A stretch of DNA of 64,000 nucleotides from positions 186,001 through 250,000 of the forward strand of contig NZ_CP054139.1 of NCBI RefSeq assembly GCF_013283875.1. Direction: 5' to 3'. Positions 1-64,000 of the stretch are shown one piece after another (the stretch's first letter is position 1; each line of letters opens with the position of its first letter). Under the pieces are notes generated by a model that was not told the origin of the DNA, did no database searches, and worked only from the letters and a program-made list of their open reading frames with translations. Source of the DNA: Mucilaginibacter mali. Its GTDB lineage: Bacteria > Bacteroidota > Bacteroidia > Sphingobacteriales > Sphingobacteriaceae. The position numbers and the translations under genes were made by a program.

Positions 1-5
1 ACAGC

Positions 6-953
6 ATGGTGACTGATGCCAAGATAGATTGGCAAGAAGCCAAGTATGAAACAATTGAAGTGGGCCAAAGCTATGCGGATGAAAAACAGATATTGCTTGT
101 ATTCGGAGAAGCCAGCTCACAAACGCTGCAATTTAGTTGGCTGGCCACCTTTGAATTAATAAGCCAGCTTAAAAATGTCAAAGTTTTAGCCGAAGAAATC
201 AGTGCCCGCAAAGAGATACTGATCAATGCAGTACAAGGGGTTTTGTTCAGTCAACTCGATGACGTAATCATTGAAATTTTGCGGGCCAAAGATCAGCTTG
301 CACATACACGTGAGCTGATTAAGGACCATAAACATACCTTGAAGAATTTTGGTTTCAGGGGTGTCATGGCGAGTTTGTATCATTCCATCAAAGAAAAACG
401 CTTTACAGAAGCGCTGGAAGATTATACACGCGTGGAGAATCTGTCCATTTTGCGAGATTATGCAACGGATATACTGTACAATTTCGATGCTGATGCAGGT
501 GAATTATTGCTGAAACAGCACGGCTTCGATACCTTTACGAGCATTCTCAATCTCATCCATAGCGCGACGCAATTGGCAGGTGAAAAAAGGATCATTTATT
601 CGGAGGAGGTTGAACAACATCCTCTCAATCATATTAAAACTGAGAATATCCCAAGCCTATTTACAGTGTTGCTGAACCTTTATTCTAACAGCAGGAATAA
701 AGGAAAATCAGATTATTTAGTTAACCTTGAGATAGTTGATGAAAATAAATTAATGATTATATTTACCAATGCCGGCGAAATGCAGGAGAAATACCGTGAC
801 TTTTTCCTCAGCAGCTCAGCAATGAGCGGCCTGAAGGGTGAGGGTATTTCTTTTATTAAATCGGCTTTGAGTACTTTAAAGCATATCCAAAGGGCATGTG
901 AAACCCGGGATGGCAGAACCATTATCACATTAACCGTTGATCATGAAACCTAA
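6..953 (+). CDS. Histidine-kinase-like GHKL ATPase, probably 5' truncated by the window edge
   Basis: The frame is open to the first base of the window, and the first residues do not look like a natural N-terminus, so the true start is probably outside. The C-terminal half looks like a divergent sensor kinase. There is a helix with a possible H-box (KDHKHTLKNFG, around residue 107) and an N-box-like stretch (LLNLYSNSRNKG, around residue 220). A late glycine-rich motif (GLKGEGISFIKS) matches the G-box of HATPase folds. No membrane segment is visible. The stop overlaps the start of the receiver-domain gene, so the two are translationally coupled and likely form a phosphorelay pair. The ligand or trigger cannot be read from the sequence. 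Confidence 0.6.
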   Translation: MVTDAKIDWQEAKYETIEVGQSYADEKQILLVFGEASSQTLQFSWLATFELISQLKNVKVLAEEISARKEILINAVQGVLFSQLDDVIIEILRAKDQLAHTRELIKDHKHTLKNFGFRGVMASLYHSIKEKRFTEALEDYTRVENLSILRDYATDILYNFDADAGELLLKQHGFDTFTSILNLIHSATQLAGEKRIIYSEEVEQHPLNHIKTENIPSLFTVLLNLYSNSRNKGKSDYLVNLEIVDENKLMIIFTNAGEMQEKYRDFFLSSSAMSGLKGEGISFIKSALSTLKHIQRACETRDGRTIITLTVDHET

Positions 954-1653
954 ACCAATCCTAATTATTGACGACAAACTTTCTGAAGTTACAGAGGAAA
1001 TCGCTGACCCTCTTAAGCGACTCGGCTATCAGGTTGAACTAATAGAAAACCCTGAGACCGGCCTTAAAGTCGCCAGTCACCGCTATTTGGCCATTTTTAT
1101 TGATTTCCGGTTTAGTGACGAACATACGATTAACGGCGCAGATGTATGTTATCGCATCAACGATGTTTATCCATTGTTACCCCTTGTACTATTAACAGCC
1201 TATGGAAAAGACCATATTGATGATTTTTTAAATGCTCCATGGAATTCGTATTGTGAAAAAGGTAAGTTGGCCTTGCGTCCAAGTCTTCAGGATGCATATG
1301 TTAATGAGTGTTTAGTAAAAGCGATCAACCACGCTGCCAATATTGTAAAATTTGATATAAACCAGGAAAGGGCGAATACTATTCAAGCCTATAAAGACCT
1401 GTTATCGAAGTTAAATCAGTTTTTCGTTGATGATCCAAAGGCAGCCCTTTACGACAATGCATATATTGCCAAGGTCATTAATGCTGGTACAAGGTCAAAC
1501 CTTGTCGAAAAGTTCCAGATTAAAGAAAGCGGCAATATCACCAAAAGAAGTTTACTGGTCAGACACATTTTGGTTGACAACGAAGCGGAATGGGAAGAAG
1601 CAAGAAAACATTTCTCTCCTCTTAAAGCGTTGATAGAATATTATAGTATCTGA
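943..1653 (+). CDS. Receiver-domain protein (response-regulator-like), no recognised output domain
   Basis: The N-terminal 120 residues form a REC domain. It has the acidic pair in ILIIDDK, a phospho-acceptor Asp in IFIDFRF, the Thr in LLTAYG and the Lys in CEKGK. The following ~110 residues are helical and match no DNA-binding or enzymatic domain I recognise. I chose the ATG at 943 over an in-frame TTG at 937. It overlaps the upstream kinase-like gene by 11 bp, which implies coupled expression. The protein probably receives a phosphate from that partner and signals through its own C-terminal part or by protein contact. Confidence 0.7.
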   Translation: MKPKPILIIDDKLSEVTEEIADPLKRLGYQVELIENPETGLKVASHRYLAIFIDFRFSDEHTINGADVCYRINDVYPLLPLVLLTAYGKDHIDDFLNAPWNSYCEKGKLALRPSLQDAYVNECLVKAINHAANIVKFDINQERANTIQAYKDLLSKLNQFFVDDPKAALYDNAYIAKVINAGTRSNLVEKFQIKESGNITKRSLLVRHILVDNEAEWEEARKHFSPLKALIEYYSI

Positions 1654-2088
1654 CGCTAGCAGACTGTCAGCTTACATGTAAATAAACTTGTTCACTTGCG
1701 CGTAAGTCGCGCTGTAATCCGACGATAATGTATTGAAAATCAAATACTTATTATTGCATAATTAGTCTATAGTGATTTCCTTTGTCATAACAATTCAGCG
1801 ACGTTATGAAAAGGAAACTTACTCCAATTACAGATCCGGCAAATAGCAAAACAGCTCACCCAAAAGCTGTTGCCAGCGACACTAATAACCCTGAAATCAA
1901 TATCCTGCAGTTTACCGCAGTTTCTGCTGCGCGCCATTTAAAGATCAGCCAGATACTGGCCAACTGGTCTCAAAAATCTCCGCCCTAATGACTGATCCAC
2001 ACCGCAGGTTAAAGCTTTCAATAAACTCAGCTTATGTCGCTACGGCTGATAAAATAATGTAGAGACATTATTAAAAATAAAAACATCA
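1654..2088. other. Intergenic stretch with at most one tiny ORF
   Basis: This AT-rich gap separates the receiver gene from the membrane-vWA gene. The only candidate is a 60-codon ORF at 1806-1988 (+), listed separately at low confidence. I see no clear terminator, RNA gene or repeat here. Confidence 0.4.
1806..1988 (+). CDS. Possible 60-residue hypothetical protein
   Basis: A short ATG ORF on the same strand as its neighbours, coding for a basic, Thr/Ala-rich peptide with no signal sequence, no membrane segment and no Cys. I do not recognise it. Its only support is its position in an otherwise empty gap and an ATG start; it could equally be chance. Ribosome profiling or conservation would be needed to accept it. 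Confidence 0.25.
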   Translation: MKRKLTPITDPANSKTAHPKAVASDTNNPEINILQFTAVSAARHLKISQILANWSQKSPP

Positions 2089-4101
2089 ATGAGAACTAAA
2101 TTTTATCCGTTTGCCCGATTTGCAATACGCAGAAGGGCAAACCATCCCAGGGTTATGGAGGCCCTTCAAGCCGAAAGAAAAACCTATCATAATGACAACA
2201 TCCAGACTTCGTATAAAAGGAAGTCGATCAAATTGAATCGTTATGGTGAAGAATTGGAAACAAGGATTTCAAAAAATGATGAGCATTTGATCAGCACTGA
2301 TAAATGGGGAATTGAACGCAATTATGAGGCTCCTATTTTAAAACCCAACGAAGTGGCAACTGCAAGTAGGGACAGGTACAGTTGGACGGTAGTCACTTTT
2401 ATTTTATTAATATTTGACAGCTATTTTGCGTCAATGATTGTACCGTACATATTGCCTATAAGCCAACTATGGCTCAAATTTATTTTAGGTGCCTGTATCG
2501 CTATATTAATTATTTTGTGCTGCGAAGCAGGTTTTAAAAATCTGGCGCTTTATTTTGAAGGTCGCTTATTATTGAAAAAGGGCGAACTGTCCGAAGATGA
2601 TAAACCAAGAGTGATTAAAAGATTAGTAGTGGCTATTGGATTTATCACTGCGGGCGTTTTTGCCACTTTTACAATAGCAATGGTTAGGCTTATTTTCTTA
2701 GAGGCAGTTGATGTAGCAGTTAATAACCATTCAGCTATAATCAATCAATTGAATTCAAAACTTAATTCAGGATCAAAATATGCTGCTGCTGCCACGTTTG
2801 TATTGGCATTTATCGTAATAGGGCTATTCGCTTTTTATAGCCTTCAAAAAAACAAATATGCCACCCGATATAAACTGTACAAAAAATATCACAAAAATGC
2901 GAGAAGAATTAACAAATTAATTAACCGCATTAATAAAATTAATTCAATGTTTTGGCACACTGTTAAAGATAATCTTGAAGCTGCCTGGTCATTAATGCTT
3001 CATATCCGGCGTATATTGAAACGGACTGTAGATGAAGAAAATAAAGCCAAAGAGGCCGAATTTCACACAGTATCAGCGCGTGATGATTTTGAGATTAACG
3101 ATAACGTTTACCGGCAATTTGAAAAAGTAGCATGCTGCAACAGGGAACTTTTTCTTTACGGAATTGATGAATCAAAAGAAGTACGAGCAATTAAACTTTC
3201 GTGGAATACAATGATGATAAAGATTAATACCATGATCGAACTTTACAAAAGTACACACCAATACAATTCAAAACCTATCAAGAAAGCGGTATCAGTTCCA
3301 AATGGGGTAAATGCGGTAATATTGGTTTTAGGGCTTTTGTTTTTTGCTTCATGTAATAATTCACCTAAAAGCATTAATATGGTGGCCTTTGTTGATTTAA
3401 GTTCCTCAATAAATAGTGATGTTAAAGATTATTATTTGAAAATAATCAGATCCTTGTTAGATGACCTTACACCAGGCAGTAGTTTAAAGGTACTTCCGTT
3501 GGATGGGAGTACCGAAAAAGGCAGTACTGAATTTATAAACGTTAGCATTCCGCCAAAAAGCACGTTCGAAAATGAATTAGATCCTCCAAGTCAAAAACTT
3601 TCACTTGAAAAGATGAGGTTTGAAGCTTTTAAGGACTCAGTTATTAAAGTGGTTGATGTAGGTATCAAGGCCATTTCTCCATCAAGCAGGAACGTAGCAG
3701 ATCGGCTGGAAACTGATGTGCTTGGCGCTTTTCGCTTGTTAAGCAAATACCAGGATACAAGCAGTAAAACTACAAAGAATACAGTTTTGTTCCTGTCCGA
3801 TATGTTAAATTGTAACAGAGAACTGGATATTGAGCATCATAGCTATAATGAAGAAAAGCAACAATTAATTATTGCCAAAATAAAAAAGGAAGACCTTTCA
3901 ACATGGCAGGTGTTTGTTCTGACAGGTCAATCCAAAGTTACGTCGGTTAAATATTTGTCGACTAAACAGTTTTGGAGTGATTATTTAGAACAAAGTAAGA
4001 ATAAAGGATTAATATACGAATCGGGTGCAACATCTTTAATTTTCAGTAAAATCAAAGAATTAACCAAACCTGATCCAGATAAGTTTTCATTTTTAAATTA
4101 A
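2089..4101 (+). CDS. Polytopic membrane protein fused to a vWA (MIDAS) domain
   Basis: 670 residues. After a basic cytoplasmic N-terminus (1-95) come four predicted membrane helices in two hairpins, around 98-120, 130-147, 188-215 and 241-262. A Lys/Arg-rich helical region (265-400) follows. A fifth hydrophobic stretch (about 412-428, ending LLFFASC) looks exactly like a lipoprotein signal with lipobox. The remainder is a von Willebrand A fold with MIDAS motif DLSSS near residue 435. The vWA part therefore probably faces the periplasm and binds a divalent metal and a partner protein. The internal lipobox suggests fusion of two formerly separate genes. Its role is unknown; the kinase/receiver pair lies upstream on the same strand. 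Confidence 0.65.
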   Translation: MRTKFYPFARFAIRRRANHPRVMEALQAERKTYHNDNIQTSYKRKSIKLNRYGEELETRISKNDEHLISTDKWGIERNYEAPILKPNEVATASRDRYSWTVVTFILLIFDSYFASMIVPYILPISQLWLKFILGACIAILIILCCEAGFKNLALYFEGRLLLKKGELSEDDKPRVIKRLVVAIGFITAGVFATFTIAMVRLIFLEAVDVAVNNHSAIINQLNSKLNSGSKYAAAATFVLAFIVIGLFAFYSLQKNKYATRYKLYKKYHKNARRINKLINRINKINSMFWHTVKDNLEAAWSLMLHIRRILKRTVDEENKAKEAEFHTVSARDDFEINDNVYRQFEKVACCNRELFLYGIDESKEVRAIKLSWNTMMIKINTMIELYKSTHQYNSKPIKKAVSVPNGVNAVILVLGLLFFASCNNSPKSINMVAFVDLSSSINSDVKDYYLKIIRSLLDDLTPGSSLKVLPLDGSTEKGSTEFINVSIPPKSTFENELDPPSQKLSLEKMRFEAFKDSVIKVVDVGIKAISPSSRNVADRLETDVLGAFRLLSKYQDTSSKTTKNTVLFLSDMLNCNRELDIEHHSYNEEKQQLIIAKIKKEDLSTWQVFVLTGQSKVTSVKYLSTKQFWSDYLEQSKNKGLIYESGATSLIFSKIKELTKPDPDKFSFLN

Positions 4102-4145
4102 CACTTCCTTCTATTTGATGTTAAATATCTACTCAATATTAATGG

Positions 4146-4167
4146 GGGCGGTGCGTGGTCATCGCCC
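4146..4167 (+). terminator. Probable terminator after the vWA gene
   Basis: GGGCGGTG and CATCGCCC form an 8-bp stem (one G-U pair) with a 6-nt loop, followed by a T-rich tail. It lies 45 bases after the vWA stop codon. The rest of the gap to 4381 shows nothing I can name. Confidence 0.5.
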
Positions 4168-4381
4168 TCGTTATTTTATAATGAAAGCTGGCTGTTTAAT
4201 CGCAATCGTATTGTAGAGATATGCAGGATATGTCCGTATAGGCCACTGATTATCATTTCGCGCATGAACTTAGGGTTTTGTTGTTGACCGCTTCGGCTGG
4301 AGACGGCATCTTGAAGCCAGCAGAAGCACAATAATTTCCTGACGTTTGTTTATCTTGCGTCGTGTAAACAGAAAAAGAACG

Positions 4382-4972
4382 ATGCTCAACAACCCCGCTT
4401 TAATAAAAATTACCAGGGATAATGGCCTACTGGAAACGGTCGATATCTTCCCGGTTTACCGGAAGGAAGGGGAATTGTATGTGGCTACGCAGGCTTTTCG
4501 TTTGTATGAGGGCTACCCGGCTGAAGAAGTTGAAGACTTTGAGGAAAGATCGGAACGTTACCTGGAATACGTAGAACTGGAGGGTGAAGCCAATCCCGGC
4601 TTTTTGGGCGAACTGCACTTCCAGGGCACAACCGTATACGAATGGAAGTATACCGGGCAGCACCTGAGCGAGGCAGAAGTTTTACAAGTGGTTGATTTGT
4701 TGCAGGATAACCAGCCAGTGTTCCTATCCGGTAATGATCCTGATACAGCGCTATCCTTTACCTATGACCGGTTCCATGAACGCAAATATGTCCAGCTCAT
4801 GGCCGATGAAGATCGCTTCCTGGTTTTCATTAATGGCGGTTTTTCCGCCGAGATCGAGCGGACGGAGACGGAATGGGAAATCACCAGCGGGGATATTGCT
4901 GATAACCGGCTTGAAAGGGAGATCATGAGCCGGATCAAAGTTATACAACCTAAACGGCCGAAGCGGGAATAG
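4382..4972 (+). CDS. Hypothetical acidic protein, about 196 residues
   Basis: I start it at the ATG at 4382 rather than an upstream TTG at 4346, because the residues after 4382 (MLNNPALIKITRDNG) read like a natural N-terminus. The protein is soluble, rich in Glu and aromatic residues, with no signal peptide, Cys pairs or recognisable catalytic motif. It faces the end of the minus-strand transfer region, so it is transcribed convergently with the YubB-like genes. Small acidic proteins at such places in conjugative elements are often antirestriction or accessory factors, but nothing in the sequence proves that here. Confidence 0.55.
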   Translation: MLNNPALIKITRDNGLLETVDIFPVYRKEGELYVATQAFRLYEGYPAEEVEDFEERSERYLEYVELEGEANPGFLGELHFQGTTVYEWKYTGQHLSEAEVLQVVDLLQDNQPVFLSGNDPDTALSFTYDRFHERKYVQLMADEDRFLVFINGGFSAEIERTETEWEITSGDIADNRLEREIMSRIKVIQPKRPKRE

Positions 4973-5028
4973 AGTGTTTATGACCCAGATGGTAACGTAG
5001 GGATCGATGGGAACGAATGATAAGTAAG

Positions 5029-5472
5029 CTACCGGTTGTAACCCTGTCGGGCATGTTTTTCCAGCAATAATTGTTGTTCCTCGCGCATGGCAGCTAACTC
5101 GGTGTCGTCCTGCAGATCTACTTCTGCCCAGGCCAGGCGATAAATTGTTTTCAGTTCATTATTTTGGTAGATGGCTTCTCCGTACATGCCGTTGGTCATT
5201 TCATCGAAGCGGCTAATAAAATCGACCTCGTAACGTTCGGCGAAAGCTACCAGCAGGTCAAGGTTCGGTTGCCAGCGGCTCTCATAATTGATCCAATCTT
5301 CATTAAAGCAAATATCCAGCATGTGGCCCTTGTCGCCGGAGACAAAATTAGGTAGGTGATATCGGTGCGTCCGCTGCTGCTCCCTTTCAATATTGGCGAA
5401 AACTTCTTTTATTTCAGCTACAGTGGCCGCATCGCCCAGGAAAAGCACGCTGTTGGAACAATAATTGGCCAT
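5029..5472 (-). CDS. YubB/Api92-like (DUF1281-type) protein, copy 1
   Basis: I start it at the ATG at 5472 because MANYCSNSVLFLG is the hallmark opening of this family (typically M-P/A-N-W/Y-C-x-N-x-V). The longer upstream frame runs through a hairpin-containing leader. The body of about 147 residues has a ferredoxin-like layout. The next gene (5606-6100) is a clear paralogue in sequence and spacing. Such proteins are common on plasmids and conjugative elements; their biochemical role is not established. It appears to be the last gene of the long minus-strand transfer region. Confidence 0.65.
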   Translation of the reverse strand: MANYCSNSVLFLGDAATVAEIKEVFANIEREQQRTHRYHLPNFVSGDKGHMLDICFNEDWINYESRWQPNLDLLVAFAERYEVDFISRFDEMTNGMYGEAIYQNNELKTIYRLAWAEVDLQDDTELAAMREEQQLLLEKHARQGYNR

Positions 5473-5494
5473 GGGAATCAAGAAAAAAATAAAA

Positions 5495-5520
5495 GCCCCA
5501 ATGCACTCGCTGCCCGGGGC
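5495..5520 (-). terminator. Possible terminator between the two YubB-like genes
   Basis: On the minus strand GCCCC and GGGGC arms (5516-5520 and 5495-5499) enclose about 16 bases and are followed by a T-rich stretch. It lies between copy 2 and copy 1, so it could lower expression of copy 1. The stem is short and the call is tentative. Confidence 0.35.
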
Positions 5521-5605
5521 CTTAAACCTAAACCTTATCACAATGCAGACGAGGTGTCCGCTTATAATGGTGCAAAAATAAGCAAAAATTACTTTAAATG
5601 GATGA

Positions 5606-6100
5606 TTATCGCAGCCGCTGGTAAATGTCCGTGTCGCTTTTTTGCGCTATTTTCTGATCAAGGATATGATCCAGCAGGTCGCCTTCATATTCGAAGACTT
5701 GCTCACCATAGGGATAGTCTCTCTTTTGCGGGTCGTAGCAAATGGCCGCGCGCAGTTCTTCCTGGTCAAGGTCGGTGATGGTTAGCATATAAAAGTCATA
5801 ACGTGCTTCGCCATACAGCCCGTCGCCTATTTCCATATAACGATTAACAAAAGCCGCATCATAATGATCGGCGATCTCGGCCAGTAAACTGATATTGGGT
5901 GATGAGCGGGTGGTAAAAGTAATGCAGCCGGGTTCCAATACTATGTCCCGCATAAAGCCCTCGCTGACGGCAAAGTCCGGCAGATGGTAACGGCCATCCA
6001 CCTCCTGTTTCTGCTGGATATCCGTAAACAGATCTCGGATCATCCCCAGCCTGTCCTCCGCCGCGAAGAACACCACGCTGTTAGCGCACCAGTTAGGCAT
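5606..6100 (-). CDS. YubB/Api92-like (DUF1281-type) protein, copy 2
   Basis: 164 residues, opening MPNWCANSVVFF, the signature start of the YubB ferredoxin-like family. It also shares the HxYHLP(N/D)F and MYGEA/LYGEA motifs with copy 1 at 5029-5472, so the pair arose by duplication. It has a longer acidic C-terminus than copy 1. No signal peptide or membrane helix is present. It is co-directional with the transfer genes and is separated from the upstream membrane protein by a strong hairpin terminator. Function is unknown; a role in establishment in the recipient is inference from context only. Confidence 0.65.
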   Translation of the reverse strand: MPNWCANSVVFFAAEDRLGMIRDLFTDIQQKQEVDGRYHLPDFAVSEGFMRDIVLEPGCITFTTRSSPNISLLAEIADHYDAAFVNRYMEIGDGLYGEARYDFYMLTITDLDQEELRAAICYDPQKRDYPYGEQVFEYEGDLLDHILDQKIAQKSDTDIYQRLR

Positions 6101-6128
6101 ATACCCTAAAATTTGGAGGAAACAAAAA

Positions 6129-6148
6129 ACCCGCTGGGGGCAGCGGGT
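6129..6148 (-). terminator. Rho-independent terminator
   Basis: ACCCGCT and AGCGGGT form a perfect 7-bp stem with a 6-nt loop. On the minus strand it is followed by TTTTTTG. It sits just after the small membrane protein (6164-6391) and before the YubB-like pair, so it marks a transcript end inside the co-directional gene row. Confidence 0.7.
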
Positions 6149-6163
6149 CGGTTAATTATCTTT

Positions 6164-6391
6164 TCAGCGTGCTTGCTTACGCGGTTGGTGACGCATATAA
6201 TCCTGGAACTGGCGCTCCATGTCGCGGCGCTCATCATTTTTTTTCATGCGGCGATAAACACCCCAAACGAACAGCGCCCAAACGCCAAAGCCAACGGCAT
6301 ACAGCAGGAAGGGTGTTTTTGAATACAGGGCACCCATAAAGGCACCGGTAGAAATGAAACAGGTAAAAACCAAATAAACAAACGTTTTCAT
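6164..6391 (-). CDS. Small two-helix membrane protein
   Basis: 75 residues. A first hydrophobic helix (about 3-20) is followed by a second (about 25-47). A strongly basic, Gln/Arg-rich cytoplasmic tail then follows. There is no lipobox and no conserved catalytic residue. It is co-directional with and downstream of the PH-domain protein. It may be an accessory membrane component of the transfer region, but I do not recognise the family. Confidence 0.5.
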   Translation of the reverse strand: MKTFVYLVFTCFISTGAFMGALYSKTPFLLYAVGFGVWALFVWGVYRRMKKNDERRDMERQFQDYMRHQPRKQAR

Positions 6392-6514
6392 TACAGTAAA
6401 ATGATCGGATTTCCTTGCTAAGCAACCTCGGGCAAATTGGTTAAAATGCCCTCATGTTTTATACCTAAAGATACTAAATTTATTAGTTATTAGAAAGGAT
6501 TTTAACAATAAAGT

Positions 6515-6987
6515 TTAATTGAGCTCATAAATTTTATTGTTCAGCCTAGCCTGTTGTACGTAGCCGCGCAGGGTGTCTACGAGGTCTGAAGCCGGAATAC
6601 CGCGCAGCCAGATCACCGGGTTTTCCGGGTCAGTACTTTTTAGCGTCAGGTTCATCAGTCCGCAAACCTGTAATAAAAACGGCTGCGTTAAAATGTAATC
6701 TTTCACACGATATAGCTCAACCTGGTCGGTGCGTTTAAAAAAGATTCCCCGCCTGATGCGGATGATCTCCGGCGTGATGGTATAACAAACGCAGCGGATA
6801 AACCAAAAACGGTACAGCCCGAAAGCTGCCGACAATAAACTGATCCACACCAACCCCGGCAAGAAGCGCCAGGCCAGCAGCAGAAAGCCGAGACTGCACA
6901 GCATAAAAGCCATAACATGCACAAAGGCAAAACACGCGCAGGCCGGATCGTGATCACCTGCGGCTCATCAACAATATTTGATTCCAT
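6515..6987 (-). CDS. bPH2-type (YdbS/DUF304-like) membrane protein, apparent single-base frameshift near its start
   Basis: The downstream frame codes for two hydrophobic segments followed by a bacterial PH-like domain (YTITPEIIRIRRGIFFKRT, then VELYRVKDY). That is the usual architecture of this family. The natural N-terminus (MESNIVDEPQVITIRPARV) lies in a different frame starting at the ATG at 6987. The two frames meet at a run of four T on the coding strand (four A at 6929-6932). One more T would give RPARVFAFVHVMAFML, a smooth join. As sequenced, only a GTG start at 6922 gives the C-terminal product. The cause is either a sequencing error in a homopolymer or a recent disruption. Confidence 0.55.
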
Positions 6988-7003
6988 AAAATAAAATGAT
7001 TAA

Positions 7004-7636
7004 TCAGATCAAAAGCCCGGCGTCCGCCTTCAGCTCGTCAAAAAAAGTATTGTATACCTTCGGCTTATCGGCAGCCACGCCAAACCGCACACCCGCCGCG
7101 CGTTCAAAAGCTGCCAGGCTGAATTGTTCCTGGCTGAAAGAAAAATGGCGTTGCCGGAAACTAATTACAACCTGTTCGCCTTCGCCGGAATAAACCGACA
7201 AAGGCCAACCCTTGATGCCTGCGGCCAGCTTCAGATCAGCCATCCGCCCCAGCAGATCCCGCCCAAACAGGAGCCGGAAAGTTTTACCAGGCAAATGCGC
7301 CCTGATCCACAATACTTGTGCATCACTTACACCCGCCCCCAAAGCCAAAAACAATAAATTTTCGGTCTGCGGAAAAGCAGGCAGCTTTTTATTCAGCCAG
7401 GAAACCGCATCGAGTGCCGAAGCGGACAGGATAACCAGGCGGACTTGTGAAAATTGCAGGTTACATGCCAGCCAAAACGTGTCTGTTACCGGCACCTTAT
7501 GAAAAGCAAAACCAAAATGTTCTGCTTCCGCGCCATAAGCAAAGACCAGGTTACCCAAAGCGTCCGAACTATAGAAAGGCCGGAAGAATAGTTGCACTTC
7601 CGGCCTTATGCCCAATCGGGTCAGGTAAGGATGCAT
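7004..7636 (-). CDS. Toprim-like accessory protein, degenerate
   Basis: 210 residues, soluble. The middle reads like a Toprim fold: a beta strand with a small-residue turn (VRLVILSASALDAVSWL), then FLALGAGVSDAQVLWI, then KTFRLLFGRDLLGRMADLKLAAG. The usual catalytic Glu and DxD of true Toprim enzymes are not evident, so it is probably catalytically inactive. The final A of its ATG (7636) is the last base of the upstream DUF3945 gene's stop codon, indicating coupled translation. A role with the element's primase or in DNA handling after transfer is inference. Confidence 0.45.
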   Translation of the reverse strand: MHPYLTRLGIRPEVQLFFRPFYSSDALGNLVFAYGAEAEHFGFAFHKVPVTDTFWLACNLQFSQVRLVILSASALDAVSWLNKKLPAFPQTENLLFLALGAGVSDAQVLWIRAHLPGKTFRLLFGRDLLGRMADLKLAAGIKGWPLSVYSGEGEQVVISFRQRHFSFSQEQFSLAAFERAAGVRFGVAADKPKVYNTFFDELKADAGLLI

Positions 7637-8418
7637 CAGCGGCTGATCGTTTCGGAAATTTCCTCGTCTGTATCGTTTTCCGGCTTAAAGTCAGGTGCAG
7701 CCTGTTTCGCTTCCGCTTCGGAAAGCTTCTCCATCGCTTGATGAAAGTTCCTGCCGGGTTCCTTGTGCTGCGGCTTATTAAACAGCGCATTCAGCCCTTT
7801 GAACAATACATAAGAAACACCGCCGTCTATCAGTACCGAAGCGATCAGGGCCAAGCGGTCGGCACGTATCGCCTGCTTGTCTTTGGCGGAATACTGTATA
7901 ATTGTGCCGTCTTCGGTTTCGACTTCTTTTCCTTTGCGGTAGTTTTTCTTTTGCTGCTGTGTCAGCGGGATGCCATTGATTTCATCAGGTGGAAAAATCT
8001 TCCCAGTATCGACGGTAATAAACTCATTGGTGTCCTTATCAAATTCGACCAGGACTTCGCGTTTATCGCCTTCGCCGTCGCTAATGGTTTTTACCACATT
8101 CACGGCTTCGCCTTTTTCCAGGCTTTCAATTTCGGCATCGGTCAGGTATTCCGGGCCTTCGGCAAATTTATAGATCGGGTGCGCTAAGAGTTCCACACTG
8201 CCATTTTCATTGCGGCGAAGCGATAGCTTCGCATCCAATGCCGGGATATGCAAACCCTGCTGTTCCAGGTTTTCGAGGCGCAGCATATCGGTTCGCCGTC
8301 CGGCCAGCAAAGCCGAAAGGTCGTCATCATCGATATGCAGGACGTTCCAATCCGCCAGCCCTAATTTTTGAAGTTGCTCCATCGGGAGTTCCTCTCTTTT
8401 AAATTGTTGTCTGATCAT
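7636..8418 (-). CDS. DUF4099/DUF3945-type conjugative-element protein
   Basis: 260 residues, highly charged. A first region (about 1-85) contains NVLHIDDDDLSALLAGRRTDML, typical of DUF4099. The following block has the short repeated HPIYKFAEGPEYLT and VEFDKDTNEFITVD patterns of DUF3945. A small hydrophobic patch near 190-210 precedes a Lys/Glu-rich tail. The family is found almost only on Bacteroidota conjugative elements, usually beside ArdC-type proteins as here (5-bp gap). The biochemical role is unknown. Confidence 0.65.
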   Translation of the reverse strand: MIRQQFKREELPMEQLQKLGLADWNVLHIDDDDLSALLAGRRTDMLRLENLEQQGLHIPALDAKLSLRRNENGSVELLAHPIYKFAEGPEYLTDAEIESLEKGEAVNVVKTISDGEGDKREVLVEFDKDTNEFITVDTGKIFPPDEINGIPLTQQQKKNYRKGKEVETEDGTIIQYSAKDKQAIRADRLALIASVLIDGGVSYVLFKGLNALFNKPQHKEPGRNFHQAMEKLSEAEAKQAAPDFKPENDTDEEISETISR

Positions 8419-8423
8419 CGCTT

Positions 8424-9680
8424 TTATCGTTCTATCTGGTATTGTTCATCCAGGAATTGTTCAACGGCCTCGATTTCATGATAAGCGGCTTCTTCAGCAG
8501 AAGTACCCCGGTCAAGAGAAACTTCCTGCGAGTTGTTGCGCGCGTCCAATAGTTCACCAAACAGCGCATCTTTAGAACTCATTTTGAACTTGCGCTCACT
8601 GCCTAAATCCTGCATCTGGTAAACGTTGTTCTTTTGCGCCTTAATTACCTTAAACTCGGTGCCATTATGGGGGATGACCTCGCCTTCAGTGAGTTTGGTG
8701 GGATCAATCTTTGTGGTATCGACTCCGGATTCCGCTGCTTTTCCGGTTTCATTCCCATGCTCTGTCTGCACATTTTGGTCAGCTTCCAGTTTTTCTTCGA
8801 TCTGCTGCTCAAAGCCAAGGATATGATCCACGATCTTTTGCGCATCTGATGCGGCTTTAAACAATTCGGAAGGCTCATCCTTCAGTATCTGTGCCCAGGA
8901 ACTGACAAAGCCCTCGTGGTAATTCAGTTCATAGGGTAGGTTCAGTTCTTTGCTTAGCAGCAAAGAGGCCAGGTTCGTCCGCAATTCCTCACGGATCATC
9001 ACAAATTCACCCGCTTCGCCTACCAGCGGACGGTTCAGCCGGTTCTCTGCTGCTGTCCAATGGGCCAGTTGGTGCAACGCTTCGGCATAATACTGTTCCG
9101 GGCTGGCAAATTGTTCCATATCCGGGATAATGATCGCATCTAACTGGCGGTCATAGAACATATCCTCGCCGCCATTTTCGATCACGGCTTTACTGTTATC
9201 CAGTATCGCCTGCGCACGTTCAGCGGGTAAAAGAATGTTTGGCTCCTTTTCCCATTTTTCGAGCTTGCGCATCTGCTCACCGTTAAAGAGCCAGGCATCG
9301 ACCTGTTTGGGTTCGTCCAGCTTGATGCGCTCGGTACGCTGCTTGCCGTTCTCTTTTAAAACGGGCTGCCCTTCACCGTCCACCATTTTCTGGTATTCGT
9401 AATTGGACATAAACTGGATCAGTGTGCCAGTGGCACCTTTGACCACCGCCGTATGGTTACGGTTGGCCTGGTTGGAAGTGCCCCAGCGCGGGTCGTCCCG
9501 TTTCTGCATTAACAGGATAAGCGCTGACGGCCCGGCATAACGGTGGCCGCTTTCGATGTTGAACGGCAATGCCGAGTTTAAACTGTTGTTTGGGCGTTGA
9601 AAGATGGAAGTTCCAGCTTTCAGGTCCGCGATCATTTTTCCTGTGATCTGTTCGGACAGGGGTTTAAAAGGTGTACTCAT
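8424..9680 (-). CDS. ardC: ArdC-like antirestriction protein with altered zincin motif
   Basis: 418 residues. The N-terminal part (1-130) resembles the ssDNA-binding domain of ArdC. It is followed by a zincin-like metallopeptidase domain around 190-290. The metal-binding helix reads ALHQLAHWT where ArdC family members normally have HExxH, so the general base Glu is Gln. The downstream REEL motif, where the third ligand is expected, is retained. The C-terminal 130 residues are a low-complexity acidic extension. ArdC proteins protect incoming single-stranded DNA from restriction in the recipient. Loss of the Glu suggests DNA protection without proteolysis, which is inference. Confidence 0.7.
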   Translation of the reverse strand: MSTPFKPLSEQITGKMIADLKAGTSIFQRPNNSLNSALPFNIESGHRYAGPSALILLMQKRDDPRWGTSNQANRNHTAVVKGATGTLIQFMSNYEYQKMVDGEGQPVLKENGKQRTERIKLDEPKQVDAWLFNGEQMRKLEKWEKEPNILLPAERAQAILDNSKAVIENGGEDMFYDRQLDAIIIPDMEQFASPEQYYAEALHQLAHWTAAENRLNRPLVGEAGEFVMIREELRTNLASLLLSKELNLPYELNYHEGFVSSWAQILKDEPSELFKAASDAQKIVDHILGFEQQIEEKLEADQNVQTEHGNETGKAAESGVDTTKIDPTKLTEGEVIPHNGTEFKVIKAQKNNVYQMQDLGSERKFKMSSKDALFGELLDARNNSQEVSLDRGTSAEEAAYHEIEAVEQFLDEQYQIER

Positions 9681-9693
9681 GGTTTTTCCTTAT

Positions 9694-10122
9694 TTAATTT
9701 GTTAATTGATTATTCATTAAGCCCCGCAGAAAATACAACGGGTTGACAGGTGCTTGTTTGTAGCTGACGCTGAAGTGTAAATGCTCACCGGTCACCCGAC
9801 CGGATGAACCGGTAATACCTAATGGGGTACAGGAATTCACATAGTCTCCCGGCAATACAAAGACCTGCGATAAATGGCCATACAGTAAAATAAAGTCGCC
9901 GCTTGCCAGGCGGATATACACACCAGTCACCCGGTTATAGCCCACGAATGCAATTCTCCCTTGCATGACCGCAAAAACGGTATCATGACGCGCCCGCAGG
10001 TCGATACCGGAATGAAAGCACAATTGCCCGGTAACAGGATGGACGCGAAATCCGTAGCCTGATGTAAGCGATAAATGCCGCAATGGCAAAGCCAGCAAGC
10101 AGCAGTAAAATAATTTAATCAT
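9694..10122 (-). CDS. M23 (LytM) family metallopeptidase of the transfer region
   Basis: 142 residues with a short hydrophobic N-terminus, so it is exported or membrane-anchored. The M23 zinc site is visible: HSGIDLRA (H and D ligands) and GEHLHFSV (HxH). The fold also shows YGFRVHPVTGQ and GHLSQVFVLPGDYV, classic LytM elements. Such enzymes cut peptidoglycan cross-links so that the mating channel can cross the cell wall. It starts four bases inside the end of the upstream gene, consistent with one operon. Confidence 0.8.
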   Translation of the reverse strand: MIKLFYCCLLALPLRHLSLTSGYGFRVHPVTGQLCFHSGIDLRARHDTVFAVMQGRIAFVGYNRVTGVYIRLASGDFILLYGHLSQVFVLPGDYVNSCTPLGITGSSGRVTGEHLHFSVSYKQAPVNPLYFLRGLMNNQLTN

Positions 10123-10559
10123 CGTCCGTATTGATTAGAAAAGTCCCGGGAAAGCTGGTTTTTTAAAATTTCGACACATAAGTGTTGAATTGCAGGATTG
10201 TCACGGGCAGTTTGCATGGCTTTGATCTTTTCGGTCACATCTCCATAGCGCACTAACAGTTCTACGCGTCGCAAAGCCATGAATTCATTTGAGGTTTTAT
10301 CATGCACCAGGCTCGCGAGGTTGTTCTGTATTTGATCAGCGGACAAGAATGTAAACAAGGCATCCGTCGAAAAAAGCCCGGTCTTATCCCGGAAGTCCAC
10401 ATAAATATTATCAAGGGCAATGTCGGCTTCGCTAATCACGCCGACCTGGTTGCGTTTGCCCAAAGGATCAGCTATCAGCCCAGGATGCACAAATACCACC
10501 ACGCCCCGCAGCTTATCGTTTGCGCCGGAAATTTTAAAGAAATCAAAATCGTTCATCAC
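10119..10559 (-). CDS. Conserved conjugative accessory protein, paralogue A
   Basis: 146 residues, soluble. It is clearly related to its neighbour at 10562-10975: both carry VHPxLLxDP, then KKNQ(V/I)GxI and xxLFSxDAL, and end with an ARDNP helix and a -GR terminus. No catalytic motif or signal sequence is visible, and I do not know the function. The beta-rich first half could be an OB-like or SH3-like fold, which is speculation. The pair sits between the coupling protein and the M23 peptidase. Confidence 0.55.
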   Translation of the reverse strand: MMNDFDFFKISGANDKLRGVVVFVHPGLIADPLGKRNQVGVISEADIALDNIYVDFRDKTGLFSTDALFTFLSADQIQNNLASLVHDKTSNEFMALRRVELLVRYGDVTEKIKAMQTARDNPAIQHLCVEILKNQLSRDFSNQYGR

Positions 10560-10561
10560 CT

Positions 10562-10975
10562 TCAGCGTCCTAAGCTATAATCCTGCTTCAATCCCAGTTC
10601 TTCTTCCAGCGAAGCCATGCTATATGCCAGTATCACAGGGTTATCGCGCGCAATTTCAATCGCTTGCCGGTGATCCTTCGTTAAGTTGGAGTTGGCCAGC
10701 ATACCTACCCTCAGCAGGTCTTTAAAATCCTTCGTGGTCATTTTCAGGTGATCCTGCATGGTATCAAAATGGATACTGCCCGGCTTTTTTAAAACCAGCA
10801 ATGCATCGGCTGAAAACAATTCCTGCCCATCGTTGCCGAAGCTGACGATGACGTTATCGTTTTCGATCTCTGCGGAGGCAATGATGCCGATCTGGTTCTT
10901 TTTTTCTGCGGGGTCGGTCAATAATTGAGGGTGTACCAGCACTAAGGTGCCGGAGAGTTCGTCGTGTTTGTTCAT
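10562..10975 (-). CDS. Conserved conjugative accessory protein, paralogue B
   Basis: 137 residues and the sister of 10119-10559. Shared landmarks are LVLVHPQLLTDP, KKNQIGIIASAEI, ELFSADALLVL and IARDNPVI. The pair most likely arose by tandem duplication and may form a heterodimer. It lies 30 bases downstream of the VirD4-type coupling protein, on the same strand. No membrane segment is present. Function is unknown. Confidence 0.55.
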   Translation of the reverse strand: MNKHDELSGTLVLVHPQLLTDPAEKKNQIGIIASAEIENDNVIVSFGNDGQELFSADALLVLKKPGSIHFDTMQDHLKMTTKDFKDLLRVGMLANSNLTKDHRQAIEIARDNPVILAYSMASLEEELGLKQDYSLGR

Positions 10976-11005
10976 GGGAAAGTGTTTTAAAAATGGTCGG
11001 CGGTG

Positions 11006-13027
11006 TTATTTTGGTGGTGGTACCGGCTTCATGCTGCCTTTGGGCAGCACCTGTACCTGCGGGATCGGTTTGCGGAAGCTTTCGACAATGGTATCGACCT
11101 CGCTGTTAATGCGCATAAAGTTCTCCCGCAGAATTTCCTCTTTGCGCCCCCCGAAGTCATAATAGACGGGCAGGTCGCGATAACCAGCTTCTTCGGCGCT
11201 TAGTTCGGCAACGCTCAGATTCACTTTGCAGTTAATGGCCGATGTCTCAAACTTACCTGTATAGACTTCCTGCACATCGGCAGCGATCAGGCCCACCATC
11301 TCACCCGTATTGAGCGAAGCCATTTTACCTGCTGGTATGAGCGGCTCTAACTTTTCCTGTAAGGAAGTTGAGGTTTTATTACGGTCAATGGAGAGGCTTT
11401 CGCCGATCTGCTTATTTTTGCCAAACAACCGTTCAAGCCAGTCCAAAGTTTCTTTGTTCCTGACCGAACCAGCCAGCACATTGCCCACTACTGCGGTGAT
11501 GGTAGCGGCGGTATCTTTTCCATAATGTTGATTGAACTGCGGCAGCTCCTGCAAACCCATCAAAATCGCCACCTTATTGCTCCTGGCAACCGCTAAAAGA
11601 TTTTCGATCTTATAGGTGTATAAAGTTGGAATTTCGTCAATGATCAAAGCCGAGGGCAAATTGCCCTTGCTGTTGATCAGCTTAGTGAGCCGGTTCATGA
11701 CCACCGAGTAACAAGCTGAGTTAATATTCTGTGTATTGGGGTCGTTTGCCAGTACCACGATACCCGGCGTTGCCTTGTCCGATATCTTCAAATTGAAATC
11801 ATCCCCGGAAAAAACCCAAAAAGTTTCTTTCGTAGCCAAGCGGGATATAAAGATTTTCAGCGTACCAATCTGACCCTCCAATTGCGGAAAAGCTTTGGTG
11901 GCGTAAGCGCTTTTAAACGGTGACAACAAGGAGACCAGTTCCGGCTCAGAAAACAAAGTATTGAAAACATCCTCGTAAGAATGATTGAGAAAGGACAGTA
12001 CATGCGGAAAGCTGGAATATTTGCCGCCAGCATGTTTAGAAAAGAAGTAAATGCAAGCAGCCAGAAAGTTGATAGCCGACTGCGTAAAGAATTGGTCGCT
12101 GCCGCCGGACTTATCGCCCTTTTTCATGGCTTCCACCAATCCTTCGGCACCCTCGGAAGCATCGGCCAGCGACCGCAGGTAATCGGCCCGCCAGGGATTG
12201 GTACGGCGACTGCGCGCCACATCGTTTAAGTTAATGACATGAAAATCATAACCCTTGCATTTACCCTGCTGTTTGGCTAACAGGTAATGGTAATAGGCGA
12301 TCTTTCCCAAGTCGGGATATTTGTAATCGTAGACCACCGTACAAAAACCCTTGCCGATCATTTGCCGGATAAAGGGATTGACGATGCCAAAGGATTTACC
12401 TGAACCCGGCGTACCGATCAGGATGGTACCCCGAAAGGGATTGACGATATTGATCCAGCCAGCCCGCACTTTGTTCTTGTAATAGAACTGCATGGGGATA
12501 TTCACTGAATAATCAGTAACGACCGGCTTTACCGGCTGCATAAAGCTTTCGCCTTCGACATTCCAGATATCCTTACCCAAACCGGAGCGGATCATCTTTG
12601 AAACGTTATCCATCGAAACGCTGGTCAGGATAGCCCCGAACAGGGAACCAAGCATATAGCCTAAGTTCCACCAGGTGGTATAGGCAAAAACTAAACTACT
12701 ATCCCGGCCATATAAAAAGGCTCCGCCAAAAAATAGCAAAAGCCCCAAAGCCAGCGGGTAGAGGATATGCAGTTTCGGGTCAAGTTCCTGCTTCTTTTTT
12801 GCTAAGGTGCCGATGCTGACCAGGCAGATCAACAACAGGGTTGCCAATTTGCTGTACAGTAAATTGCTGTAAATGGCCACATGACTTAGTTTCTCAATAG
12901 GCCCATAAAAAAAGCCCCAGAACGGGGCTTGCTTATAAACAAAGATGGCGGCTTCAAGCGCAATGGACACATAGATGAGGCATTGCATAAAACCATGAAG
13001 CTTATGCTGCTCGTGGGTTTCTTCCAT
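11006..13027 (-). CDS. Type IV coupling protein (VirD4/TraG-type; MobC/TraD role)
   Basis: 673 residues. Three to four N-terminal membrane helices (about 14-34, 61-73, 88-104, 120-136) anchor a cytoplasmic ATPase. Walker A is GTPGSGKS at 205-212 and Walker B is ALIIDEIPTLY. A later LQELPQF block is typical of the family. This is the hexameric pump that brings the relaxase-DNA complex to the secretion channel. It is separated from the VirB4-type TraG gene by the whole tra block. Start chosen at the first ATG; upstream is the small DNA methylase. Confidence 0.9.
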   Translation of the reverse strand: MEETHEQHKLHGFMQCLIYVSIALEAAIFVYKQAPFWGFFYGPIEKLSHVAIYSNLLYSKLATLLLICLVSIGTLAKKKQELDPKLHILYPLALGLLLFFGGAFLYGRDSSLVFAYTTWWNLGYMLGSLFGAILTSVSMDNVSKMIRSGLGKDIWNVEGESFMQPVKPVVTDYSVNIPMQFYYKNKVRAGWINIVNPFRGTILIGTPGSGKSFGIVNPFIRQMIGKGFCTVVYDYKYPDLGKIAYYHYLLAKQQGKCKGYDFHVINLNDVARSRRTNPWRADYLRSLADASEGAEGLVEAMKKGDKSGGSDQFFTQSAINFLAACIYFFSKHAGGKYSSFPHVLSFLNHSYEDVFNTLFSEPELVSLLSPFKSAYATKAFPQLEGQIGTLKIFISRLATKETFWVFSGDDFNLKISDKATPGIVVLANDPNTQNINSACYSVVMNRLTKLINSKGNLPSALIIDEIPTLYTYKIENLLAVARSNKVAILMGLQELPQFNQHYGKDTAATITAVVGNVLAGSVRNKETLDWLERLFGKNKQIGESLSIDRNKTSTSLQEKLEPLIPAGKMASLNTGEMVGLIAADVQEVYTGKFETSAINCKVNLSVAELSAEEAGYRDLPVYYDFGGRKEEILRENFMRINSEVDTIVESFRKPIPQVQVLPKGSMKPVPPPK

Positions 13028-13100
13028 ATAATTTGATTTTTAAAGGAAGTCAGGAGGGCTTGCGCCGTTCTTCCATAACAAAAATTGAAAACAGTAAAAT

Positions 13101-13586
13101 TCAAGGGCCAAAGCGTTCGATACTTGCAATCGTATCATGGATCGCGCCGCCGTGGCTGAACAAGGCAATGCGCTCCAAGGAAAATTTCCGGCCTGCACCC
13201 ATCACGATAGAGTGGTAACCAAAGGTGATTACGATACCGCCCGGCGACAGGCAACGCGGTATTTCGTCCTTCAGTTGCCGGAACGGGCTACAGATATTGC
13301 CTTTATACAGCTCCATGCTTTTCCTTATTGAGTAGGGAGGGTCAAGCAAAATCGTATTAAACCTAACACCTGACCAGCTTCGCAATAGTGCTAAAGCATC
13401 GAGGTGATAATCGGCAGGCATGGCCGGGTCAAGGTCATTGCGCACCTCGTTCACATTAAGCAAAGTCGGGCCTGCAAACAAGTTGAGTACCTGGCCTTCA
13501 CAACGCTTTTCCACCCATTGCCTGACCGGCTTAACGGAAAAGGTATAGCGGTGCAACGGACAGCGTATATGTTCAAACTGCACCAT
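13101..13586 (-). CDS. Small SAM-dependent DNA methyltransferase
   Basis: 161 residues. Motif I is VLNLFAGPT (SAM binding) and motif IV is LLDPPYS (catalytic, DPPY type as in N6-adenine or N4-cytosine enzymes). There is no target-recognition domain of usual size, so specificity may be relaxed or supplied by the large neighbour. It lies 22 bp downstream of the giant methylase-helicase. Together they probably modify element DNA to evade host restriction. A CPLHRY motif near the N-terminus may bind metal, but this is uncertain. Confidence 0.75.
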   Translation of the reverse strand: MVQFEHIRCPLHRYTFSVKPVRQWVEKRCEGQVLNLFAGPTLLNVNEVRNDLDPAMPADYHLDALALLRSWSGVRFNTILLDPPYSIRKSMELYKGNICSPFRQLKDEIPRCLSPGGIVITFGYHSIVMGAGRKFSLERIALFSHGGAIHDTIASIERFGP

Positions 13587-13607
13587 ATTAAATAAATCAG
13601 GGACTAA

Positions 13608-16600
13608 TTATCGCGCTAAATCTTCTGCTGAATAATCGACACCTAAAAGGTGTGCACGACGAATCATCTGCAAGTTTTCGGAATGGTCGAGGGTTTCGGT
13701 TTGCGCTTGTTCTTCGGTCTGTTCTTCTGCCTGTTCTTCTTCCGGCGCGGCTTGCTTTTGGGTTGCCTTGATCTTGGCGGCAATTTCCTGTTCGAGCCTG
13801 CGCAGCTCTACCCGCAGTTCAACCAGTTCCTGTTCCTTTTCAAAGGTCTTTTGACTGAGCTCTTTTAAGGTCGGCACCTCGGCAAGCAATTCGGTTTGTT
13901 CCTTTTCATACTTCTCCCGCAAGCCGGTCACTTTGTCAATCGCGTTTAGAAAATAACGGGCTGCCAGCTTGGGGTTATCGATGTTGGGGTTCCCGCCGTT
14001 AGCCTGGTATTTGATACCGCCCGGCCCTTCAGCAAACAGGTGGTTTTGCATCCGGTATTTGAATAAACCCTGATCTTCGTAACCCTCGCGCTGCTGGCGG
14101 ATATAGAGGTTAAACCCATATAGAGTGCCGATCTGTTTTTCCTCCGATTCGCCTTTGCCGGGCTGCCAGCCCTTGTACAGCGCAATGATCTTGTTCCCCA
14201 AAGCTTCGGCATCCGCAGATTGAAGATCCGTCAATTGTATCGGGTTCAGTTTATTACCCTCTTTGTTGTGCTTTAATTGAGAATTGTAGAGCGCTTCGTC
14301 CTGGAGCAGGCCATCCATCGTGCCTTTGATTTCGTCCAGCCTTTTTTCGGCGGCTTCGAGGCTGTAACGATTGCGGGCGACTTCCCGGAAGTGGGCTGAT
14401 TTCCAACCCTCTAATTGCGCCACTTTCTTTTCAACTTTTGCTTTCTCCAACAGCGTGGTATCGCCGGAAAGGATGGCGATATACTCCGAGAAGTTCATGC
14501 CGCTTTTTTCATCCAAAGCACCCTCGTCCAGCGTCCGCACATTCAGCTCACAGTTCTTCATTTGCGAAATAAAGGTCTGCTTGTTCTTCAATAAATTGAA
14601 CTTGTAAGCATCCAATGACTGTTCTACGCCATAAATAAAATTCAGCACCTTGTTATCATAGAACTTTTTGGCCAGCCAGTTGCCCTGCCTTGCGCCCCGG
14701 CCATCGCGCTGCTCCAGGTCGCTCGGTCGCCAGGGTGTGTCAAAATGGTGCATGGCAACAACCCGCGCCTGTACATTGAGGCCGGTGCCCGCCTTTTCGG
14801 TACTGCCTAACAAAAGCCTGATCTCCCCCGCATTCATTTTGCGGAACAGTTCCGGTTTTTGCCGGTCTGTCCAGTCGTGTATAAAGGTGATCTCGTGCTT
14901 TGGAATATCAAAATCGCTCACCAGTTTATCGCGTAGGGCATCATAAATATTGAATACATCAGGCTTCGGTGTGCCGATGTCGCTAAATAAGATTTGTGTG
15001 CCTTTATGCTCCGTACTCCCATGATAAACCTCGGCGATCTTTCGCGCACATATATTCAATTTACTATCCGGGTGGTCTTCATAATCCGGGTCGATCAGCC
15101 GCATATCCGCCGACATTTTTTTGGCGTAATTGGTGGCGATCAGCATCCGGGCATTATCTTCCTCGGCGGTCAACCGTGGACGGCCCAATAAGGTCGCGTC
15201 ACCTGTCTCGGCAAACTGCATCAGCTTTTTGATAAAGTCCTGCTGATCCGGTGTCGGGTGAATGTTTACTAATGTTTCAGCAAGTTCCGGCTTGTCGAGG
15301 TTAATGTGTTTGGCTGTCTTGTAATCGGTGATCTCATTATAAAAAAGCGCCAGTTCGGGCACTTTGATGAAATGGCGGAAGCGTTCCTTGGCGGTGATCT
15401 GGTTGGTGACCGAAAACTCGAAGTCGGTGGTTTTCTTGGCAAAAACCGCTGCCCAGGCATCAAAGTTGGCGATGCTTTGGCGTTCAAGTTCATTTGGCCG
15501 CAGGTATTTGAAGATCAAATACATTTCGGTCAAACTGTTGGAGATCGGCGTACCCGATAAAAACGTGACGCAGAGATCAGCATCAAATTTTTGCTGTAAA
15601 GTCCTCACCGCAAAGAGCATATTCAAAGCCTTTTGGCTGCCGTCCTGGTTTCCCAAACCCGCCACACGGTTGTGCCGGGTGGTAAAGGTCAGGTTCTTGA
15701 ACTTATGCGATTCGTCCACAAAAAGGTGGTCAATATTCATTTCCAGGAAGTCGATACCTGCATCCTTTTTATTTTCGAGCGTGTATAATACCCCCTCTAA
15801 TTTGGCTTCCAGGTTCTTCTTGCGCAGTTCCAACCCTTTGAGGATCGAGCGCGAAACTTCTCCGCCCAATGATTTAAGCGTGTCCAGGTCGGCTTGTATA
15901 TTATCCAGCTCTGCTTCCATGATCTCCTGCTGCACTTCGGGCGATTGCGGGATCTTGCCGAACTGGTCGTGCGTCAGGATGATACAGTCCCAATTGTTAT
16001 TCTTGATCTGGTGAAAGAGCGTTTGCCTTTTGACCGGCGTAAAATCATTTTCACCCGGTGCCAGTATTTTGGCATGGGGATAGGCTTTCCGGTAGGTATC
16101 GCTGATCTGCCCCACATTGGCTTTGAGCGCCAGGATCATCGGTTTTTGGACGATGCCCAAGCGTTTCATTTCCTGCGCGGCCACGATCATGGTCAGGGTC
16201 TTGCCCAAGCCTACTTCATGATCGATCAGCGCGCCTCGGTTTTGAATGATGCGCCAGGCGGCATTACGCTGTGAACTGTACAGATCTTCGATGCCCAATG
16301 CCTTGCGGTCAAGGCCGGGGAAGGCCAAATGGCTGCCGTCATATTCGCGCAGCACATAGCAGTTGAACGTTTCATTGTACAGCGCTTCTATGCTGTTCTT
16401 TTCGCTTCCGGGCAATTCGCGCAGCCATTCCTCAAAGCGGCTGCGGATGGATTCAATTTTTTGGTGGCCTAACTGGATCGCCTCGTTATCCGGCAAGCGG
16501 ACCGCTGTGTCACCCGTACCGACCTTATAGCTGAAATAGGGGCTGGTATTTTCCAGCGCATGTTCCAAAAGCGCGGCACCCTTCATTTTAATGCCGGACT

Positions 16601-19145
16601 TCGGCATAATGGCAAATTCCTCGTCGGTCTTGGCATTGCCGTTTTTGTAGCTAACCTTAAAAGCATCAGCCGAGGAAAAATATTCGATATGCGTGTCCAG
16701 GCCAAACAGGTCGCTGGCAAATTGCTGGTAATATTCCACCGGCATCCACCGTTCGCCGAGGTTAAAATCTAATAATTCAAAGGGTATCTTTTCCGGCTGC
16801 ACCCGCCTGATCGCTGCCAGGCTCCGCGCGATCTGCAAATCATCGGGATGCGCTTCGGCGGCCCTTTCCGCCAACTCTAATTTTTGCACTACGTTTCCCG
16901 ACAGGTAACTATCGTTGGTTTCCCAGGTGCGGTTAATGGGGTTCATCAAAATTTTGCCGTCCAAAGCTCGGATGATCGCATATTCATCCAGCCCGGTCAT
17001 GGTGCTCATGTAGTCCAGGTCAACGATACCTTTGTCATTCAGGCTCCGCGCCAAAGCTTCGGCGGGATCATCGGTATGGAGGTCTTCCTGCTGCGAAAAC
17101 ACCGGGCCAAATAAGATATCGGCTTTTATCCAGGCTTCATTTTCCCGGCGTTCCAATGACGAAAGCGCCACGAAACCCAAAGCGGCATCCTGTAAAATCT
17201 TATTCCGGTTGCTGCCTTTATTTAAGTCCCCGAATTTGCCGGTAAAAGTTTCATAGTTCCGGTTGAGCAAAACCCGCAAATGCGGCTGAACCTGTAAAGT
17301 TTCCGCTTCCTTCGCGTACAACTCCATATAGCTATCCCGTAAGGCGATGTATTGCCGGAAAAAGGATAAGTCATTTTGACCATCAAAAGGTTTAAAATCC
17401 GCCTGCCCGTTCTCGATCTGGCCGGTCAGACCCGCCTTTCCTTCGTGGATGACTAAAGTGTCCTGCTTGTAAAACGGCTTGATATTGGTGAACGGCACCG
17501 GGCGGTCAGGCAGCAATTCAAATACGGCTTCCAAACTCCGGTCACCCTCGTAGCGGTAGTCATGCCCGAAAGTTTTCAGCCTGGCGGATAAGGCCTTTAA
17601 TTCATAGGTCAGGGTATTGCCGCTGACCCATTTGTTGGAAAAGCTCAGTTCCTGCACGTTGCTGAACAATTTATACAGGTAGCGGCCGGATTGTTTCGCC
17701 TGTGCGGTGATCAAAACAATGCTGTCATGGTCGGGCCGGGTGGTCGTGCGGATCGTACTGATCTGCCTGCCGGTTGCGGGATCGACAAAGGCTTTGTCCA
17801 GATCGGATAAATAACCCTGCGCCTGGTCATTATTTAAAGTCGGGGCATCAAAAAGCCCTAACTGGCCCTGTGTTGAAACATCGCCAGCCGGTAGTTCCGG
17901 CATAGCCAGGAAAGTAAAAAAGCGAACACTTGGCACGGTTTTACTTTCGGTTTTGCTGACCGTTGGTTCCTCGGACAACCGCTCTTGTAAAGCTTTCCAG
18001 CGGTCGAGGTCAAAATTGGCGGCTAAACCTTCGGCAACCTGTTCCATGAGCGGCTGCCTGATATCCTCCACCGGGCCTTTCTGCCAAATCCGCTGGCTTG
18101 GCTTGCCGTACTGGTTTTTGCCTTCCCCTATTGTATCGGCCAAACGCAGTTCCGGGTGCCGGTCGATATAAGCATTGACGGAAAATTTACCATAGCTATT
18201 TTCCTGTTCAACCGTATCGACCAGAAATTGCTCTGCTTCGGTAAAAGCTTCTTTGTTGTCGTTCTTCTGAACCAGCAGCAAATGGCTCGGCGCTTCCGTG
18301 TTGGCGGTATCCTTCATCAGGTTATCCGGCAAAACCGAAAGACTGATGAAATCTGCCGAGGTAAATACATGCTTACGCCCCAGGGTATTTGAGGCCGTGT
18401 TTAGAAAAGCATCCGTCACCAAAAAGGCCAGCAGCCCGCCGTCACCTAATTTATCCAGGCCTTTAGCAAAAAAATAGTCATGGATCTTGTTGGTTACCGC
18501 GCTGCCCTGATAGGCCGGATCGAATACCTTGAAATTACCAAACGGGATATTGCTGGTAATAAAATCATATTTGCCTTTTTCGTCCGGGGCTGTTTCCTCA
18601 AAACCACGAACCTGAACGATATTGTTTACCGGCAAAGTCAAGGCGAGCGCCATCAGCACCTTGCCGGTCAGGATGTCCTTTTCGACTGCGTTGACCTCCT
18701 GCAAATCCGGGAAGGCTTTTACGGCCTCTGTAATAAAGATACCTGCGCCACTGCTCGGCTCGTATAGGTACTGCGGCAAAATGCCCTGATCCTTCATGGC
18801 GGCGTACAAAGCGCCAGGCACTAAGTCCGGCGTATAAAAAGCCGTCTGGATGCTGCTTTTCATGGCATCTATCGCCTCCTTATAATCGGCAGGCGACTGC
18901 TTTTCCCGCAATAATTCATGCAAGGCTACGACTAAAGAGTGCAGCCGCAGGTCATTGGCCGAAGCGTTTTGCTGTACCCATTCTTCCACCGGCCCCGCGC
19001 CAAACAGGATGGCTTTCAAACCCCCGAAACCGGCGTAGCCTTTTAATGTTTCTACTTCCTCCTGGCTATAATTATCCTGTTCCGATAAAGCGATGCGGAG
19101 GGCATCAATATTACCGGCCAGTTTTTTTGAACTGTTAAAAGCCAT
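13608..19145 (-). CDS. Giant N6-methylase / SNF2-type helicase (DarB-like antirestriction protein)
   Basis: 1845 residues. A methylase core lies at about 100-250, with motif [10 protein letters not shown] (129-137) and motif IV NIPFG (198-202). A superfamily-2 helicase follows. Its Walker A is EVGLGKT near 975, its DESH box near 1142, and its motif VI ([11 protein letters not shown]) near 1477. The C-terminus is a Glu/Gln-rich coiled coil. This layout matches the plasmid and phage P1 DarB-type proteins that protect DNA during entry. It is the largest gene of the element and lies 3 bp after the small 83-residue gene. Confidence 0.85.
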
Positions 19146-19148
19146 GAT

Positions 19149-19400
19149 CTATTCTCCTTCCAGGTATTCGGCAATGGTGTCGGTGACGGCGTAGCGCAAA
19201 AGGCGGCTGTCCTCGCTTTCAGGAAAGCCGAACTCATCAAACAAGTACTTGCATACCGATAGCAAATTCAGCAGCTCATAAATGAGGATGCCGTTAATAT
19301 GAAAAGCCAGGTGGGTCTGCTCAAATTCTTCCTCAAAGACCTCCTGCAAATAATCATAGCGTTCGCGTTCGTCCGGCTCCAGTAGCTTTAATGGGTTCAT
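19149..19400 (-). CDS. Small acidic hypothetical protein, 83 residues
   Basis: Highly acidic and helical (LLEPDERERYDYLQEVFEEE), with no signal sequence or Cys pair. It is wedged between traN and the giant methylase-helicase with a 1-base overlap on one side and a 3-base gap on the other. It is therefore certainly in the operon. A DNA-mimic or chaperone role is possible for such an acidic protein, but there is no direct sign of either. Confidence 0.6.
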   Translation of the reverse strand: MNPLKLLEPDERERYDYLQEVFEEEFEQTHLAFHINGILIYELLNLLSVCKYLFDEFGFPESEDSRLLRYAVTDTIAEYLEGE

Positions 19401-20236
19401 CAGATGGGGATTGTATCCGCATCGAGCACGTCCTGGTAGGTAATACTCAAGGTGATCACTCGGCCAGAAATCTGCTTTTCGCTCAATTCGATATGGAGTA
19501 CTTTATTTCCGGGAAAGGTCATTTTTTTCAGGACGATGATGTTGCGGTAGGTCTTTTGAAAAAAGGGGTTGTTAAATAAGATATATTCGGGCTTGAGCTC
19601 TACTGACTGCACATTGGTAGCCTTGGTGATCTTTTTATCATCAATGTGGAAACGGAAGTCTTCAATATTGTAGGCCAGGTTCGTTTTGTTCCAGTAACCC
19701 AGGTCGATAAATACATAATCCCCGGCTGTATAGATATGGTATAGTTCTGCTTTCAAGCCGAAAGCCTTCGTCTTTTCAATGGCCCGTCCCGGCCGTTTAC
19801 AAAAGAGGTTGAGCGCCATTTGCTTTAACTGGTTTTGCGAAAGCCCGATACCCGAAATATCCAGCGGGTGAGTGCCAGCGGGGTCAATCGCAATTTCCGT
19901 TCGGGCATCCCTGGCCGTGATCGAATCCGCACGGATCACATGGTATTGGGTGATAAATTTCTCACCCGCAATAGTGATCACCGCATCCGCCAAATTCACC
20001 GAATCCTTTAAGCGGATGCGGAGTACATTTTTTAGCGGCAGGTCGCCGATGACCGATTTGGCGGAAATATCCACGTACTGGATCGGTTCGGGCGAAATGA
20101 ACTGCACCGAAACATTTTCGGGCAGGTAAACAATGGGCAAAGCGTTCTTTTTAATACCCTCTGCAAAGGGTGTTAATTGCGCATAGCTATGCAGGCCCGC
20201 CAGTAAACCGGCAAGAAATATGAATATTTTTTTCAT
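19400..20236 (-). CDS. traN: Conjugative transposon protein TraN (DUF4138)
   Basis: 278 residues with a signal peptide ending in LHSYAQ. The mature protein is beta-rich (SVQFISPEPIQYVDIS, then NVLRIRLKD), as in Bacteroidota TraN proteins, which fill the outer-membrane VirB9-like role of the mating channel. It lies directly after traM with a 2-bp gap. It is expected to form a ring with TraM in the outer membrane core complex. Confidence 0.85.
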   Translation of the reverse strand: MKKIFIFLAGLLAGLHSYAQLTPFAEGIKKNALPIVYLPENVSVQFISPEPIQYVDISAKSVIGDLPLKNVLRIRLKDSVNLADAVITIAGEKFITQYHVIRADSITARDARTEIAIDPAGTHPLDISGIGLSQNQLKQMALNLFCKRPGRAIEKTKAFGLKAELYHIYTAGDYVFIDLGYWNKTNLAYNIEDFRFHIDDKKITKATNVQSVELKPEYILFNNPFFQKTYRNIIVLKKMTFPGNKVLHIELSEKQISGRVITLSITYQDVLDADTIPI

Positions 20237-20238
20237 GG

Positions 20239-21420
20239 TTAGTAGTGTTGCTGCGCTTTTTCCAGCGCTTCGTTATCGATTAAATAGAGGTAAGAATTGT
20301 ATTTGATCCTGGCCTTATCCTTACGGATCAGCCCGGAGATGGCAGATGAAGTGGATTCAAACATTTTGCTGGCGGTGCTCATTGCAAATTGGCTGGCAAC
20401 CGAGCCGGTGCCGCCGCCGTCAATAGTTACACCCTGCACGGTATTGGTGCCGAGGTCTTTGGTAAAATCACGAAAAGCCGATTCCGGCACATAAAGCCCG
20501 GAAAGCCCGTCGAGGTCGTATACCTGCAATTTGACCGGCAAAATCTTATTTTCATACAAAATGGATTTGACCGTCAGTTCTACACGCTGCCCGGAAAAAC
20601 CCGTGATCATTGCATAGAGGTAAGTGCCTTTGCTAATCCGGTAATTTCCTGCTTCTATGTCATCCAAAAGCCGCAGCCGGATACGCGAACCGGCATAACC
20701 GGTCAAATTCTCATCAATCACAACCTTAATAAAGTCCGGGTGTCTCTCCGGCAGCACGGTATTGAATCCTGATGATGGCGCATCGGCCAGCCTTACAGCT
20801 AATTTGGGTTCGGCGGCTTTTTGAGCGGCTATTTTTGCCCGTGACTCAGCTAATTGCCGCTCGGCTTTAACTGCCGGATCATTGACCTTGTTCATGCTGT
20901 CAAGGTAAGCCATCTGCTGCCGGAAGATTTCCATCGGGTCTTTGACCTTTTGGTCATTGTTAACACTGCTTTCCGCAGGGTGCCGATTCTTTAAGCCGTT
21001 AAGAGCAGCAAGCATAGCCTGGTCGTTATTGCCCGGCTGCTTATGCATCGGGACCGCCGTAGGGTTTTGCGCATATTTCGCTTTTATCGCTTCATTGATC
21101 GAATCCAGCATTTTTTTCTCTTTATCTGAATAACTGCTTTGAAAGGCCGGGTTGCTGGTTTTTTCAGCGGGCAGTGCATTGACGGCGGTCATACCGTCAC
21201 CTTCTTTATAGGTATTACGATAAGCATCCAGCTTATCTTCCAGCTGCTTTTTCTGCACATCGCCGGAAACCTGGCCGACCGAAGTGTTAATGCCATTTAC
21301 TGGCTTGTCCTCTGTTTTTTTAGCAGCAAAGCCGCTGTGGTAAACAAAGAAGAACAAACACAAAAACGGCAAAAGTATCAGCGGCAGGATGTATTTGGGT
21401 TGTTTTAAATTGATAGTCAT
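20239..21420 (-). CDS. traM: Conjugative transposon protein TraM (VirB10-like)
   Basis: I start it at the ATG at 21420 (MTINLKQPKYI). A longer frame only adds 17 unlikely residues that overlap the upstream gene. One N-terminal membrane helix (about 10-30) is followed by a long low-complexity Ala/Gln/Lys periplasmic linker (to about 220). The C-terminal beta-barrel domain is typical of TraM (IRLRLLDDIEAGNYRISKG). It spans the cell envelope and links the inner and outer parts of the channel. About 393 residues, as usual for the family. Confidence 0.85.
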   Translation of the reverse strand: MTINLKQPKYILPLILLPFLCLFFFVYHSGFAAKKTEDKPVNGINTSVGQVSGDVQKKQLEDKLDAYRNTYKEGDGMTAVNALPAEKTSNPAFQSSYSDKEKKMLDSINEAIKAKYAQNPTAVPMHKQPGNNDQAMLAALNGLKNRHPAESSVNNDQKVKDPMEIFRQQMAYLDSMNKVNDPAVKAERQLAESRAKIAAQKAAEPKLAVRLADAPSSGFNTVLPERHPDFIKVVIDENLTGYAGSRIRLRLLDDIEAGNYRISKGTYLYAMITGFSGQRVELTVKSILYENKILPVKLQVYDLDGLSGLYVPESAFRDFTKDLGTNTVQGVTIDGGGTGSVASQFAMSTASKMFESTSSAISGLIRKDKARIKYNSYLYLIDNEALEKAQQHY

Positions 21421-21424
21421 GATA

Positions 21425-21844
21425 CTAATGGGGTAAGGTGAGACGGATATGCTGCAGGCTGTCGAGGTCACGTACCAGCGTTAAGCTGTCGGCCTGGGTC
21501 AGTACTTTTTTGGCGGTGATGCTATCGACCTGCCGCCTTAACCGGATGGTTTGCCCAAGTGCCGTACCTGCGGCTAAAATGAGGTCAAAACCACTATTTA
21601 ACATTTCTGTCCTCGGCTTCACTTTTGCTTTTTCCGGCGGAACGATTTGGTGACGCAATGCTACCGCCAAAACTGCGGAGACAATCAATAACACGCTCAT
21701 CAAACCAAACAGGAAGCGCGGATATTTACCGGCAAGCTGTTTGCCAAACCGGCCTCCTTTGTCGGCATAAACCGAAAATTCCTTTTTCAATTCCCTGTAC
21801 AGCGTATCCCTGGGATCGCGGTTAGAATGTATTTTTCTGAACAT
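21425..21844 (-). CDS. TraL-like small transfer protein
   Basis: About 139 residues from the ATG at 21844. A basic cytoplasmic N-terminus precedes one membrane helix (about residues 47-65, FLFGLMSVLLIVSAVLAV). A periplasmic coiled-coil-like tail follows (LRRQVDSITAKKVLTQADSLTL). The position between traK and traM is that of traL in CTnDOT-type elements. It overlaps the end of traK by 23 bases. The sequence family is weakly conserved, so the name rests mainly on position. Confidence 0.6.
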   Translation of the reverse strand: MFRKIHSNRDPRDTLYRELKKEFSVYADKGGRFGKQLAGKYPRFLFGLMSVLLIVSAVLAVALRHQIVPPEKAKVKPRTEMLNSGFDLILAAGTALGQTIRLRRQVDSITAKKVLTQADSLTLVRDLDSLQHIRLTLPH

Positions 21845-22436
21845 TTTCGAGGTCTTTGTTTTCAAGCGTTTTCCAGTTCATAATGAGCACGCCATGCGGG
21901 TTATTGTCGCTGCGGGGAATATCCTTTAGATAGCCTTCGGTGATCAGCGAACGGATGACCGTCGAGCTGCGCCGGTCGATCTTCAGCTTGCCATAATAGC
22001 GGAAATAGCGTTTGGTCATGTCAAGCGAAATGGAATCGGTTTGCAGGGTAATGACGGAACTGGAGGACAGTACGGAGTTGAAAAAACCGTTCTCCTTCAG
22101 GTTGTTCACCTGGTCGGCACCTGATTCATCGACGAGGTACATTGCTTTTTTTAACTGATATTCGATATACTTATCATCCGGTGTCAGCGAAAAAAAAAGG
22201 GCATGAAAAAGGTCGATGTCGGCCCGGTACTCTGAAGGGCGGTTTACCTGCATATCGGTTTGATTGGCCTGCAAGGGAATACCATTGCTCAGGATGTAAA
22301 TACTTTTGCGGGCGTCCGAAACCTGCCAGTAGGCGTACGAACAGCAGATAGCCGACAAAACGATGGAGGTCAGAAAACTGCCCACAGTCACCCAGGTCGC
22401 CAGCCGTATTTTGGCTTCGATATTTTTAACGATCAT
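21822..22436 (-). CDS. traK: Conjugative transposon protein TraK (VirB8-like)
   Basis: 204 residues. One N-terminal membrane helix (about 14-36) is followed by a periplasmic NTF2-like domain, as in VirB8-type assembly factors (ALFFSLTPDDKYIEYQLKKA is the typical early helix). VirB8-like proteins nucleate the inner-membrane ring of the channel. Gene order traJ, traK, TraL-like, traM is canonical. The stop codon lies within the downstream TraL-like gene. Confidence 0.85.
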   Translation of the reverse strand: MIVKNIEAKIRLATWVTVGSFLTSIVLSAICCSYAYWQVSDARKSIYILSNGIPLQANQTDMQVNRPSEYRADIDLFHALFFSLTPDDKYIEYQLKKAMYLVDESGADQVNNLKENGFFNSVLSSSSVITLQTDSISLDMTKRYFRYYGKLKIDRRSSTVIRSLITEGYLKDIPRSDNNPHGVLIMNWKTLENKDLENVQKNTF

Positions 22437-22454
22437 AAAAAGTTGAGAAAGAGG

Positions 22455-23618
22455 TTAGATGAAACTGCCGACGATGCGGGTGGCACCGGCCATGGTGCTG
22501 GCACCACGGCCAATGTTGGAGGCGGCCGAGCTGATACCCGAAGTGGAGATGATCCACGTAGAAATGCTGGGCACGGTAAACATACAGATGGCACCGATCA
22601 CAAATACGATAATGACCGTACCGAATGACAATATACCGTTACCGGCAAAAACCGCCAGTTTCGCCATATCCGCAGGCGCTCCGGTTTTACCCACGAGTTC
22701 CTGGTACTTGCTGATCTCGGAGGTCAGTGCATATTGTTCCATCAGGCCGCAGAGGTACATGATCAGGTAAGCGATACCCGAATACAAATTGACCGACACA
22801 AAACGTGCTACCCAGGTTGAAAAACTATCGCGAAAAGCAGGCAGAATACTGACCGCTACCGAGAACGGCCCTAATATGATCAAGATAGATGAATAAATAA
22901 TCTGGATCATAAATATAATGTACGTCGCGATGCGCAGAATCCAAATCCCCAATAACTCCAAAAGTTGGGTAAATAGCAGTTGCATCCCGACCGTGAGCCG
23001 GTTCTTCAGTTCCAGCAATGGCGAAACCACATCGGCGATACCTTGTTTCACTGTGCTCGTTACCGTATTCCAGGCCTGCCCGTACCAGGTATCGCTTTCC
23101 TTTTCAGCAACGTCGGCCTGTGCCTGGAACGTATATAAGGAATTGGCGACTTGCAGCATTAGGTTAGCCCGTGTAAAGCGCAAGCCGTCTACATCGCTTT
23201 GCACGCTGTCAAACATTTGCTCGGTCTGCTGGGCCACCAGGTCTGTCGGAAAGGCAACCATTTTCACGAATCCGCCCCACCAGATAATGATCATGGCCAA
23301 ACCGAAAGGCCGTAACAGCGGCATGATCTCCATACGCTTGTCACCCACCATCATTTCATAGCTTTTGATGGCAAAAAATATGATCATAAAGATGGCGGCC
23401 AACGCCTGTGCATCGCCGATGAACATACTGAAATGGTTCCAGATCGAGCCTTTGAGCCCTTTCAAAAATACCATGACACCGCTTTCATAGACCGCATCGC
23501 CTTGCAGGTATTGCAGCGACTTGCGGCTAATGGCTGTATCAACGGTAGCAGTTTGGGCAAAACCTGCCGTTCCCCATAAGGTGAACAACAGGCATAAATA
23601 AAATAGTTTCCGTTTCAT
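22455..23618 (-). CDS. traJ: Conjugative transposon protein TraJ (VirB6-like)
   Basis: 387 residues with a signal peptide (ends in GFAQ) and about six membrane helices, for example AAIFMIIFFAIKSYEMMVGD and PFGLAMIIIWWGGFVKM. The GDKRMEIMPLLRPFGL block is highly typical of Bacteroidota TraJ. It forms the polytopic inner-membrane part of the channel. The C-terminal tail is Gly/Ser-rich. It is spaced 2 bp from the upstream gene. Confidence 0.9.
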   Translation of the reverse strand: MKRKLFYLCLLFTLWGTAGFAQTATVDTAISRKSLQYLQGDAVYESGVMVFLKGLKGSIWNHFSMFIGDAQALAAIFMIIFFAIKSYEMMVGDKRMEIMPLLRPFGLAMIIIWWGGFVKMVAFPTDLVAQQTEQMFDSVQSDVDGLRFTRANLMLQVANSLYTFQAQADVAEKESDTWYGQAWNTVTSTVKQGIADVVSPLLELKNRLTVGMQLLFTQLLELLGIWILRIATYIIFMIQIIYSSILIILGPFSVAVSILPAFRDSFSTWVARFVSVNLYSGIAYLIMYLCGLMEQYALTSEISKYQELVGKTGAPADMAKLAVFAGNGILSFGTVIIVFVIGAICMFTVPSISTWIISTSGISSAASNIGRGASTMAGATRIVGSFI

Positions 23619-23620
23619 GG

Positions 23621-24400
23621 TTAGTATTTAGCATTCTGCAATATTTTATTGGCGATGTGCACATCGCTGTTAGGCGTCCAGTTCGGAATGGAGACCGAAC
23701 CTTTCTGCAAGGTTTGCTGATGGGCTGCCATATCCAATGTCATTTGCGCTGTCGAGGTGCGGATCGCCCAAACAGATGAAAGGTTTTTGTACTCATTCAG
23801 CATCCGGTAATAAGCCATGATCCGGGAACCGCGGTCCATATCGGTTGAACGCGCCCCGTTCAGCCTTCCCTTTAATTTATCCAGTTCGCCCGTGTACCAA
23901 CCGTAAAGGCCTTCGGAAACCAGCTTACCGCTGACCTGCGGTGATAAGCCGCCTAAAATAGACACCGGGGAATAGTTCAACAAGGGATTGAATTGCTGCT
24001 TATAGTATAGCAGCCACAAAGGGTCGGCATCTGATAATAAACCAGATTGGGAAGCGATTTGTGATAGCGCCGTGTTCCTGGCCGTATCTGATTGCAGCTT
24101 ATAGCGGTTATCGATCCCATTCATCGTAGCGACCAAGGCCAGTCTTTGGGTTTGCTGACCGCTAGCGCTTAATGGGCGTATGTCGGTTTTGTGATAATTC
24201 GGGTCGAACAGACCCCACACGAGCCAGTAATAAGGGTTGAGGCTCAGAAAACCAGCCTTTGGATAAAACTTGTTCTGGTCCCATTGCTGGAACACCATGC
24301 GCTGGCTTTGGTTATCCACCGCATCATCCTTGATGATGGATTGGGCTTTAACAGTATAAAGGCTAAAGCATAAGGCGAAAAGCATTAATATTTTTTTCAT
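23621..24400 (-). CDS. Exported transfer-region protein with NAKY tail, 259 residues
   Basis: A signal peptide (MKKILMLFALCFSLYTVKAQ) leads to an aromatic-rich soluble domain (WDQNKFYPKAGFL, then PYYWLVWGLFDPNYH). This resembles the protein usually found before traJ in CTnDOT-like elements. It ends in HIANKILQNAKY, the same tail carried by the next three upstream genes. The start overlaps the upstream gene by 4 bases. It probably acts in the periplasm during mating-channel assembly. Confidence 0.65.
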   Translation of the reverse strand: MKKILMLFALCFSLYTVKAQSIIKDDAVDNQSQRMVFQQWDQNKFYPKAGFLSLNPYYWLVWGLFDPNYHKTDIRPLSASGQQTQRLALVATMNGIDNRYKLQSDTARNTALSQIASQSGLLSDADPLWLLYYKQQFNPLLNYSPVSILGGLSPQVSGKLVSEGLYGWYTGELDKLKGRLNGARSTDMDRGSRIMAYYRMLNEYKNLSSVWAIRTSTAQMTLDMAAHQQTLQKGSVSIPNWTPNSDVHIANKILQNAKY

Positions 24401-25068
24401 TCTTTGAGGTATTTAGCGTTAGTAATAATTTGCTGGACGAAGTATTTGTCCTTATTGATAAAGTCCTGCCAGGGGTTGATCGTGGCGATAATGCCGCGCT
24501 GTTTGGCCCAATACATGGCTCGCCAGGCACCATAGGCCAGTCCGTCTAAAATCTGTAAGGTAGTCGTGACCTTTTTGAGCAATTGGTCACGCCCATTATA
24601 ATCGGCCAGTATATTATCGCCGGATTTCAGCACATAGGTCGAAACTTCACTAACTAAAGCGACTGACCGCACTTTCATTTCGTTGGCGATATTGGTGGCA
24701 AATAGCAGCAAGTACGGATCGGATTTGCCTAAAGCCAATGCCTGGTTCAGATAACTGATCATATCGGCGGTAATGGTCGCCATGTATTTAACCTCCAAAC
24801 CATCTTTTAAAGCGGAATTGACATTGGATAAGCCGTTATAGATGATCGTTTGTGCCAGCACCACCGAACCTACATTGGTATTCAGGTCTTCGATGTTATT
24901 GTTGATCTTGCTTAAATACTGATTATGCGTTTCCTCTGCGCTGCTGCGCACGGCCTGGTTAGCTTCGACAGAAGCAAAGTATTTCGGGTCGAAAACGTAT
25001 TGCTGACCAAAAGCGGAAAGCTTAAAGCATAAAACCAAAAGTAAAAGAATAATATGTTGCTTTTTCAT
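24397..25068 (-). CDS. TraI-like exported protein, copy B
   Basis: 223 residues with a signal peptide ending in SAFGQ. The central helical region (KSDPYLLLFATNIANEMKVR, then WRAMYWAKQRGI) is strongly similar to the gene at 25730-26398. The two are paralogues. The C-terminus is INPWQDFINKDKY followed by QIITNAKYLKE, the shared tail. No Cys residues or catalytic motif are seen in the mature part. Translationally coupled to both neighbours by 4-base overlaps. Confidence 0.7.
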   Translation of the reverse strand: MKKQHIILLLLVLCFKLSAFGQQYVFDPKYFASVEANQAVRSSAEETHNQYLSKINNNIEDLNTNVGSVVLAQTIIYNGLSNVNSALKDGLEVKYMATITADMISYLNQALALGKSDPYLLLFATNIANEMKVRSVALVSEVSTYVLKSGDNILADYNGRDQLLKKVTTTLQILDGLAYGAWRAMYWAKQRGIIATINPWQDFINKDKYFVQQIITNAKYLKE

Positions 25069-25733
25069 TGCTTTAAGTATTTAGCGTTTTGGATAATACT
25101 CTCGGCTACGTTTTTATCCTGGTCGATATAATTCTGAAAAGGATTGATGGAACGCAGCAAGGAATTCAGATTGGAATAGGTCAGCGTATTGACCAGGTTG
25201 CCTGATAACTCCTGTATCTCCGAAAGTTGCATCAGTACATAATCAAATAACAGTTTCCGGTCGGAAGCTTTCATTTGGTTCACATCGCCAATCGATAAGG
25301 TCAGCCCTGTCACATAACCGATCAGGCCCTGCGCTTTTTCCACAAATTCGATCTCCGTTTGGTAACCCAAAAAAGCAAGCGCCGGGTTCTTTTCCACCAG
25401 ACCGATGATCTGCGCCTGATAGCTCACGATTTGTTTGACTTCCGGCGTGGCATAGATTCCAATGTCCGCGATATTGATGGCTGTCCCCAATGTATTATAC
25501 CTGTTTTGTAAGGTGCGGTACATATTTTTCATTTTGGTCAGCAGTGTCAAATTCGCCTGTTCATTAGTGGTAACGGTTGCCTGGTTGTTCCGGGCATTGA
25601 CCTGCTGGGTATGCTCTGATTTGGACTGATCGATTAACTGGTGGATACCGGCAATGTCGAGGGTGCTTTGCTGCGCGGAAGCTGTAAGCGAAAAGCACAA
25701 AGCTGAAAGCAGAAATAGATAAATTCTTTTCAT
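25065..25733 (-). CDS. Exported coiled-coil transfer protein with NAKYLKQ tail
   Basis: 222 residues with a signal peptide ending in TASAQQ. The mature part is mostly helical and Gln/Asn-rich. It is less similar to its neighbours than they are to each other, apart from the C-terminal block NPFQNYIDQDKNVAESIIQ followed by NAKYLKQ. It may be a diverged duplicate or an unrelated protein that acquired the tail. Four-base overlaps on both sides tie it into the operon. Confidence 0.6.
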   Translation of the reverse strand: MKRIYLFLLSALCFSLTASAQQSTLDIAGIHQLIDQSKSEHTQQVNARNNQATVTTNEQANLTLLTKMKNMYRTLQNRYNTLGTAINIADIGIYATPEVKQIVSYQAQIIGLVEKNPALAFLGYQTEIEFVEKAQGLIGYVTGLTLSIGDVNQMKASDRKLLFDYVLMQLSEIQELSGNLVNTLTYSNLNSLLRSINPFQNYIDQDKNVAESIIQNAKYLKQ

Positions 25734-26398
25734 TGCTTTAAGTATTTAGCGTTGTTTAATACATCGTTGGCAATCTGCACGTCCATGTTCTTCCATCCCG
25801 CCCAGGGATTGAGCGAAGCCCAGATACCCCGCATTTTTGCCCAATACATCGCCCGTCCCATCCCGTAAGCAATGCCCCTTAAAATCTGCATTTCGCTCTC
25901 GATATGATTTAAAAGCTTGCCGCGTTCACCGGCGTCCATGAGGTTTGAACCGCCTTTGAGCACAAAGGCGCTGACATCAGCGGCAAGCGTTACTGCCCGT
26001 ATTTGAAATTCACGTGCGCCTTCCTCGGCAAACAGTAATAAAACAGGGTCGGACTTGGCGATGGTAATCGCCTGGCCCACATCGTTGACTATATCCGTCC
26101 CGCAGCTGGCGATCTCCTTAATGGAAGTGAGGTTATTAATGACGGAAGCCACCTGACTCAGGCCGGTGTAAATCTTGTTTTGCAGGTCATTGACAATAAG
26201 GAGTTGACTTGTTACCGCCAGTTGTCCCCGCTGTATGGCGCTGAGGTTGTTATTGGTAGTATTTAACTGGCCGTTGATGACGGAGCTGTTCACGATAATG
26301 GCTCCGGAGGTTAAAGGGTCAACGACAATTTCCTGGCCGAATACTGCTTTACACAACAGTAGTGGCAGGAGGATAAGGAGCATTAATATTGTCTTCAT
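25730..26398 (-). CDS. TraI-like exported protein, copy A
   Basis: I start it at the ATG at 26398, which gives a clean signal peptide (MKTILMLLILLPLLLCKAVFG). The longer open frame has no signal character. It is paralogous to 24397-25068: KSDPVLLLFAEEGAREFQIR aligns with KSDPYLLLF and GRAMYWAKMRGI with WRAMYWAKQRGI. The C-terminus is NPWAGWKNMDVQIANDVL then NNAKYLKQ. The first 50 bases overlap the 3' end of the VirB4-type TraG gene. Confidence 0.7.
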   Translation of the reverse strand: MKTILMLLILLPLLLCKAVFGQEIVVDPLTSGAIIVNSSVINGQLNTTNNNLSAIQRGQLAVTSQLLIVNDLQNKIYTGLSQVASVINNLTSIKEIASCGTDIVNDVGQAITIAKSDPVLLLFAEEGAREFQIRAVTLAADVSAFVLKGGSNLMDAGERGKLLNHIESEMQILRGIAYGMGRAMYWAKMRGIWASLNPWAGWKNMDVQIANDVLNNAKYLKQ

Positions 26399-29147
26399 GG
26401 ATGTCATAAAAAAATGGATGATCGATTTGATTAATATGGCTGACAAACTGTGCGAGCGACATTTTGCTGGCGTGAAAGTCATTGACAAAGTGATCCAGTG
26501 CATGCTGGTATTTGCCAAAGTACTCGATGTATACCTCCAGCGCAGACTTCTCCGGCTTTTCCGTTGAAAATGTGAGATACTGATGCAAACTCACTTCGAC
26601 ACCATAGACCTCGCCAGCCGATCCGCGCCGTATATATACTTCTTTGAAGCGTCCGCGTCCTTCGGTATTCTCCAGCTGGTTAATAGAAAATATCTTTTTG
26701 CGCTCCGTTTCATTGATCGATAAGAGCGAAGCGATAGCACCGTAATTGTCCTTGAACTTGGTTTGATCCAGCAGGCAGATCGTATCTGAATTGTTGATGA
26801 TGCTGTCTTTAACCACTGCGTTGCCGATTATATCTCCTAATTCCTGGGTAACGACTATGGCCTCGCCCCAAAACTTTCTAACGGTTTTGTAGAGGTATAG
26901 AAGGTACGAAGCCATCAAAGGGCTTGCTATCGCTTTCCACGCTTCCTCCACCACAAGGGCCTTACGACGTGAGGAACGGAAGCGCATCTTCTGGATGAAT
27001 ACATCCATGATCGCCAGCGTAACGATTGGAAAGAGGACGCGATTTTCTTTTACCGCGTCAATTTCATAGACAATAAAGCGCTCGGTAAACAGTGAAGAAT
27101 CGGTTGCTTCGTTCAGGATCTGGGCAAATTCGCCGCCCATATAAAACTTCTTTAATACATAGCGGAACTCATCCACATCGAACGGAATGCGTTCTTCCTG
27201 TTTGATCTCCGGTATTTTCCAGAGTGCAAACTCGTAAAAGCTATTAAAGTTTAACTGTTCAATATGCGGCTTTCCATCGGCTTTAACGCGGCGCAATTGT
27301 TCGTCTTTAACTGCCTGGTGAAACTTTTCATCATAAGCTGCCCGGAAAGGATTGGTCTCGTTCGGCGTTAAAGTGTCGCCGGAATGGGTGAGTGCATCTA
27401 CCAAGGCCTGGTCATCGCGCGGCAGTTCACCCGCTAAATCATTGTCCAGCACTTCAATTTCAAATTCGGCGAATGGCGTGAAGCCGCTACCACCTTTCAT
27501 TTCTTCCAATACTTTTTTGCGGATAGCGAACTGATCTTTTTTGGAGATTGGCGGCAGTTTTTCCTGCTCAAAGTATTGCAGGTAATAAGCGTTGATCACA
27601 TTGCTGATGACATCCCGTTCGACCTGGCTGAAAACTCCGTCCGCACCTTTCCAAAGCAAGCCAACCAGCGAGATCAGGAAATCCTTTTTCTCGATGTTGA
27701 ATTCCTCCACGGTGATCTGGAAGGGGTTCATGGTAATCGGCTTCTTATCAGTATAGGTAATGTATTTGCCTTTATAATAGGCGCATAAACCGGAATAGGA
27801 ATGGCCAGTGTCCACAATGACCATATCCATATTGAACAGCATATATTGTTCAATCAGGCTATTCATGAAGAAGGATTTACCCGAACCGCTGGGGCCTAAC
27901 ACAAACTTGTTCCGGTTATTGATGCGGTTAGTCCGCATAGGAAGATCGGCTACGTCAATTCCTACCGGTACGCCCTGCCGATCTGTAAAGCGTACCAAAA
28001 AATCGGACAGCTCATCGAGCGGCATCGACTCTTTTAGAAAAAAGCAAATGGCAGCATCGCAGGTGGTAAGGAACCAGTCATAATCCTTCAGTTCCACCGC
28101 ATTACCCGGCAGGGCGCATCGGTAAAGTTCCAGTTGGTTATAGCCATTCTTGCTGGCCATAATACCCAACCCAAAGAGCGCGCTCTCGATAAAATTGGCG
28201 GCTTTCTGTATCTTATCCTGCTGAGCGGCCAGCACAATATTAAAATGGCAGTTGACCAATAACTGGTTCTCCCGTGCCACGTCATTTAAGAGCAGATCAA
28301 TATCCTCGACGCATAGCGTATTAGCAGGGTCGGGAATGCCCGAATGTCGCTTCTTTTTTAATTCCAGCTTTTTGAGTGTCATAAACTGGCTGGGTATGTC
28401 AATGACCTGGTTAAAAAGGATCACCTCGAAATCTGGCACCCGGAACAAAAACGACAGGAAATCTACCGGGAAACCGCGCAGGGTTTCCTTCTCGTTCATT
28501 TCAATGTGTGTATTTACCGTTGGTGGCAGATCCACGTTATCAATATTGATCAGCGGGATATTGCGGATCGCGCGGTCACCCATTTTAATCTCGGTATCGT
28601 TTGGCGCGAAGTTGTTCAGCACGATATGTTCCGGCTTAAAGTCCATTGCAAGAAACTGCATGATCAGTAAATTAAGTTGCTGCTCCTGAAGAATCACCGG
28701 TGACGTTTTGGCAGCAACCAGGATGTCCATGACCTTATCCAGTTGCTGGCTGAAATCACGAAGCACCTTTTTATCAAATACATAAAAAGCGCCCTTGCGT
28801 ACCTGTTTGGTCAGGGTCATATAGGTATTAACCCTGATATAATCCCGCCCGGCGAAATGTTCATTGTATTTCTGCTGCAAATACTCGCTGCCCTCTTTGA
28901 GCGGGTATTTTTCTTTACTGATCACATCCGACTTTTGCAGTAAATACCCATCGCCCATGATCTTGACCACGTTGATCATCAGGGCATGAAACTCGTCGTA
29001 CGCAGAAGAAGCGGCAGAGAAGCGGGTAACCGGATTGGTAATTTTGATCACCACGGAACATTCGCCGCCTGTGCCGACCAGAATATCGATGCCATGATAG
29101 TGATCGATACCGATGTAAGGAATATTAAAGACTTGTTTTCCGGCCAT
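26349..29147 (-). CDS. traG: VirB4-type conjugation ATPase TraG
   Basis: 932 residues from the ATG at 29147 (MAGKQVFNIPYIGI). The upstream in-frame extension overlaps traF and is not expected to be used. Walker A is GPSGSGKS at 418-425; Walker B is KALVVEEAW; the TQELGDIIGN block follows. The N-terminal half is the typical VirB4 channel-interacting domain. It energises pilus and channel assembly at the inner membrane. The C-terminal end overlaps the next gene by 50 bases, an unusually long overlap for this operon. Confidence 0.9.
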   Translation of the reverse strand: MAGKQVFNIPYIGIDHYHGIDILVGTGGECSVVIKITNPVTRFSAASSAYDEFHALMINVVKIMGDGYLLQKSDVISKEKYPLKEGSEYLQQKYNEHFAGRDYIRVNTYMTLTKQVRKGAFYVFDKKVLRDFSQQLDKVMDILVAAKTSPVILQEQQLNLLIMQFLAMDFKPEHIVLNNFAPNDTEIKMGDRAIRNIPLINIDNVDLPPTVNTHIEMNEKETLRGFPVDFLSFLFRVPDFEVILFNQVIDIPSQFMTLKKLELKKKRHSGIPDPANTLCVEDIDLLLNDVARENQLLVNCHFNIVLAAQQDKIQKAANFIESALFGLGIMASKNGYNQLELYRCALPGNAVELKDYDWFLTTCDAAICFFLKESMPLDELSDFLVRFTDRQGVPVGIDVADLPMRTNRINNRNKFVLGPSGSGKSFFMNSLIEQYMLFNMDMVIVDTGHSYSGLCAYYKGKYITYTDKKPITMNPFQITVEEFNIEKKDFLISLVGLLWKGADGVFSQVERDVISNVINAYYLQYFEQEKLPPISKKDQFAIRKKVLEEMKGGSGFTPFAEFEIEVLDNDLAGELPRDDQALVDALTHSGDTLTPNETNPFRAAYDEKFHQAVKDEQLRRVKADGKPHIEQLNFNSFYEFALWKIPEIKQEERIPFDVDEFRYVLKKFYMGGEFAQILNEATDSSLFTERFIVYEIDAVKENRVLFPIVTLAIMDVFIQKMRFRSSRRKALVVEEAWKAIASPLMASYLLYLYKTVRKFWGEAIVVTQELGDIIGNAVVKDSIINNSDTICLLDQTKFKDNYGAIASLLSINETERKKIFSINQLENTEGRGRFKEVYIRRGSAGEVYGVEVSLHQYLTFSTEKPEKSALEVYIEYFGKYQHALDHFVNDFHASKMSLAQFVSHINQIDHPFFYDIHEDNINAPYPPATTVV

Positions 29148-29433
29148 AACGGGAGAGATTTTTGAAATTGACCTGGTGAATAAATATACCCGTCGGACGG
29201 GCTTTGATATGGAGGCCTTGTTTCTGTTTGGCGGCGATAAAGACCAGTCCACCAGCAACTGAGGCGATCAGGACGATCAGGCCGAGCCACATATTGACCA
29301 GCGCCATCGTTAACGCGCCCAATACCAGACCGGCTAAAAGCGAAGCAACGCCCCAATAGATGTATTTGCCTTTAAAACCGCGATATACGAGCGGCCTTTG
29401 CAGCCCCTTGTATACCTGGAATTGCCTTGCCAT
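29125..29433 (-). CDS. traF: Conjugative transposon protein TraF (DUF4133, VirB3-like)
   Basis: About 102 residues from the ATG at 29433 (MARQFQVYKGLQRPLVYRGF), the family's usual opening. Two membrane helices follow (WGVASLLAGLVLGALTMAL and WLGLIVLIASVAGGLVFIA). The protein acts with TraG at the inner membrane. Its start overlaps the stop of traE (TAATG) and its end overlaps traG by 23 bases, so translation is tightly coupled. Confidence 0.85.
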   Translation of the reverse strand: MARQFQVYKGLQRPLVYRGFKGKYIYWGVASLLAGLVLGALTMALVNMWLGLIVLIASVAGGLVFIAAKQKQGLHIKARPTGIFIHQVNFKNLSRYGRKTSL

Positions 29434-29741
29434 TAGGTCAAACCAAAGAAGGCTTTGATCACGACTGCGGACACCACGAGGAACACACAACTGCCTCCCC
29501 AGCCCATTAATTCTTTGTTAATATCCTGGTCGCCGCTGTTCCATTTCGAGTAAACGCGGATCGCGCCGACAATGCCGACGATACCCCCGATGACCAGGGT
29601 CACATTGGTGACAGGGGCGACATAAGTTTTAAGGGAAGTGGTAGCGGAGTTCAGGCCGGTAACACCGTTCTGGGCAAAGGCAGAAGCCGTACCCAATGCA
29701 AGGGCCACGGCTGTGGCCCACATTTTTCTGATTTTGTTCAT
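29433..29741 (-). CDS. traE: TraE pilin-like protein (DUF4134), copy 2
   Basis: About 102 residues from the ATG at 29741. A signal peptide (to ASAFAQ) and two hydrophobic helices (VTLVIGGIVGIVGAIRVYSKW and FLVVSAVVIKAFFG) match the DUF4134/TraE family. Members play the VirB2 pilin-like role. A hairpin terminator lies 35 bases upstream, between this gene and its paralogue. That may uncouple pilin amounts from the upstream transcript. Confidence 0.85.
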   Translation of the reverse strand: MNKIRKMWATAVALALGTASAFAQNGVTGLNSATTSLKTYVAPVTNVTLVIGGIVGIVGAIRVYSKWNSGDQDINKELMGWGGSCVFLVVSAVVIKAFFGLT

Positions 29742-29775
29742 TATAGGGGTATTAAAAATTATTAGAAATAAAAAA

Positions 29776-29804
29776 GGCGGCCCCCGAATCATCGGGGAAC
29801 CGCC
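29776..29804 (-). terminator. Hairpin terminator between the two TraE genes
   Basis: GGCGG and CCGCC form the outer arms, CCCCGA and TCGGGG the inner arms, around a 4-nt loop. On the minus strand the hairpin is followed by TTTTTTATTT. This is strong enough to terminate or attenuate transcription inside the tra operon. Confidence 0.7.
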
Positions 29805-29830
29805 GGGGTTATGGAGGGGTATTAAAGAAT

Positions 29831-30124
29831 TTACAGGCCAAACACGCCGCGCAGGAAGACACCTGCCAATACCATGAAAAACGCGGCAAAGAACCAGGCG
29901 GCCACCTGCTCATCGATGCGCGGGTGGCCCATTTGCCAGTTATGGTAAATACGCACCGCGCCGATAATGCCAAACACAGCGGCCAGCACCTGAGCGCAGT
30001 CCATCGCGGAGAAAAATGTCGATCTTAAATTTTGCTGCGCCTGCTGCATTTCCGAAATGCCAGGCTGCGCGTTTGCGCCCAATGCCAGCAGGCAACAACA
30101 AAATGTCATGAACTGTCTTTTCAT
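29831..30124 (-). CDS. TraE pilin-like protein (DUF4134), copy 1
   Basis: About 97 residues from the ATG at 30124. A signal peptide (ends in GANA) is followed by two hydrophobic helices containing FGIIGAVRIYHNWQMG and AAFFMVLAGVFLRGVFGL. It is a paralogue of 29433-29741 (IIGAVRIYHNW aligns with IVGAIRVYSKW). Many Bacteroidota elements carry two DUF4134 genes in tandem, and one may be the major pilin. It starts 1 bp after the stop of the upstream gene. Confidence 0.8.
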   Translation of the reverse strand: MKRQFMTFCCCLLALGANAQPGISEMQQAQQNLRSTFFSAMDCAQVLAAVFGIIGAVRIYHNWQMGHPRIDEQVAAWFFAAFFMVLAGVFLRGVFGL

Positions 30125-30125
30125 A

Positions 30126-30419
30126 TTAAAAGCTGACAGAGCGTGTATAGATAATGGCTTCCTGTTTGGCCAGGCGAAAGAGGTCGGTGATCGGCACCCC
30201 ACCGGAGCCAAGCACTTCGTTTTTGTTTGAGGATTTAGCTGGCGCGGCCGGTTGCGTCGCCAGTTGCACCGGCGTAACCTGTTCGGAAAAGGTCAGTTCG
30301 TACGGATTTCCGCTGGTCACGTCCAGCCGTTTGCTCCGCGCCAGGTCGGCCAGAATAACGATCAAATAATAAAGGCCGTAGCCGACAGCCAGCCAAAGTA
30401 AAAAATGGGTCCAGTTCAT
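30126..30419 (-). CDS. TraD-position small membrane protein
   Basis: 97 residues. A single N-terminal membrane helix (FLLWLAVGYGLYYLIVILADL) is followed by a cytoplasmic tail with a Pro/Ala/Ser-rich linker. It ends in LGSGGVPITDLFRLAKQEAIIYTRSVSF. The position between the small accessory genes and the TraE pair corresponds to traD in CTnDOT-type clusters. I do not recognise a catalytic site. Confidence 0.55.
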   Translation of the reverse strand: MNWTHFLLWLAVGYGLYYLIVILADLARSKRLDVTSGNPYELTFSEQVTPVQLATQPAAPAKSSNKNEVLGSGGVPITDLFRLAKQEAIIYTRSVSF

Positions 30420-30679
30420 GTTTTGAGTTGTTTTAAGAATTGGTCGATAGCCAGCCGCAGTTCCGGGTGCTGCTTGAGCAGGTCGTTGATAGCATAGGCC
30501 ATCACTTTGGTAATGTCAATGCCTGTGGCCAGCTTGAGCTGGTTCAGGATCACGACCGTATATTCATCCAGCCGGATATGTACCACACTGTGGTGGTCAC
30601 TATTATCATAGGCCCGGATACGGTCGAGTATCTCATTGAAGGCCGGGTCGCGCTGCTGGCGAAGGATTTTTGGATTCAT
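30416..30679 (-). CDS. Small DNA-binding-like transfer protein, copy 2 (TraC position)
   Basis: 87 residues with no signal or membrane segment. The core (VHIRLDEYTVVILNQLKLATGIDITKV) looks like a short ribbon-helix-type or coiled DNA-binding unit. It is shared with the upstream gene (LIHARVDAQTAQMIHHLKIATGIEVTR). Both end in a helix with HPEL or NPEL. It sits two genes after the ParA-like protein. A ParB-like or relaxosome role is plausible inference. Confidence 0.5.
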   Translation of the reverse strand: MNPKILRQQRDPAFNEILDRIRAYDNSDHHSVVHIRLDEYTVVILNQLKLATGIDITKVMAYAINDLLKQHPELRLAIDQFLKQLKT

Positions 30680-31011
30680 AGCTCGAAGTTGGCTAAGTGT
30701 GCTTTGATTAATGATTTGAGTTCGGGGTTCTGATCGAATAGCTGCCTTATGGAAAAACAGATCAGGCGGGTGACCTCTATGCCGGTTGCAATCTTCAAAT
30801 GATGGATCATCTGCGCGGTTTGCGCATCCACGCGGGCATGGATCAGTGTTTTGTTGGCGCTGACATCGAGATCACGCATCAGCGAGACGATCTCCGGGAT
30901 GTCCGGCGGTTTGGCTGATTTGGGTTTAACCACTTTTACCGGCTTTTCCGGCGTGTCCGGCTTGGCCATTTTACTCCTTAACTGGTCGGCCAGTGTTTTG
31001 ATCTCGCTCAT
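30676..31011 (-). CDS. Small DNA-binding-like transfer protein, copy 1 (TraB position)
   Basis: 111 residues with a Pro/Lys-rich N-terminal linker (PEKPVKVVKPKSAKPPD). The C-terminal half is the same conserved unit as in 30416-30679. The pair appears to be a tandem duplication. Overlaps by 4 bases with both neighbours. Beside a ParA-like ATPase, such a protein is a natural candidate for its DNA-binding partner, though a direct test is lacking. Confidence 0.5.
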   Translation of the reverse strand: MSEIKTLADQLRSKMAKPDTPEKPVKVVKPKSAKPPDIPEIVSLMRDLDVSANKTLIHARVDAQTAQMIHHLKIATGIEVTRLICFSIRQLFDQNPELKSLIKAHLANFEL

Positions 31012-31637
31012 AAATAGGGTTGGATAAAGTCTTTAAAAACCCGCTCGAAAACCGGCAGCAAAAGCGCCTGCACGTTGATTGGTGTCTGGAAAGTATTGGT
31101 GCGCTGGAAATCGATACGGTCGGCAATCGCCTCGGTAACGTGCCCCAGTTGGTTCAATTGGTCGTTCACATCCGCTTTGATCTCGTACTTGACATTGGCC
31201 TTGATGCGGTTGGGTACAAATAATAAATGCACCTCCGGGTTAATCTTCTTCAGTACCAAAGCGAAAGGGATCGTTGATTCAAAGCTGAACTCATCATAGG
31301 CAAATGGACAAATCGCTACCTGCGCTGCTTTAAAAACACCTATCAAACCATCGTCATCCAGCTTGCCCGGCAGGTCGATCAAAACAATATCCTTTGGATT
31401 ATCACGGATAGTGTCTGCCATCATTGGGAAGTCTGCTAATCCAAATGCCAGCACCTCATACGGCTCGGCATTCTCCAGTATTTTTGCTTTCTCGAATTTT
31501 TGGGAAATTGACTGCTGGTAATCCATATCCAGCACAGTGACTTTGCACTTTTTATTTTGCGTGAGATAATTGGCCAGCAAAAGTGTGAGCGTGCTTTTTC
31601 CGGCGCCGCCTTTCTGGTTTCCGATAATAATGACCAT
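31008..31637 (-). CDS. traA: ParA-family ATPase (TraA)
   Basis: 209 residues with the deviant Walker A of ParA/MinD proteins (GNQKGGAGKSTLTLLLANYL, residues 6 onward). The A' motif DMDYQQS and Walker B VLIDLPG are also present. The gene stands at the head of the tra block, as traA does in CTnDOT. It probably positions the element or the relaxosome at the mating site. Eighteen bases separate it from the relaxase gene. Confidence 0.85.
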   Translation of the reverse strand: MVIIIGNQKGGAGKSTLTLLLANYLTQNKKCKVTVLDMDYQQSISQKFEKAKILENAEPYEVLAFGLADFPMMADTIRDNPKDIVLIDLPGKLDDDGLIGVFKAAQVAICPFAYDEFSFESTIPFALVLKKINPEVHLLFVPNRIKANVKYEIKADVNDQLNQLGHVTEAIADRIDFQRTNTFQTPINVQALLLPVFERVFKDFIQPYL

Positions 31638-31654
31638 AAGCTAAATTTTAATTG

Positions 31655-32938
31655 TCAGCGGAGATTGGTTCTTGCTTTTTTCTTCCGGCGGCGCTTCATC
31701 CCTAATACTGCATCATCATCTATGTCTGATGCCAGGTTGATGCCGGGTATTACCGGATGCTGTCTTTGCGACTGTTCATCCCGAAAGTGGTAACTGAGCG
31801 AAGCTTGTTCTTTTTCGTTTAAAAGTTCAGCTGTATTGATAAATACTCCAGCTGCCGGATCATGCAGGGTAAAGCCATTTTCGTTTTTAATGATGACCAG
31901 GTCCTGATGCTGTAAACCCTGCGTCAGATCAGGGTAATTGTACATCGCCGCTTTTAAGAGCGCGTCGTAATAGTGCATTTGTTGATGGTTGTTCTCGTAG
32001 CGAACTTTCGGTTTTTCCTTTTGCGGACTTTCAGAGACGCGAATGGTTAAAAGTTCTTTTAAGGGCATGATCTCACCGCCCTTAAAGACATTTTTACCGG
32101 AATGATCGATCACCGAATAACCATAAGGCGGTTTGTCGCCGGAAGCGTGAAAGACCAGTTCGATGCCGAATTTGACTTTCATTACAGCTGAAAATTCAGA
32201 TTGGTAACCCTTACGGCCTTTTGCCAAGGTCGTATCATGGGTGGCTGCATATTTATGAAACCAGGCTTTTAGCTGTTCTTTCCGCTGCTGGTCAGCATCC
32301 TTGCTTAACTTTTCAGCTATTAAACTCCGCTCAATGGTTTCCAATAATTTCCCAAATTTGATCGCCTCGTAAAGACCGCCCCGCTCCCGCAGTACATAGC
32401 CCTTACTTTCCAGGATCATGCGGAATTGTGCTTCAGTGGCAAACCGAAAAGCCAGCGCATTTTCAATATCACTTTTAGCTTTATGACTGGCATCAATACC
32501 CAATACCCGGTTCAAAGTTTCCACCGCCCGTATCTTTTCAAAGCGGTCGCTGATCTTTTTACCCGTGCGGTCGATGCGTGCGGTCACCAAATGGACGTGG
32601 TTGTTGGCCGTATCCTTATGAAAGATGATCAGGTAAGGTTGCTTTTCATAACCCATTCGCGCCAGCCATTCCTCGCCAATGGCGGTTAGTTCGTGTTTGT
32701 CATAAGTGCGGCTTTCCGCTGAAACTACCACATGGAACTGAGGTCGCTTGACATGCTTATTCGTAGCTGATACCATCGCCAGGTGGTTTTTGTAATCCTC
32801 CGGCCGTACGCTCATTAGGCCCATTAAAGCGCCAAAGTTCGCCACCTTCATCAACTCGCCCTTATTTGCATCAACCTTATCGGTATTATAGCTAACGGCG
32901 GGAAAGCCATCGACTGGCGGCAGGATGTGGACGATCAT
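31655..32938 (-). CDS. mobB: MobB relaxase (mobilization nuclease)
   Basis: About 427 residues from the ATG at 32938 (MIVHILPPV). The longer open frame reads through a 15-bp repeat array and is not needed. The relaxase motif with two metal-binding His is NNHVHLVTARID. A first-half block (FHVVVSAESRTYDKHELTAIG) is typical of Bacteroidota MobB. The C-terminus is basic (GMKRRRKKKAR). It nicks oriT and leads the DNA into the recipient. It lies in tandem with MobA upstream and TraA downstream. Confidence 0.85.
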   Translation of the reverse strand: MIVHILPPVDGFPAVSYNTDKVDANKGELMKVANFGALMGLMSVRPEDYKNHLAMVSATNKHVKRPQFHVVVSAESRTYDKHELTAIGEEWLARMGYEKQPYLIIFHKDTANNHVHLVTARIDRTGKKISDRFEKIRAVETLNRVLGIDASHKAKSDIENALAFRFATEAQFRMILESKGYVLRERGGLYEAIKFGKLLETIERSLIAEKLSKDADQQRKEQLKAWFHKYAATHDTTLAKGRKGYQSEFSAVMKVKFGIELVFHASGDKPPYGYSVIDHSGKNVFKGGEIMPLKELLTIRVSESPQKEKPKVRYENNHQQMHYYDALLKAAMYNYPDLTQGLQHQDLVIIKNENGFTLHDPAAGVFINTAELLNEKEQASLSYHFRDEQSQRQHPVIPGINLASDIDDDAVLGMKRRRKKKARTNLR

Positions 32939-33103
32939 AACTTGTTCATTGTGAACTTGTGCATGCTGATCTTTTTCATTGCGAACAAATTCGTCGCGAA
33001 CAATTACGCTGAAAACAAGTTTGGAGAGAACAAGTGCAGTGCAAACAAATTTGCTCCAAACAAATTCTGTGTGAAACAATTCGCAGCAAACAAGTTCCCA
33101 CTG
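32939..33103. repeat. Array of eleven degenerate 15-bp direct repeats upstream of mobB
   Basis: Copies begin at 32939, 32954, 32969, 32984, 32999, 33014, 33029, 33044, 33059, 33075 and 33089. Most begin AACAA(A/G)TT or AACAATT, the first two AACTTG; one is a weaker match. Spacing is 15 bp with one 16/14 step. The phase is about 1.4 helical turns and preserves the coding frame. The array fills the gap between the MobA stop and the MobB ATG. It could bind relaxosome proteins or control mobB transcription. Confidence 0.7.
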
Positions 33104-33105
33104 AA

Positions 33106-33516
33106 CTATAAGCCGGTCATCCGGAAGATTTTGCGCAGGCTGGTATCCAGTGCTTGTTGGTTTTTTAGATATTGCTCAAACAAAACAGTAAATCGCTCAA
33201 TCACTACAGGCGATAGCATACCTCGTTTTTTCAGGATGTTTGCATATTTCGCTAACTGGTTTATGTTATTGCCGCAGCGTCCCATCTCGGCACCCACCTG
33301 GTCCAATAAAACGATCAGCTCCTTTGCATTCACGACCAGTAATCCTGCATTACTCAACAGTCGCTGCCTGATCAACTCCGTTTTGGTCAAACCCAATGTT
33401 TGCTCCAGTTCGCAGATGATCTTATATTCATCTTCCGTAAAGCGGGCATCGATCTTCTTGATCTTTTTACCGCCGGGCATTTGCGGCCTGCCCTTTGTCC
33501 TGCCTCTACCATTCAT
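33106..33516 (-). CDS. mobA: MobA-type relaxosome accessory protein
   Basis: 136 residues, basic. The N-terminal GRGRTKGRPQMPGGKKIKK is a DNA-binding tail. A ribbon-helix-helix-like segment (IDARFTEDEYKIICELEQTLG) follows. The signature CGNNINQLAKYAN at the centre is the MobC/MobA-family motif. Such proteins bind oriT and help the relaxase open the DNA. The gene lies immediately upstream of the 15-bp repeat array and of mobB. Confidence 0.85.
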   Translation of the reverse strand: MNGRGRTKGRPQMPGGKKIKKIDARFTEDEYKIICELEQTLGLTKTELIRQRLLSNAGLLVVNAKELIVLLDQVGAEMGRCGNNINQLAKYANILKKRGMLSPVVIERFTVLFEQYLKNQQALDTSLRKIFRMTGL

Positions 33517-33684
33517 CAGAGTAAACGAGTTGCGAGTTTACGATACTCCCTGGTCTTCGCGTAGGTACGGAGCGAAGTCCGGGGCAAGATTGCGACTGGC
33601 TGGCAAAAAATGAGCGGAGCGGTTTTTTGTCGGACAGGAGCACATCTTGCAAGGGGAAAAACCAAAACGGAACTTGTTCGCTTT
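33517..33684. other. Candidate oriT region
   Basis: This gap directly upstream of mobA holds three inverted repeats. GTAAAC (33521-33526) pairs with GTTTAC (33536-33541). CTTCGC (33555-33560) pairs with GCGAAG (33572-33577). GCAAGAT (33584-33590) pairs with ATCTTGC (33644-33650). Position next to the relaxosome genes and the dense symmetry are typical of origins of transfer. The nick site cannot be assigned. Confidence 0.5.
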
Positions 33685-34596
33685 TCATCGGTTTAGCTGG
33701 TAATTGATTCGCTCTGCAACGATCAGGTCATTGTAATCATTGTAGCCTTTATAAATACTGGCTCGGTCGACGGCCCAGGGTAACGCCGCTTGAAAATCGT
33801 GGGTGGCCTGCCGTCCGGATGGGTCGTTATCGAAGTAGAGGGCGATATCCCGGAAGTCCTGGGCTTTGATTATTCCTGCCTGAAGCAATGAGAGCGAATT
33901 TAGTACGAGCACGCTGTCCGGTGCGAACGGGTTCTCTGTGAGCCAGCTCAAGTAGTTAAAAAAACCTTCAAACACTGCCAGCTTCTTTTCCGAATTTGGG
34001 ATAAAGCTGATCGCCTTGTGTCCCAAACAGCCTTTAAAGTTAAGGTTACGAATTTCCCAGGCACCCTGTTCGTTTTGCCAGCCTGCTGCAAAGAACTTAT
34101 TCCGCTTTTTATCTTCATCCTCTATATAATAATAAATTTCTTTGAGGCGGCCCTCAGCGACCTGACCGACACCCCGGCTTTCCAGGTAATTCAGGATGGC
34201 GGCATTGCTGCCAATGTCTTTAATGTCCAGTATTTTATAACTGGGTTCCTTTTCAAGCAATGATTGTCTTTTATAATTTGGCGCAGCAGCTAAATCCGGA
34301 ATTAGACTACCGCAGGTCAGGACTATTTTTTCCAATACTTCGGGAAAAGGCAAGCCTTTCCAATATAGCAGGGCAAAATCTATAATGTTGCCGCCTTTGC
34401 CTTCGCCGAAATCGAACCAGGTGCCCTGTTTGTCATTTACGGAAAATGAGGGTGTCGTATCCGAATCGCGCAGCATACTCAAATAAAGCTGTTCATTGCG
34501 AACTCGCTTGACCGGCTCATAGCCCAAGTGCGTTAGCAGGTCAACAAGGGAATAATTTTCTTTGATCTCGCTTGCCTTTAATGTTTGATTTTCCAT
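33685..34596 (-). CDS. Primase-like protein with Toprim domain and zinc-less N-terminus
   Basis: 303 residues. The N-terminal CHC2-like fold keeps the shape (TTPSFSVNDKQGTWFDFGEG then GGNIIDFALL) but lacks the zinc-binding Cys/His. The Toprim part has the acidic strand LAVFEGFFNYLSW and the DxD motif ALYFDNDPSG. This type of protein makes primers for complementary strand synthesis after transfer or acts as an accessory. It is the first gene of the long minus-strand block, preceded by a hairpin with a T-run. Confidence 0.8.
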   Translation of the reverse strand: MENQTLKASEIKENYSLVDLLTHLGYEPVKRVRNEQLYLSMLRDSDTTPSFSVNDKQGTWFDFGEGKGGNIIDFALLYWKGLPFPEVLEKIVLTCGSLIPDLAAAPNYKRQSLLEKEPSYKILDIKDIGSNAAILNYLESRGVGQVAEGRLKEIYYYIEDEDKKRNKFFAAGWQNEQGAWEIRNLNFKGCLGHKAISFIPNSEKKLAVFEGFFNYLSWLTENPFAPDSVLVLNSLSLLQAGIIKAQDFRDIALYFDNDPSGRQATHDFQAALPWAVDRASIYKGYNDYNDLIVAERINYQLNR

Positions 34597-34607
34597 ATTT
34601 CGGGCAT

Positions 34608-34629
34608 AAAAAAAGGGGCGCGAGGCCCC
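34608..34629 (-). terminator. Terminator-like hairpin in the leader of the primase gene
   Basis: On the minus strand GGGGC and GCCCC form a 5-bp stem with a 5-nt loop, followed by seven T. The T-run ends 12 bases before the primase ATG, so the hairpin could attenuate the transfer operon. A second perfect hairpin (CGTATT/AATACG, 34669-34684) lies just upstream in the same leader. Confidence 0.6.
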
Positions 34630-34721
34630 TTCAGGTTAATTATATATGTTGTTCGGAACTACTCACGTCGTATTCTACAATACGGCCTCCCGGCTGCCAA
34701 TGCGCGTTCGCTTTATTGATA

Positions 34722-35045
34722 CTATCTCAGCTTCGCAAAATTTCCAGTTGTTAAGTGGATAATGCTTCGTTCCCCGATGTCAAAGACCGTAGAATCAGGA
34801 GAACTTGTTCTTGCCTGATCGACGGTACAAAGGTTCGGAGAGTGCAGATTTTTACCGGGTTCCTTAAGGGGTCGGACCCTTAAATAATTTTTAATGAATT
34901 GATTTTCAATAAGATTACGAGCAATTCCTGGTTGGGCATTTTCCTCATTAATAAGATTAAAGAAATAATCAACCTCATCACGGGGGTGGATAGAAGACTT
35001 GTGTTTCTGAAATATTTTAGGGTGGATGATTGATACACATATCAA
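34722..35045 (-). CDS. Hypothetical protein, 107 residues, low support
   Basis: A soluble, Asn/Pro/Arg-containing sequence with no known motif. It is preceded by a near-perfect palindrome (35025-35050) that overlaps its first codons. It runs on the same strand as the primase but lies upstream of the leader hairpins. The composition resembles its surroundings. It may be real, or it may be leader sequence of the transfer operon. Confidence 0.3.
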   Translation of the reverse strand: MICVSIIHPKIFQKHKSSIHPRDEVDYFFNLINEENAQPGIARNLIENQFIKNYLRVRPLKEPGKNLHSPNLCTVDQARTSSPDSTVFDIGERSIIHLTTGNFAKLR

Positions 35046-35050
35046 TCATC
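35025..35050. promoter_or_regulatory. Palindromic operator-like site
   Basis: GATGATTGAT (35025-35034) and ATCAATCATC (35041-35050) are perfect reverse complements around a 6-bp centre. This is the shape of a dimeric repressor site at the upstream edge of the transfer region. The binder is unknown; XRE-type regulators are encoded elsewhere in the window. Confidence 0.45.
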
Positions 35051-35148
35051 TATTTTAAGCTGTGCAAAAATAAGGTGGACCGGTTTTCGTACTTTCAATA
35101 AGCATTTCTAAATTGAATTTACTTTAGCACAATACAGAGTAAGCCTAA

Positions 35149-35637
35149 CTATTCCTTGTTGAATGTGTAAATATCCCCACCTTTAACGCTGCATCTACGA
35201 AAAAACTCATGAGGTATTCCTTCATCAAAATTAACATAGGTAGTTAATTTAGGATCACAGGAATTATTTGCACGTTTATTTATGAATACTAACTTATTGC
35301 CTTTAATAAAAGTTGGAAGATCATCTGTTATCGTAAGCGGATAATTACCGAGATATTTATCATTCTCATCAAAAATTAAGATACGGGATGTTGCGCGATG
35401 TGCATGGCCCCATGACCAAACCGAATTCATAATTTTAAAGTGAACGCCCTTTTTTGAGCTAAGCCAGCCTAAATATGTGAGATGGGTCGAAGACCTATCT
35501 TCCGTTTTAAAGATAAACTCATGACCTGTGCGATTACTTTTCAGCACTTGTAATCTTAAATCTTGCTCTTTTGTTTGTCCAAAAGCCCCAAAAGAAATAA
35601 GGAGTAAAAGAACACCTGAGATCGTAATATAATTCAT
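35149..35637 (-). CDS. Exported hypothetical protein, 162 residues
   Basis: A signal peptide (MNYITISGVLLLLISFGAFG) is followed by a soluble, basic domain with two Cys in its C-terminal third (NNSCDPKLT and FFRRCSVKGG). I recognise no family. It lies in cargo between the transfer region and the Rhs-type element and stands alone on its strand. The mature protein may be periplasmic or secreted. Confidence 0.55.
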   Translation of the reverse strand: MNYITISGVLLLLISFGAFGQTKEQDLRLQVLKSNRTGHEFIFKTEDRSSTHLTYLGWLSSKKGVHFKIMNSVWSWGHAHRATSRILIFDENDKYLGNYPLTITDDLPTFIKGNKLVFINKRANNSCDPKLTTYVNFDEGIPHEFFRRCSVKGGDIYTFNKE

Positions 35638-35801
35638 TTAGGGGATTTGGTTATATAAGGTTAGTTTGAAGTGGTCGTTTTGAGGTTAATTGTAAGTGTT
35701 CCAATATACGCAAAGAAAACAAAAGTCCTTTTGGAAGCACATTATGAATTTACTGATAAAATAGCCTTTATAAATCTTTCTGTCCATTCTATTTTTGTAT
35801 C

Positions 35802-36236
35802 ATGAATAAATTTAAAAGTAAAAATTGGGATAATGTAGAATTTGATTTCCATTGGTTTAAAGGTAAAGGCGAATTTTTGCAACCCGATGGTAACAACATA
35901 ACTGTTGATGAATTTACAGTTTGTCCTGTAGATAAGGCGATGCCGGGAACCTACACGTTTCAAGTACTTGAAAGCGATAGTGAAGCTAAAATTTTATCTC
36001 AGACCAGAGATGAGGGTGAAGGGGTAAAGGGCATGAACATTTGTGGAGCAATGCTCCCTGAATTTTATAGACACTATGGAAAAAATATTATTTCAAGTTC
36101 AAAATCAGCGCCAACAGTTCCCGAAGAAAGCAGGGTAAAGAAAATGACTGCGATTTACAAACTATTAGAGGAAACTGGATTGGTTAAGTACGATAATACA
36201 AGGGATGTTTTTGTTTATCCTAACGTTGTTTCTTAA
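35802..36236 (+). CDS. Hypothetical soluble protein, 144 residues
   Basis: The N-terminal half has an alternating beta pattern (NKFKSKNWDNVEFDFHWFKG, then TVCPVDKAMPGTYTFQVLE). The end is a short helical segment (AIYKLLEETGLVKYD). No signal sequence or catalytic motif is visible. It lies between two minus-strand units with an AT-rich upstream region. I do not recognise the function. Confidence 0.5.
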   Translation: MNKFKSKNWDNVEFDFHWFKGKGEFLQPDGNNITVDEFTVCPVDKAMPGTYTFQVLESDSEAKILSQTRDEGEGVKGMNICGAMLPEFYRHYGKNIISSSKSAPTVPEESRVKKMTAIYKLLEETGLVKYDNTRDVFVYPNVVS

Positions 36237-36323
36237 AAAAAAACTATCGAATTAAAGCGTTTGCATTCCCATTTTTTCGAGATCTTCTAAATTAACTTTA
36301 AAGAAAATTTATCAGTTTTTTAA

Positions 36324-36396
36324 ATTGGTTGAGCCAAAGACTTTTCGGAGCTTTCGGGCAATTATCGTAAGCAATTACCCCGTGAGATTACGGTGC
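36324..36396 (+). repeat. Left 73-bp inverted repeat
   Basis: Base-for-base reverse complement of 42224-42296. It begins ATTGGTTGAGCC and ends GAGATTACGGTGC. The left copy is followed by TTT and an inverted 11-bp core (36400-36410), so this end is itself a small perfect palindrome (36386-36410). Confidence 0.95.
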
Positions 36397-36399
36397 TTT

Positions 36400-36410
36400 G
36401 CACCGTAATC
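36400..36410 (-). repeat. 11-bp core site, left copy
   Basis: On the minus strand this reads GATTACGGTGC, identical and in the same orientation to the copy at 42224-42234. The preceding minus-strand bases GGGCAATAC would encode GQY, which with the core gives QYDYGA. It is a candidate crossover site for the element's tyrosine recombinases. Confidence 0.7.
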
Positions 36411-36442
36411 GTATTGCCCCTTATAACTTTTACGATTTTTAC

Positions 36443-36590
36443 GATTTTTTCCACTTGCACTTTTTCAGTGCTATAAAGAACGTTCAGGCACGTAAAGTTA
36501 ACAGATATTTTTTTTCATACAAGCCCCGGTGGTTGGTTGATTTTTACCACAGGGAGCCGCCGGGTTGGTTGTTTTTTTGGATTTTTCCAC
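36443..36590 (-). promoter_or_regulatory. Three direct GTGG(A/T)AAAAATC boxes, candidate recombinase arm sites
   Basis: On the minus strand near-identical boxes occur at 36443-36454, 36539-36550 and 36580-36590, between the last recombinase gene and the left core site. Tyrosine recombinases often bind such arm sites beside the crossover. A promoter or chance AT-rich repeat is possible. Confidence 0.4.
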
Positions 36591-36609
36591 CACAGCAGCT
36601 CGATTTTTT

Positions 36610-37572
36610 TTATGATAAGGTTAGCGGGTGATGTTTATTAAGGGCTTCTTTCAGGTCTTCCAGATTAGTTGTTTTATACCTTTCAGTTGAACTCACATAC
36701 CGGTGCCCGGCCATATATTGAACGGTGCGCAGGTTCTTTTCTTTGAGCCATTCCGTGATCACACTTTGCCTGATCTGCTTGGCATGCTTGTATTTTGGGC
36801 TGAGTTTCCGGAGGGCATAATTGAGGTGTAAAAGGCTGTTTCTGATGTCTTCCTGTGCGTTAATGCTGATAAACAAACGTTCGATTTCCCGGGCATCTTT
36901 GTAACGATCCGGCTTGCGCCCCGGTCGTTCGGCCAGGCGCTCAGCCAGTATTTTCGGACGGATCACGAGCAGGTATTCATGCAGTTCGAGGATTTGATGA
37001 GGCTGTAACGGAAGTAAGCGGCCAAGCTGCCTGCCGGTGGCGGGGATATGGATTTTGCCCTCCCTTAGTTTGAGATGTTCAGGGCGTAAATGGCTCAGTT
37101 CATCTCTTGTAATTGCCTGATAAACAAGCAACCCAATAATGACCTTATTGCGGTAAGTACGATTGTCGGTAACCTGGTAACTTTCATAGAGCGCCTCCAT
37201 TTCAGGCATGGTCAACAGGTCATGCGGGAGGTTTCTGACCGTACCTTTAAGTATGATCCCTGCTGCGGGATTGATGTTAATGGCCTGTTCCTGTTGCAGG
37301 TGGGAGAAGTAATACCGCAAAGTCCGCATGATCTGGTTGATCAGCTTGATACTAAAGCCTTTCTGCCTTAACTGGTCGGCAAACTCCATTACGTCGGCAT
37401 GGGTAAGTTGTGCCAATACCAAGCTTTGGCTGTTGAGCCATTCCTGGAATGTAGCGGTATAGTTGATGGTTTGGTGTATGTAACTGTGGCTGAACTGCTC
37501 TTGTTTCAGGTAAGCCCGGAAAGGTTCTAAAGCAGCCAGCGTAGCCGGTGCGAACTCATATTTTTTGTTCAT
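36610..37572 (-). CDS. Tyrosine recombinase with degenerate active site
   Basis: About 320 residues from the ATG at 37572. SAM-like N-terminal domain (FSHSYIHQTINYTATFQEWL) and catalytic domain are present. The nucleophile Tyr is in SSTERYKT and the GH pair in YMAGHRY. The usual LRHS block reads KQIRQS, with both His replaced, and the first catalytic Arg position reads ITRDEL. The gene overlaps the canonical recombinase by 17 bases. It may be an accessory or DNA-bending subunit of a heteromeric recombinase. Confidence 0.75.
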   Translation of the reverse strand: MNKKYEFAPATLAALEPFRAYLKQEQFSHSYIHQTINYTATFQEWLNSQSLVLAQLTHADVMEFADQLRQKGFSIKLINQIMRTLRYYFSHLQQEQAININPAAGIILKGTVRNLPHDLLTMPEMEALYESYQVTDNRTYRNKVIIGLLVYQAITRDELSHLRPEHLKLREGKIHIPATGRQLGRLLPLQPHQILELHEYLLVIRPKILAERLAERPGRKPDRYKDAREIERLFISINAQEDIRNSLLHLNYALRKLSPKYKHAKQIRQSVITEWLKEKNLRTVQYMAGHRYVSSTERYKTTNLEDLKEALNKHHPLTLS

Positions 37573-38452
37573 GCTGTAGATGGGTGTAGATCTGCGTACT
37601 TTCCATGCTGCCATGCCCTAAAAAGCGTTGTATCTGCTCCAGTTGCATACCGGAATGTAACAGGTGGCTGGCAATGCTGTGCCGCAGGGTGTGCAGGCCC
37701 ACGGGTTTAGGGATAGCCGCCGCTGTTTTCAGTGTTTGTAAGCGGTCATAACAGGTTTGGCCGGTGAGCCGTTTACCACTGACATTAAGCAGTAAAGCGT
37801 CTTCTTTTTTGTCACCTGCGAAGTGTGGCCGGGCATACAGGATGTAGTTCTCCAGATCGGTTTTAGCGGTACCGGCCAGTGGCACATAACGCTCTTTATA
37901 ACCTTTGCCTTTGCGGACGTAAACCAGTTCTTTATCGGGCAGGATGTCACGGACATTGATATTAACCGCCTCATTTTTCCGCAGGCCGCAACCGTAATAC
38001 AGGGCAAGCATCGCCCTGTCCCTTAACCCATATATATCATCTTTAACCACATCATAAAGCTTGCTGATCTCGGCCAGGGTCAGTATGCTTTTGATATTGG
38101 TGCTTTTGCCTTTAATGCGCAGCTTTACAGTAAAGCTGGGCTGGCCGCTCTCCATCAGGTAACGGCTGAACTTACGGATCACCTGTAAGTGTTTCCGGAT
38201 GTAGTTCAGGCTGATCGCACCGGCTGCGGTCTGGCTCGGTCTTTCGTGCAGATATTCCAGGTATTTTTTAAGGTGTTCGGGCTGTATATCATGCGGGTGG
38301 TCGCATCCCTGGGCTTCTAAATAAAGTAAGAACTCGGCCAGCATTTTAGGCATATCACGAGGGCTGGTAGGTTCAAAGTTGAGTATCCGGAGCCATTGGG
38401 TAAAGCCTGCATGCAGCCGGATATACAGCGGATTTATTAAGGTGCCTTGCAT
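37556..38452 (-). CDS. Canonical XerC/D-type tyrosine recombinase
   Basis: 298 residues. The catalytic residues are complete: Arg in GCGLRKNEAV, Lys in KGKGYKERYVPL, HxxR in HTLRHSIASHLL, GH in FLGHGSM and the nucleophile Tyr in STQIYTH. Its start is 3 bp after the ATPase and its end overlaps the second recombinase. It is presumably the catalytic enzyme of the element and a candidate to cut within the 11-bp core. Confidence 0.9.
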   Translation of the reverse strand: MQGTLINPLYIRLHAGFTQWLRILNFEPTSPRDMPKMLAEFLLYLEAQGCDHPHDIQPEHLKKYLEYLHERPSQTAAGAISLNYIRKHLQVIRKFSRYLMESGQPSFTVKLRIKGKSTNIKSILTLAEISKLYDVVKDDIYGLRDRAMLALYYGCGLRKNEAVNINVRDILPDKELVYVRKGKGYKERYVPLAGTAKTDLENYILYARPHFAGDKKEDALLLNVSGKRLTGQTCYDRLQTLKTAAAIPKPVGLHTLRHSIASHLLHSGMQLEQIQRFLGHGSMESTQIYTHLQHEQKI

Positions 38453-38455
38453 TTT

Positions 38456-40078
38456 TTATTGTTGTTGGGCTACTGCGGTTTTCTTGCTGGTTTTCTGTAC
38501 TTTATGTAACCCATCAGGGCTTTGGGCTACACCTGGGCTACTATGATTTACCTTACGTATCTCAGCCAGGATATTCTCCATCATTTCATGGGCATCATTG
38601 GTCAGGTTTTCCAGATCATCCCAGCTTTGTACCTTGTATTCAAAGCCTTTATAGCGGCTGCCACGCGCGATCTTGATATAACCCATGCGTTCCAGTTCGT
38701 ACAGATAACGGCTCAGACTGCTTGGGCTGAGGCGAAAGACCGGGCGCACTTCCTTGCTGTAAAAGGTTTCGCTATCGTTTTGCCTTAGCCAGGCTTTCAG
38801 TTTTTCAAAGAATGAACGGCAGGCATCGTTTAACTCGTCGCTCTTTTTGAGCAAGGTCGTTTCCAGCAGCGAAAAGGCAACCTCAATATCTTCAATCGTA
38901 GTTTCTACGTACTGCTCACCGGTAGTGGTATCGGTTTGCAATTCCCGCTGATACTGGTGGTAGAACGTAATGGTTTCGGTGAATAACAAAAGCAGCAGCA
39001 TGGTGCGCCTGGGCTTGAAGATGGCCTCCGGCAGTTGCAGGTAGGTAGCGAACGGGTTTTTAACGCTGACCGGCTGCAGCAGGCGCTGCACGTTCTTCAG
39101 CTGCTCACGCACGTTGCGCTCAGCCTGCTGATCAACCAGCCCGGCGCTTTGCTTGCGCTGGTAGTCCATGATCCTCTTATCCTGTTCAGGGCTATCGTCC
39201 GTGTACAGCAGGATACAGCGGTTGGCGTTATCCTCATAAAGCTGTTCGCGGGTGGTGCAGCCGCTGACACATACCGGCCCCTCCACGTTAAGCGTAACCG
39301 TTTTCAGGTTACCCTTGCTGTCCTTTAGGGTGACGGTCTTGCTGATCCGGCGTTTGCTTTGCAGTTCCCGGAGCGGGTACAGCACGTTATCCGCACCGTC
39401 CATGTCCTCGATCAACAGCAGCTTATTTTTAAGTTCATCCTTACCGAAGTAGTAAAAGGCATTCATGGAGAGCATGGTGATCTCCAACTTATCTTCTTCG
39501 GGGATCAGTTCGCTGACCCGTTCCTGCAGCCAGGTCTTGCCGGTGCCGGACGGCCCCAGGCACATCAGGTGCAGCGGTGTATTCCGCTTTCTGGACGTGT
39601 AGATCAGGTAGGCGATCAGGCTGTTCACTTCTTCACCGACAATACCGCTGGCTGAGATCGCCTGCCGGGTCCGTCCGAGCAGGCCTGGCGCTTTCAGGTA
39701 TTGCAGGGCGATCTTACGCTCAGCCTCGGTGAGCTGCTTTTTTTCCGCCTGCTTTGGCTTCATGGCTTCGAGCCGTTCGGACCGGTAATCTTCCAGTGCA
39801 GTGGTCAGGCGGCTGATGATCCCGGCCAGTTCAGCGGCAGCAACGTCCAGCGCCTCGGAAGCCTTTTCCACCAGGTGCTCACACTGCACGCTGTTATACA
39901 GGTCGAGGTTATGGCGAAAGGCTTTGATGGTGTTGCCACCAAAGACTATCTTCAATGTTACTTTTAAGCGGTCGAAGCCGGTCAGTTTAATACCGCCCAG
40001 GACTGTTGTATGCGATTTGCCATCAATATAAAGTAACAACTCTGGATTATCTGTAATTAACTTTGGTATTACATTCAT
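38456..40078 (-). CDS. AAA+ ATPase with C-terminal winged helix, partner of the recombinases
   Basis: 540 residues. Walker A GPSGTGKT (175-182) and Walker B LLLIEDMD (220-227) lie in a central ATPase domain. A C-terminal winged-helix region (YSKEVRPVFRLSPSSLSRYL, then YELERMGYIKIARGSRYKGF) follows. The tail is Ser/Lys/Gln-rich. It heads the three-gene recombination operon and resembles the ATPases that accompany tyrosine recombinases in some Bacteroidota elements. It may load or select the DNA target; this is inference. Confidence 0.75.
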   Translation of the reverse strand: MNVIPKLITDNPELLLYIDGKSHTTVLGGIKLTGFDRLKVTLKIVFGGNTIKAFRHNLDLYNSVQCEHLVEKASEALDVAAAELAGIISRLTTALEDYRSERLEAMKPKQAEKKQLTEAERKIALQYLKAPGLLGRTRQAISASGIVGEEVNSLIAYLIYTSRKRNTPLHLMCLGPSGTGKTWLQERVSELIPEEDKLEITMLSMNAFYYFGKDELKNKLLLIEDMDGADNVLYPLRELQSKRRISKTVTLKDSKGNLKTVTLNVEGPVCVSGCTTREQLYEDNANRCILLYTDDSPEQDKRIMDYQRKQSAGLVDQQAERNVREQLKNVQRLLQPVSVKNPFATYLQLPEAIFKPRRTMLLLLLFTETITFYHQYQRELQTDTTTGEQYVETTIEDIEVAFSLLETTLLKKSDELNDACRSFFEKLKAWLRQNDSETFYSKEVRPVFRLSPSSLSRYLYELERMGYIKIARGSRYKGFEYKVQSWDDLENLTNDAHEMMENILAEIRKVNHSSPGVAQSPDGLHKVQKTSKKTAVAQQQ

Positions 40079-40191
40079 TTATTATGTGCTTATATAATAC
40101 TTTTTTATTCGGCAATTATAATGATGATGCTTTCATAAAAGCAAGTGATACTCGTTTGTATTTTACCACGCATTTTATGTATCATTCTTAG

Positions 40192-40199
40192 TATTTTTG
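40192..40199 (+). promoter_or_regulatory. Possible -7 box for the XRE gene
   Basis: TATTTTTG matches the Bacteroidota TAnnTTTG consensus and lies 22 bases before the XRE ATG. I could not place a good -33 element at the expected spacing. Confidence 0.4.
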
Positions 40200-40221
40200 A
40201 AGTTAAAGGAATAAAGGAAAA

Positions 40222-40572
40222 ATGAGTTTAGGAAGCCGGATCAGGGAACTACGTACCCAAAAAAGACTGAAGCAAGCAGAGCTTGGCGCAATCGTCGGGC
40301 TGACCTATGTGCAGATTGGCCGCTATGAGATAGGCAAAGCTAAACCGGCAGCAGATATGCTTTCTAAGCTGGCCAAAGCGCTGGATACGACTGCCGATTA
40401 TCTGGTAAATGAGGATGTGGATGACCCGGCAGTGACGGCACAGTTGACCGACCGGGAACTGCTTAAACAGTTTAAAGAAGTGGAGTTATTGAACGCTGAA
40501 GATAAGCATATTGTGAAAGTTTTTATTGACGCCTTTCTAACCAAAAGGCATATCCAGGAATATGTAAAGTAA
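40222..40572 (+). CDS. XRE-family regulator of the recombination operon
   Basis: 116 residues. The N-terminal helix-turn-helix is SLGSRIRELRTQKRLKQAEL with YVQIGRYEIGKAKPAADML as recognition and stabilising helices. The tail (ADYLVNEDVDDPAVTAQLTD) is a short dimerisation region. It is divergently transcribed from the ATPase-recombinase operon and is followed by a strong bidirectional terminator. It most likely represses that operon and its own gene, as prophage-type XRE repressors do. Confidence 0.8.
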   Translation: MSLGSRIRELRTQKRLKQAELGAIVGLTYVQIGRYEIGKAKPAADMLSKLAKALDTTADYLVNEDVDDPAVTAQLTDRELLKQFKEVELLNAEDKHIVKVFIDAFLTKRHIQEYVK

Positions 40573-40589
40573 GAATTGCTATAAACGAA

Positions 40590-40614
40590 CAAAGCCCCGA
40601 TTTTAGGGGCTTTG
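40590..40614. terminator. Strong bidirectional terminator
   Basis: CAAAGCCCC and GGGGCTTTG form a perfect 9-bp stem with a 7-nt loop, between the plus-strand XRE gene and the minus-strand tip module. It isolates the two converging transcripts. Confidence 0.8.
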
Positions 40615-40623
40615 TCATTGGTA

Positions 40624-40818
40624 TCAGTTTGTTTTTTTCTTCGGCTTTGCAGCTGGCTTTTTGCCTGTTGCACTGTCCGCAAACGCATAGGGATTATGCT
40701 GCTTGGGGTCTTTTTTGTGCTTCAGGTGATAGGCACTGTGGGCACTGTCCTGCTGCGCTGTTTGCGCATGAACTGTAAAAGCCATGCTTAGTAGTAGTAA
40801 TAGGATAAGCTTTTTCAT
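40624..40818 (-). CDS. Small exported basic protein, 64 residues
   Basis: A signal peptide (MKKLILLLLLSMAFTVHAQ) is followed by a very basic tail with ADSATGKKPAAKPKKKTN. Its ATG overlaps the stop of the lipoprotein gene (ATGA), so it is the third gene of the Rhs-tip module. Possibly a second immunity factor or a helper of the lipoprotein. Nothing similar is recognised. Confidence 0.5.
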   Translation of the reverse strand: MKKLILLLLLSMAFTVHAQTAQQDSAHSAYHLKHKKDPKQHNPYAFADSATGKKPAAKPKKKTN

Positions 40819-41486
40819 TGGCCATTGTAATTTTCAACCACTTTATAATCACCATTTTTTGAGATGATTAAGAATACCCCTTTTCCTATATCTGTTGTAG
40901 GTATTGCAAGAGAATAAACCAGTACTATTTGACTTTTATCTTTATTTCTCCGCGAAAGATTGGGCATCAATATAGTACCATATTTTTTTAGGTTACCTCC
41001 GAATTCATCTTTAAAGTAGGGGGCGAAATCGCTTGCTCTAAACTGCTTTTTCAAAACAGTATCTCTCTTATTGACAAGTAACACATCTGATGCAAATTCA
41101 TGTGTTAAGAAGTCTTTGGGAGCGCTCTTATCAATATCATATGACTTGGGTACCAATAAATTGGTGTTCTTCAGACAATAATATTTTAGATGAAAGTTTA
41201 AGCTGTCATTACCATTAACTAACATGGTATCAATTGTTTTAACATCATCATAGCTTTTTAATATTCTATTTTTTTCATCCGATTGCGAAGGTGTTTCTTC
41301 TTCACTATCGGAGCGATTGCCTTTAGCCATTTGAGCATCAATCGCTTTCTGTTTAGCATCTGCTACTGCTTTGGACGTATCGCCAGTATTGTTTAAAGAG
41401 TCGGATGAACTCTTGGTCGAGCTGCTGTTGCAACTTGTCCATGTGGCTGTTGCGATTAGAAGTAATATTAAAAGTCGTTTATTCAT
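40815..41486 (-). CDS. Lipoprotein, candidate immunity protein for the orphan Rhs tip
   Basis: About 223 residues from the ATG at 41486. An N-terminal signal with a weak lipobox (ATATWTSCNSS) is followed by a Ser/Asp/Glu-rich linker. A soluble C-terminal domain ends in FLIISKNGDYKVVENYNGQ. It begins 19 bases after the toxin stop. A peptidoglycan-acting toxin would need a periplasmic immunity protein, so the envelope location fits. No similar protein is recognised. Confidence 0.6.
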   Translation of the reverse strand: MNKRLLILLLIATATWTSCNSSSTKSSSDSLNNTGDTSKAVADAKQKAIDAQMAKGNRSDSEEETPSQSDEKNRILKSYDDVKTIDTMLVNGNDSLNFHLKYYCLKNTNLLVPKSYDIDKSAPKDFLTHEFASDVLLVNKRDTVLKKQFRASDFAPYFKDEFGGNLKKYGTILMPNLSRRNKDKSQIVLVYSLAIPTTDIGKGVFLIISKNGDYKVVENYNGQ

Positions 41487-41505
41487 TTTCTGCAATTTAG
41501 ATATG

Positions 41506-42234
41506 TTACATATTATCCATTATGTAATTAAAAGTATTAACTACACTACTCTTTATTGAATTCCATAAACCGCCTTGGCTTTGTTGTTGGGGTTTATTAT
41601 TGGATGGTGCTGATGCCGGTGCATCAGGTTTAGTATCAAATTTATTAAAACTTACAATTCGCTTTCCCCAATACATAACTTTTCCATTCTGTATAAGGTT
41701 GCTTACCCTCGGTCCAGAAGTTCCACTTGAGGGATCTCCACCTGAATCCGTCATCTGTAAGTTTACAAAATTGCCATCTTTATCCCTTTGGACCAAAGTA
41801 ATAAGTCCCCCATGCTTATTGCCATTTAATGTGACGACATTTCCTGGTACTACATCTTCTGGATCAACATTTGGTAGATTCTTGTCAATATTGGTTATAC
41901 CATTACTTTTTCCGTGGTTAGGGTCTTTTTCGCCTCCAGCAACGACAACTTTTGTAATTAATCCAGAACAGTCGATTTCGGAACCGGGGCCATCCTCGCC
42001 TTTCGCACCTAACCTATACGTATTACCTTTTCCATTATCATTTCCTGCTACCCATCTCCCTGCCTCCCTAACAGCTGCGTTTCTTTGAGCAGTATCTCGA
42101 CCATCAGGGTCTATAAACCTAATAGGGTTATTAACCGCATAATTATAGGGTGTCCATCGGCTATTTTTCTCCGCAAGAGGATCAATAGCAGTCCACCTCG
42201 CAATTACAGGGTCGTAGAAACGTGCACCGTAATC
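41506..42234 (-). pseudogene. Orphan Rhs C-terminal tip with NlpC/P60-like toxin domain
   Basis: The open frame starts right after a TGA inside the right inverted repeat and has no plausible start codon, so it is a promoterless gene end. It begins [19 protein letters not shown] and continues [16 protein letters not shown], both hallmarks of the conserved Rhs core. The variable domain follows, with EIDCSGLI (catalytic Cys) and GNKHGGLI (catalytic His), the NlpC/P60 pattern. This fold cuts peptidoglycan peptides or modifies proteins. Immunity candidate lies just downstream. Confidence 0.8.
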
Positions 42235-42296
42235 TCACGGGGTAATTGCTTACGATAATTGCCCGAAAGCTCCGAAAAGTCTTTGGCTCAACCAAT
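42224..42296 (-). repeat. Right 73-bp inverted repeat
   Basis: Perfect reverse complement of 36324-36396. It includes the right 11-bp core (42224-42234). Here the core is followed, on the minus strand, by ACGTTTCTACGACCC, the Rhs RFYDP codons. Excision between the two core copies would leave the two 73-bp arms as one 149-bp palindrome with a TTT centre. Confidence 0.95.
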
Positions 42297-42422
42297 CAAA
42301 AATCCAATTTTTAATATAACTAATAGTTAAATTTGGCGCGATAATCATTGACCTTAATATTTAAGTGCAAATTATTTAATTGATAGCTGTGAACTAACAA
42401 TATTAAGACCTTTTATTCGAAT

Positions 42423-43160
42423 TTAAAGTATTGGGCGGATTTTTAATTTGAATGCTGTAGAAGTAATGAATAATCCTAAAAACGACCCTGAAACCGCGCA
42501 CACAATTAGGTCGCCGTACTGATAAAGTTTAAGGCCTGTTACAAATCCAATTATTACCGTTAAGCAAGCAACAAATCCAATGCATATCCAATAAATTAAA
42601 ATGGAATTTTCATTATTTTTATTACTCTTCTTTAATGAAAATACACCAACACAAATGACCACAAGCCCAATCAAGGTACTAACGTGCTGAATAATTTTAT
42701 AAACTGCGATATTATGCCCCGCTAAATTTAAATCGCTGGATAAGTTTGGTATCAGTTTTACAAAGTAGCCTGTGGGGTGGGTAAATCCATCCCAAAGAAT
42801 ATGAGATAGAGTTCCTATTAAAATAGAAGTGAGAACGACTATTAAATTTTGAAATTTGAAATAGTCTTTATCCGTTCCTTTGAATCCGACAAATCGGCTA
42901 TACAATGAAGTTGGGAGGTGTTCGATTAAGCTATCTTTAATTAGAAATTGATAAATAATTAATATACACAAACCCAAAGGAACATCAAACCAAAATAGCC
43001 CTGGCCAAGTATGGCTATAAATACTTTTAACCCTCATTCTCAAAAAGTACTCAAAGTCTGGTGTCATACTTCCCACAATCAATCCTGTAATTGAAACCCA
43101 ATGTTTAGATAATTTCGCAAGAGGAAGGACGATAGCAGGATGAGCAAAGGTGAAAGGCAT
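42423..43160 (-). CDS. DUF4184-family membrane protein
   Basis: 245 residues, opening MPFTFAHPAIVLPL, which is diagnostic of the DUF4184 family. About six membrane helices follow, for example VSITGLIVGSMTPDFEYFL and NLIVVLTSILIGTLSHILWDGFTHP. The His/Asp pattern (SMTPDFEYF, LSHILWDGFTHP) resembles the metal-dependent hydrolase-like DUF457/YdjM group. The exact substrate is unknown. The gene stands alone, just outside the Rhs element. Confidence 0.75.
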   Translation of the reverse strand: MPFTFAHPAIVLPLAKLSKHWVSITGLIVGSMTPDFEYFLRMRVKSIYSHTWPGLFWFDVPLGLCILIIYQFLIKDSLIEHLPTSLYSRFVGFKGTDKDYFKFQNLIVVLTSILIGTLSHILWDGFTHPTGYFVKLIPNLSSDLNLAGHNIAVYKIIQHVSTLIGLVVICVGVFSLKKSNKNNENSILIYWICIGFVACLTVIIGFVTGLKLYQYGDLIVCAVSGSFLGLFITSTAFKLKIRPIL

Positions 43161-43336
43161 GCTTTAGAAATCAAATCATTAAAAGCGAGATTGATAAAGA
43201 TAGTAATGTAATAAACCAGAGCCAAAGGATTAAAACGATCTACGTAGCCTTATTTATAAGGCATTAAAGATTTTTACTGTCATTTAATTGTAAAACAAAC
43301 AGTTAATGCAATGAAATGCAAAATTCCCTATTCGGT

Positions 43337-43344
43337 TAAATTTG
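43337..43344 (+). promoter_or_regulatory. Possible -7 box for the PLP-dependent synthase gene
   Basis: TAAATTTG matches TAnnTTTG and lies 37 bases before the ATG at 43382, a suitable distance for a short leader. No clear -33 element is visible. Confidence 0.4.
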
Positions 43345-43381
43345 TAAATTGCATGGGTAAACATCTATTAATCCTACTCAT

Positions 43382-44662
43382 ATGAAAACTAACATTAACT
43401 TTCTTAAAGCAAGTTTTAAGGACTTTGAAAATATTCCGGACTTAAACGCATTTGAACGAGCTGAAGTATTCCAGGAATTTACCAACTATATGGAAGAAAA
43501 TGGCCAAATGAATTTTAGATTTATGACCAGCATCAATGGCTGCGGCCCGGAAATGTGGGTAACATCGCCATTTAACAAAACACCAACCAAATGTATTAGC
43601 CTGGTATCTAACGACTATCTGAACTTTACCCAACATCCAAAAGTTAAACAGGCCGCAATTGAGGGAATTGAAAAATATGGCACCGGAGCCGGAGCCTCGC
43701 CCTTAATTGGTGGCCATCATGATTATCACGAATTATTGCAGCGAAAAATATCTAAGTTTTTTCACAGAAGTGAAGACTCCGCGTTAATCTTTACTACCGG
43801 TTACACCGCCAACAGCGCAACACTTTTGGCACTTTTAAAAAAGGAGGATATCGCTATTTTGGACATGGCGGTACACGCAAGTGTTTATGAGGGATGCAAA
43901 GAAACTAACGTTAAAATGTTTTTGCATAATGATCTTGAAACATTGGAACGGATTTTAAAAGACGCACACGATAAATTCCTGACAAGGCTGGTAATTATTG
44001 ATGGTGTGTACTCCCAGGACGGTGATTTAGCCAAAATGGAGGAAATCCTGAAGTTAACCAAACAATACGGCGGTTTTTTAATGGTGGATGACGCTCATGG
44101 AATCGGTGTATTAGGTGAGACAGGACGTGGTGCAATAGAAATCTTTAACATGCTTGATAAAGTTGATATCATATCAGGAACGTTAAGTAAAGCTTTCGGC
44201 CATGTTGGTGGTTTCATCGTAGCTGATCCGAAAATTATCAACTTTTTAAAGTTCCAGTCAAGGCAGCAGGTTTTTTCATCAACCTCTACACCAGCAGCGG
44301 CAGGTCTGCTGAAAGCAATCGATTTAATCGACGAGGAACCCCAATGGCGTAAAATGCTTATGGAAAATGTAGCTTATTTCAAAAAAGGATTAACCGATTT
44401 AGGATTAGATATAGGTAACACAGAATCGGCAATTATACCGGTGAAAATTGGCGATGCCCACAAAACTGGTGATGCGGGCCGATTGCTTTTGAAAGCAGGT
44501 GTTTACGCTAATACCATCGTTTATCCGGGTGTCGCGAGAAAAAATGCAAGAATCAGAACCAGCTTAATGGCAACACATACCCGTGATCATTTAGATAAAG
44601 CACTCAGTGCGTTTGAATATATTGATCAAAAGTTGCATATTTCCTCAACCAAAAGGGAATAA
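43382..44662 (+). CDS. PLP-dependent alpha-oxoamine synthase
   Basis: 426 residues of the AOS family (8-amino-7-oxononanoate synthase, KBL, SPT and CqsA type). SNDYLNFTQHPKVK and GAGASPLIGGHHDYHELL bind the cofactor and acyl-CoA. The PLP lysine is in SGTLSKAFGHVGG and the Asp partner in MVDDAHGIGVLG. These enzymes join an amino acid to an acyl-CoA. No biotin or sphingolipid genes are beside it. The linked TetR regulator hints at an acyl-derived signal or lipid. The substrate cannot be told from the sequence. Confidence 0.8.
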   Translation: MKTNINFLKASFKDFENIPDLNAFERAEVFQEFTNYMEENGQMNFRFMTSINGCGPEMWVTSPFNKTPTKCISLVSNDYLNFTQHPKVKQAAIEGIEKYGTGAGASPLIGGHHDYHELLQRKISKFFHRSEDSALIFTTGYTANSATLLALLKKEDIAILDMAVHASVYEGCKETNVKMFLHNDLETLERILKDAHDKFLTRLVIIDGVYSQDGDLAKMEEILKLTKQYGGFLMVDDAHGIGVLGETGRGAIEIFNMLDKVDIISGTLSKAFGHVGGFIVADPKIINFLKFQSRQQVFSSTSTPAAAGLLKAIDLIDEEPQWRKMLMENVAYFKKGLTDLGLDIGNTESAIIPVKIGDAHKTGDAGRLLLKAGVYANTIVYPGVARKNARIRTSLMATHTRDHLDKALSAFEYIDQKLHISSTKRE

Positions 44663-44664
44663 AC

Positions 44665-45315
44665 ATGACCAAAAAAAGATATCAAGGCGAAACAAATGAT
44701 AAAGAGCGTTCAATGCAGCGCTTAATGGAAGCGGTTGGCTGTGTTATAAAAGAAAAAGGGTATTCAGGACTTGGCCCTACAAATATTGCTAAGGCAGCCG
44801 GATTAAATAAAAGATTGATTTATTTCTATTTTGGCACCGTTGATAATCTGATTGAACAATACGTCCGGAGTAAAGATTATTTTGCAGGAGCTTCTAATGG
44901 TGCCAATCAATTGTTAGAACAGAACAAAGCGTCGGGCACCTGTAAGTTGCTTGAATCCTTGTTAATAAATCAATTGGAGCATTTCTATAACAATGAAGAA
45001 ATGCAAAAAATCATTTTATGGCAAATCAGCCAAAAAAGCCAAATAATGTATGAGGTCGCCGAAACCCGTGAGCAACTCGGAGCACATTTTTTTGAGCTCG
45101 CTGACAAGGAATTAGACAGAGCTAAGGTTGATTTGCGCGCAGTTGCCGGTTTACTGGTAGGCGGAATTTACTACATGGTGCTTCATGCCAAATCTAATGA
45201 TAGTTTATTCTGTCAAATTGATGTAAATACAAAAGAGGGGATAGAAAGGATAAAGAGTGCGATAAGTACTATTTTAGCAGACACCTACCGATGCGCAGGA
45301 CTATCAAATAATTAA
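44665..45315 (+). CDS. TetR-family regulator
   Basis: 216 residues. The N-terminal HTH is typical (MEAVGCVIKEKGYSGLGPTN then IAKAAGLNKRLIYFYFGTVD). The C-terminal ligand-binding domain is helical. It starts 2 bp after the synthase stop, so the two are one operon. It likely senses the product of the synthase or an acyl compound. The TetR family usually represses its own operon. Confidence 0.8.
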   Translation: MTKKRYQGETNDKERSMQRLMEAVGCVIKEKGYSGLGPTNIAKAAGLNKRLIYFYFGTVDNLIEQYVRSKDYFAGASNGANQLLEQNKASGTCKLLESLLINQLEHFYNNEEMQKIILWQISQKSQIMYEVAETREQLGAHFFELADKELDRAKVDLRAVAGLLVGGIYYMVLHAKSNDSLFCQIDVNTKEGIERIKSAISTILADTYRCAGLSNN

Positions 45316-45408
45316 AAGCATTTCAAGTAATTACCAATTGTTTTTCCTGAAGTCAGACAGGCTGAATATTTTAATTTTTTTATAATTGAGGCTAAATAAT
45401 AAACGGTA

Positions 45409-45810
45409 TTAGTCGTTCTTTTTATTCATTAAAATATCTATTTTTTCTCGTTCGACTTTAAGAATGCTCTCATACAGTTCAATAATTTTTTCAATCGGAT
45501 TATTGATCTGTGTACACTCCCTTGTGTTTATAGAACTATTTGTTACTGAACTTCCTTCATAAAAATTTGCGGTAAAAAGAACAGTTTCATCTCTAAAACT
45601 TTTTAGACCTTCTAAAGTAACGCCTAATACGTCAGCAATTTGCTTTAATCTGTCTTCCTCAATATTTTCACTTTGCTCAATTTTTGATACAGCTTGTTTA
45701 GTAATTCCTAAACCAACTGCCACATCTTCTTGAGTCAATCCCCGGAGCTTTCTAACTCTTTCAATTTTTTTACCGATATGTAACGGCTTATCATTTACTA
45801 CTGAATCCAT
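45409..45810 (-). CDS. XRE-family regulator, copy 2
   Basis: 133 residues. HTH block: GKKIERVRKLRGLTQEDVAV then GITKQAVSKIEQSENIEEDR. It is a clear paralogue of the gene 7 bp upstream (45818-46222), with KKI-motif and LGVT anchors at the same places. The C-terminal part (NPIEKIIELYESILKVEREK) is a coiled-coil dimerisation region, also shared. It probably binds as a homo- or heterodimer with copy 1. Confidence 0.75.
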   Translation of the reverse strand: MDSVVNDKPLHIGKKIERVRKLRGLTQEDVAVGLGITKQAVSKIEQSENIEEDRLKQIADVLGVTLEGLKSFRDETVLFTANFYEGSSVTNSSINTRECTQINNPIEKIIELYESILKVEREKIDILMNKKND

Positions 45811-45817
45811 ATATTAA

Positions 45818-46222
45818 TCAAGCCTTATTTTGGTTTTTCAAAAGTTCTAACTTCTCTCTTTCACTTTGTAAAAGTCGTTCGTATAGTTCAGCTATCTTTT
45901 CTATTGGATTGACTTGTTGAGCAATGAAATTACCATTGTCCTTAATTTCAAAATCATGAACATCGTATACATTATTAATGTGATAGGTAATTCTATCCTC
46001 ATCAAAGTTCTTTATTACTTCAGGTGTAACGCCTAATGCATAAGCAATTTGCTTTAACAGTTCCTCTTCAATTTCCTCCTGTTGCTCAATCTTTGAAACT
46101 GTTTGCTGAGAAACGCCAAGTTTATTAGCGAGATACTCCTGTTTGAATCCACGGAAAGTTCTTATCCTTTCGACTTTCTGTCCGATACTTAATGGCTTTT
46201 TGTTAAACAAGGTTTCTTCCAT
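45818..46222 (-). CDS. XRE-family regulator, copy 1
   Basis: 134 residues. The HTH (SIGQKVERIRTFRGFKQEYL, then LGVSQQTVSKIEQQEEIEEE) and the C-terminal coil (NPIEKIAELYERLLQSEREK) match copy 2 closely. First gene of a two-gene unit. The pair arose by tandem duplication. The operators are unknown; the intergenic region upstream (46223-46653) is the likely target. Confidence 0.75.
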   Translation of the reverse strand: MEETLFNKKPLSIGQKVERIRTFRGFKQEYLANKLGVSQQTVSKIEQQEEIEEELLKQIAYALGVTPEVIKNFDEDRITYHINNVYDVHDFEIKDNGNFIAQQVNPIEKIAELYERLLQSEREKLELLKNQNKA

Positions 46223-46653
46223 TGGAAATAATATGCTTTAAAGTTAGTAAAAATCAATTTGAAAAGCGTAAAGTACAACGCAATAATTTTCCCCGATAAG
46301 TGAAAATTAACTTATTTCGGTTGTTAAATTATGTGCAAGATAATCAATAGCCCACTTTATCAGAAAATAGTTTTTGGGAGATTATCCCATGAGAAAATTA
46401 TTCTGGCTGCTGATTTCAAAAGATACTTTAGTCCGGTCAGTATTCAAACGGCTAATGGATACCCGGTATTTTGCCCTGCGCGAGGCAGGGCCTTTTCCTT
46501 TACCCTTCAAGACCCTATAAAAAACATCATTTGTTCCCCTGAATGACAGGTAGGGTAACGGCAGCCTCCAATCAGTTAATAGTTATTCTTTAGTTGGCTG
46601 CCGTTTTTTGGATGATTGAATTAACCGCTCCTCAATAAGTTCCCTGAATTTAA
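46223..46653. other. Intergenic region between the XRE pair and susC
   Basis: 431 bases. It holds a CCCTGC/GCAGGG hairpin near 46481 and a strong terminator-type hairpin at 46557-46606 just before susC. No convincing ORF or RNA gene is seen. The region likely contains the divergent promoters. Confidence 0.45.
46557..46606 (+). terminator. Terminator-like hairpin upstream of susC
   Basis: AACGGCAGCC and GGCTGCCGTT form a perfect 10-bp stem around a 29-nt loop, followed by TTTTTT. It ends 48 bases before the susC ATG. It may terminate upstream readthrough or attenuate the SusC operon. Confidence 0.6.
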
Positions 46654-49600
46654 ATGAAAAAAACAACGACCAAGATCGCTATGGCATTGCTATGCCTGAT
46701 GCGCAGCTATATTATAACAAATACTTTTCTCTTTTTTTTAGCCGTTTTATTGATTATCCCATATAATAATGCTGATGCCCAGGATCGTTTTGCGCTTGCC
46801 GGAACGGTAATGTCAGCAGATCATGAGCCGCTACCCGGAGCGACTATTGCCGAAGCAAGAACCGGGATTAAAACATCCTCAGATGGTAATGGTCAGTTTC
46901 GGCTGTACCCTGCGGATACAAGCGGATATTTGATCATAACCTATGTCGGTTTCAAAACCGCGCAGGTAAGGTTCGACAAAACAGCTAAAGGGCCGATACA
47001 AATTATGCTTGTCAGCGACCCTTCCGTGCTTAAAGAAGTAATCGTATCCACAGGGTATCAGACATTGCCCAAAGAAAGGGCGACCGGCTCTTTTGTTCAG
47101 TTAGATAGCGCCATTATAAACCGCCGGATCAGCACAGATGCAATCAGCCGTCTAGAAGGTGTTGTTCCGGGATTACTTTTTAACAGGAATACGAGTGCAA
47201 CCTCTACTGGAACGTTAGATATCAGCATTCGCGGACACAGTACCCTGTTTTCCAACGACCAGCCTCTAATTGTCGTAGATAATTTTCCTTATGATGGTGA
47301 TATAAACAATATTAATCCTAACGACATAGCCAGCATCACCGTATTAAAAGATGCTGCCGCAGCATCCATTTGGGGTGTTCGTTCAGGTAATGGCGTTATC
47401 GTCATTACGACGAAAAAAGGGAAATTAAATCAAAAAATGGCGGTAGAGTTAAATGCGAACCTGACCATCGGCGCAAAACCGAACTTATTTTATGATCCCA
47501 ATTTTCTTAACGCAAACGAGTTTATTAATGTCGAGCAAACCCTGTTCGCCAACGGATTTTATAACAGCGCCTTAAACTCAGGCTATCAGGTTGTTTCACC
47601 CGTTGTGCAAATACTGGCAAATGAGCGTGCCGGAACAATTTCAAACGGAGATGCCAACAATCAAATCAATGTTCTCAGGGTTTTAGACTTGCGTAAACAG
47701 ATTGCGAAATATTTTTACCGGACATCAGCTAATCAGCAGTATAATTTGAATTTCAGGGGTGGGGGCGATAAAAGTGATTATTATCTATCATTGGGGTATG
47801 ATAATGATTTAACTAACCAGGTCGGAAATAACAATAACCGGATCACCATCAACAGCAATTACAATTTTTACCCCGTTAAAAATTTACAGTTATCAACCGC
47901 CATTATTTATACGAAATCAAATGAGCAGAACAATAGCACCCTTTCCGGCATCAGAAGTGTTAGCGGCAAAAGCCAGTTATACCCTTACGCGCAAATTGCC
48001 GATGCAAATGGAAGTGCATTACCTGTTATTCATGGCTTCTCTTCAAATTTTGTTAATAATCCCGCCAACTCCCAATACCTTGACTGGAATTATCGCCCGC
48101 TTGATGAGTTAAGTAATGCCGACAACACTTCTGGCATAACTGATAACCGGATAAATCTCGGGCTGAAATATAGTTTCCTAAACGGATTTAGCACTGAATT
48201 TAAATACGTGTATGAAAACAGTCAATCTGATTTCAGCAATTATTTTAATACAAATACTTATTATACAAGAAACCTGATCAACCAGTTCACGCAAAAAAGC
48301 ACCAGCGGATCATTGTCCTATCCAATACCCGTAGGCGGCATACTGCAGGGTGCCAACGCGTCTTTGTTGTCCCAGCATCTGCGCGGTCAGCTTAATTATT
48401 CTAAAGATTGGAATTCCAAGAACTCCTTTAGCGCAATTTTAGGGTCTGAATGGAGTTCTGCGATCAATAAATTGGCGGATCAGGGTACGGCTTACGGATA
48501 CGATAAGAATACAGATGCAAATTTTACAAATATTGATTATTTAACCTTTTATAGCCTGAATCCCCGTGGAATGGGATCAATGCAAATTCCCAACGGCCAG
48601 GCCTATACACAAACGACCGACCACTTCATTTCCTATTTTACAAATGCGGCTTACACCTATGATAATAAATATACTTTATCAGTTAGCGGCAGGATCGATA
48701 AATCAAATCTTTTTGGGGTCAACGCTAATCAGAAAGCCGTCCCCTTATATTCAGCAGGTATTTCGTGGGATATTGGCAAGGAAGATTTTTACCATATCGG
48801 ATGGCTACCAGGCGCGAAGTTAAGGTTGACATTTGGTTATAACGGCAACATAAACAAAACCGTGACGGCTGTCACAACCCTAAAGGAACAAAGTAATTCA
48901 TATTACTCGGGAACGCCTTATAATATCATCGCCAATCCTGGCAACCCGGAACTGCAATGGGAAAAAGACCGCATAATAAACCTCGGATTTGACTTCAGTG
49001 CAAAAAGCCAGGCTGTAACAGGTTCTGTTGAATTTTATTTTAAACAGGGGGACAATTTGTTCGGGAGTTCATCGCTTCCGCCGTCAACGGGATACAGCAC
49101 ATTTTTTGGAAATACCGCGAGTACGTCCGGGCATGGCGCAGATATAACGCTCAACAGCCGCAATATATACCATAAGAAATTTAAATGGCTTACTACATTT
49201 CTTTATAGCTATTCATTTGATAAAGTTAACAAGTATGGTGTTCAGTCCACACTCACGTCATTTCTAACACAAGGCGACGGCAACTCGGGCGTTATCACGC
49301 CACTGATCGGTGCCCCGCTATTTGCAGTCTACAGTTTTCGGTCGGGTACTTTGACCCATAATACCGGCGATCCGCAGGGATACCTTAACGGCCAACTGAG
49401 CACAGACTATTCTGCCATCATCAACAATACATCTGTGAACGATTTAGTTTACAACGGGCCATCAAGACCAGCATCTTTTGGATCATTAAGAAACAACTTT
49501 ATTTATGGGGACTGGACACTATCGTTCAATATTATTTATAAGCTCGGCTATGTCTTCAGGAAACAATCCGTACAATACGGCGCCTTGTATAACAACTGGC

Positions 49601-49974
49601 TGGGGAACAAGGATTTTAGCAAAAGATGGCAAAAGCCAGGAGATGAGCTGACTACCACAGTCCCTTCCATGCCTTTGCCTCCTGTTAACGATAACAGGGA
49701 TTTTTTCTATACGTTCTCGCAAACACTGGTTGACAATGGCGATCATATTCGTCTTCAGGATATCTCAATAAGTTATGACCTCACCAAATCTATCTGGAAA
49801 AACTCACCTTTTACCAACCTTAGCATATATGGCTACATTAACAATGTCGGTATTCTTTGGCGGGCAAATCATGATGGCCTCGACCCAGATGTATTTTCCA
49901 TAACCGGTGGCGGAATAACAAGCCTTCCTTTACCAAGAACTTACGCCATTGGACTTAAATCAAATTTCAAATAA
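46654..49974 (+). CDS. SusC/RagA-type TonB-dependent outer-membrane transporter
   Basis: 1106 residues. An unusually long signal region (to NADAQ, about 43) is followed by a carboxypeptidase-like regulatory domain (LAGTVMSADHEPLPGATIAE). A TonB-box-like segment (KEVIVSTGYQTLPKERATG) and a plug (GLLFNRNTSATSTGTLDISI) follow, then a 22-strand barrel. Together with SusD it imports a specific large nutrient or peptide. No anti-sigma/sigma pair is adjacent. The downstream genes hint at a peptide or cofactor substrate rather than a glycan, because no glycoside hydrolase is present. Confidence 0.85.
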   Translation: MKKTTTKIAMALLCLMRSYIITNTFLFFLAVLLIIPYNNADAQDRFALAGTVMSADHEPLPGATIAEARTGIKTSSDGNGQFRLYPADTSGYLIITYVGFKTAQVRFDKTAKGPIQIMLVSDPSVLKEVIVSTGYQTLPKERATGSFVQLDSAIINRRISTDAISRLEGVVPGLLFNRNTSATSTGTLDISIRGHSTLFSNDQPLIVVDNFPYDGDINNINPNDIASITVLKDAAAASIWGVRSGNGVIVITTKKGKLNQKMAVELNANLTIGAKPNLFYDPNFLNANEFINVEQTLFANGFYNSALNSGYQVVSPVVQILANERAGTISNGDANNQINVLRVLDLRKQIAKYFYRTSANQQYNLNFRGGGDKSDYYLSLGYDNDLTNQVGNNNNRITINSNYNFYPVKNLQLSTAIIYTKSNEQNNSTLSGIRSVSGKSQLYPYAQIADANGSALPVIHGFSSNFVNNPANSQYLDWNYRPLDELSNADNTSGITDNRINLGLKYSFLNGFSTEFKYVYENSQSDFSNYFNTNTYYTRNLINQFTQKSTSGSLSYPIPVGGILQGANASLLSQHLRGQLNYSKDWNSKNSFSAILGSEWSSAINKLADQGTAYGYDKNTDANFTNIDYLTFYSLNPRGMGSMQIPNGQAYTQTTDHFISYFTNAAYTYDNKYTLSVSGRIDKSNLFGVNANQKAVPLYSAGISWDIGKEDFYHIGWLPGAKLRLTFGYNGNINKTVTAVTTLKEQSNSYYSGTPYNIIANPGNPELQWEKDRIINLGFDFSAKSQAVTGSVEFYFKQGDNLFGSSSLPPSTGYSTFFGNTASTSGHGADITLNSRNIYHKKFKWLTTFLYSYSFDKVNKYGVQSTLTSFLTQGDGNSGVITPLIGAPLFAVYSFRSGTLTHNTGDPQGYLNGQLSTDYSAIINNTSVNDLVYNGPSRPASFGSLRNNFIYGDWTLSFNIIYKLGYVFRKQSVQYGALYNNWLGNKDFSKRWQKPGDELTTTVPSMPLPPVNDNRDFFYTFSQTLVDNGDHIRLQDISISYDLTKSIWKNSPFTNLSIYGYINNVGILWRANHDGLDPDVFSITGGGITSLPLPRTYAIGLKSNFK

Positions 49975-49981
49975 CGAAAAG

Positions 49982-51358
49982 ATGAAAACAAACCATCCAT
50001 ATTATTTACCGCTGCTTTTGGTTATAACCACCATAGTATTTAGCGGCTGCAAGAAACAGGATGACCTGCTTAATGCCAAGCCAAATCAGGCCCTGAACAT
50101 TCCCTCCACTCTTGCGGATTTACAATTACTGATCGGTAATGAAAATATATTTAACCGAAATTATCCTTCACTTGGTCTGCTATCAACGGACGATTATTTT
50201 GTCGATGCCGGTCTGTGGGCAAGCAGTTTTGCTTCCGGAAAAAATGCCTATGTATGGGCAAAGGAAATCTACTCAGCGAATACGAACGTGGGGGACTGGA
50301 ATTTTCCTTATCAGGCCGTTTATTATGCCAATACCATATTGTCAATCCTTCCGACAATTCACACTTCAAATAGTCAGCAGACAGCCGCTAACACGATAAA
50401 GGGTTCCGCTTTGTTTTACAGGGCTATATCCTTTTACAACCTCGTTCAGACGTTTGCGATGCCTTATGATTCGACGACAGCCGCCAAAGATTTAGGTGTT
50501 CCATTACCGTTAATGCCGGACTTAAGTTCAAAACTTCCACGCTCGACCGAAAGTCAATGTTATGAGCAGATCATTAATGATCTCAATTCTGCACTTCCCT
50601 TGCTGGCCGACCAGTCAACGTCAAAGACCCGGCCCTCAAAAGCAGCGGTATTAGGGCTGCTCTCAAGAATTTACCTGGTTATGGGTAATTATAATAAATC
50701 GTTAAAATATGCCACCGATTGCCTGGCGCTTTACAACAAATTACAGGATTTCAACAAGCTCGACCCCTCTGCATTTCCTGTTTATCCGAATTTTTCACCT
50801 GAAGAAATATTTCATGCCAGCATGATAGGCTATGATGAGAATAGCTTCTCAGCCCAGGTTGATAGTAACGTTTATCACTCCTTCAACGATCCGCATGACT
50901 TAAGACTGGCCATCTTTTTTTATAACAATAACGGTGAGATCGAGTTCAACAGCCAGTTCGATTTTAATAACGCTAATGCTGCCCCGATTGCCACCAATGA
51001 AATAATGTTAACCAAAGCAGAATGTGAAGCAAGGCTGAACAGTACCTCATCGGCCATGTCTGACCTCAATGCCTTACTGGTGAACAGATGGGTGACGGGT
51101 ACATATAAACCTTTAGTGGCTGTGTCCGCCGATGATGCGCTGAAACAAATTTTAAAAGAGCGACGAAAGGAACTGCTGTTTACCGGATTAAGATGGAGTG
51201 ATTTGCGTCGGTTAAACAAAGACACCCGTTTTGCAATTACGCTGTACAGGAATATTAACGGGGTTACTTATTCAATCGCACCCAATGATCCACGGTATGC
51301 ACTACCAATACCAGATAACGAAATAGCCTTAAATCCCATTCCTCAAAACCCGCGCTAA
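49982..51358 (+). CDS. SusD/RagB-family outer-membrane lipoprotein
   Basis: About 458 residues from the ATG at 49982, eight bases after susC. Lipobox: TIVFSGCKKQDD. The TPR-like helical body (GSALFYRAISFYNLVQTFAM, then LSRIYLVMGNYNKSLKYA) and the C-terminal block (LKERRKELLFTGLRWSDLRR) are typical of SusD. It sits on the cell surface as the lid of the SusC transporter. The substrate is unknown. Confidence 0.85.
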   Translation: MKTNHPYYLPLLLVITTIVFSGCKKQDDLLNAKPNQALNIPSTLADLQLLIGNENIFNRNYPSLGLLSTDDYFVDAGLWASSFASGKNAYVWAKEIYSANTNVGDWNFPYQAVYYANTILSILPTIHTSNSQQTAANTIKGSALFYRAISFYNLVQTFAMPYDSTTAAKDLGVPLPLMPDLSSKLPRSTESQCYEQIINDLNSALPLLADQSTSKTRPSKAAVLGLLSRIYLVMGNYNKSLKYATDCLALYNKLQDFNKLDPSAFPVYPNFSPEEIFHASMIGYDENSFSAQVDSNVYHSFNDPHDLRLAIFFYNNNGEIEFNSQFDFNNANAAPIATNEIMLTKAECEARLNSTSSAMSDLNALLVNRWVTGTYKPLVAVSADDALKQILKERRKELLFTGLRWSDLRRLNKDTRFAITLYRNINGVTYSIAPNDPRYALPIPDNEIALNPIPQNPR

Positions 51359-51381
51359 GTTTTTCCAGCAATAAATCCGAT

Positions 51382-52842
51382 ATGAAAAAAATAACAATGA
51401 TTTTATCGCTTGTCATAAGCGTTTTTACAGGATTTTCGCAAAGCAAACGAACCGTCCTTACTGGTGAGTTTTCACATTTGAAGGACAAGGATACTGTTCG
51501 CCTGTTAGTTTACAGGTACGGCGAATTTCCATATAGTATTAAGGAATTAAGGGAGAGTTATGACGGCGTTGTAAGGGAAAAACAATTTAAAATAAATATT
51601 CCCCTAACCGATGATCTTCCCTATGAATGCCTTTTGGTGATTCCTCGTCTACGGATCAGCGGCGATATCATCATTATAAAACGGGGCGACCAACTACATA
51701 TAAGCGGCAGTGACGTTGTAATTAACGCCCTTACAGGGAAAGGTGCGGAAAAAACAAACGTGCTGCGAAAGCTAAACGAAATATGGAATTCTCCAGCATT
51801 AAAAGCAGCAGCAGCAGCCCCCAATGCTTCCGGGGCATCCGGCTTGCCGTTGCTTATTACCGCTTCTCAAAACGCTTTTGCCGCAGGCAATAATTATTTA
51901 AACACACAACGCGGGCGGCTTGATAACCACAGCTTTAAAATGTTAAAGGCCTATATAAACGGTATGATATCAGAAATTGCCAATACGCTTTACTGGTACT
52001 CTAATGTCGGTTACAGCCAGGCACAAAAAGATTCCATTCAGACTGTTTTAAAAAATGTTTGGCTTCCTTTTAAAAAACGGGCCTATAGCAGTCCTGATGT
52101 TGAAACTTCACTATCTGATTTTTATTTTAGTAAAAATCTCGCGACAGATTATGCCTTGAAACAGGTTATAGACCACCAAAATTTTAATGCACTTAAGGAC
52201 AATTCGGACTTAAAAGAAAAGTACATTTATTTTAAAACTCATTATTCGGGACTGGTCAGGGAAAAGATGATTACGTTTCTTATATTATCTGCACCAAAAT
52301 CCAACGACGTCGGTTACTGTTATGATGATGCCAAAAAAATTATAACCAATAATAGTTTTAAAGCGGCCCTTGATAAGTATTGTCAATGCATTCCGGGATC
52401 TCCAGCCTATAACTTCACTTTACTTGACTCCAACAAAGTCATCCATCATTTAACAGACTACAAAGGCAAAATTCTTGTTTTTGATTTTTGGTTTACAGGC
52501 TGCGGAAATTGTCGTGAACTGACCCCAAAGTTAAGGGAAGTGGAATCACGGTATGCAAACAATAGCAAAGTGGTGTTTATCAGTATAAGTTCGGATAAGA
52601 ATTTTAATCTGTGGAAAAATAGCATCCGGGACGGGATTTATACAACGTCTCCGCAGGAAATCAACCTTTATACTTCAGGCAACGGCATCGCTGACCCTTT
52701 GTATTATAAAACAAATACTTATAGTGCCCCCACCTTAAAATTGGTTGATGCCAATGGAAACTGGTGTGAAAATCCAATAGACTGCCGGTTCGACAACGGG
52801 AAAGACCTCATCGGTAAGATTGATAGACTGTTAAATAACTAA
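51382..52842 (+). CDS. TlpA-like exported thioredoxin-fold protein
   Basis: 486 residues. A signal peptide (ends in GFSQ) precedes a DUF4369-like N-terminal part. A TlpA/ResA-type thioredoxin domain is at the C-terminus: ILVFDFWFTGCGNCRELTPK, active site CGNC. It is a periplasmic thiol oxidoreductase. It ends the susCD operon and faces the MauE/DUF6520 genes, which also contain Cys, so a shared thiol pathway is plausible. Confidence 0.8.
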   Translation: MKKITMILSLVISVFTGFSQSKRTVLTGEFSHLKDKDTVRLLVYRYGEFPYSIKELRESYDGVVREKQFKINIPLTDDLPYECLLVIPRLRISGDIIIIKRGDQLHISGSDVVINALTGKGAEKTNVLRKLNEIWNSPALKAAAAAPNASGASGLPLLITASQNAFAAGNNYLNTQRGRLDNHSFKMLKAYINGMISEIANTLYWYSNVGYSQAQKDSIQTVLKNVWLPFKKRAYSSPDVETSLSDFYFSKNLATDYALKQVIDHQNFNALKDNSDLKEKYIYFKTHYSGLVREKMITFLILSAPKSNDVGYCYDDAKKIITNNSFKAALDKYCQCIPGSPAYNFTLLDSNKVIHHLTDYKGKILVFDFWFTGCGNCRELTPKLREVESRYANNSKVVFISISSDKNFNLWKNSIRDGIYTTSPQEINLYTSGNGIADPLYYKTNTYSAPTLKLVDANGNWCENPIDCRFDNGKDLIGKIDRLLNN

Positions 52843-52853
52843 TGACAAATTGA

Positions 52854-52888
52854 ATAACGCCCTTTGCGAACTATACAAAGGGCGTTAT
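52854..52888. terminator. Strong bidirectional terminator between convergent operons
   Basis: ATAACGCCCTTTG and CAAAGGGCGTTAT form a perfect 13-bp stem with a 9-nt loop, between the TlpA stop and the DUF6520-like stop. It ends transcripts coming from both sides. Confidence 0.85.
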
Positions 52889-52895
52889 CCGTTTG

Positions 52896-53162
52896 TTACC
52901 GGTAAACCTGGTTGGTCACAGTCTGTCCTGCCGGCATTTGCCCGTCAACAGGTGGCGTAGAGGTAACAATTGTACAGGCCACATTTAAAGCGGTTGATTG
53001 GCAAGTTAAATGAGGTTTTGATGTTACCCAAATAAAACTGCTGCCAGATTTTTGGGCATAATACGTAGTAGCATTCTTTTTTGCAGCAGGGCTAAAAGCG
53101 AATGCACCACCGACGCTGCTGATAGCAGCCAGGGCCATAAAGGCCATTTTAATTTTTTTCAT
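52896..53162 (-). CDS. DUF6520-like small exported protein, possible modified peptide
   Basis: 88 residues with a signal peptide (MKKIKMAFMALAAISSVGGA then FAFSP). The mature part contains two Cys nine residues apart (HLTCQSTALNVACTIVTSTP) in a Thr/Ser-rich context, as in DUF6520 proteins. It is the last gene of the LanKC-MauE operon. It may be the substrate of the synthetase or of thiol oxidation. A Sec signal is unusual for a lanthipeptide precursor. Confidence 0.6.
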   Translation of the reverse strand: MKKIKMAFMALAAISSVGGAFAFSPAAKKNATTYYAQKSGSSFIWVTSKPHLTCQSTALNVACTIVTSTPPVDGQMPAGQTVTNQVYR

Positions 53163-53244
53163 AATGGTATTTTTTTAATTAAATATTACCGGTTTTAAGT
53201 CCAGGACCAGTTTTAACCTGATTTCGCGCGTGAAATATTTTTAA

Positions 53245-53691
53245 TTACAGTGAACTTCTAGCAGAGCGGGCTATTTCCTGTCGTTTCCCAGGGGTTATTT
53301 TTAAACTGATAACCGCAATCGCTATGAAAAAAAGGTTGAATAACAGATGTTGCTTCCAGGTCAGCAGCCTGATGATCCCACCACAGGTACAAGGTTCTGC
53401 CGGATATAAATGCAGTAAGATGGCTATAATATAAAAGGTAAACGTAATCATAAGGATAATGGTCGCGATCAGACCGGATTTCCTGGTCTTTTCGAAGAGC
53501 AGCAAAGTTGCCGTTATAACTTCAGCCGGGGGAAGAACAATAACCAGTAGTTGACTGAGCCATACGGGAAAAGGTTGATTACCCATTGCTCTTTTGAATC
53601 CTGAGAAATCAAAGTATTTACTGAATGCGGCATACAGGAACATCATAAAAATGAGTGTAACCAAGATATCTGCTATTATTTCCTTTTTCAT
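53245..53691 (-). CDS. MauE/DoxX-like membrane protein
   Basis: 148 residues with four membrane helices (for example DILVTLIFMMFLYAAFSKYF and VITATLLLFEKTRKSGLIAT). The motif EPCTCGG, between helices 3 and 4, is a CxC pair typical of MauE-like proteins thought to pass electrons or disulfides. It lies 10 bp after the LanKC gene. With TlpA (CGNC) and the Cys-containing DUF6520-like protein it suggests a periplasmic thiol system. Confidence 0.7.
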   Translation of the reverse strand: MKKEIIADILVTLIFMMFLYAAFSKYFDFSGFKRAMGNQPFPVWLSQLLVIVLPPAEVITATLLLFEKTRKSGLIATIILMITFTFYIIAILLHLYPAEPCTCGGIIRLLTWKQHLLFNLFFIAIAVISLKITPGKRQEIARSARSSL

Positions 53692-53701
53692 TTATATGTC
53701 T

Positions 53702-56329
53702 TTAAATTGAGAATAAATGGAAGCCAATTTTTTCCGGATGTTGAAACCGTAATAAGAAATGCAGTATGCCACCGGTACCGGTCATAAAACCTGCGGTCGG
53801 CAAATTTTCGCTGCCATCTAACCAATAGGTGCTGCCGTCTTCCTGTATCTTTGCGCAATGGGCTAAAAATGCCGCAATGTGTGATGCCCTTTCAAACCAT
53901 TCTTTTTCTTTAGATACGCGGTATGCTTCAAGGTAGACTTCGCCTAAACCTGCTAAGCCATTAGCCTGGCTTAAATAATTACTTGCGATAAAGCGAGGGT
54001 GGCTTAACAATGCTGATTTGGCGGCTTCGTAATAAGCGTCATCATTTAATATTTCAGACGCTTTGATAAATAACCAAGCTACACCGGTAAACCCATATTC
54101 CAGCCAGGGATTAACAGACTGGCCATTTGAATTTACAGACCATATCAGCCGTCCATTTTCTGACCGTCTGTTTTTTAGCAACCAGCCTAATGCAGCTGTG
54201 GCAGCGGCTTTACTTTCTTCACTACAATACCTAACCCCGTATTCCAGCAGGAAATAAGTGATACCAGCTATGCCATAAAATAACCCGGTATGTTTTACAC
54301 CCTTTTTAGAAGTATTATCTTTATTAATCGACCATGAACCGTCATTATGCTGCTCCCGCATCAGTTGATTGGCGATATTGCCGGCAGATGATGCAAAAGC
54401 TGGGAATTTCAATAAGTCCGCACATAACAGCATAGCTATTCCCTGTCCCGCCACGCCATTTGCGAGGTTTATCTGATCGTTGACCTGCGAAAGCTGGCTG
54501 GAAATGTTATCGAAATTAGCGATGTGCCTTCCAAATAAATCATATTTAATCAACAAAGCCTTAGCTACACAAAACCCTGACAAGCCATTCAACAGTCCAC
54601 ATTCTGGCACCATGGTTTCTTGATAATAGGCAGTCACTAAGTCTAAATTAGAATAAAGAAAATCGCGGTTATCCGATAGGTCATATCCGTAATGGTCAGC
54701 CAATGCAAGCAGGTAAACAATGCCGCAGGTTCCCGAATAAAAACCGGGAAACCAGGAGTAACTTTTAAATTCATTTGAAATAATGTTATCCTCGTTTTCG
54801 GACTTTGCATACCAGGTACTATTTTTCCCTAACAACGGGTATTTTTGATAAGACAATAAAACATCCGTAAACATGCTCACGAAATTTTGCTCAGCTTCCG
54901 ATTTATAATTTGAGTTAACGCCCTTGCTTTCAGTTAAAACGGTGGAAGAATAGACCTCCAGGCAATGTCTTATCCTGTCGAGCGTGGGTCGTTTGCCCGC
55001 GTCATTATCCAGGCATAAACAAATTAGTGTGACAATTCTTTGGTTTTGCAGGTGATACATTAAATCCAGGTATAACTTTTCCTTATCATCCGGATTGAAT
55101 TTTGTGGGTGACAGACCAGTAAAGGCTCTGAGTATCAATCCCCCAATGCCATAAATATCGTCCTCTACGCAAGGTATGTTCGACCTGATTTGTTCGGGTG
55201 ACATATAACCGGGAGTGCCTAAGGTGAATGCGGGATTGGGCTGATTTGTCAAATAATTAAAACAAAGTTCTATATCTATCGCTATCACGTTATTGTCAGC
55301 AGTAACCATAAAATTTAAAGGGCTTAAATCCCGGTGAATGAATCCATTAGAATGAAATTTTCCGAGGATATCCAGCGTTTGGAGGAGATAATTAATGATA
55401 GCTATTTTATTTTGTGTTTCCAATGCGAACCAGGCGGTTCCTCCCTGCAGACCATTAAACATATCGTATAAAGAATTGCCCTCTATAAACTCCATTACTA
55501 AATACGTGCTCCTCTCCAATTCAAAAAAATCTGAAACTTTTGGCAAAGCAACCTTTCCATCCAGCGCAGACTGAACATGAAATTGCCATTCAAGCCTGTC
55601 CCTGATCGTTCTATCAGCATCATCGTAACATTGATTTGCATTTCCTTGCTTAATGATACACCATTTGATATTTGACCACTGGCTGAAATTCAGACCCTTG
55701 TAAACATTTCCTTTAATGTCACCCTTAATCATACTGGCGATGAGGTATTTTCTTTTTAGCCATTTTGTTTTTTTGGCAAGTGGTTCCGGGGATATTTTTT
55801 TGAAAGGCCATCTGAGATCATTGTCAAATTTTAATCCTTCCGTTCCAGGCGGGGATACCCTATATTCAGTATAGACACAGCTGCCTATCAGCTTTGCGCC
55901 GGGGATGGCTGGACCCAGGAATTTTTCCGTGCTCTTGACCAGTTGTCCGGCGATTATGGGCAGACTTTCCTTATTGGACACCTGGATAATGATTACCTTT
56001 CCTGTTTGGTTTAAACCCAGGCCACCATCAAGTATCATCGAATGTACGCCTGCATTTTCAGGTATGAAAAAGGTTACATTCGCTGAGTTCAGGAAAGGCA
56101 GTACTGCCTCGAAAAGTAAGGCAAATTGTTTTTTAACTATGGAAATATATAATACCCAGCCACTTTCGGATTGAAAATTACCAACCCTCAAATAGCCTCC
56201 GTCCGAGATAAAATCCAAACCGGATTTTTCCAAATAAAAATCATACCCCACCAATGGACGACTTCTTAACGGGCTTTCCGCAGCATCCGTTGAAGTCACG
56301 CCATCAGGTTTAAAAGCAGGCTGTTCCAT
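53702..56329 (-). CDS. LanKC-like lanthionine synthetase (lyase-kinase-cyclase)
   Basis: 875 residues. The N-terminal part (1-230) is lyase-like. A Ser/Thr-kinase domain follows, with catalytic loop HRDLSPLN (about 331-338) and metal site DIE (about 351). The C-terminal 370 residues are a LanC-type alpha-toroid with repeated GxxG (GTCGIVYL, LANGVAGQG, NGLAGLGEVY, GTGGILHF). The zinc ligands of LanC are absent (EYGFTG and ANGLAGLG instead of CHG), as in many class III enzymes. Such enzymes phosphorylate, eliminate and cyclise Ser/Thr-Cys peptides. Confidence 0.75.
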   Translation of the reverse strand: MEQPAFKPDGVTSTDAAESPLRSRPLVGYDFYLEKSGLDFISDGGYLRVGNFQSESGWVLYISIVKKQFALLFEAVLPFLNSANVTFFIPENAGVHSMILDGGLGLNQTGKVIIIQVSNKESLPIIAGQLVKSTEKFLGPAIPGAKLIGSCVYTEYRVSPPGTEGLKFDNDLRWPFKKISPEPLAKKTKWLKRKYLIASMIKGDIKGNVYKGLNFSQWSNIKWCIIKQGNANQCYDDADRTIRDRLEWQFHVQSALDGKVALPKVSDFFELERSTYLVMEFIEGNSLYDMFNGLQGGTAWFALETQNKIAIINYLLQTLDILGKFHSNGFIHRDLSPLNFMVTADNNVIAIDIELCFNYLTNQPNPAFTLGTPGYMSPEQIRSNIPCVEDDIYGIGGLILRAFTGLSPTKFNPDDKEKLYLDLMYHLQNQRIVTLICLCLDNDAGKRPTLDRIRHCLEVYSSTVLTESKGVNSNYKSEAEQNFVSMFTDVLLSYQKYPLLGKNSTWYAKSENEDNIISNEFKSYSWFPGFYSGTCGIVYLLALADHYGYDLSDNRDFLYSNLDLVTAYYQETMVPECGLLNGLSGFCVAKALLIKYDLFGRHIANFDNISSQLSQVNDQINLANGVAGQGIAMLLCADLLKFPAFASSAGNIANQLMREQHNDGSWSINKDNTSKKGVKHTGLFYGIAGITYFLLEYGVRYCSEESKAAATAALGWLLKNRRSENGRLIWSVNSNGQSVNPWLEYGFTGVAWLFIKASEILNDDAYYEAAKSALLSHPRFIASNYLSQANGLAGLGEVYLEAYRVSKEKEWFERASHIAAFLAHCAKIQEDGSTYWLDGSENLPTAGFMTGTGGILHFLLRFQHPEKIGFHLFSI

Positions 56330-56679
56330 TTTGCAGCATTAATTATTGGTTAAAGCTACGGTTGGAAAAGATTTCGGTCATTAATGAAGAATATTAAACA
56401 TCCGCTTTTTCCCTAAAAAAATTTACCAAGTAATGCAGGAACTTAGTTGCGGAAAATCAATTTGTTTCTCCGGCATTTCAACTGATAAAGTAGTGCTTTT
56501 TTTTTTACCGGGCTTCTGATATTCGTGGCCGCGTTACCTCAAATAATCAAATAATTGGAAAAGGTAAAATAGAGCTAAGTTCTAAAAAATTGGCGGCAAT
56601 AAATTTGATATAACGTAAATTAATAACAATGAACCATATTTAATTGATGGAAGCATTCGGTTATAAAAGTTACGGAAAA
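56330..56679. other. Intergenic region between lanKC and the Crp-type gene
   Basis: 350 bases, AT-rich. It contains a 28-codon plus-strand ORF (56433-56519, MQELSCGKSICFSGISTDK...) with two Cys and several Ser/Thr, mentioned only as a weak lanthipeptide-like candidate. No RNA gene or repeat is seen. Confidence 0.35.
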
Positions 56680-57255
56680 TCAATAGGGCAAACCTTTATG
56701 CAGTCGGCTAAAGGTTTCTTTGGTGACATTCAGGTAAGACGCGACAAGATATTGGGGCACCCGTTTTAGAATAAAATCTTCGTTCGCATTAAGGTAGGAA
56801 TATCTGTCTTTTGCCGTCGGTATCCTTAATAGTTTTTCCCTGTAATGTAACTCAGAGGCGGTTTCCGCCATCAGCAAAATCATCAGTTCCATAGCCTCGG
56901 GTACAGTTTCGCTGATTTTTTGCAAATTTTTAAACGGCAAGGCGATCAGGGTGGTCTTAAATACCGCGCTGATATATTCCTCGCTTGGTTGCTGGTTGAC
57001 CAGTCCGTGCGGCACAATGATGTCGCCGTCCCGCTTAAACCAGGTGCTTAACTTTTCGACTGGCCCTTCGATTGCTCCCCTTACCAAACCAGATTCGATA
57101 AAATAAATGCAACTGGCATGGTTGCCAGGAGAAAGGAACGTCTCCTGCGCCTCAAACCGGTTAATTCTAAACGCTTCCATCAATAAATTAGAAAGTTTTA
57201 ATGAAAGTGTTTTTGTACGGTTCAGGCGGTGTATAAAATCAGCGGCACTATTCAT
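56680..57255 (-). CDS. Crp/Fnr-type regulator with cyclic-nucleotide-binding-like domain
   Basis: About 191 residues from the ATG at 57255. The cNMP-binding-like beta roll is seen around LSPGNHASCIYFIESGLVR and the C-terminal HTH (QYLVASYLNVTKETFSRLHK) matches the Bacteroidota Crp group. Cyclic-nucleotide ligand residues are not obviously conserved. It stands alone between the LanKC operon and the RteC-like genes and may control either. Confidence 0.75.
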   Translation of the reverse strand: MNSAADFIHRLNRTKTLSLKLSNLLMEAFRINRFEAQETFLSPGNHASCIYFIESGLVRGAIEGPVEKLSTWFKRDGDIIVPHGLVNQQPSEEYISAVFKTTLIALPFKNLQKISETVPEAMELMILLMAETASELHYREKLLRIPTAKDRYSYLNANEDFILKRVPQYLVASYLNVTKETFSRLHKGLPY

Positions 57256-57410
57256 TATTACTGTTTTTTTAAACAAAGAACTACAAACTAAAGGCTTCAG
57301 TCAAGTGGCTGCGGGTTGCACCAATTCAGCCACCTTTTTAAAAAACGCACGTTTTTGTCAGAATTTCCTATTAAGCAATATAATTTTCCCTTATTGGGGA
57401 ATTTTATGAT

Positions 57411-57418
57411 TAATTTTG
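57411..57418 (+). promoter_or_regulatory. Possible -7 box for the RteC-like gene
   Basis: TAATTTTG matches TAnnTTTG and lies 68 bases before the ATG at 57487. No -33 element at the usual spacing was seen. Confidence 0.35.
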
Positions 57419-57486
57419 AATTAGTTGTTATAACAGAATTTGCCCCTGAACTGATTATACCAATTTACTACCTAGCGAAATGACTT

Positions 57487-58668
57487 ATGGCAGCGTCTAT
57501 AACTAAAATAAAGGGGTTCATTCAAACCTATATTGGTTACAATTTTGAAAATTTAACCGAGGCAGAACTAGAAGATTTAAGGATTTTTTTAAGCCAGGCT
57601 TTAATTGCGCTGCGCTGGGAAATGGAAGATGAATTTAATAACCTGCATGACGATGCCGAAAAATCAAAGTATGTTTTAGGGTTGCAATCTCAATTGATAT
57701 TTATTGCTGACGGAATAACAAATTTCCAATTTGAGGACAACGACGTGGTTATTCTGCCACAGATATTTAAATGGCTGCAAATAAATATTTTCCAAGTGCT
57801 TGAGGATATGTGTGCGTTCTTTAGGGATTATTTTAATCTCGACGCGAAATTACCGTCGACGTTTTTTGAACCGGATAGCCATTCAAATCAAATCGCAAGA
57901 TTGACCGCCAATTTACAGCAGCATCAAATTGACGAGGATCTTTCTGAACTCGTATTGAATTATGCCCATGCGGTCAGCAATTCAGATAAATTTAAAGTGA
58001 AAACCTGGCGGCAATTGAATTTTCATAAAAAGCTGATCGCCGCAGTGGAGAAACTAATTGAACCGCCGCAATCAGGAGATATTAATTTAGAGTTGTTAAA
58101 ATTGTTTGTCCGATACGAGTTTAACAGCATTCAGGTATATGCCTATTTCGTAAAATACATAGAACAAATTACCACAAAGGAAACTGCTTTCGAAGAGCAA
58201 CAGGGCGCATTGCTTTATCTGTTAAAGATTTTCAATCAGGTAAGAGTGGAATCTGATCATCTATATGAGCCTACCATCCAATCTTTAAAGGCTTCTGTAC
58301 TCGAAAGCATTACTGCCGAACTGAATTACCTGGAGCAAAAAAATAAGCTTTATCAGGAAAGCTTTAAAGGTTCTGATAGCGCCCCGACCTCAAAATTTTA
58401 TTTCGGCATCGCGGTTACATTAGCAGAGTTGATGTTTTTATTCAGGGTATTCTTAGAGGTTGGTTTTATGCATACCAAATTTAAGTCGTATTTATATGAA
58501 TTCGTCCACAATCATATTAAACCGGAGAAAGAAGAGAACTTTTCCATGAAAAGTATGCGAAACCTTTTAAACAGTAAGCCGTTTCCCGATCGGCTGGTGA
58601 GAAATATAAGAGGCTGGCTGGTGATCATGATCGCTCATATTGACCTGTATTATAATATCAATCCCTGA
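57487..58668 (+). CDS. RteC-like protein, divergent
   Basis: 393 residues, helical and acidic. The C-terminal third (AVTLAELMFLFRVFLEVGFM, then NFSMKSMRNLLNSKPFPDR) aligns in pattern with the RteC C-terminus (NLAEMAYGIWLTGQ). RteC proteins control excision in CTnDOT. Identity to the true rteC at 59320 is low, so it may be an old duplicate with a changed role. Confidence 0.5.
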   Translation: MAASITKIKGFIQTYIGYNFENLTEAELEDLRIFLSQALIALRWEMEDEFNNLHDDAEKSKYVLGLQSQLIFIADGITNFQFEDNDVVILPQIFKWLQINIFQVLEDMCAFFRDYFNLDAKLPSTFFEPDSHSNQIARLTANLQQHQIDEDLSELVLNYAHAVSNSDKFKVKTWRQLNFHKKLIAAVEKLIEPPQSGDINLELLKLFVRYEFNSIQVYAYFVKYIEQITTKETAFEEQQGALLYLLKIFNQVRVESDHLYEPTIQSLKASVLESITAELNYLEQKNKLYQESFKGSDSAPTSKFYFGIAVTLAELMFLFRVFLEVGFMHTKFKSYLYEFVHNHIKPEKEENFSMKSMRNLLNSKPFPDRLVRNIRGWLVIMIAHIDLYYNINP

Positions 58669-58672
58669 ATAG

Positions 58673-58900
58673 TTATTGTTTTTCCATAAGATGGACCAGA
58701 TCATTTGCATCTAAAAACCGAATGACCTCATTAAAGCTCACATAATTAAAGCCTTTCATTGTACGAAGTCCCGTCCAGCCTGTAATTATTACATCTTTCA
58801 AATTGAGCATCCCAAGAGTTTTCAAAAACATTTTGCACTCCTGACTCAGAGCTAAATCCTCAATCGGGATGCTAAGTATTATCTCGTTGTTTATTTCCAT
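58673..58900 (-). CDS. RNA polymerase alpha C-terminal-domain-like protein
   Basis: About 75 residues from the ATG at 58900. The sequence ILSIPIEDLALSQECKMFLK then TLGMLNLKDVII resembles the helix-hairpin-helix alpha-CTD of RNA polymerase (IEDLxLSxRxxNxLK). It is a stand-alone domain, probably a DNA- or polymerase-binding accessory of the element. Its promoter overlaps a long hairpin. Confidence 0.55.
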   Translation of the reverse strand: MEINNEIILSIPIEDLALSQECKMFLKTLGMLNLKDVIITGWTGLRTMKGFNYVSFNEVIRFLDANDLVHLMEKQ

Positions 58901-58908
58901 AAAAAATA

Positions 58909-58981
58909 GCGTGGGACACTGGTTATCTGCTACAGGAGGTACGGCTAAGAACCTACACGCAAAATAAACCAATGCCCACGC
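58909..58981. repeat. Interrupted inverted repeat upstream of the alpha-CTD-like gene
   Basis: GCGTGGG (58909-58915) pairs with CCCACGC (58975-58981) and GGTT (58921-58924) with AACC (58967-58970), around a 42-base centre. It sits over the likely promoter. It may be an operator, a phase element or a structured leader. Confidence 0.4.
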
Positions 58982-59319
58982 TAAGCCCGGACAATCTGTC
59001 TATTACTTCCTTGTGTGTTTTATGAATTTAGCCGATTCCCTGTACCAAGGTTAATAGTGCTGGTATATCTTCAACAATTTTTCTTTAACTCATAGTTCAA
59101 AAATACCTATATACCAGCCAAATTGCGAATGCCTGAAAAAAAATAAAAAAAATCGATAATCCAGGTTGCTGCTGTTTTCGGGTTTGCTACTCTCAAATTG
59201 CTTATTCTTAACGGAGTATGGCATAAATATCAGCCATCTTAGCCACTTTACAACAAAGGTCTTTTACACCAAGTTTGTCGCAGGTTTTTAAAAAATGGTG
59301 TTAAAAATAATTTAAAGTT
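58973..59319. other. Intergenic region upstream of rteC
   Basis: 347 bases. Apart from the right arm of the inverted repeat above, I see no ORF, RNA gene or clear operator. It presumably contains the rteC promoter. Confidence 0.4.
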
Positions 59320-60162
59320 ATGATAATCGAAGCAGCAAAAGTACGTTTAGTGCAACTTGACGAAGACCTGGAATTATTTGATGAAATGGGAATTCCAGCA
59401 GGGCAAAAATTGAATGGTAAGCTCAACAGCATCAGGCAGGCAATTGCTGACCTGAAAGCATTGTTAAACCAGCAGTCCTTCTCTTCAACAGATGAGGAAA
59501 TCCAGTTTTTTAAATATGTAAAACCGCAGTTCATCGCGCGGCAGTTATTTGCTTTGGATATTTTTACCATCGAAGCAGGTAAACCGGTTGATACGGCCGA
59601 AGTGGTTAAAAGTTATTTTGAACAGGAATTAAAATATACGAGGAAATATTATGACCAGAACAAATTTATGCATCAGTATTACCTGCTTGACGGCACTGAA
59701 CTTGATGCTTTATTATTTGTCCGCAATACTCAGCCGCCAGGTTCGCTGATCCCCGATGTGCAGGGTTTTGATCCTCAATTTTCAACCGCCGGTGATTATG
59801 TATTCGCAAGGTTTATAACTAATGAGCGGATACAGGAATTTTTAACAGATCGCTTGTATAGTCCGCAAGAAGCCGAAACCTTGTCCGGCATAACTAAAAG
59901 GAGAGTGACATTAAAGTGGACGGGGGACGCTATTAACCTGGCGGAAATGGCTTATGGTATTTGGCTGACTGGCCAGGTCAATAATGGCAACGCCGGGATT
60001 ACTGAAATTATGGGCTGGCTGGAGGTAAACTTTCAGGTAAACATAGGGCGACCATTCAGAAGGTGGCAATCTATCTCCGGCAGGAAGCGGGTGAGCCAGG
60101 TGAAATATATTGACCAGATGAAAGCCGCCATATTAAAACGTTTGGATGATGAGAACGCGTAA
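59320..60162 (+). CDS. rteC: RteC family regulator of excision
   Basis: 280 residues. Family landmarks: EIQFFKYVKPQFIARQLFAL in the first half and NLAEMAYGIWLTGQVNNGNA then NVNIGRPFRRW-type motif (FQVNIGRPFRRWQSIS) at the C-terminus. RteC in CTnDOT activates the excision genes. Here it lies directly before the excisionase-like gene, separated by a terminator, and points toward it. Confidence 0.9.
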   Translation: MIIEAAKVRLVQLDEDLELFDEMGIPAGQKLNGKLNSIRQAIADLKALLNQQSFSSTDEEIQFFKYVKPQFIARQLFALDIFTIEAGKPVDTAEVVKSYFEQELKYTRKYYDQNKFMHQYYLLDGTELDALLFVRNTQPPGSLIPDVQGFDPQFSTAGDYVFARFITNERIQEFLTDRLYSPQEAETLSGITKRRVTLKWTGDAINLAEMAYGIWLTGQVNNGNAGITEIMGWLEVNFQVNIGRPFRRWQSISGRKRVSQVKYIDQMKAAILKRLDDENA

Positions 60163-60165
60163 AAT

Positions 60166-60189
60166 AAAAAGCCGGGTACCCGGCTTTTT
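60166..60189. terminator. Bidirectional terminator between rteC and the excisionase gene
   Basis: AAAAAGCCGGGT and ACCCGGCTTTTT form a perfect palindrome of 24 bases with T-runs on both sides. It separates the convergent rteC and excisionase transcripts. Confidence 0.85.
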
Positions 60190-60463
60190 ATTTTTTAGCC
60201 TTTTTTGCCGTGCCGTCCATGAGCTGCATAATATCCTCATAATTGTAATAAATGATGTGCCCGATCCGGGTGAACTTTAAAGTGCCGTTTGCGCGCAAAG
60301 TGTGTAAGGTTCCCCCTGATATCTTCAGCATATTTTTTACCTGGTAACTTTTCAAATATTTCTGCGGTTCTTCGGTTCGTTTGGTTAAAAGCAATTTGAG
60401 ATCCTGCAACATCGATTGCCGGAATTGTTCCAAATCGTCCTTTGTTATTAGCTCTACTGTCAT
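60188..60463 (-). CDS. Excisionase-like HTH protein
   Basis: 91 residues. A MerR/excisionase-type HTH (SYQVKNMLKISGGTLHTLRA then NGTLKFTRIGHIIYYNYEDI) is preceded by a short helical N-terminus and followed by a basic tail. It lies beside the integrase, as Xis genes do. It likely bends attachment-site DNA and sets the direction of recombination. Confidence 0.75.
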   Translation of the reverse strand: MTVELITKDDLEQFRQSMLQDLKLLLTKRTEEPQKYLKSYQVKNMLKISGGTLHTLRANGTLKFTRIGHIIYYNYEDIMQLMDGTAKKAKK

Positions 60464-60545
60464 GTGTTTTTAAATTGAATGAGGGCAAACCTATCTAATC
60501 GATTTGACCATTATGGTGTCCTTTTAGGGTCGTGCCCTCATTTTT

Positions 60546-61799
60546 TTAGGCGGTTGCAGCTAATTTAAGTGAGCCATTTATTTCAAATAGCTTATCATGC
60601 AAAACTTTCATATTGTTGCTGATTTTCCTTTTGGTCATCTTAGCATAGATCTGTGTTGTACGGATATCCTTATGACCGAGCATCTTGCTTACTGTTTCTA
60701 TAGGCACGTCATTTTCCAAAGTAATTGTAGTGGCGAAAGTATGGCGCGCGGTATGGGTGGTCAGTAATTTGTTGATGTCACAAATATCTGCCAGTTCTTT
60801 CAGATATGAATTAAACCGCTGGTTGCTGTTGACCGGCAGCAATTTATTTTCGTTGACGCAATAGGGGTGGCGTTTATATTTTTCGATGATCTCCAATGCA
60901 ACAGGCAATAGGGGTACGGTTTCCTCTGTACCTGATTTGGCCCGATCTTTTGTGATCCACAAACCGCCATCGACACCGGTAAAGATATTTTCCGGTTCAA
61001 GCGCATACACCGTTTCAAACGCATAGCCGGTAAAACAGCAGAAGACATAGACATCCCGGACTTCGGCAATCCGCTGACAGCTGATTTTCTTACTGTACAT
61101 TTTGATAATTTCATCCATTTCAAGGTAATCGCGGTCCGGGTCTTTGTAGGTACATTTAAAGTTATTGATGGCACTTTGAGGGATCATCCCTTCGTTTACG
61201 GCCTTCGCCATTACCTGTTTTAAGGTTTTGACGTATTTCATGGATGTGTTTTCGTCAATATCCTGCATCAATAAATAATGATAAAAACCAGATGCGAAAG
61301 AATATTGGATTTGGTCAAGGTTAATGTCTGAGGCTTTGAACTTCTTTTTCAGGTAGGCTTCCACCTTTCGCTGTAAGCGCTCATAGCGCCCCAGTGTTCC
61401 TTTTGTTCCTTTGCCTTTGCTTACCTTTTCTGCGAACTCGTCATTATGCACTTTAAATGCCTGCATCAATGTAGGTTTAGGCTCTGGTTTGAACAGGTAG
61501 GCATCTTTCAGCATTTTAGCGGTGACATCTTCATGTTCTTCACAAAGCAGATTATAGCACTTTTCCAGCTCCCTGGTAGTATAAGTGATATAGGTATTGA
61601 TCGTTGCAGCATCTTTACATGCTTTAATGGCGAATCCGGTCTCTTCATTCCAGTATTCTGCCTTGATTTTCTTGCCGGATGAGAACTGATCCCTTAACCC
61701 GTTGAGGGTAATCCGCACATAGATGGGAACCATCCCATCTGAGGTTTGTTTGGCTTTCCAAAGCCAGAACAAGATTGAAAGTTCCTGATTTACTTTCAT
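60546..61799 (-). CDS. int: IntDOT-type tyrosine integrase
   Basis: 417 residues. Arm-binding N-terminus (WLWKAKQTSDGMVPIYVRIT), core-binding domain and catalytic domain. The HxxR/GH/Tyr residues are in HTARHTFATT, MLGHKDIRTTQIY. The first catalytic Arg region reads TGYAFETVYAL, with no Arg, as in CTnDOT-type integrases. It integrates and excises the element, probably at the 3' end of tRNA-Lys beside it. Confidence 0.9.
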   Translation of the reverse strand: MKVNQELSILFWLWKAKQTSDGMVPIYVRITLNGLRDQFSSGKKIKAEYWNEETGFAIKACKDAATINTYITYTTRELEKCYNLLCEEHEDVTAKMLKDAYLFKPEPKPTLMQAFKVHNDEFAEKVSKGKGTKGTLGRYERLQRKVEAYLKKKFKASDINLDQIQYSFASGFYHYLLMQDIDENTSMKYVKTLKQVMAKAVNEGMIPQSAINNFKCTYKDPDRDYLEMDEIIKMYSKKISCQRIAEVRDVYVFCCFTGYAFETVYALEPENIFTGVDGGLWITKDRAKSGTEETVPLLPVALEIIEKYKRHPYCVNENKLLPVNSNQRFNSYLKELADICDINKLLTTHTARHTFATTITLENDVPIETVSKMLGHKDIRTTQIYAKMTKRKISNNMKVLHDKLFEINGSLKLAATA

Positions 61800-61861
61800 T
61801 TAGCCAGTATTTGAGGTTAAACCATGGCCCCACCACAACCCCAAACTGAACTAATGGCATA

Positions 61862-61914
61862 ATTCGGTATACTAAATTCGGTTTTTTTGACAGTATACCG
61901 AATAGTATACCGAA
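61862..61914. promoter_or_regulatory. Three AGTATACCGAA repeats, candidate integrase arm sites or operator
   Basis: ATTCGGTATACT (61862-61873, inverted), AGTATACCGAAT (61892-61903) and AGTATACCGAA (61904-61914) lie upstream of int and inside the element end. The two direct copies are exactly 12 bp apart. Confidence 0.65.
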
Positions 61915-61977
61915 CGGCTTAAATCGTTTTGACCCTGACTGAATAAAAAAGTGCCTTAGAAGTGGTTTAAAACGAGA

Positions 61978-62001
61978 AAAGCCATTCTTTTGAATGGCTT
62001 T
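61978..62001. terminator. Terminator-type hairpin downstream of tRNA-Lys
   Basis: AAAGCCATTC and GAATGGCTTT form a perfect 10-bp stem with a 4-nt loop. It lies just past the 3' end of tRNA-Lys (minus strand) and could end its transcript. Confidence 0.65.
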
Positions 62002-62024
62002 ATCTCTCCTTAAATCGGATTTTG

Positions 62025-62097
62025 TGATCCCGCTGGGACTCGAACCCAGGACCCCAACATTAAAAGTGTTATGCTCTACCGGCTGAGCTACGGAATC
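62025..62097 (-). tRNA. tRNA-Lys (anticodon TTT)
   Basis: A 73-nt cloverleaf on the minus strand. Acceptor stem GATTCCG pairs with CGGGATC (one G-U). The TpsiC loop GGTTCGAGTCC is normal. The anticodon loop CTTTTAA gives TTT. The 3' end faces the integrase, the usual attachment position of this ICE type. Confidence 0.95.
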
Positions 62098-62207
62098 ATT
62101 AACCGTTTCCGATTAAAGTGGTGCAAATATAGGGTTATTTGATAATCCCTGCAAGCCTTTTTTTAATTTATTTTTCAAGTTATTTTAAGCGCTTCATTGC
62201 CAGTAAA

Positions 62208-63212
62208 CTATGGTCTGAAGATCGCTATTTTGCCCCTGTCGCCAGCTAATAATACCAGTTTGCCGTTTTTTGCCTTGCGGCAAACGTTAAAGCTGTTGGT
62301 ATCGATCTGTGCCCAGTTAAGCCCGCCATCGGTAGAAAAATTGCTGCCCGAAGTGCCTGTTGACAGATAAATATTACCTTTTATGTTTTCTACACACGAC
62401 TGATAACCAGCAGGAGGAGTAGTACTTAACTCATATACACCCTTTTTAATCAAACTACAGCTAACCGAATCTTTGGTTTTATCTTTTGAATAATTGCCGC
62501 CAACCACAACGGTATTATTGGATGATATGGAAAATGCGCCATTGCTCTCGGGGCCGTGTGTAATGGGCAAGTTATCGGCAACCCATTCCGCTGCTGAGGG
62601 CTTTTTATTTATACGCCTTGCTACCTTGCCACCACTTACTATAGTAATATTGCTTTTCGTATCAACTCTTAAACAAGTTCCGCTGGCTGCAAAAGCGGCT
62701 TCACCGGGCAGTGCATCGGGTTGGTTGCTGAAAGGGTGCCAGGTTTCGCCCGCATCAGTTGTTTCCAATAGCAGGAATTTATTGTTGATCGGGTCTCCCA
62801 GGATAAAGCCGTGTTTTTTATCGGCAAAATCCATGGCATCTAAAAAATAAGCCTTATCGTCATTCTTATATTTTAAATCCCAGGTAGCGCCTCCATCGGT
62901 GGTTTTTAGTATAAGCGCCGGCGTACCCGAACTTAAAATAATCGCTTCCTTGTCCGAAAAAGCTTCAATATCTCTAAAATCGGCTTTCTCGTAACCTTTT
63001 ATTTGCTGCCAGTTCCATGTTTTGCCGGCATCGGTAGTGGTGGCAATGTATCCTGCGCTTCCACTGATCCAGGCTATATGATCATCAACAACCGATAGAC
63101 CGCGGATGCTTGTCCGCTTGCCCTGATCCAGTATCGCGATTTTTTGCGCCCGTAGAATATTGGGAATGAGCAATAAACAAACGATGAAGGAAAAATAGTA
63201 GAATTTGCGCAT
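62208..63212 (-). CDS. Exported YCF48/BNR-repeat-like protein
   Basis: 334 residues with a signal peptide (to LRAQ). Repeated beta-propeller blades carry the signature TTTDAGKTW, TTDGGATWD, TTDAGETWH and STDGGLNWA. This is the YCF48/photosystem II assembly factor-like fold. The molecular role in Bacteroidota is not clear; a periplasmic assembly factor or oxidoreductase-associated protein is possible. It lies outside the conjugative element. Confidence 0.7.
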   Translation of the reverse strand: MRKFYYFSFIVCLLLIPNILRAQKIAILDQGKRTSIRGLSVVDDHIAWISGSAGYIATTTDAGKTWNWQQIKGYEKADFRDIEAFSDKEAIILSSGTPALILKTTDGGATWDLKYKNDDKAYFLDAMDFADKKHGFILGDPINNKFLLLETTDAGETWHPFSNQPDALPGEAAFAASGTCLRVDTKSNITIVSGGKVARRINKKPSAAEWVADNLPITHGPESNGAFSISSNNTVVVGGNYSKDKTKDSVSCSLIKKGVYELSTTPPAGYQSCVENIKGNIYLSTGTSGSNFSTDGGLNWAQIDTNSFNVCRKAKNGKLVLLAGDRGKIAIFRP

Positions 63213-63378
63213 AAAGATGTACTTATTTAAATGTACTATCTAAAGTAGTCTTTATGCTACTTAACACAAAGCTTTGATAAAATTTTAACGATTTTGTTGG
63301 TGGGTTATCGCCGAAAAGATTTATATTTGCACCCTTGTTAAGCGAAAGGCAGTACTTGTATTTGTTTTAGCACACCAG

Positions 63379-63462
63379 GCCCGGATGGCGAAATTGGTAA
63401 ACGTTGCGGTCTCAGAAGCCGTTGAGAATTGTCTCTTGAGAGTTCGAGTCTCTCTTCGGGCA
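63379..63462 (+). tRNA. tRNA-Leu (anticodon CAG)
   Basis: An 84-nt class II tRNA with a long variable arm. Acceptor GCCCGGA pairs with TTCGGGC. The anticodon loop CTCAGAA gives CAG. A second tyrosine integrase starts 42 bases downstream, so the tRNA is probably an attachment site of another element. Confidence 0.95.
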
Positions 63463-63481
63463 CTAAAAAAAGTGCAAAATT

Positions 63482-63503
63482 AGCCTCAATTGAGGCTTTT
63501 TTT
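63482..63503 (+). terminator. Terminator after tRNA-Leu
   Basis: AGCCTCAA and TTGAGGCT form a perfect 8-bp stem with no more than a tight loop, followed by seven T. It lies 19 bases after the tRNA and directly before the integrase ATG. Confidence 0.75.
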
Positions 63504-64000
63504 ATGGCCGCTGAAAAAAGCGGTGTAAAAAACGGTGTACCCTTTGGGGCATTCCGTCAAATGTGTATGGCCCGTCGTAAAGCTAAACCTCACTACAAAA
63601 CCCCTACCGTTATCCGCAATAAGGATGGCGATTGGTACATCCAATATTACTACGAACACCCCATGCGCCCGGGTGAATGGAAACCTTTTAAACTTCGCGA
63701 GGGCCTGAATTATATTAAAGACGAATCGGAAAAGGAAACCGAGTTTAATTATTTGCGCCAGGATGTAGAAGACTGGCTTAAAGCCGGTAATAGTCCCTTT
63801 GATACCTACGACGATGTATTAGCGCAGATCGAAGCAATGGAAGCCGAAATTGCTGCCGATGAATTAGCGAAAAACGGCTGGAAAATTGAGCACGCGGAAA
63901 GAGAATTTATTAAAAACATTACTTACAGGGGCTTAACGCCTAATACCATAAACACTTATAAGCGATACGTTCGTGCTTTCCGTACCTGGTGCCTTGAAAA
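63504..64000 (+). CDS. Tyrosine integrase of a second, tRNA-Leu-associated element (3' truncated by the window)
   Basis: About 165 residues are visible. The N-terminus reads MAAEKSGVKNGVPFG and continues TVIRNKDGDWYIQYYYEHPM, an arm-binding AP2/DUF-like domain. The start of a SAM-like core-binding domain is at TPNTINTYKRYVRAFRTWCL. The catalytic domain lies beyond the window. Alternative start ATG at 63561. Position directly after tRNA-Leu is typical of an integrated element. Confidence 0.75.
   Translation, partial: MAAEKSGVKNGVPFGAFRQMCMARRKAKPHYKTPTVIRNKDGDWYIQYYYEHPMRPGEWKPFKLREGLNYIKDESEKETEFNYLRQDVEDWLKAGNSPFDTYDDVLAQIEAMEAEIAADELAKNGWKIEHAEREFIKNITYRGLTPNTINTYKRYVRAFRTWCLE

Follow-up and report, generated by a model that had tools for sequence, protein, structure and literature searches.

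Does a gene with the architecture of a lanthionine synthetase, placed beside a small exported protein with two cysteines in a member of the Bacteroidota, mean that a thioether peptide is made there? A genome survey found most class III and class IV synthetases in Actinobacteria and Firmicutes, and class I enzymes to be common in Bacteroidetes (PMC7268733). All the ORFs of the original prediction were confirmed at their positions in the window, that is, the whole 64-kb stretch of DNA analysed here. The first gene of the operon codes for an 875 aa LanKC-like protein (53702..56329, minus strand; Pfam LANC_like 1.2e-27, Pkinase 6.1e-19, RamC_N 1.2e-4). It is followed after 10 bp by the gene for a MauE/DoxX-type redox-associated membrane protein of 148 aa with a PCTCGG motif (53245..53691, minus strand; PF07291 3.9e-29, 102 bits against a gathering score of 27) and, after a further 82 bp, by the gene for a DUF6520-like Sec-exported protein of 88 aa with two Cys (52896..53162, minus strand; PF20130 8.8e-5). 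A Crp/Fnr-type regulator gene lies upstream of the operon (56680..57276, minus strand; cNMP_binding 4.9e-5, below the curated cut-off), as it does in several relatives. On the opposite strand, and converging on these genes, we find tlpA, susD and susC, which encode a TlpA/AhpC-TSA family thiol oxidoreductase with a CGNC motif (51382..52842, plus strand; Thioredoxin_8 1e-10), a SusD/RagB-family lipoprotein (49979..51358, plus strand; SusD-like_3 4.7e-31, SusD_RagB) and a SusC/RagA-family TonB-dependent transporter (46654..49974, plus strand; CarbopepD_reg_2, Plug 1.3e-10), so that by Pfam the last two form a SusCD importer. A strong terminator-like hairpin with a 16-pair stem (52852..52890) separates the two units. 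ORFs, Pfam matches and the class III fold described below thus agree with a LanKC-type gene in an operon with MauE and a two-Cys Sec-exported protein, and the coordinates bear out the convergence of the SusCD pair and TlpA on it, a linkage that recurs in most loci of this kind.

By its predicted fold, the LanKC-like protein is a lanthionine synthetase with the three-domain lyase-kinase-LanC order of class III, the lyase-like domain spanning residues about 28-160, the Ser/Thr kinase about 190-465 and the LanC-like domain about 530-870. Its AlphaFold model (mean pLDDT 79.5) matched CuvL along its whole length (Z 33.3 over 760 residues), and ThurKC as well (Z 26). The LANC_like and Pkinase matches are clear and that of the lyase-like part to RamC_N is weak (22.1 bits, cut-off 27), and the best NCBIfam match, to the class IV model NF038150 (LanL), reached 263.9 bits for a cut-off of 650 and that to the class III model NF038151 (LanKC) 150.5 bits for a cut-off of 575. 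A hidden LanA gene 5' of the kinase gene was considered and rejected because the upstream region holds no conserved small ORF that could be such a precursor, leaving the downstream DUF6520-like gene as the sole candidate.

By its chemistry, however, the protein is probably not a lanthionine synthetase. Single mutants of ThurKC at K65, K94 or R163 are inactive, so that dehydration needs each of these residues (PMC10604976), and work on VenL and SpvC points to the same lyase site (PMC2843593). We aligned 40 relatives (the window protein included), 38 of which belong to the gene module described here, with four references (the LanL proteins of Kitasatospora and Streptomyces, a Haematobacter protein and an L. 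paracasei protein), the ThurKC numbers being mapped onto the motifs by motif order and not through the ThurKC sequence itself. At the positions of K65/H67/K94/D152/R163 the window protein has V/Y/F/A/E. The equivalents of K65, K94, D152 and R163 are absent in all 38 module members, and the K/H/K/D/R set is kept in the four references; partly canonical sites were seen only in L087 (first lysine) and L088 (H/K/D/R), both outside the module. The lyase-site histidine (H53) is kept in 15 of the 38 and the lysine of the GK motif in every module member, so phosphopeptides may still be bound in a lyase-like manner to some extent. The kinase residues K227, D334, N339 and D352 (the VAIK-type Lys, the HRD Asp, the Asn and the DFG-position Asp) are invariant in the 40 aligned proteins. 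In the LanC domain of the window protein, the zinc-ligand positions are occupied by E/A/N and the Cys-Cys-His set of class IV is absent; loss of these ligands is usual in class III, whose cyclases work without zinc, as in ThurKC (PMC10604976). The LanC region itself is present in 22 of the 38 module relatives and missing or unrecognised in 16, with 12 proteins stopping after the kinase (434-532 aa) and four having a C-terminal part, in which Pfam called no LanC domain in the three tested.

The candidate substrate was then compared among 40 loci, comprising 22 with a full-length LanKC-like protein, nine with a kinase-only protein and nine without kinase. The window protein, with its Sec-type N-terminus and exactly two Cys (C54 and C63), scored 23.2 bits against PF20130 (gathering score 25.4), and its L030 homologue 29.2. 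In all 40 proteins the mature part contains two Cys and no more, whether or not the locus has a kinase or LanC, and the extra Cys of L089 and L131-L133 fall ahead of the likely start or signal. Conservation is higher in the signal than in the mature part of the proteins from full-length (0.65/0.35), kinase-only (0.54/0.29) and kinase-less loci (0.37/0.16), which indicates that such a leader-like pattern is independent of the kinase. Structure prediction gives a folded mature part, with beta strands and a pLDDT of about 90, and a PDB fold search with this model gave nothing significant. We also considered a Ser/Thr at +4 relative to the second Cys, found in 30 of the 31 full-length and kinase-only loci and in 2 of the 9 kinase-less ones, as a signature of a kinase site; it was rejected because it is missing in about ten divergent kinase-bearing loci and present in those two kinase-less ones, so that it tracks the clade and not strictly the kinase. 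As the Cys pair is kept without a cyclase and sits beside a MauE with a PCxC motif, conserved among the aligned relatives, and a TlpA with CGNC, it is best read as a disulfide, which fits better than a thioether. The working lyase-kinase-cyclase of the original prediction is therefore weakened, since the lyase residues are lost throughout the module, LanC is optional and the Cys pair depends on neither, and we regard thioether synthesis at this locus as unlikely.

The original prediction made the co-occurrence of the three genes its own test, and here it fared well. A single-protein scan of genome contigs returned no relatives, and a whole-genome search was used in its place, which covered 100 relatives and 400 genomes of the family. 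A LanKC-like relative was found in 35 of the 400 genomes, belonging to six genera, and the triad of LanKC-like, MauE and small genes recurs in nearly every module locus, in at least six genera; inspection added the small gene in L029 and MauE in L026. About ten divergent loci escaped the small-gene HMM, and in most of them a small Sec-type ORF could be recognised by eye (that of L095 is not convincing). The gene order survives to about 28-35% identity of the LanKC-like protein, across several architectures and backgrounds. With the triad so widely repeated among the module relatives examined, the order of its genes is not due to chance. The TlpA-SusD-SusC unit is convergent in most module loci, the exceptions being L027 (SusD about 10 kb away), L032, L035, L090 and L099, with L102 and L106 as partial exceptions. 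Kinase-domain-only matches from a phylum search (L136-L140) are probably ordinary kinases and were excluded.

The rest of the module also occurs without the kinase, as MauE, small protein and SusCD in L126-L131 and L134. Among 20 loci selected by their SusD, 12 carry MauE and the small gene, two the small gene only, and none the kinase. In four of these 20 a LanB-like ORF appears, from its sequence, to adjoin the module; by Pfam, LanB was confirmed in L128 and L131. On our reading of their sequences, the LanB loci have their own short Thr-rich, precursor-like ORFs, and the DUF6520-like protein is thus not necessarily a substrate of LanB. The SusD subfamily was tried as a marker of the module and rejected, since it is widespread (127 of 201 genomes) and 6 of the 20 sampled copies lack the small gene; the SusCD pair may accordingly have a nutrient role of its own.

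The window copy lies on an integrative and conjugative element (ICE), which, like the RNA element described below, was not part of the original prediction. A tyrosine integrase gene (60546..61799, minus strand; Phage_integrase, Arm-DNA-bind_5) is next to a tRNA-Lys gene (62024-62097), and a stretch of 18 bp from the 3' end of the tRNA (core 62024-62041) occurs only once more in the genome, at G000:C1:159466-159483. On sequence comparison, this match lengthens to a direct repeat of 27 bp, whose window copy is the attachment repeat at 62020..62046 (minus strand), and these repeats delimit an ICE of about 88.6 kb that also encodes a relaxase, TraG, a coupling protein, ArdC and RteC. The set expected of an ICE, from integrase and relaxase to conjugation genes and attachment repeats, is thus complete. 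The integrase region of L023 has 90.7% DNA identity over 3.2 kb and the cargo is far more diverged (71-73%), and ORFs judged to be of conjugation type adjoin the kinase gene in L026, L028, L030 and L031.

The gene for the exported protein has a structured RNA leader of its own. Between mauE and the small gene we found a 57-nt element (53184..53240, minus strand) that would fold into a hairpin and an H-type pseudoknot (CAGG/CCTG; CTGGT/ACCGG). Compensatory changes support both pseudoknot stems, one appearing as CTGGT/ACCGG, CCAGT/ACTGG, CCAAT/ATTGG and CTGAT/ATCAG and the other as CAGG/CCTG and CGGG/CCCG, and 87.8% of the cells in the pair counts are paired. The covariation score was 0.239, a value that none of 500 shuffles reached (0.125 +/- 0.017); the shuffle figure is no probability because the aligned rows are related, and the structure was read off the same sequences used for this count; slid versions of the pseudoknot pairing all scored far lower. 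The window element scores 75.9 bits with covariance model R1, which finds one copy in its own genome (E up to 0.1), and in 60 genomes all strong matches (E 1.4e-4 or lower) are at the module with one exception, a weak match of 29 bits in L177, which belongs to another family. This type A element matched no Rfam family, and DUF805b (RF02914) gave no match in the window (E up to 10, 131 bases). The kinase-only and kinase-less loci carry DUF805b (type B) instead, in front of related DUF6520-like genes and over the Rfam gathering score in eight loci examined. DUF805b also precedes many other genes in the family, and it is therefore a general leader element and not a mark of the module. Types A and B have the pseudoknot layout in common and differ in that only type B passes an Rfam family. 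No direct description of DUF805 as an RNA was met in the open-access literature searched.

Taken as a whole, we consider it fairly probable that the locus is a mobile exported-peptide and SusCD module that has a LanKC-derived Ser/Thr kinase as an accessory. Such a module would pair the Sec-exported DUF6520-like protein and MauE with a convergent TlpA-SusD-SusC unit for uptake at the outer membrane. The LanKC-like protein would be a diverged lanthionine synthetase that retains the kinase but no longer the lyase chemistry, and in those members that have them the lyase-like and LanC-like parts would probably serve as peptide-binding or scaffolding domains. The DUF6520 precursor could be phosphorylated on Ser/Thr by the kinase ahead of export, or the kinase could act in this way on a partner that controls the module; the Cys pair could form a disulfide handled by MauE and TlpA; and SusCD could import the peptide or a relative of it, closing a loop of secreted-peptide sensing or uptake. 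The complete chain of mobile peptide signalling or uptake, in which the kinase phosphorylates the Sec-bound precursor, the exported product receives its disulfide from MauE and TlpA and is taken up again by SusCD, and a DUF805-like pseudoknot RNA controls translation, is a doubtful proposition in all its parts together.

Other explanations have to be weighed against this one. The locus might be a true, divergent class III lanthipeptide system, whose altered lyase site would dehydrate the DUF6520 precursor, with thioether rings formed before Sec export. The whole class III fold, the zinc-independent cyclization known in that class (PMC10604976), the retained H53 and GK lysine, the Ser/Thr-rich surroundings of the two Cys, the leader-like conservation of the N-terminal signal (65%, against 35% for the mature part) and the LanB-type lanthipeptide enzymes that also adjoin the module would all suit it. 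However, residues whose single replacement inactivates ThurKC are replaced throughout the module, LanC is not recognised in 16 of 38 proteins, the Cys pair is kept without LanC or kinase, the mature part is predicted to be folded, a second precursor gene is missing upstream, and the LanB loci have small Thr-rich precursor candidates of their own, and we hold this system to be improbable. The kinase might instead regulate the module, through a transcription factor, an anti-sigma factor or translation, and the exported protein would never be its substrate. In favour of this, the kinase gene comes first in the operon, Crp, AraC, HTH or LytTR regulators adjoin MauE in the kinase-less copies, and FecR-like or sigma-like ORFs lie, from a reading of the sequence only, near some SusC genes. 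But the ancestry in lanthionine synthetases suggests a peptide substrate, and a Crp regulator and the kinase occur together in many copies, so that the kinase does not replace this regulator; a purely regulatory role is rather unlikely. Finally, since the window copy is part of an ICE, on which cargo genes can move jointly, these genes could be loose neighbours on mobile DNA that share no function, although the order kept at the identities given above, in six genera and several architectures, makes this very improbable indeed.

The preferred reading, of a mobile module with an accessory kinase, brings a LanKC-derived kinase, a DUF6520-like exported protein and a SusCD importer together as a single unit that can be tested. 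It is the gene combination that is unusual, and no description of it was found in the open-access literature searched. The same search gave no direct description of SusD with lanthipeptides or of a LanKC with an inactive lyase, and no paper that mentions DUF6520. Furthermore, mining tools that call class III or IV from a kinase and a LanC domain would list these loci among the lanthipeptide clusters, and, with the dehydration residues gone, such annotations in Bacteroidota need care.

Compared with known systems, the LanKC-like protein shares with the class III synthetases CuvL and ThurKC the lyase-kinase-LanC order, the fold and the intact kinase residues, and with ThurKC a LanC domain without zinc ligands. 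It differs in that the catalytic lyase residues are replaced and LanC is optional in the family, in that its candidate substrate carries a Sec signal and is predicted to have a folded mature domain, and in its partnership with MauE and SusCD. With the class IV enzymes (LanL/VenL) it has the domain order in common, but it has neither their zinc ligands nor their lyase residues.

The suggestion that a Sec-exported substrate would be a new arrangement was too strong, as Sec-exported modified precursors are already known in the bufferins (PMC12452194). In the bufferins and oxazolins (MNIO), too, a small Sec-exported Cys protein goes with a modifying enzyme of the cytoplasm, and a DoxX-type membrane protein is often encoded as well (PMC12452194). 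The window differs from them in having a LanKC-like kinase instead of the MNIO enzyme and its DUF2063 partner, neither of which is among the Pfam matches of the module proteins, and in the SusCD/TlpA unit attached.

RagAB imports peptides, and the RagAB/SusCD importers of this peptide type share with the window the pair of a SusC and a SusD-family protein together with a TlpA-type oxidoreductase. What sets the window apart from them is that its SusCD pair is linked to an encoded exported peptide, which makes it a concrete case of a SusCD system possibly working on a self-made peptide.

The module comprising the LanKC-like kinase gene, mauE, the small DUF6520-like gene and the convergent TlpA-SusD-SusC genes is borne on an ICE of ~88.6 kb in tRNA-Lys, delimited by a 27-bp attachment repeat (window 62020-62046 and around G000:C1:159466-159483 on the contig of the same genome). 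Ahead of the module lie genes for an AOS-type PLP enzyme and a TetR-like regulator (window 43382-45315), and similar sequence was found at the equivalent position in two loci from other genomes, by DNA match in L023 and by reading in L024. A 393-aa protein (window 57487-58668, plus strand), which gave no match in Pfam, recurs next to the Crp/Fnr-type regulator gene in several relatives (L023-L025, L029).

In relatives, C39-peptidase genes (called by Pfam in L035 and L129) and GG-type short peptides adjoin the mauE and DUF6520-like pair upstream of mauE in L034, L035, L129 and L130, and LanB-type dehydratase genes are divergent from mauE in L128, L131, L148, L158, L159 and L162. At most of these six loci, candidate precursors of 50 aa, rich in Thr, accompany LytTR/histidine-kinase-like genes. 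In L087:4265-11058 and L088:7784-15113, LanKC-like genes whose lyase residues are more canonical have as neighbours tandem genes for small Sec-type proteins, together with genes for a thioredoxin-like protein and an FAD oxidoreductase-like protein of 1060 aa; these loci possibly represent a separate peptide system.

Upstream of the DUF6520-like gene, a covarying hairpin and pseudoknot RNA (window 53184-53240, minus strand; covariance model R1) was undetected by Rfam, and the Rfam DUF805b RNA occupies the equivalent position in related loci. DUF805b RNA also lies close upstream of diverse ORFs in L199-L228, among them short RiPP-like and secreted proteins. In the family of the window's host, it may act generally as a translation leader.
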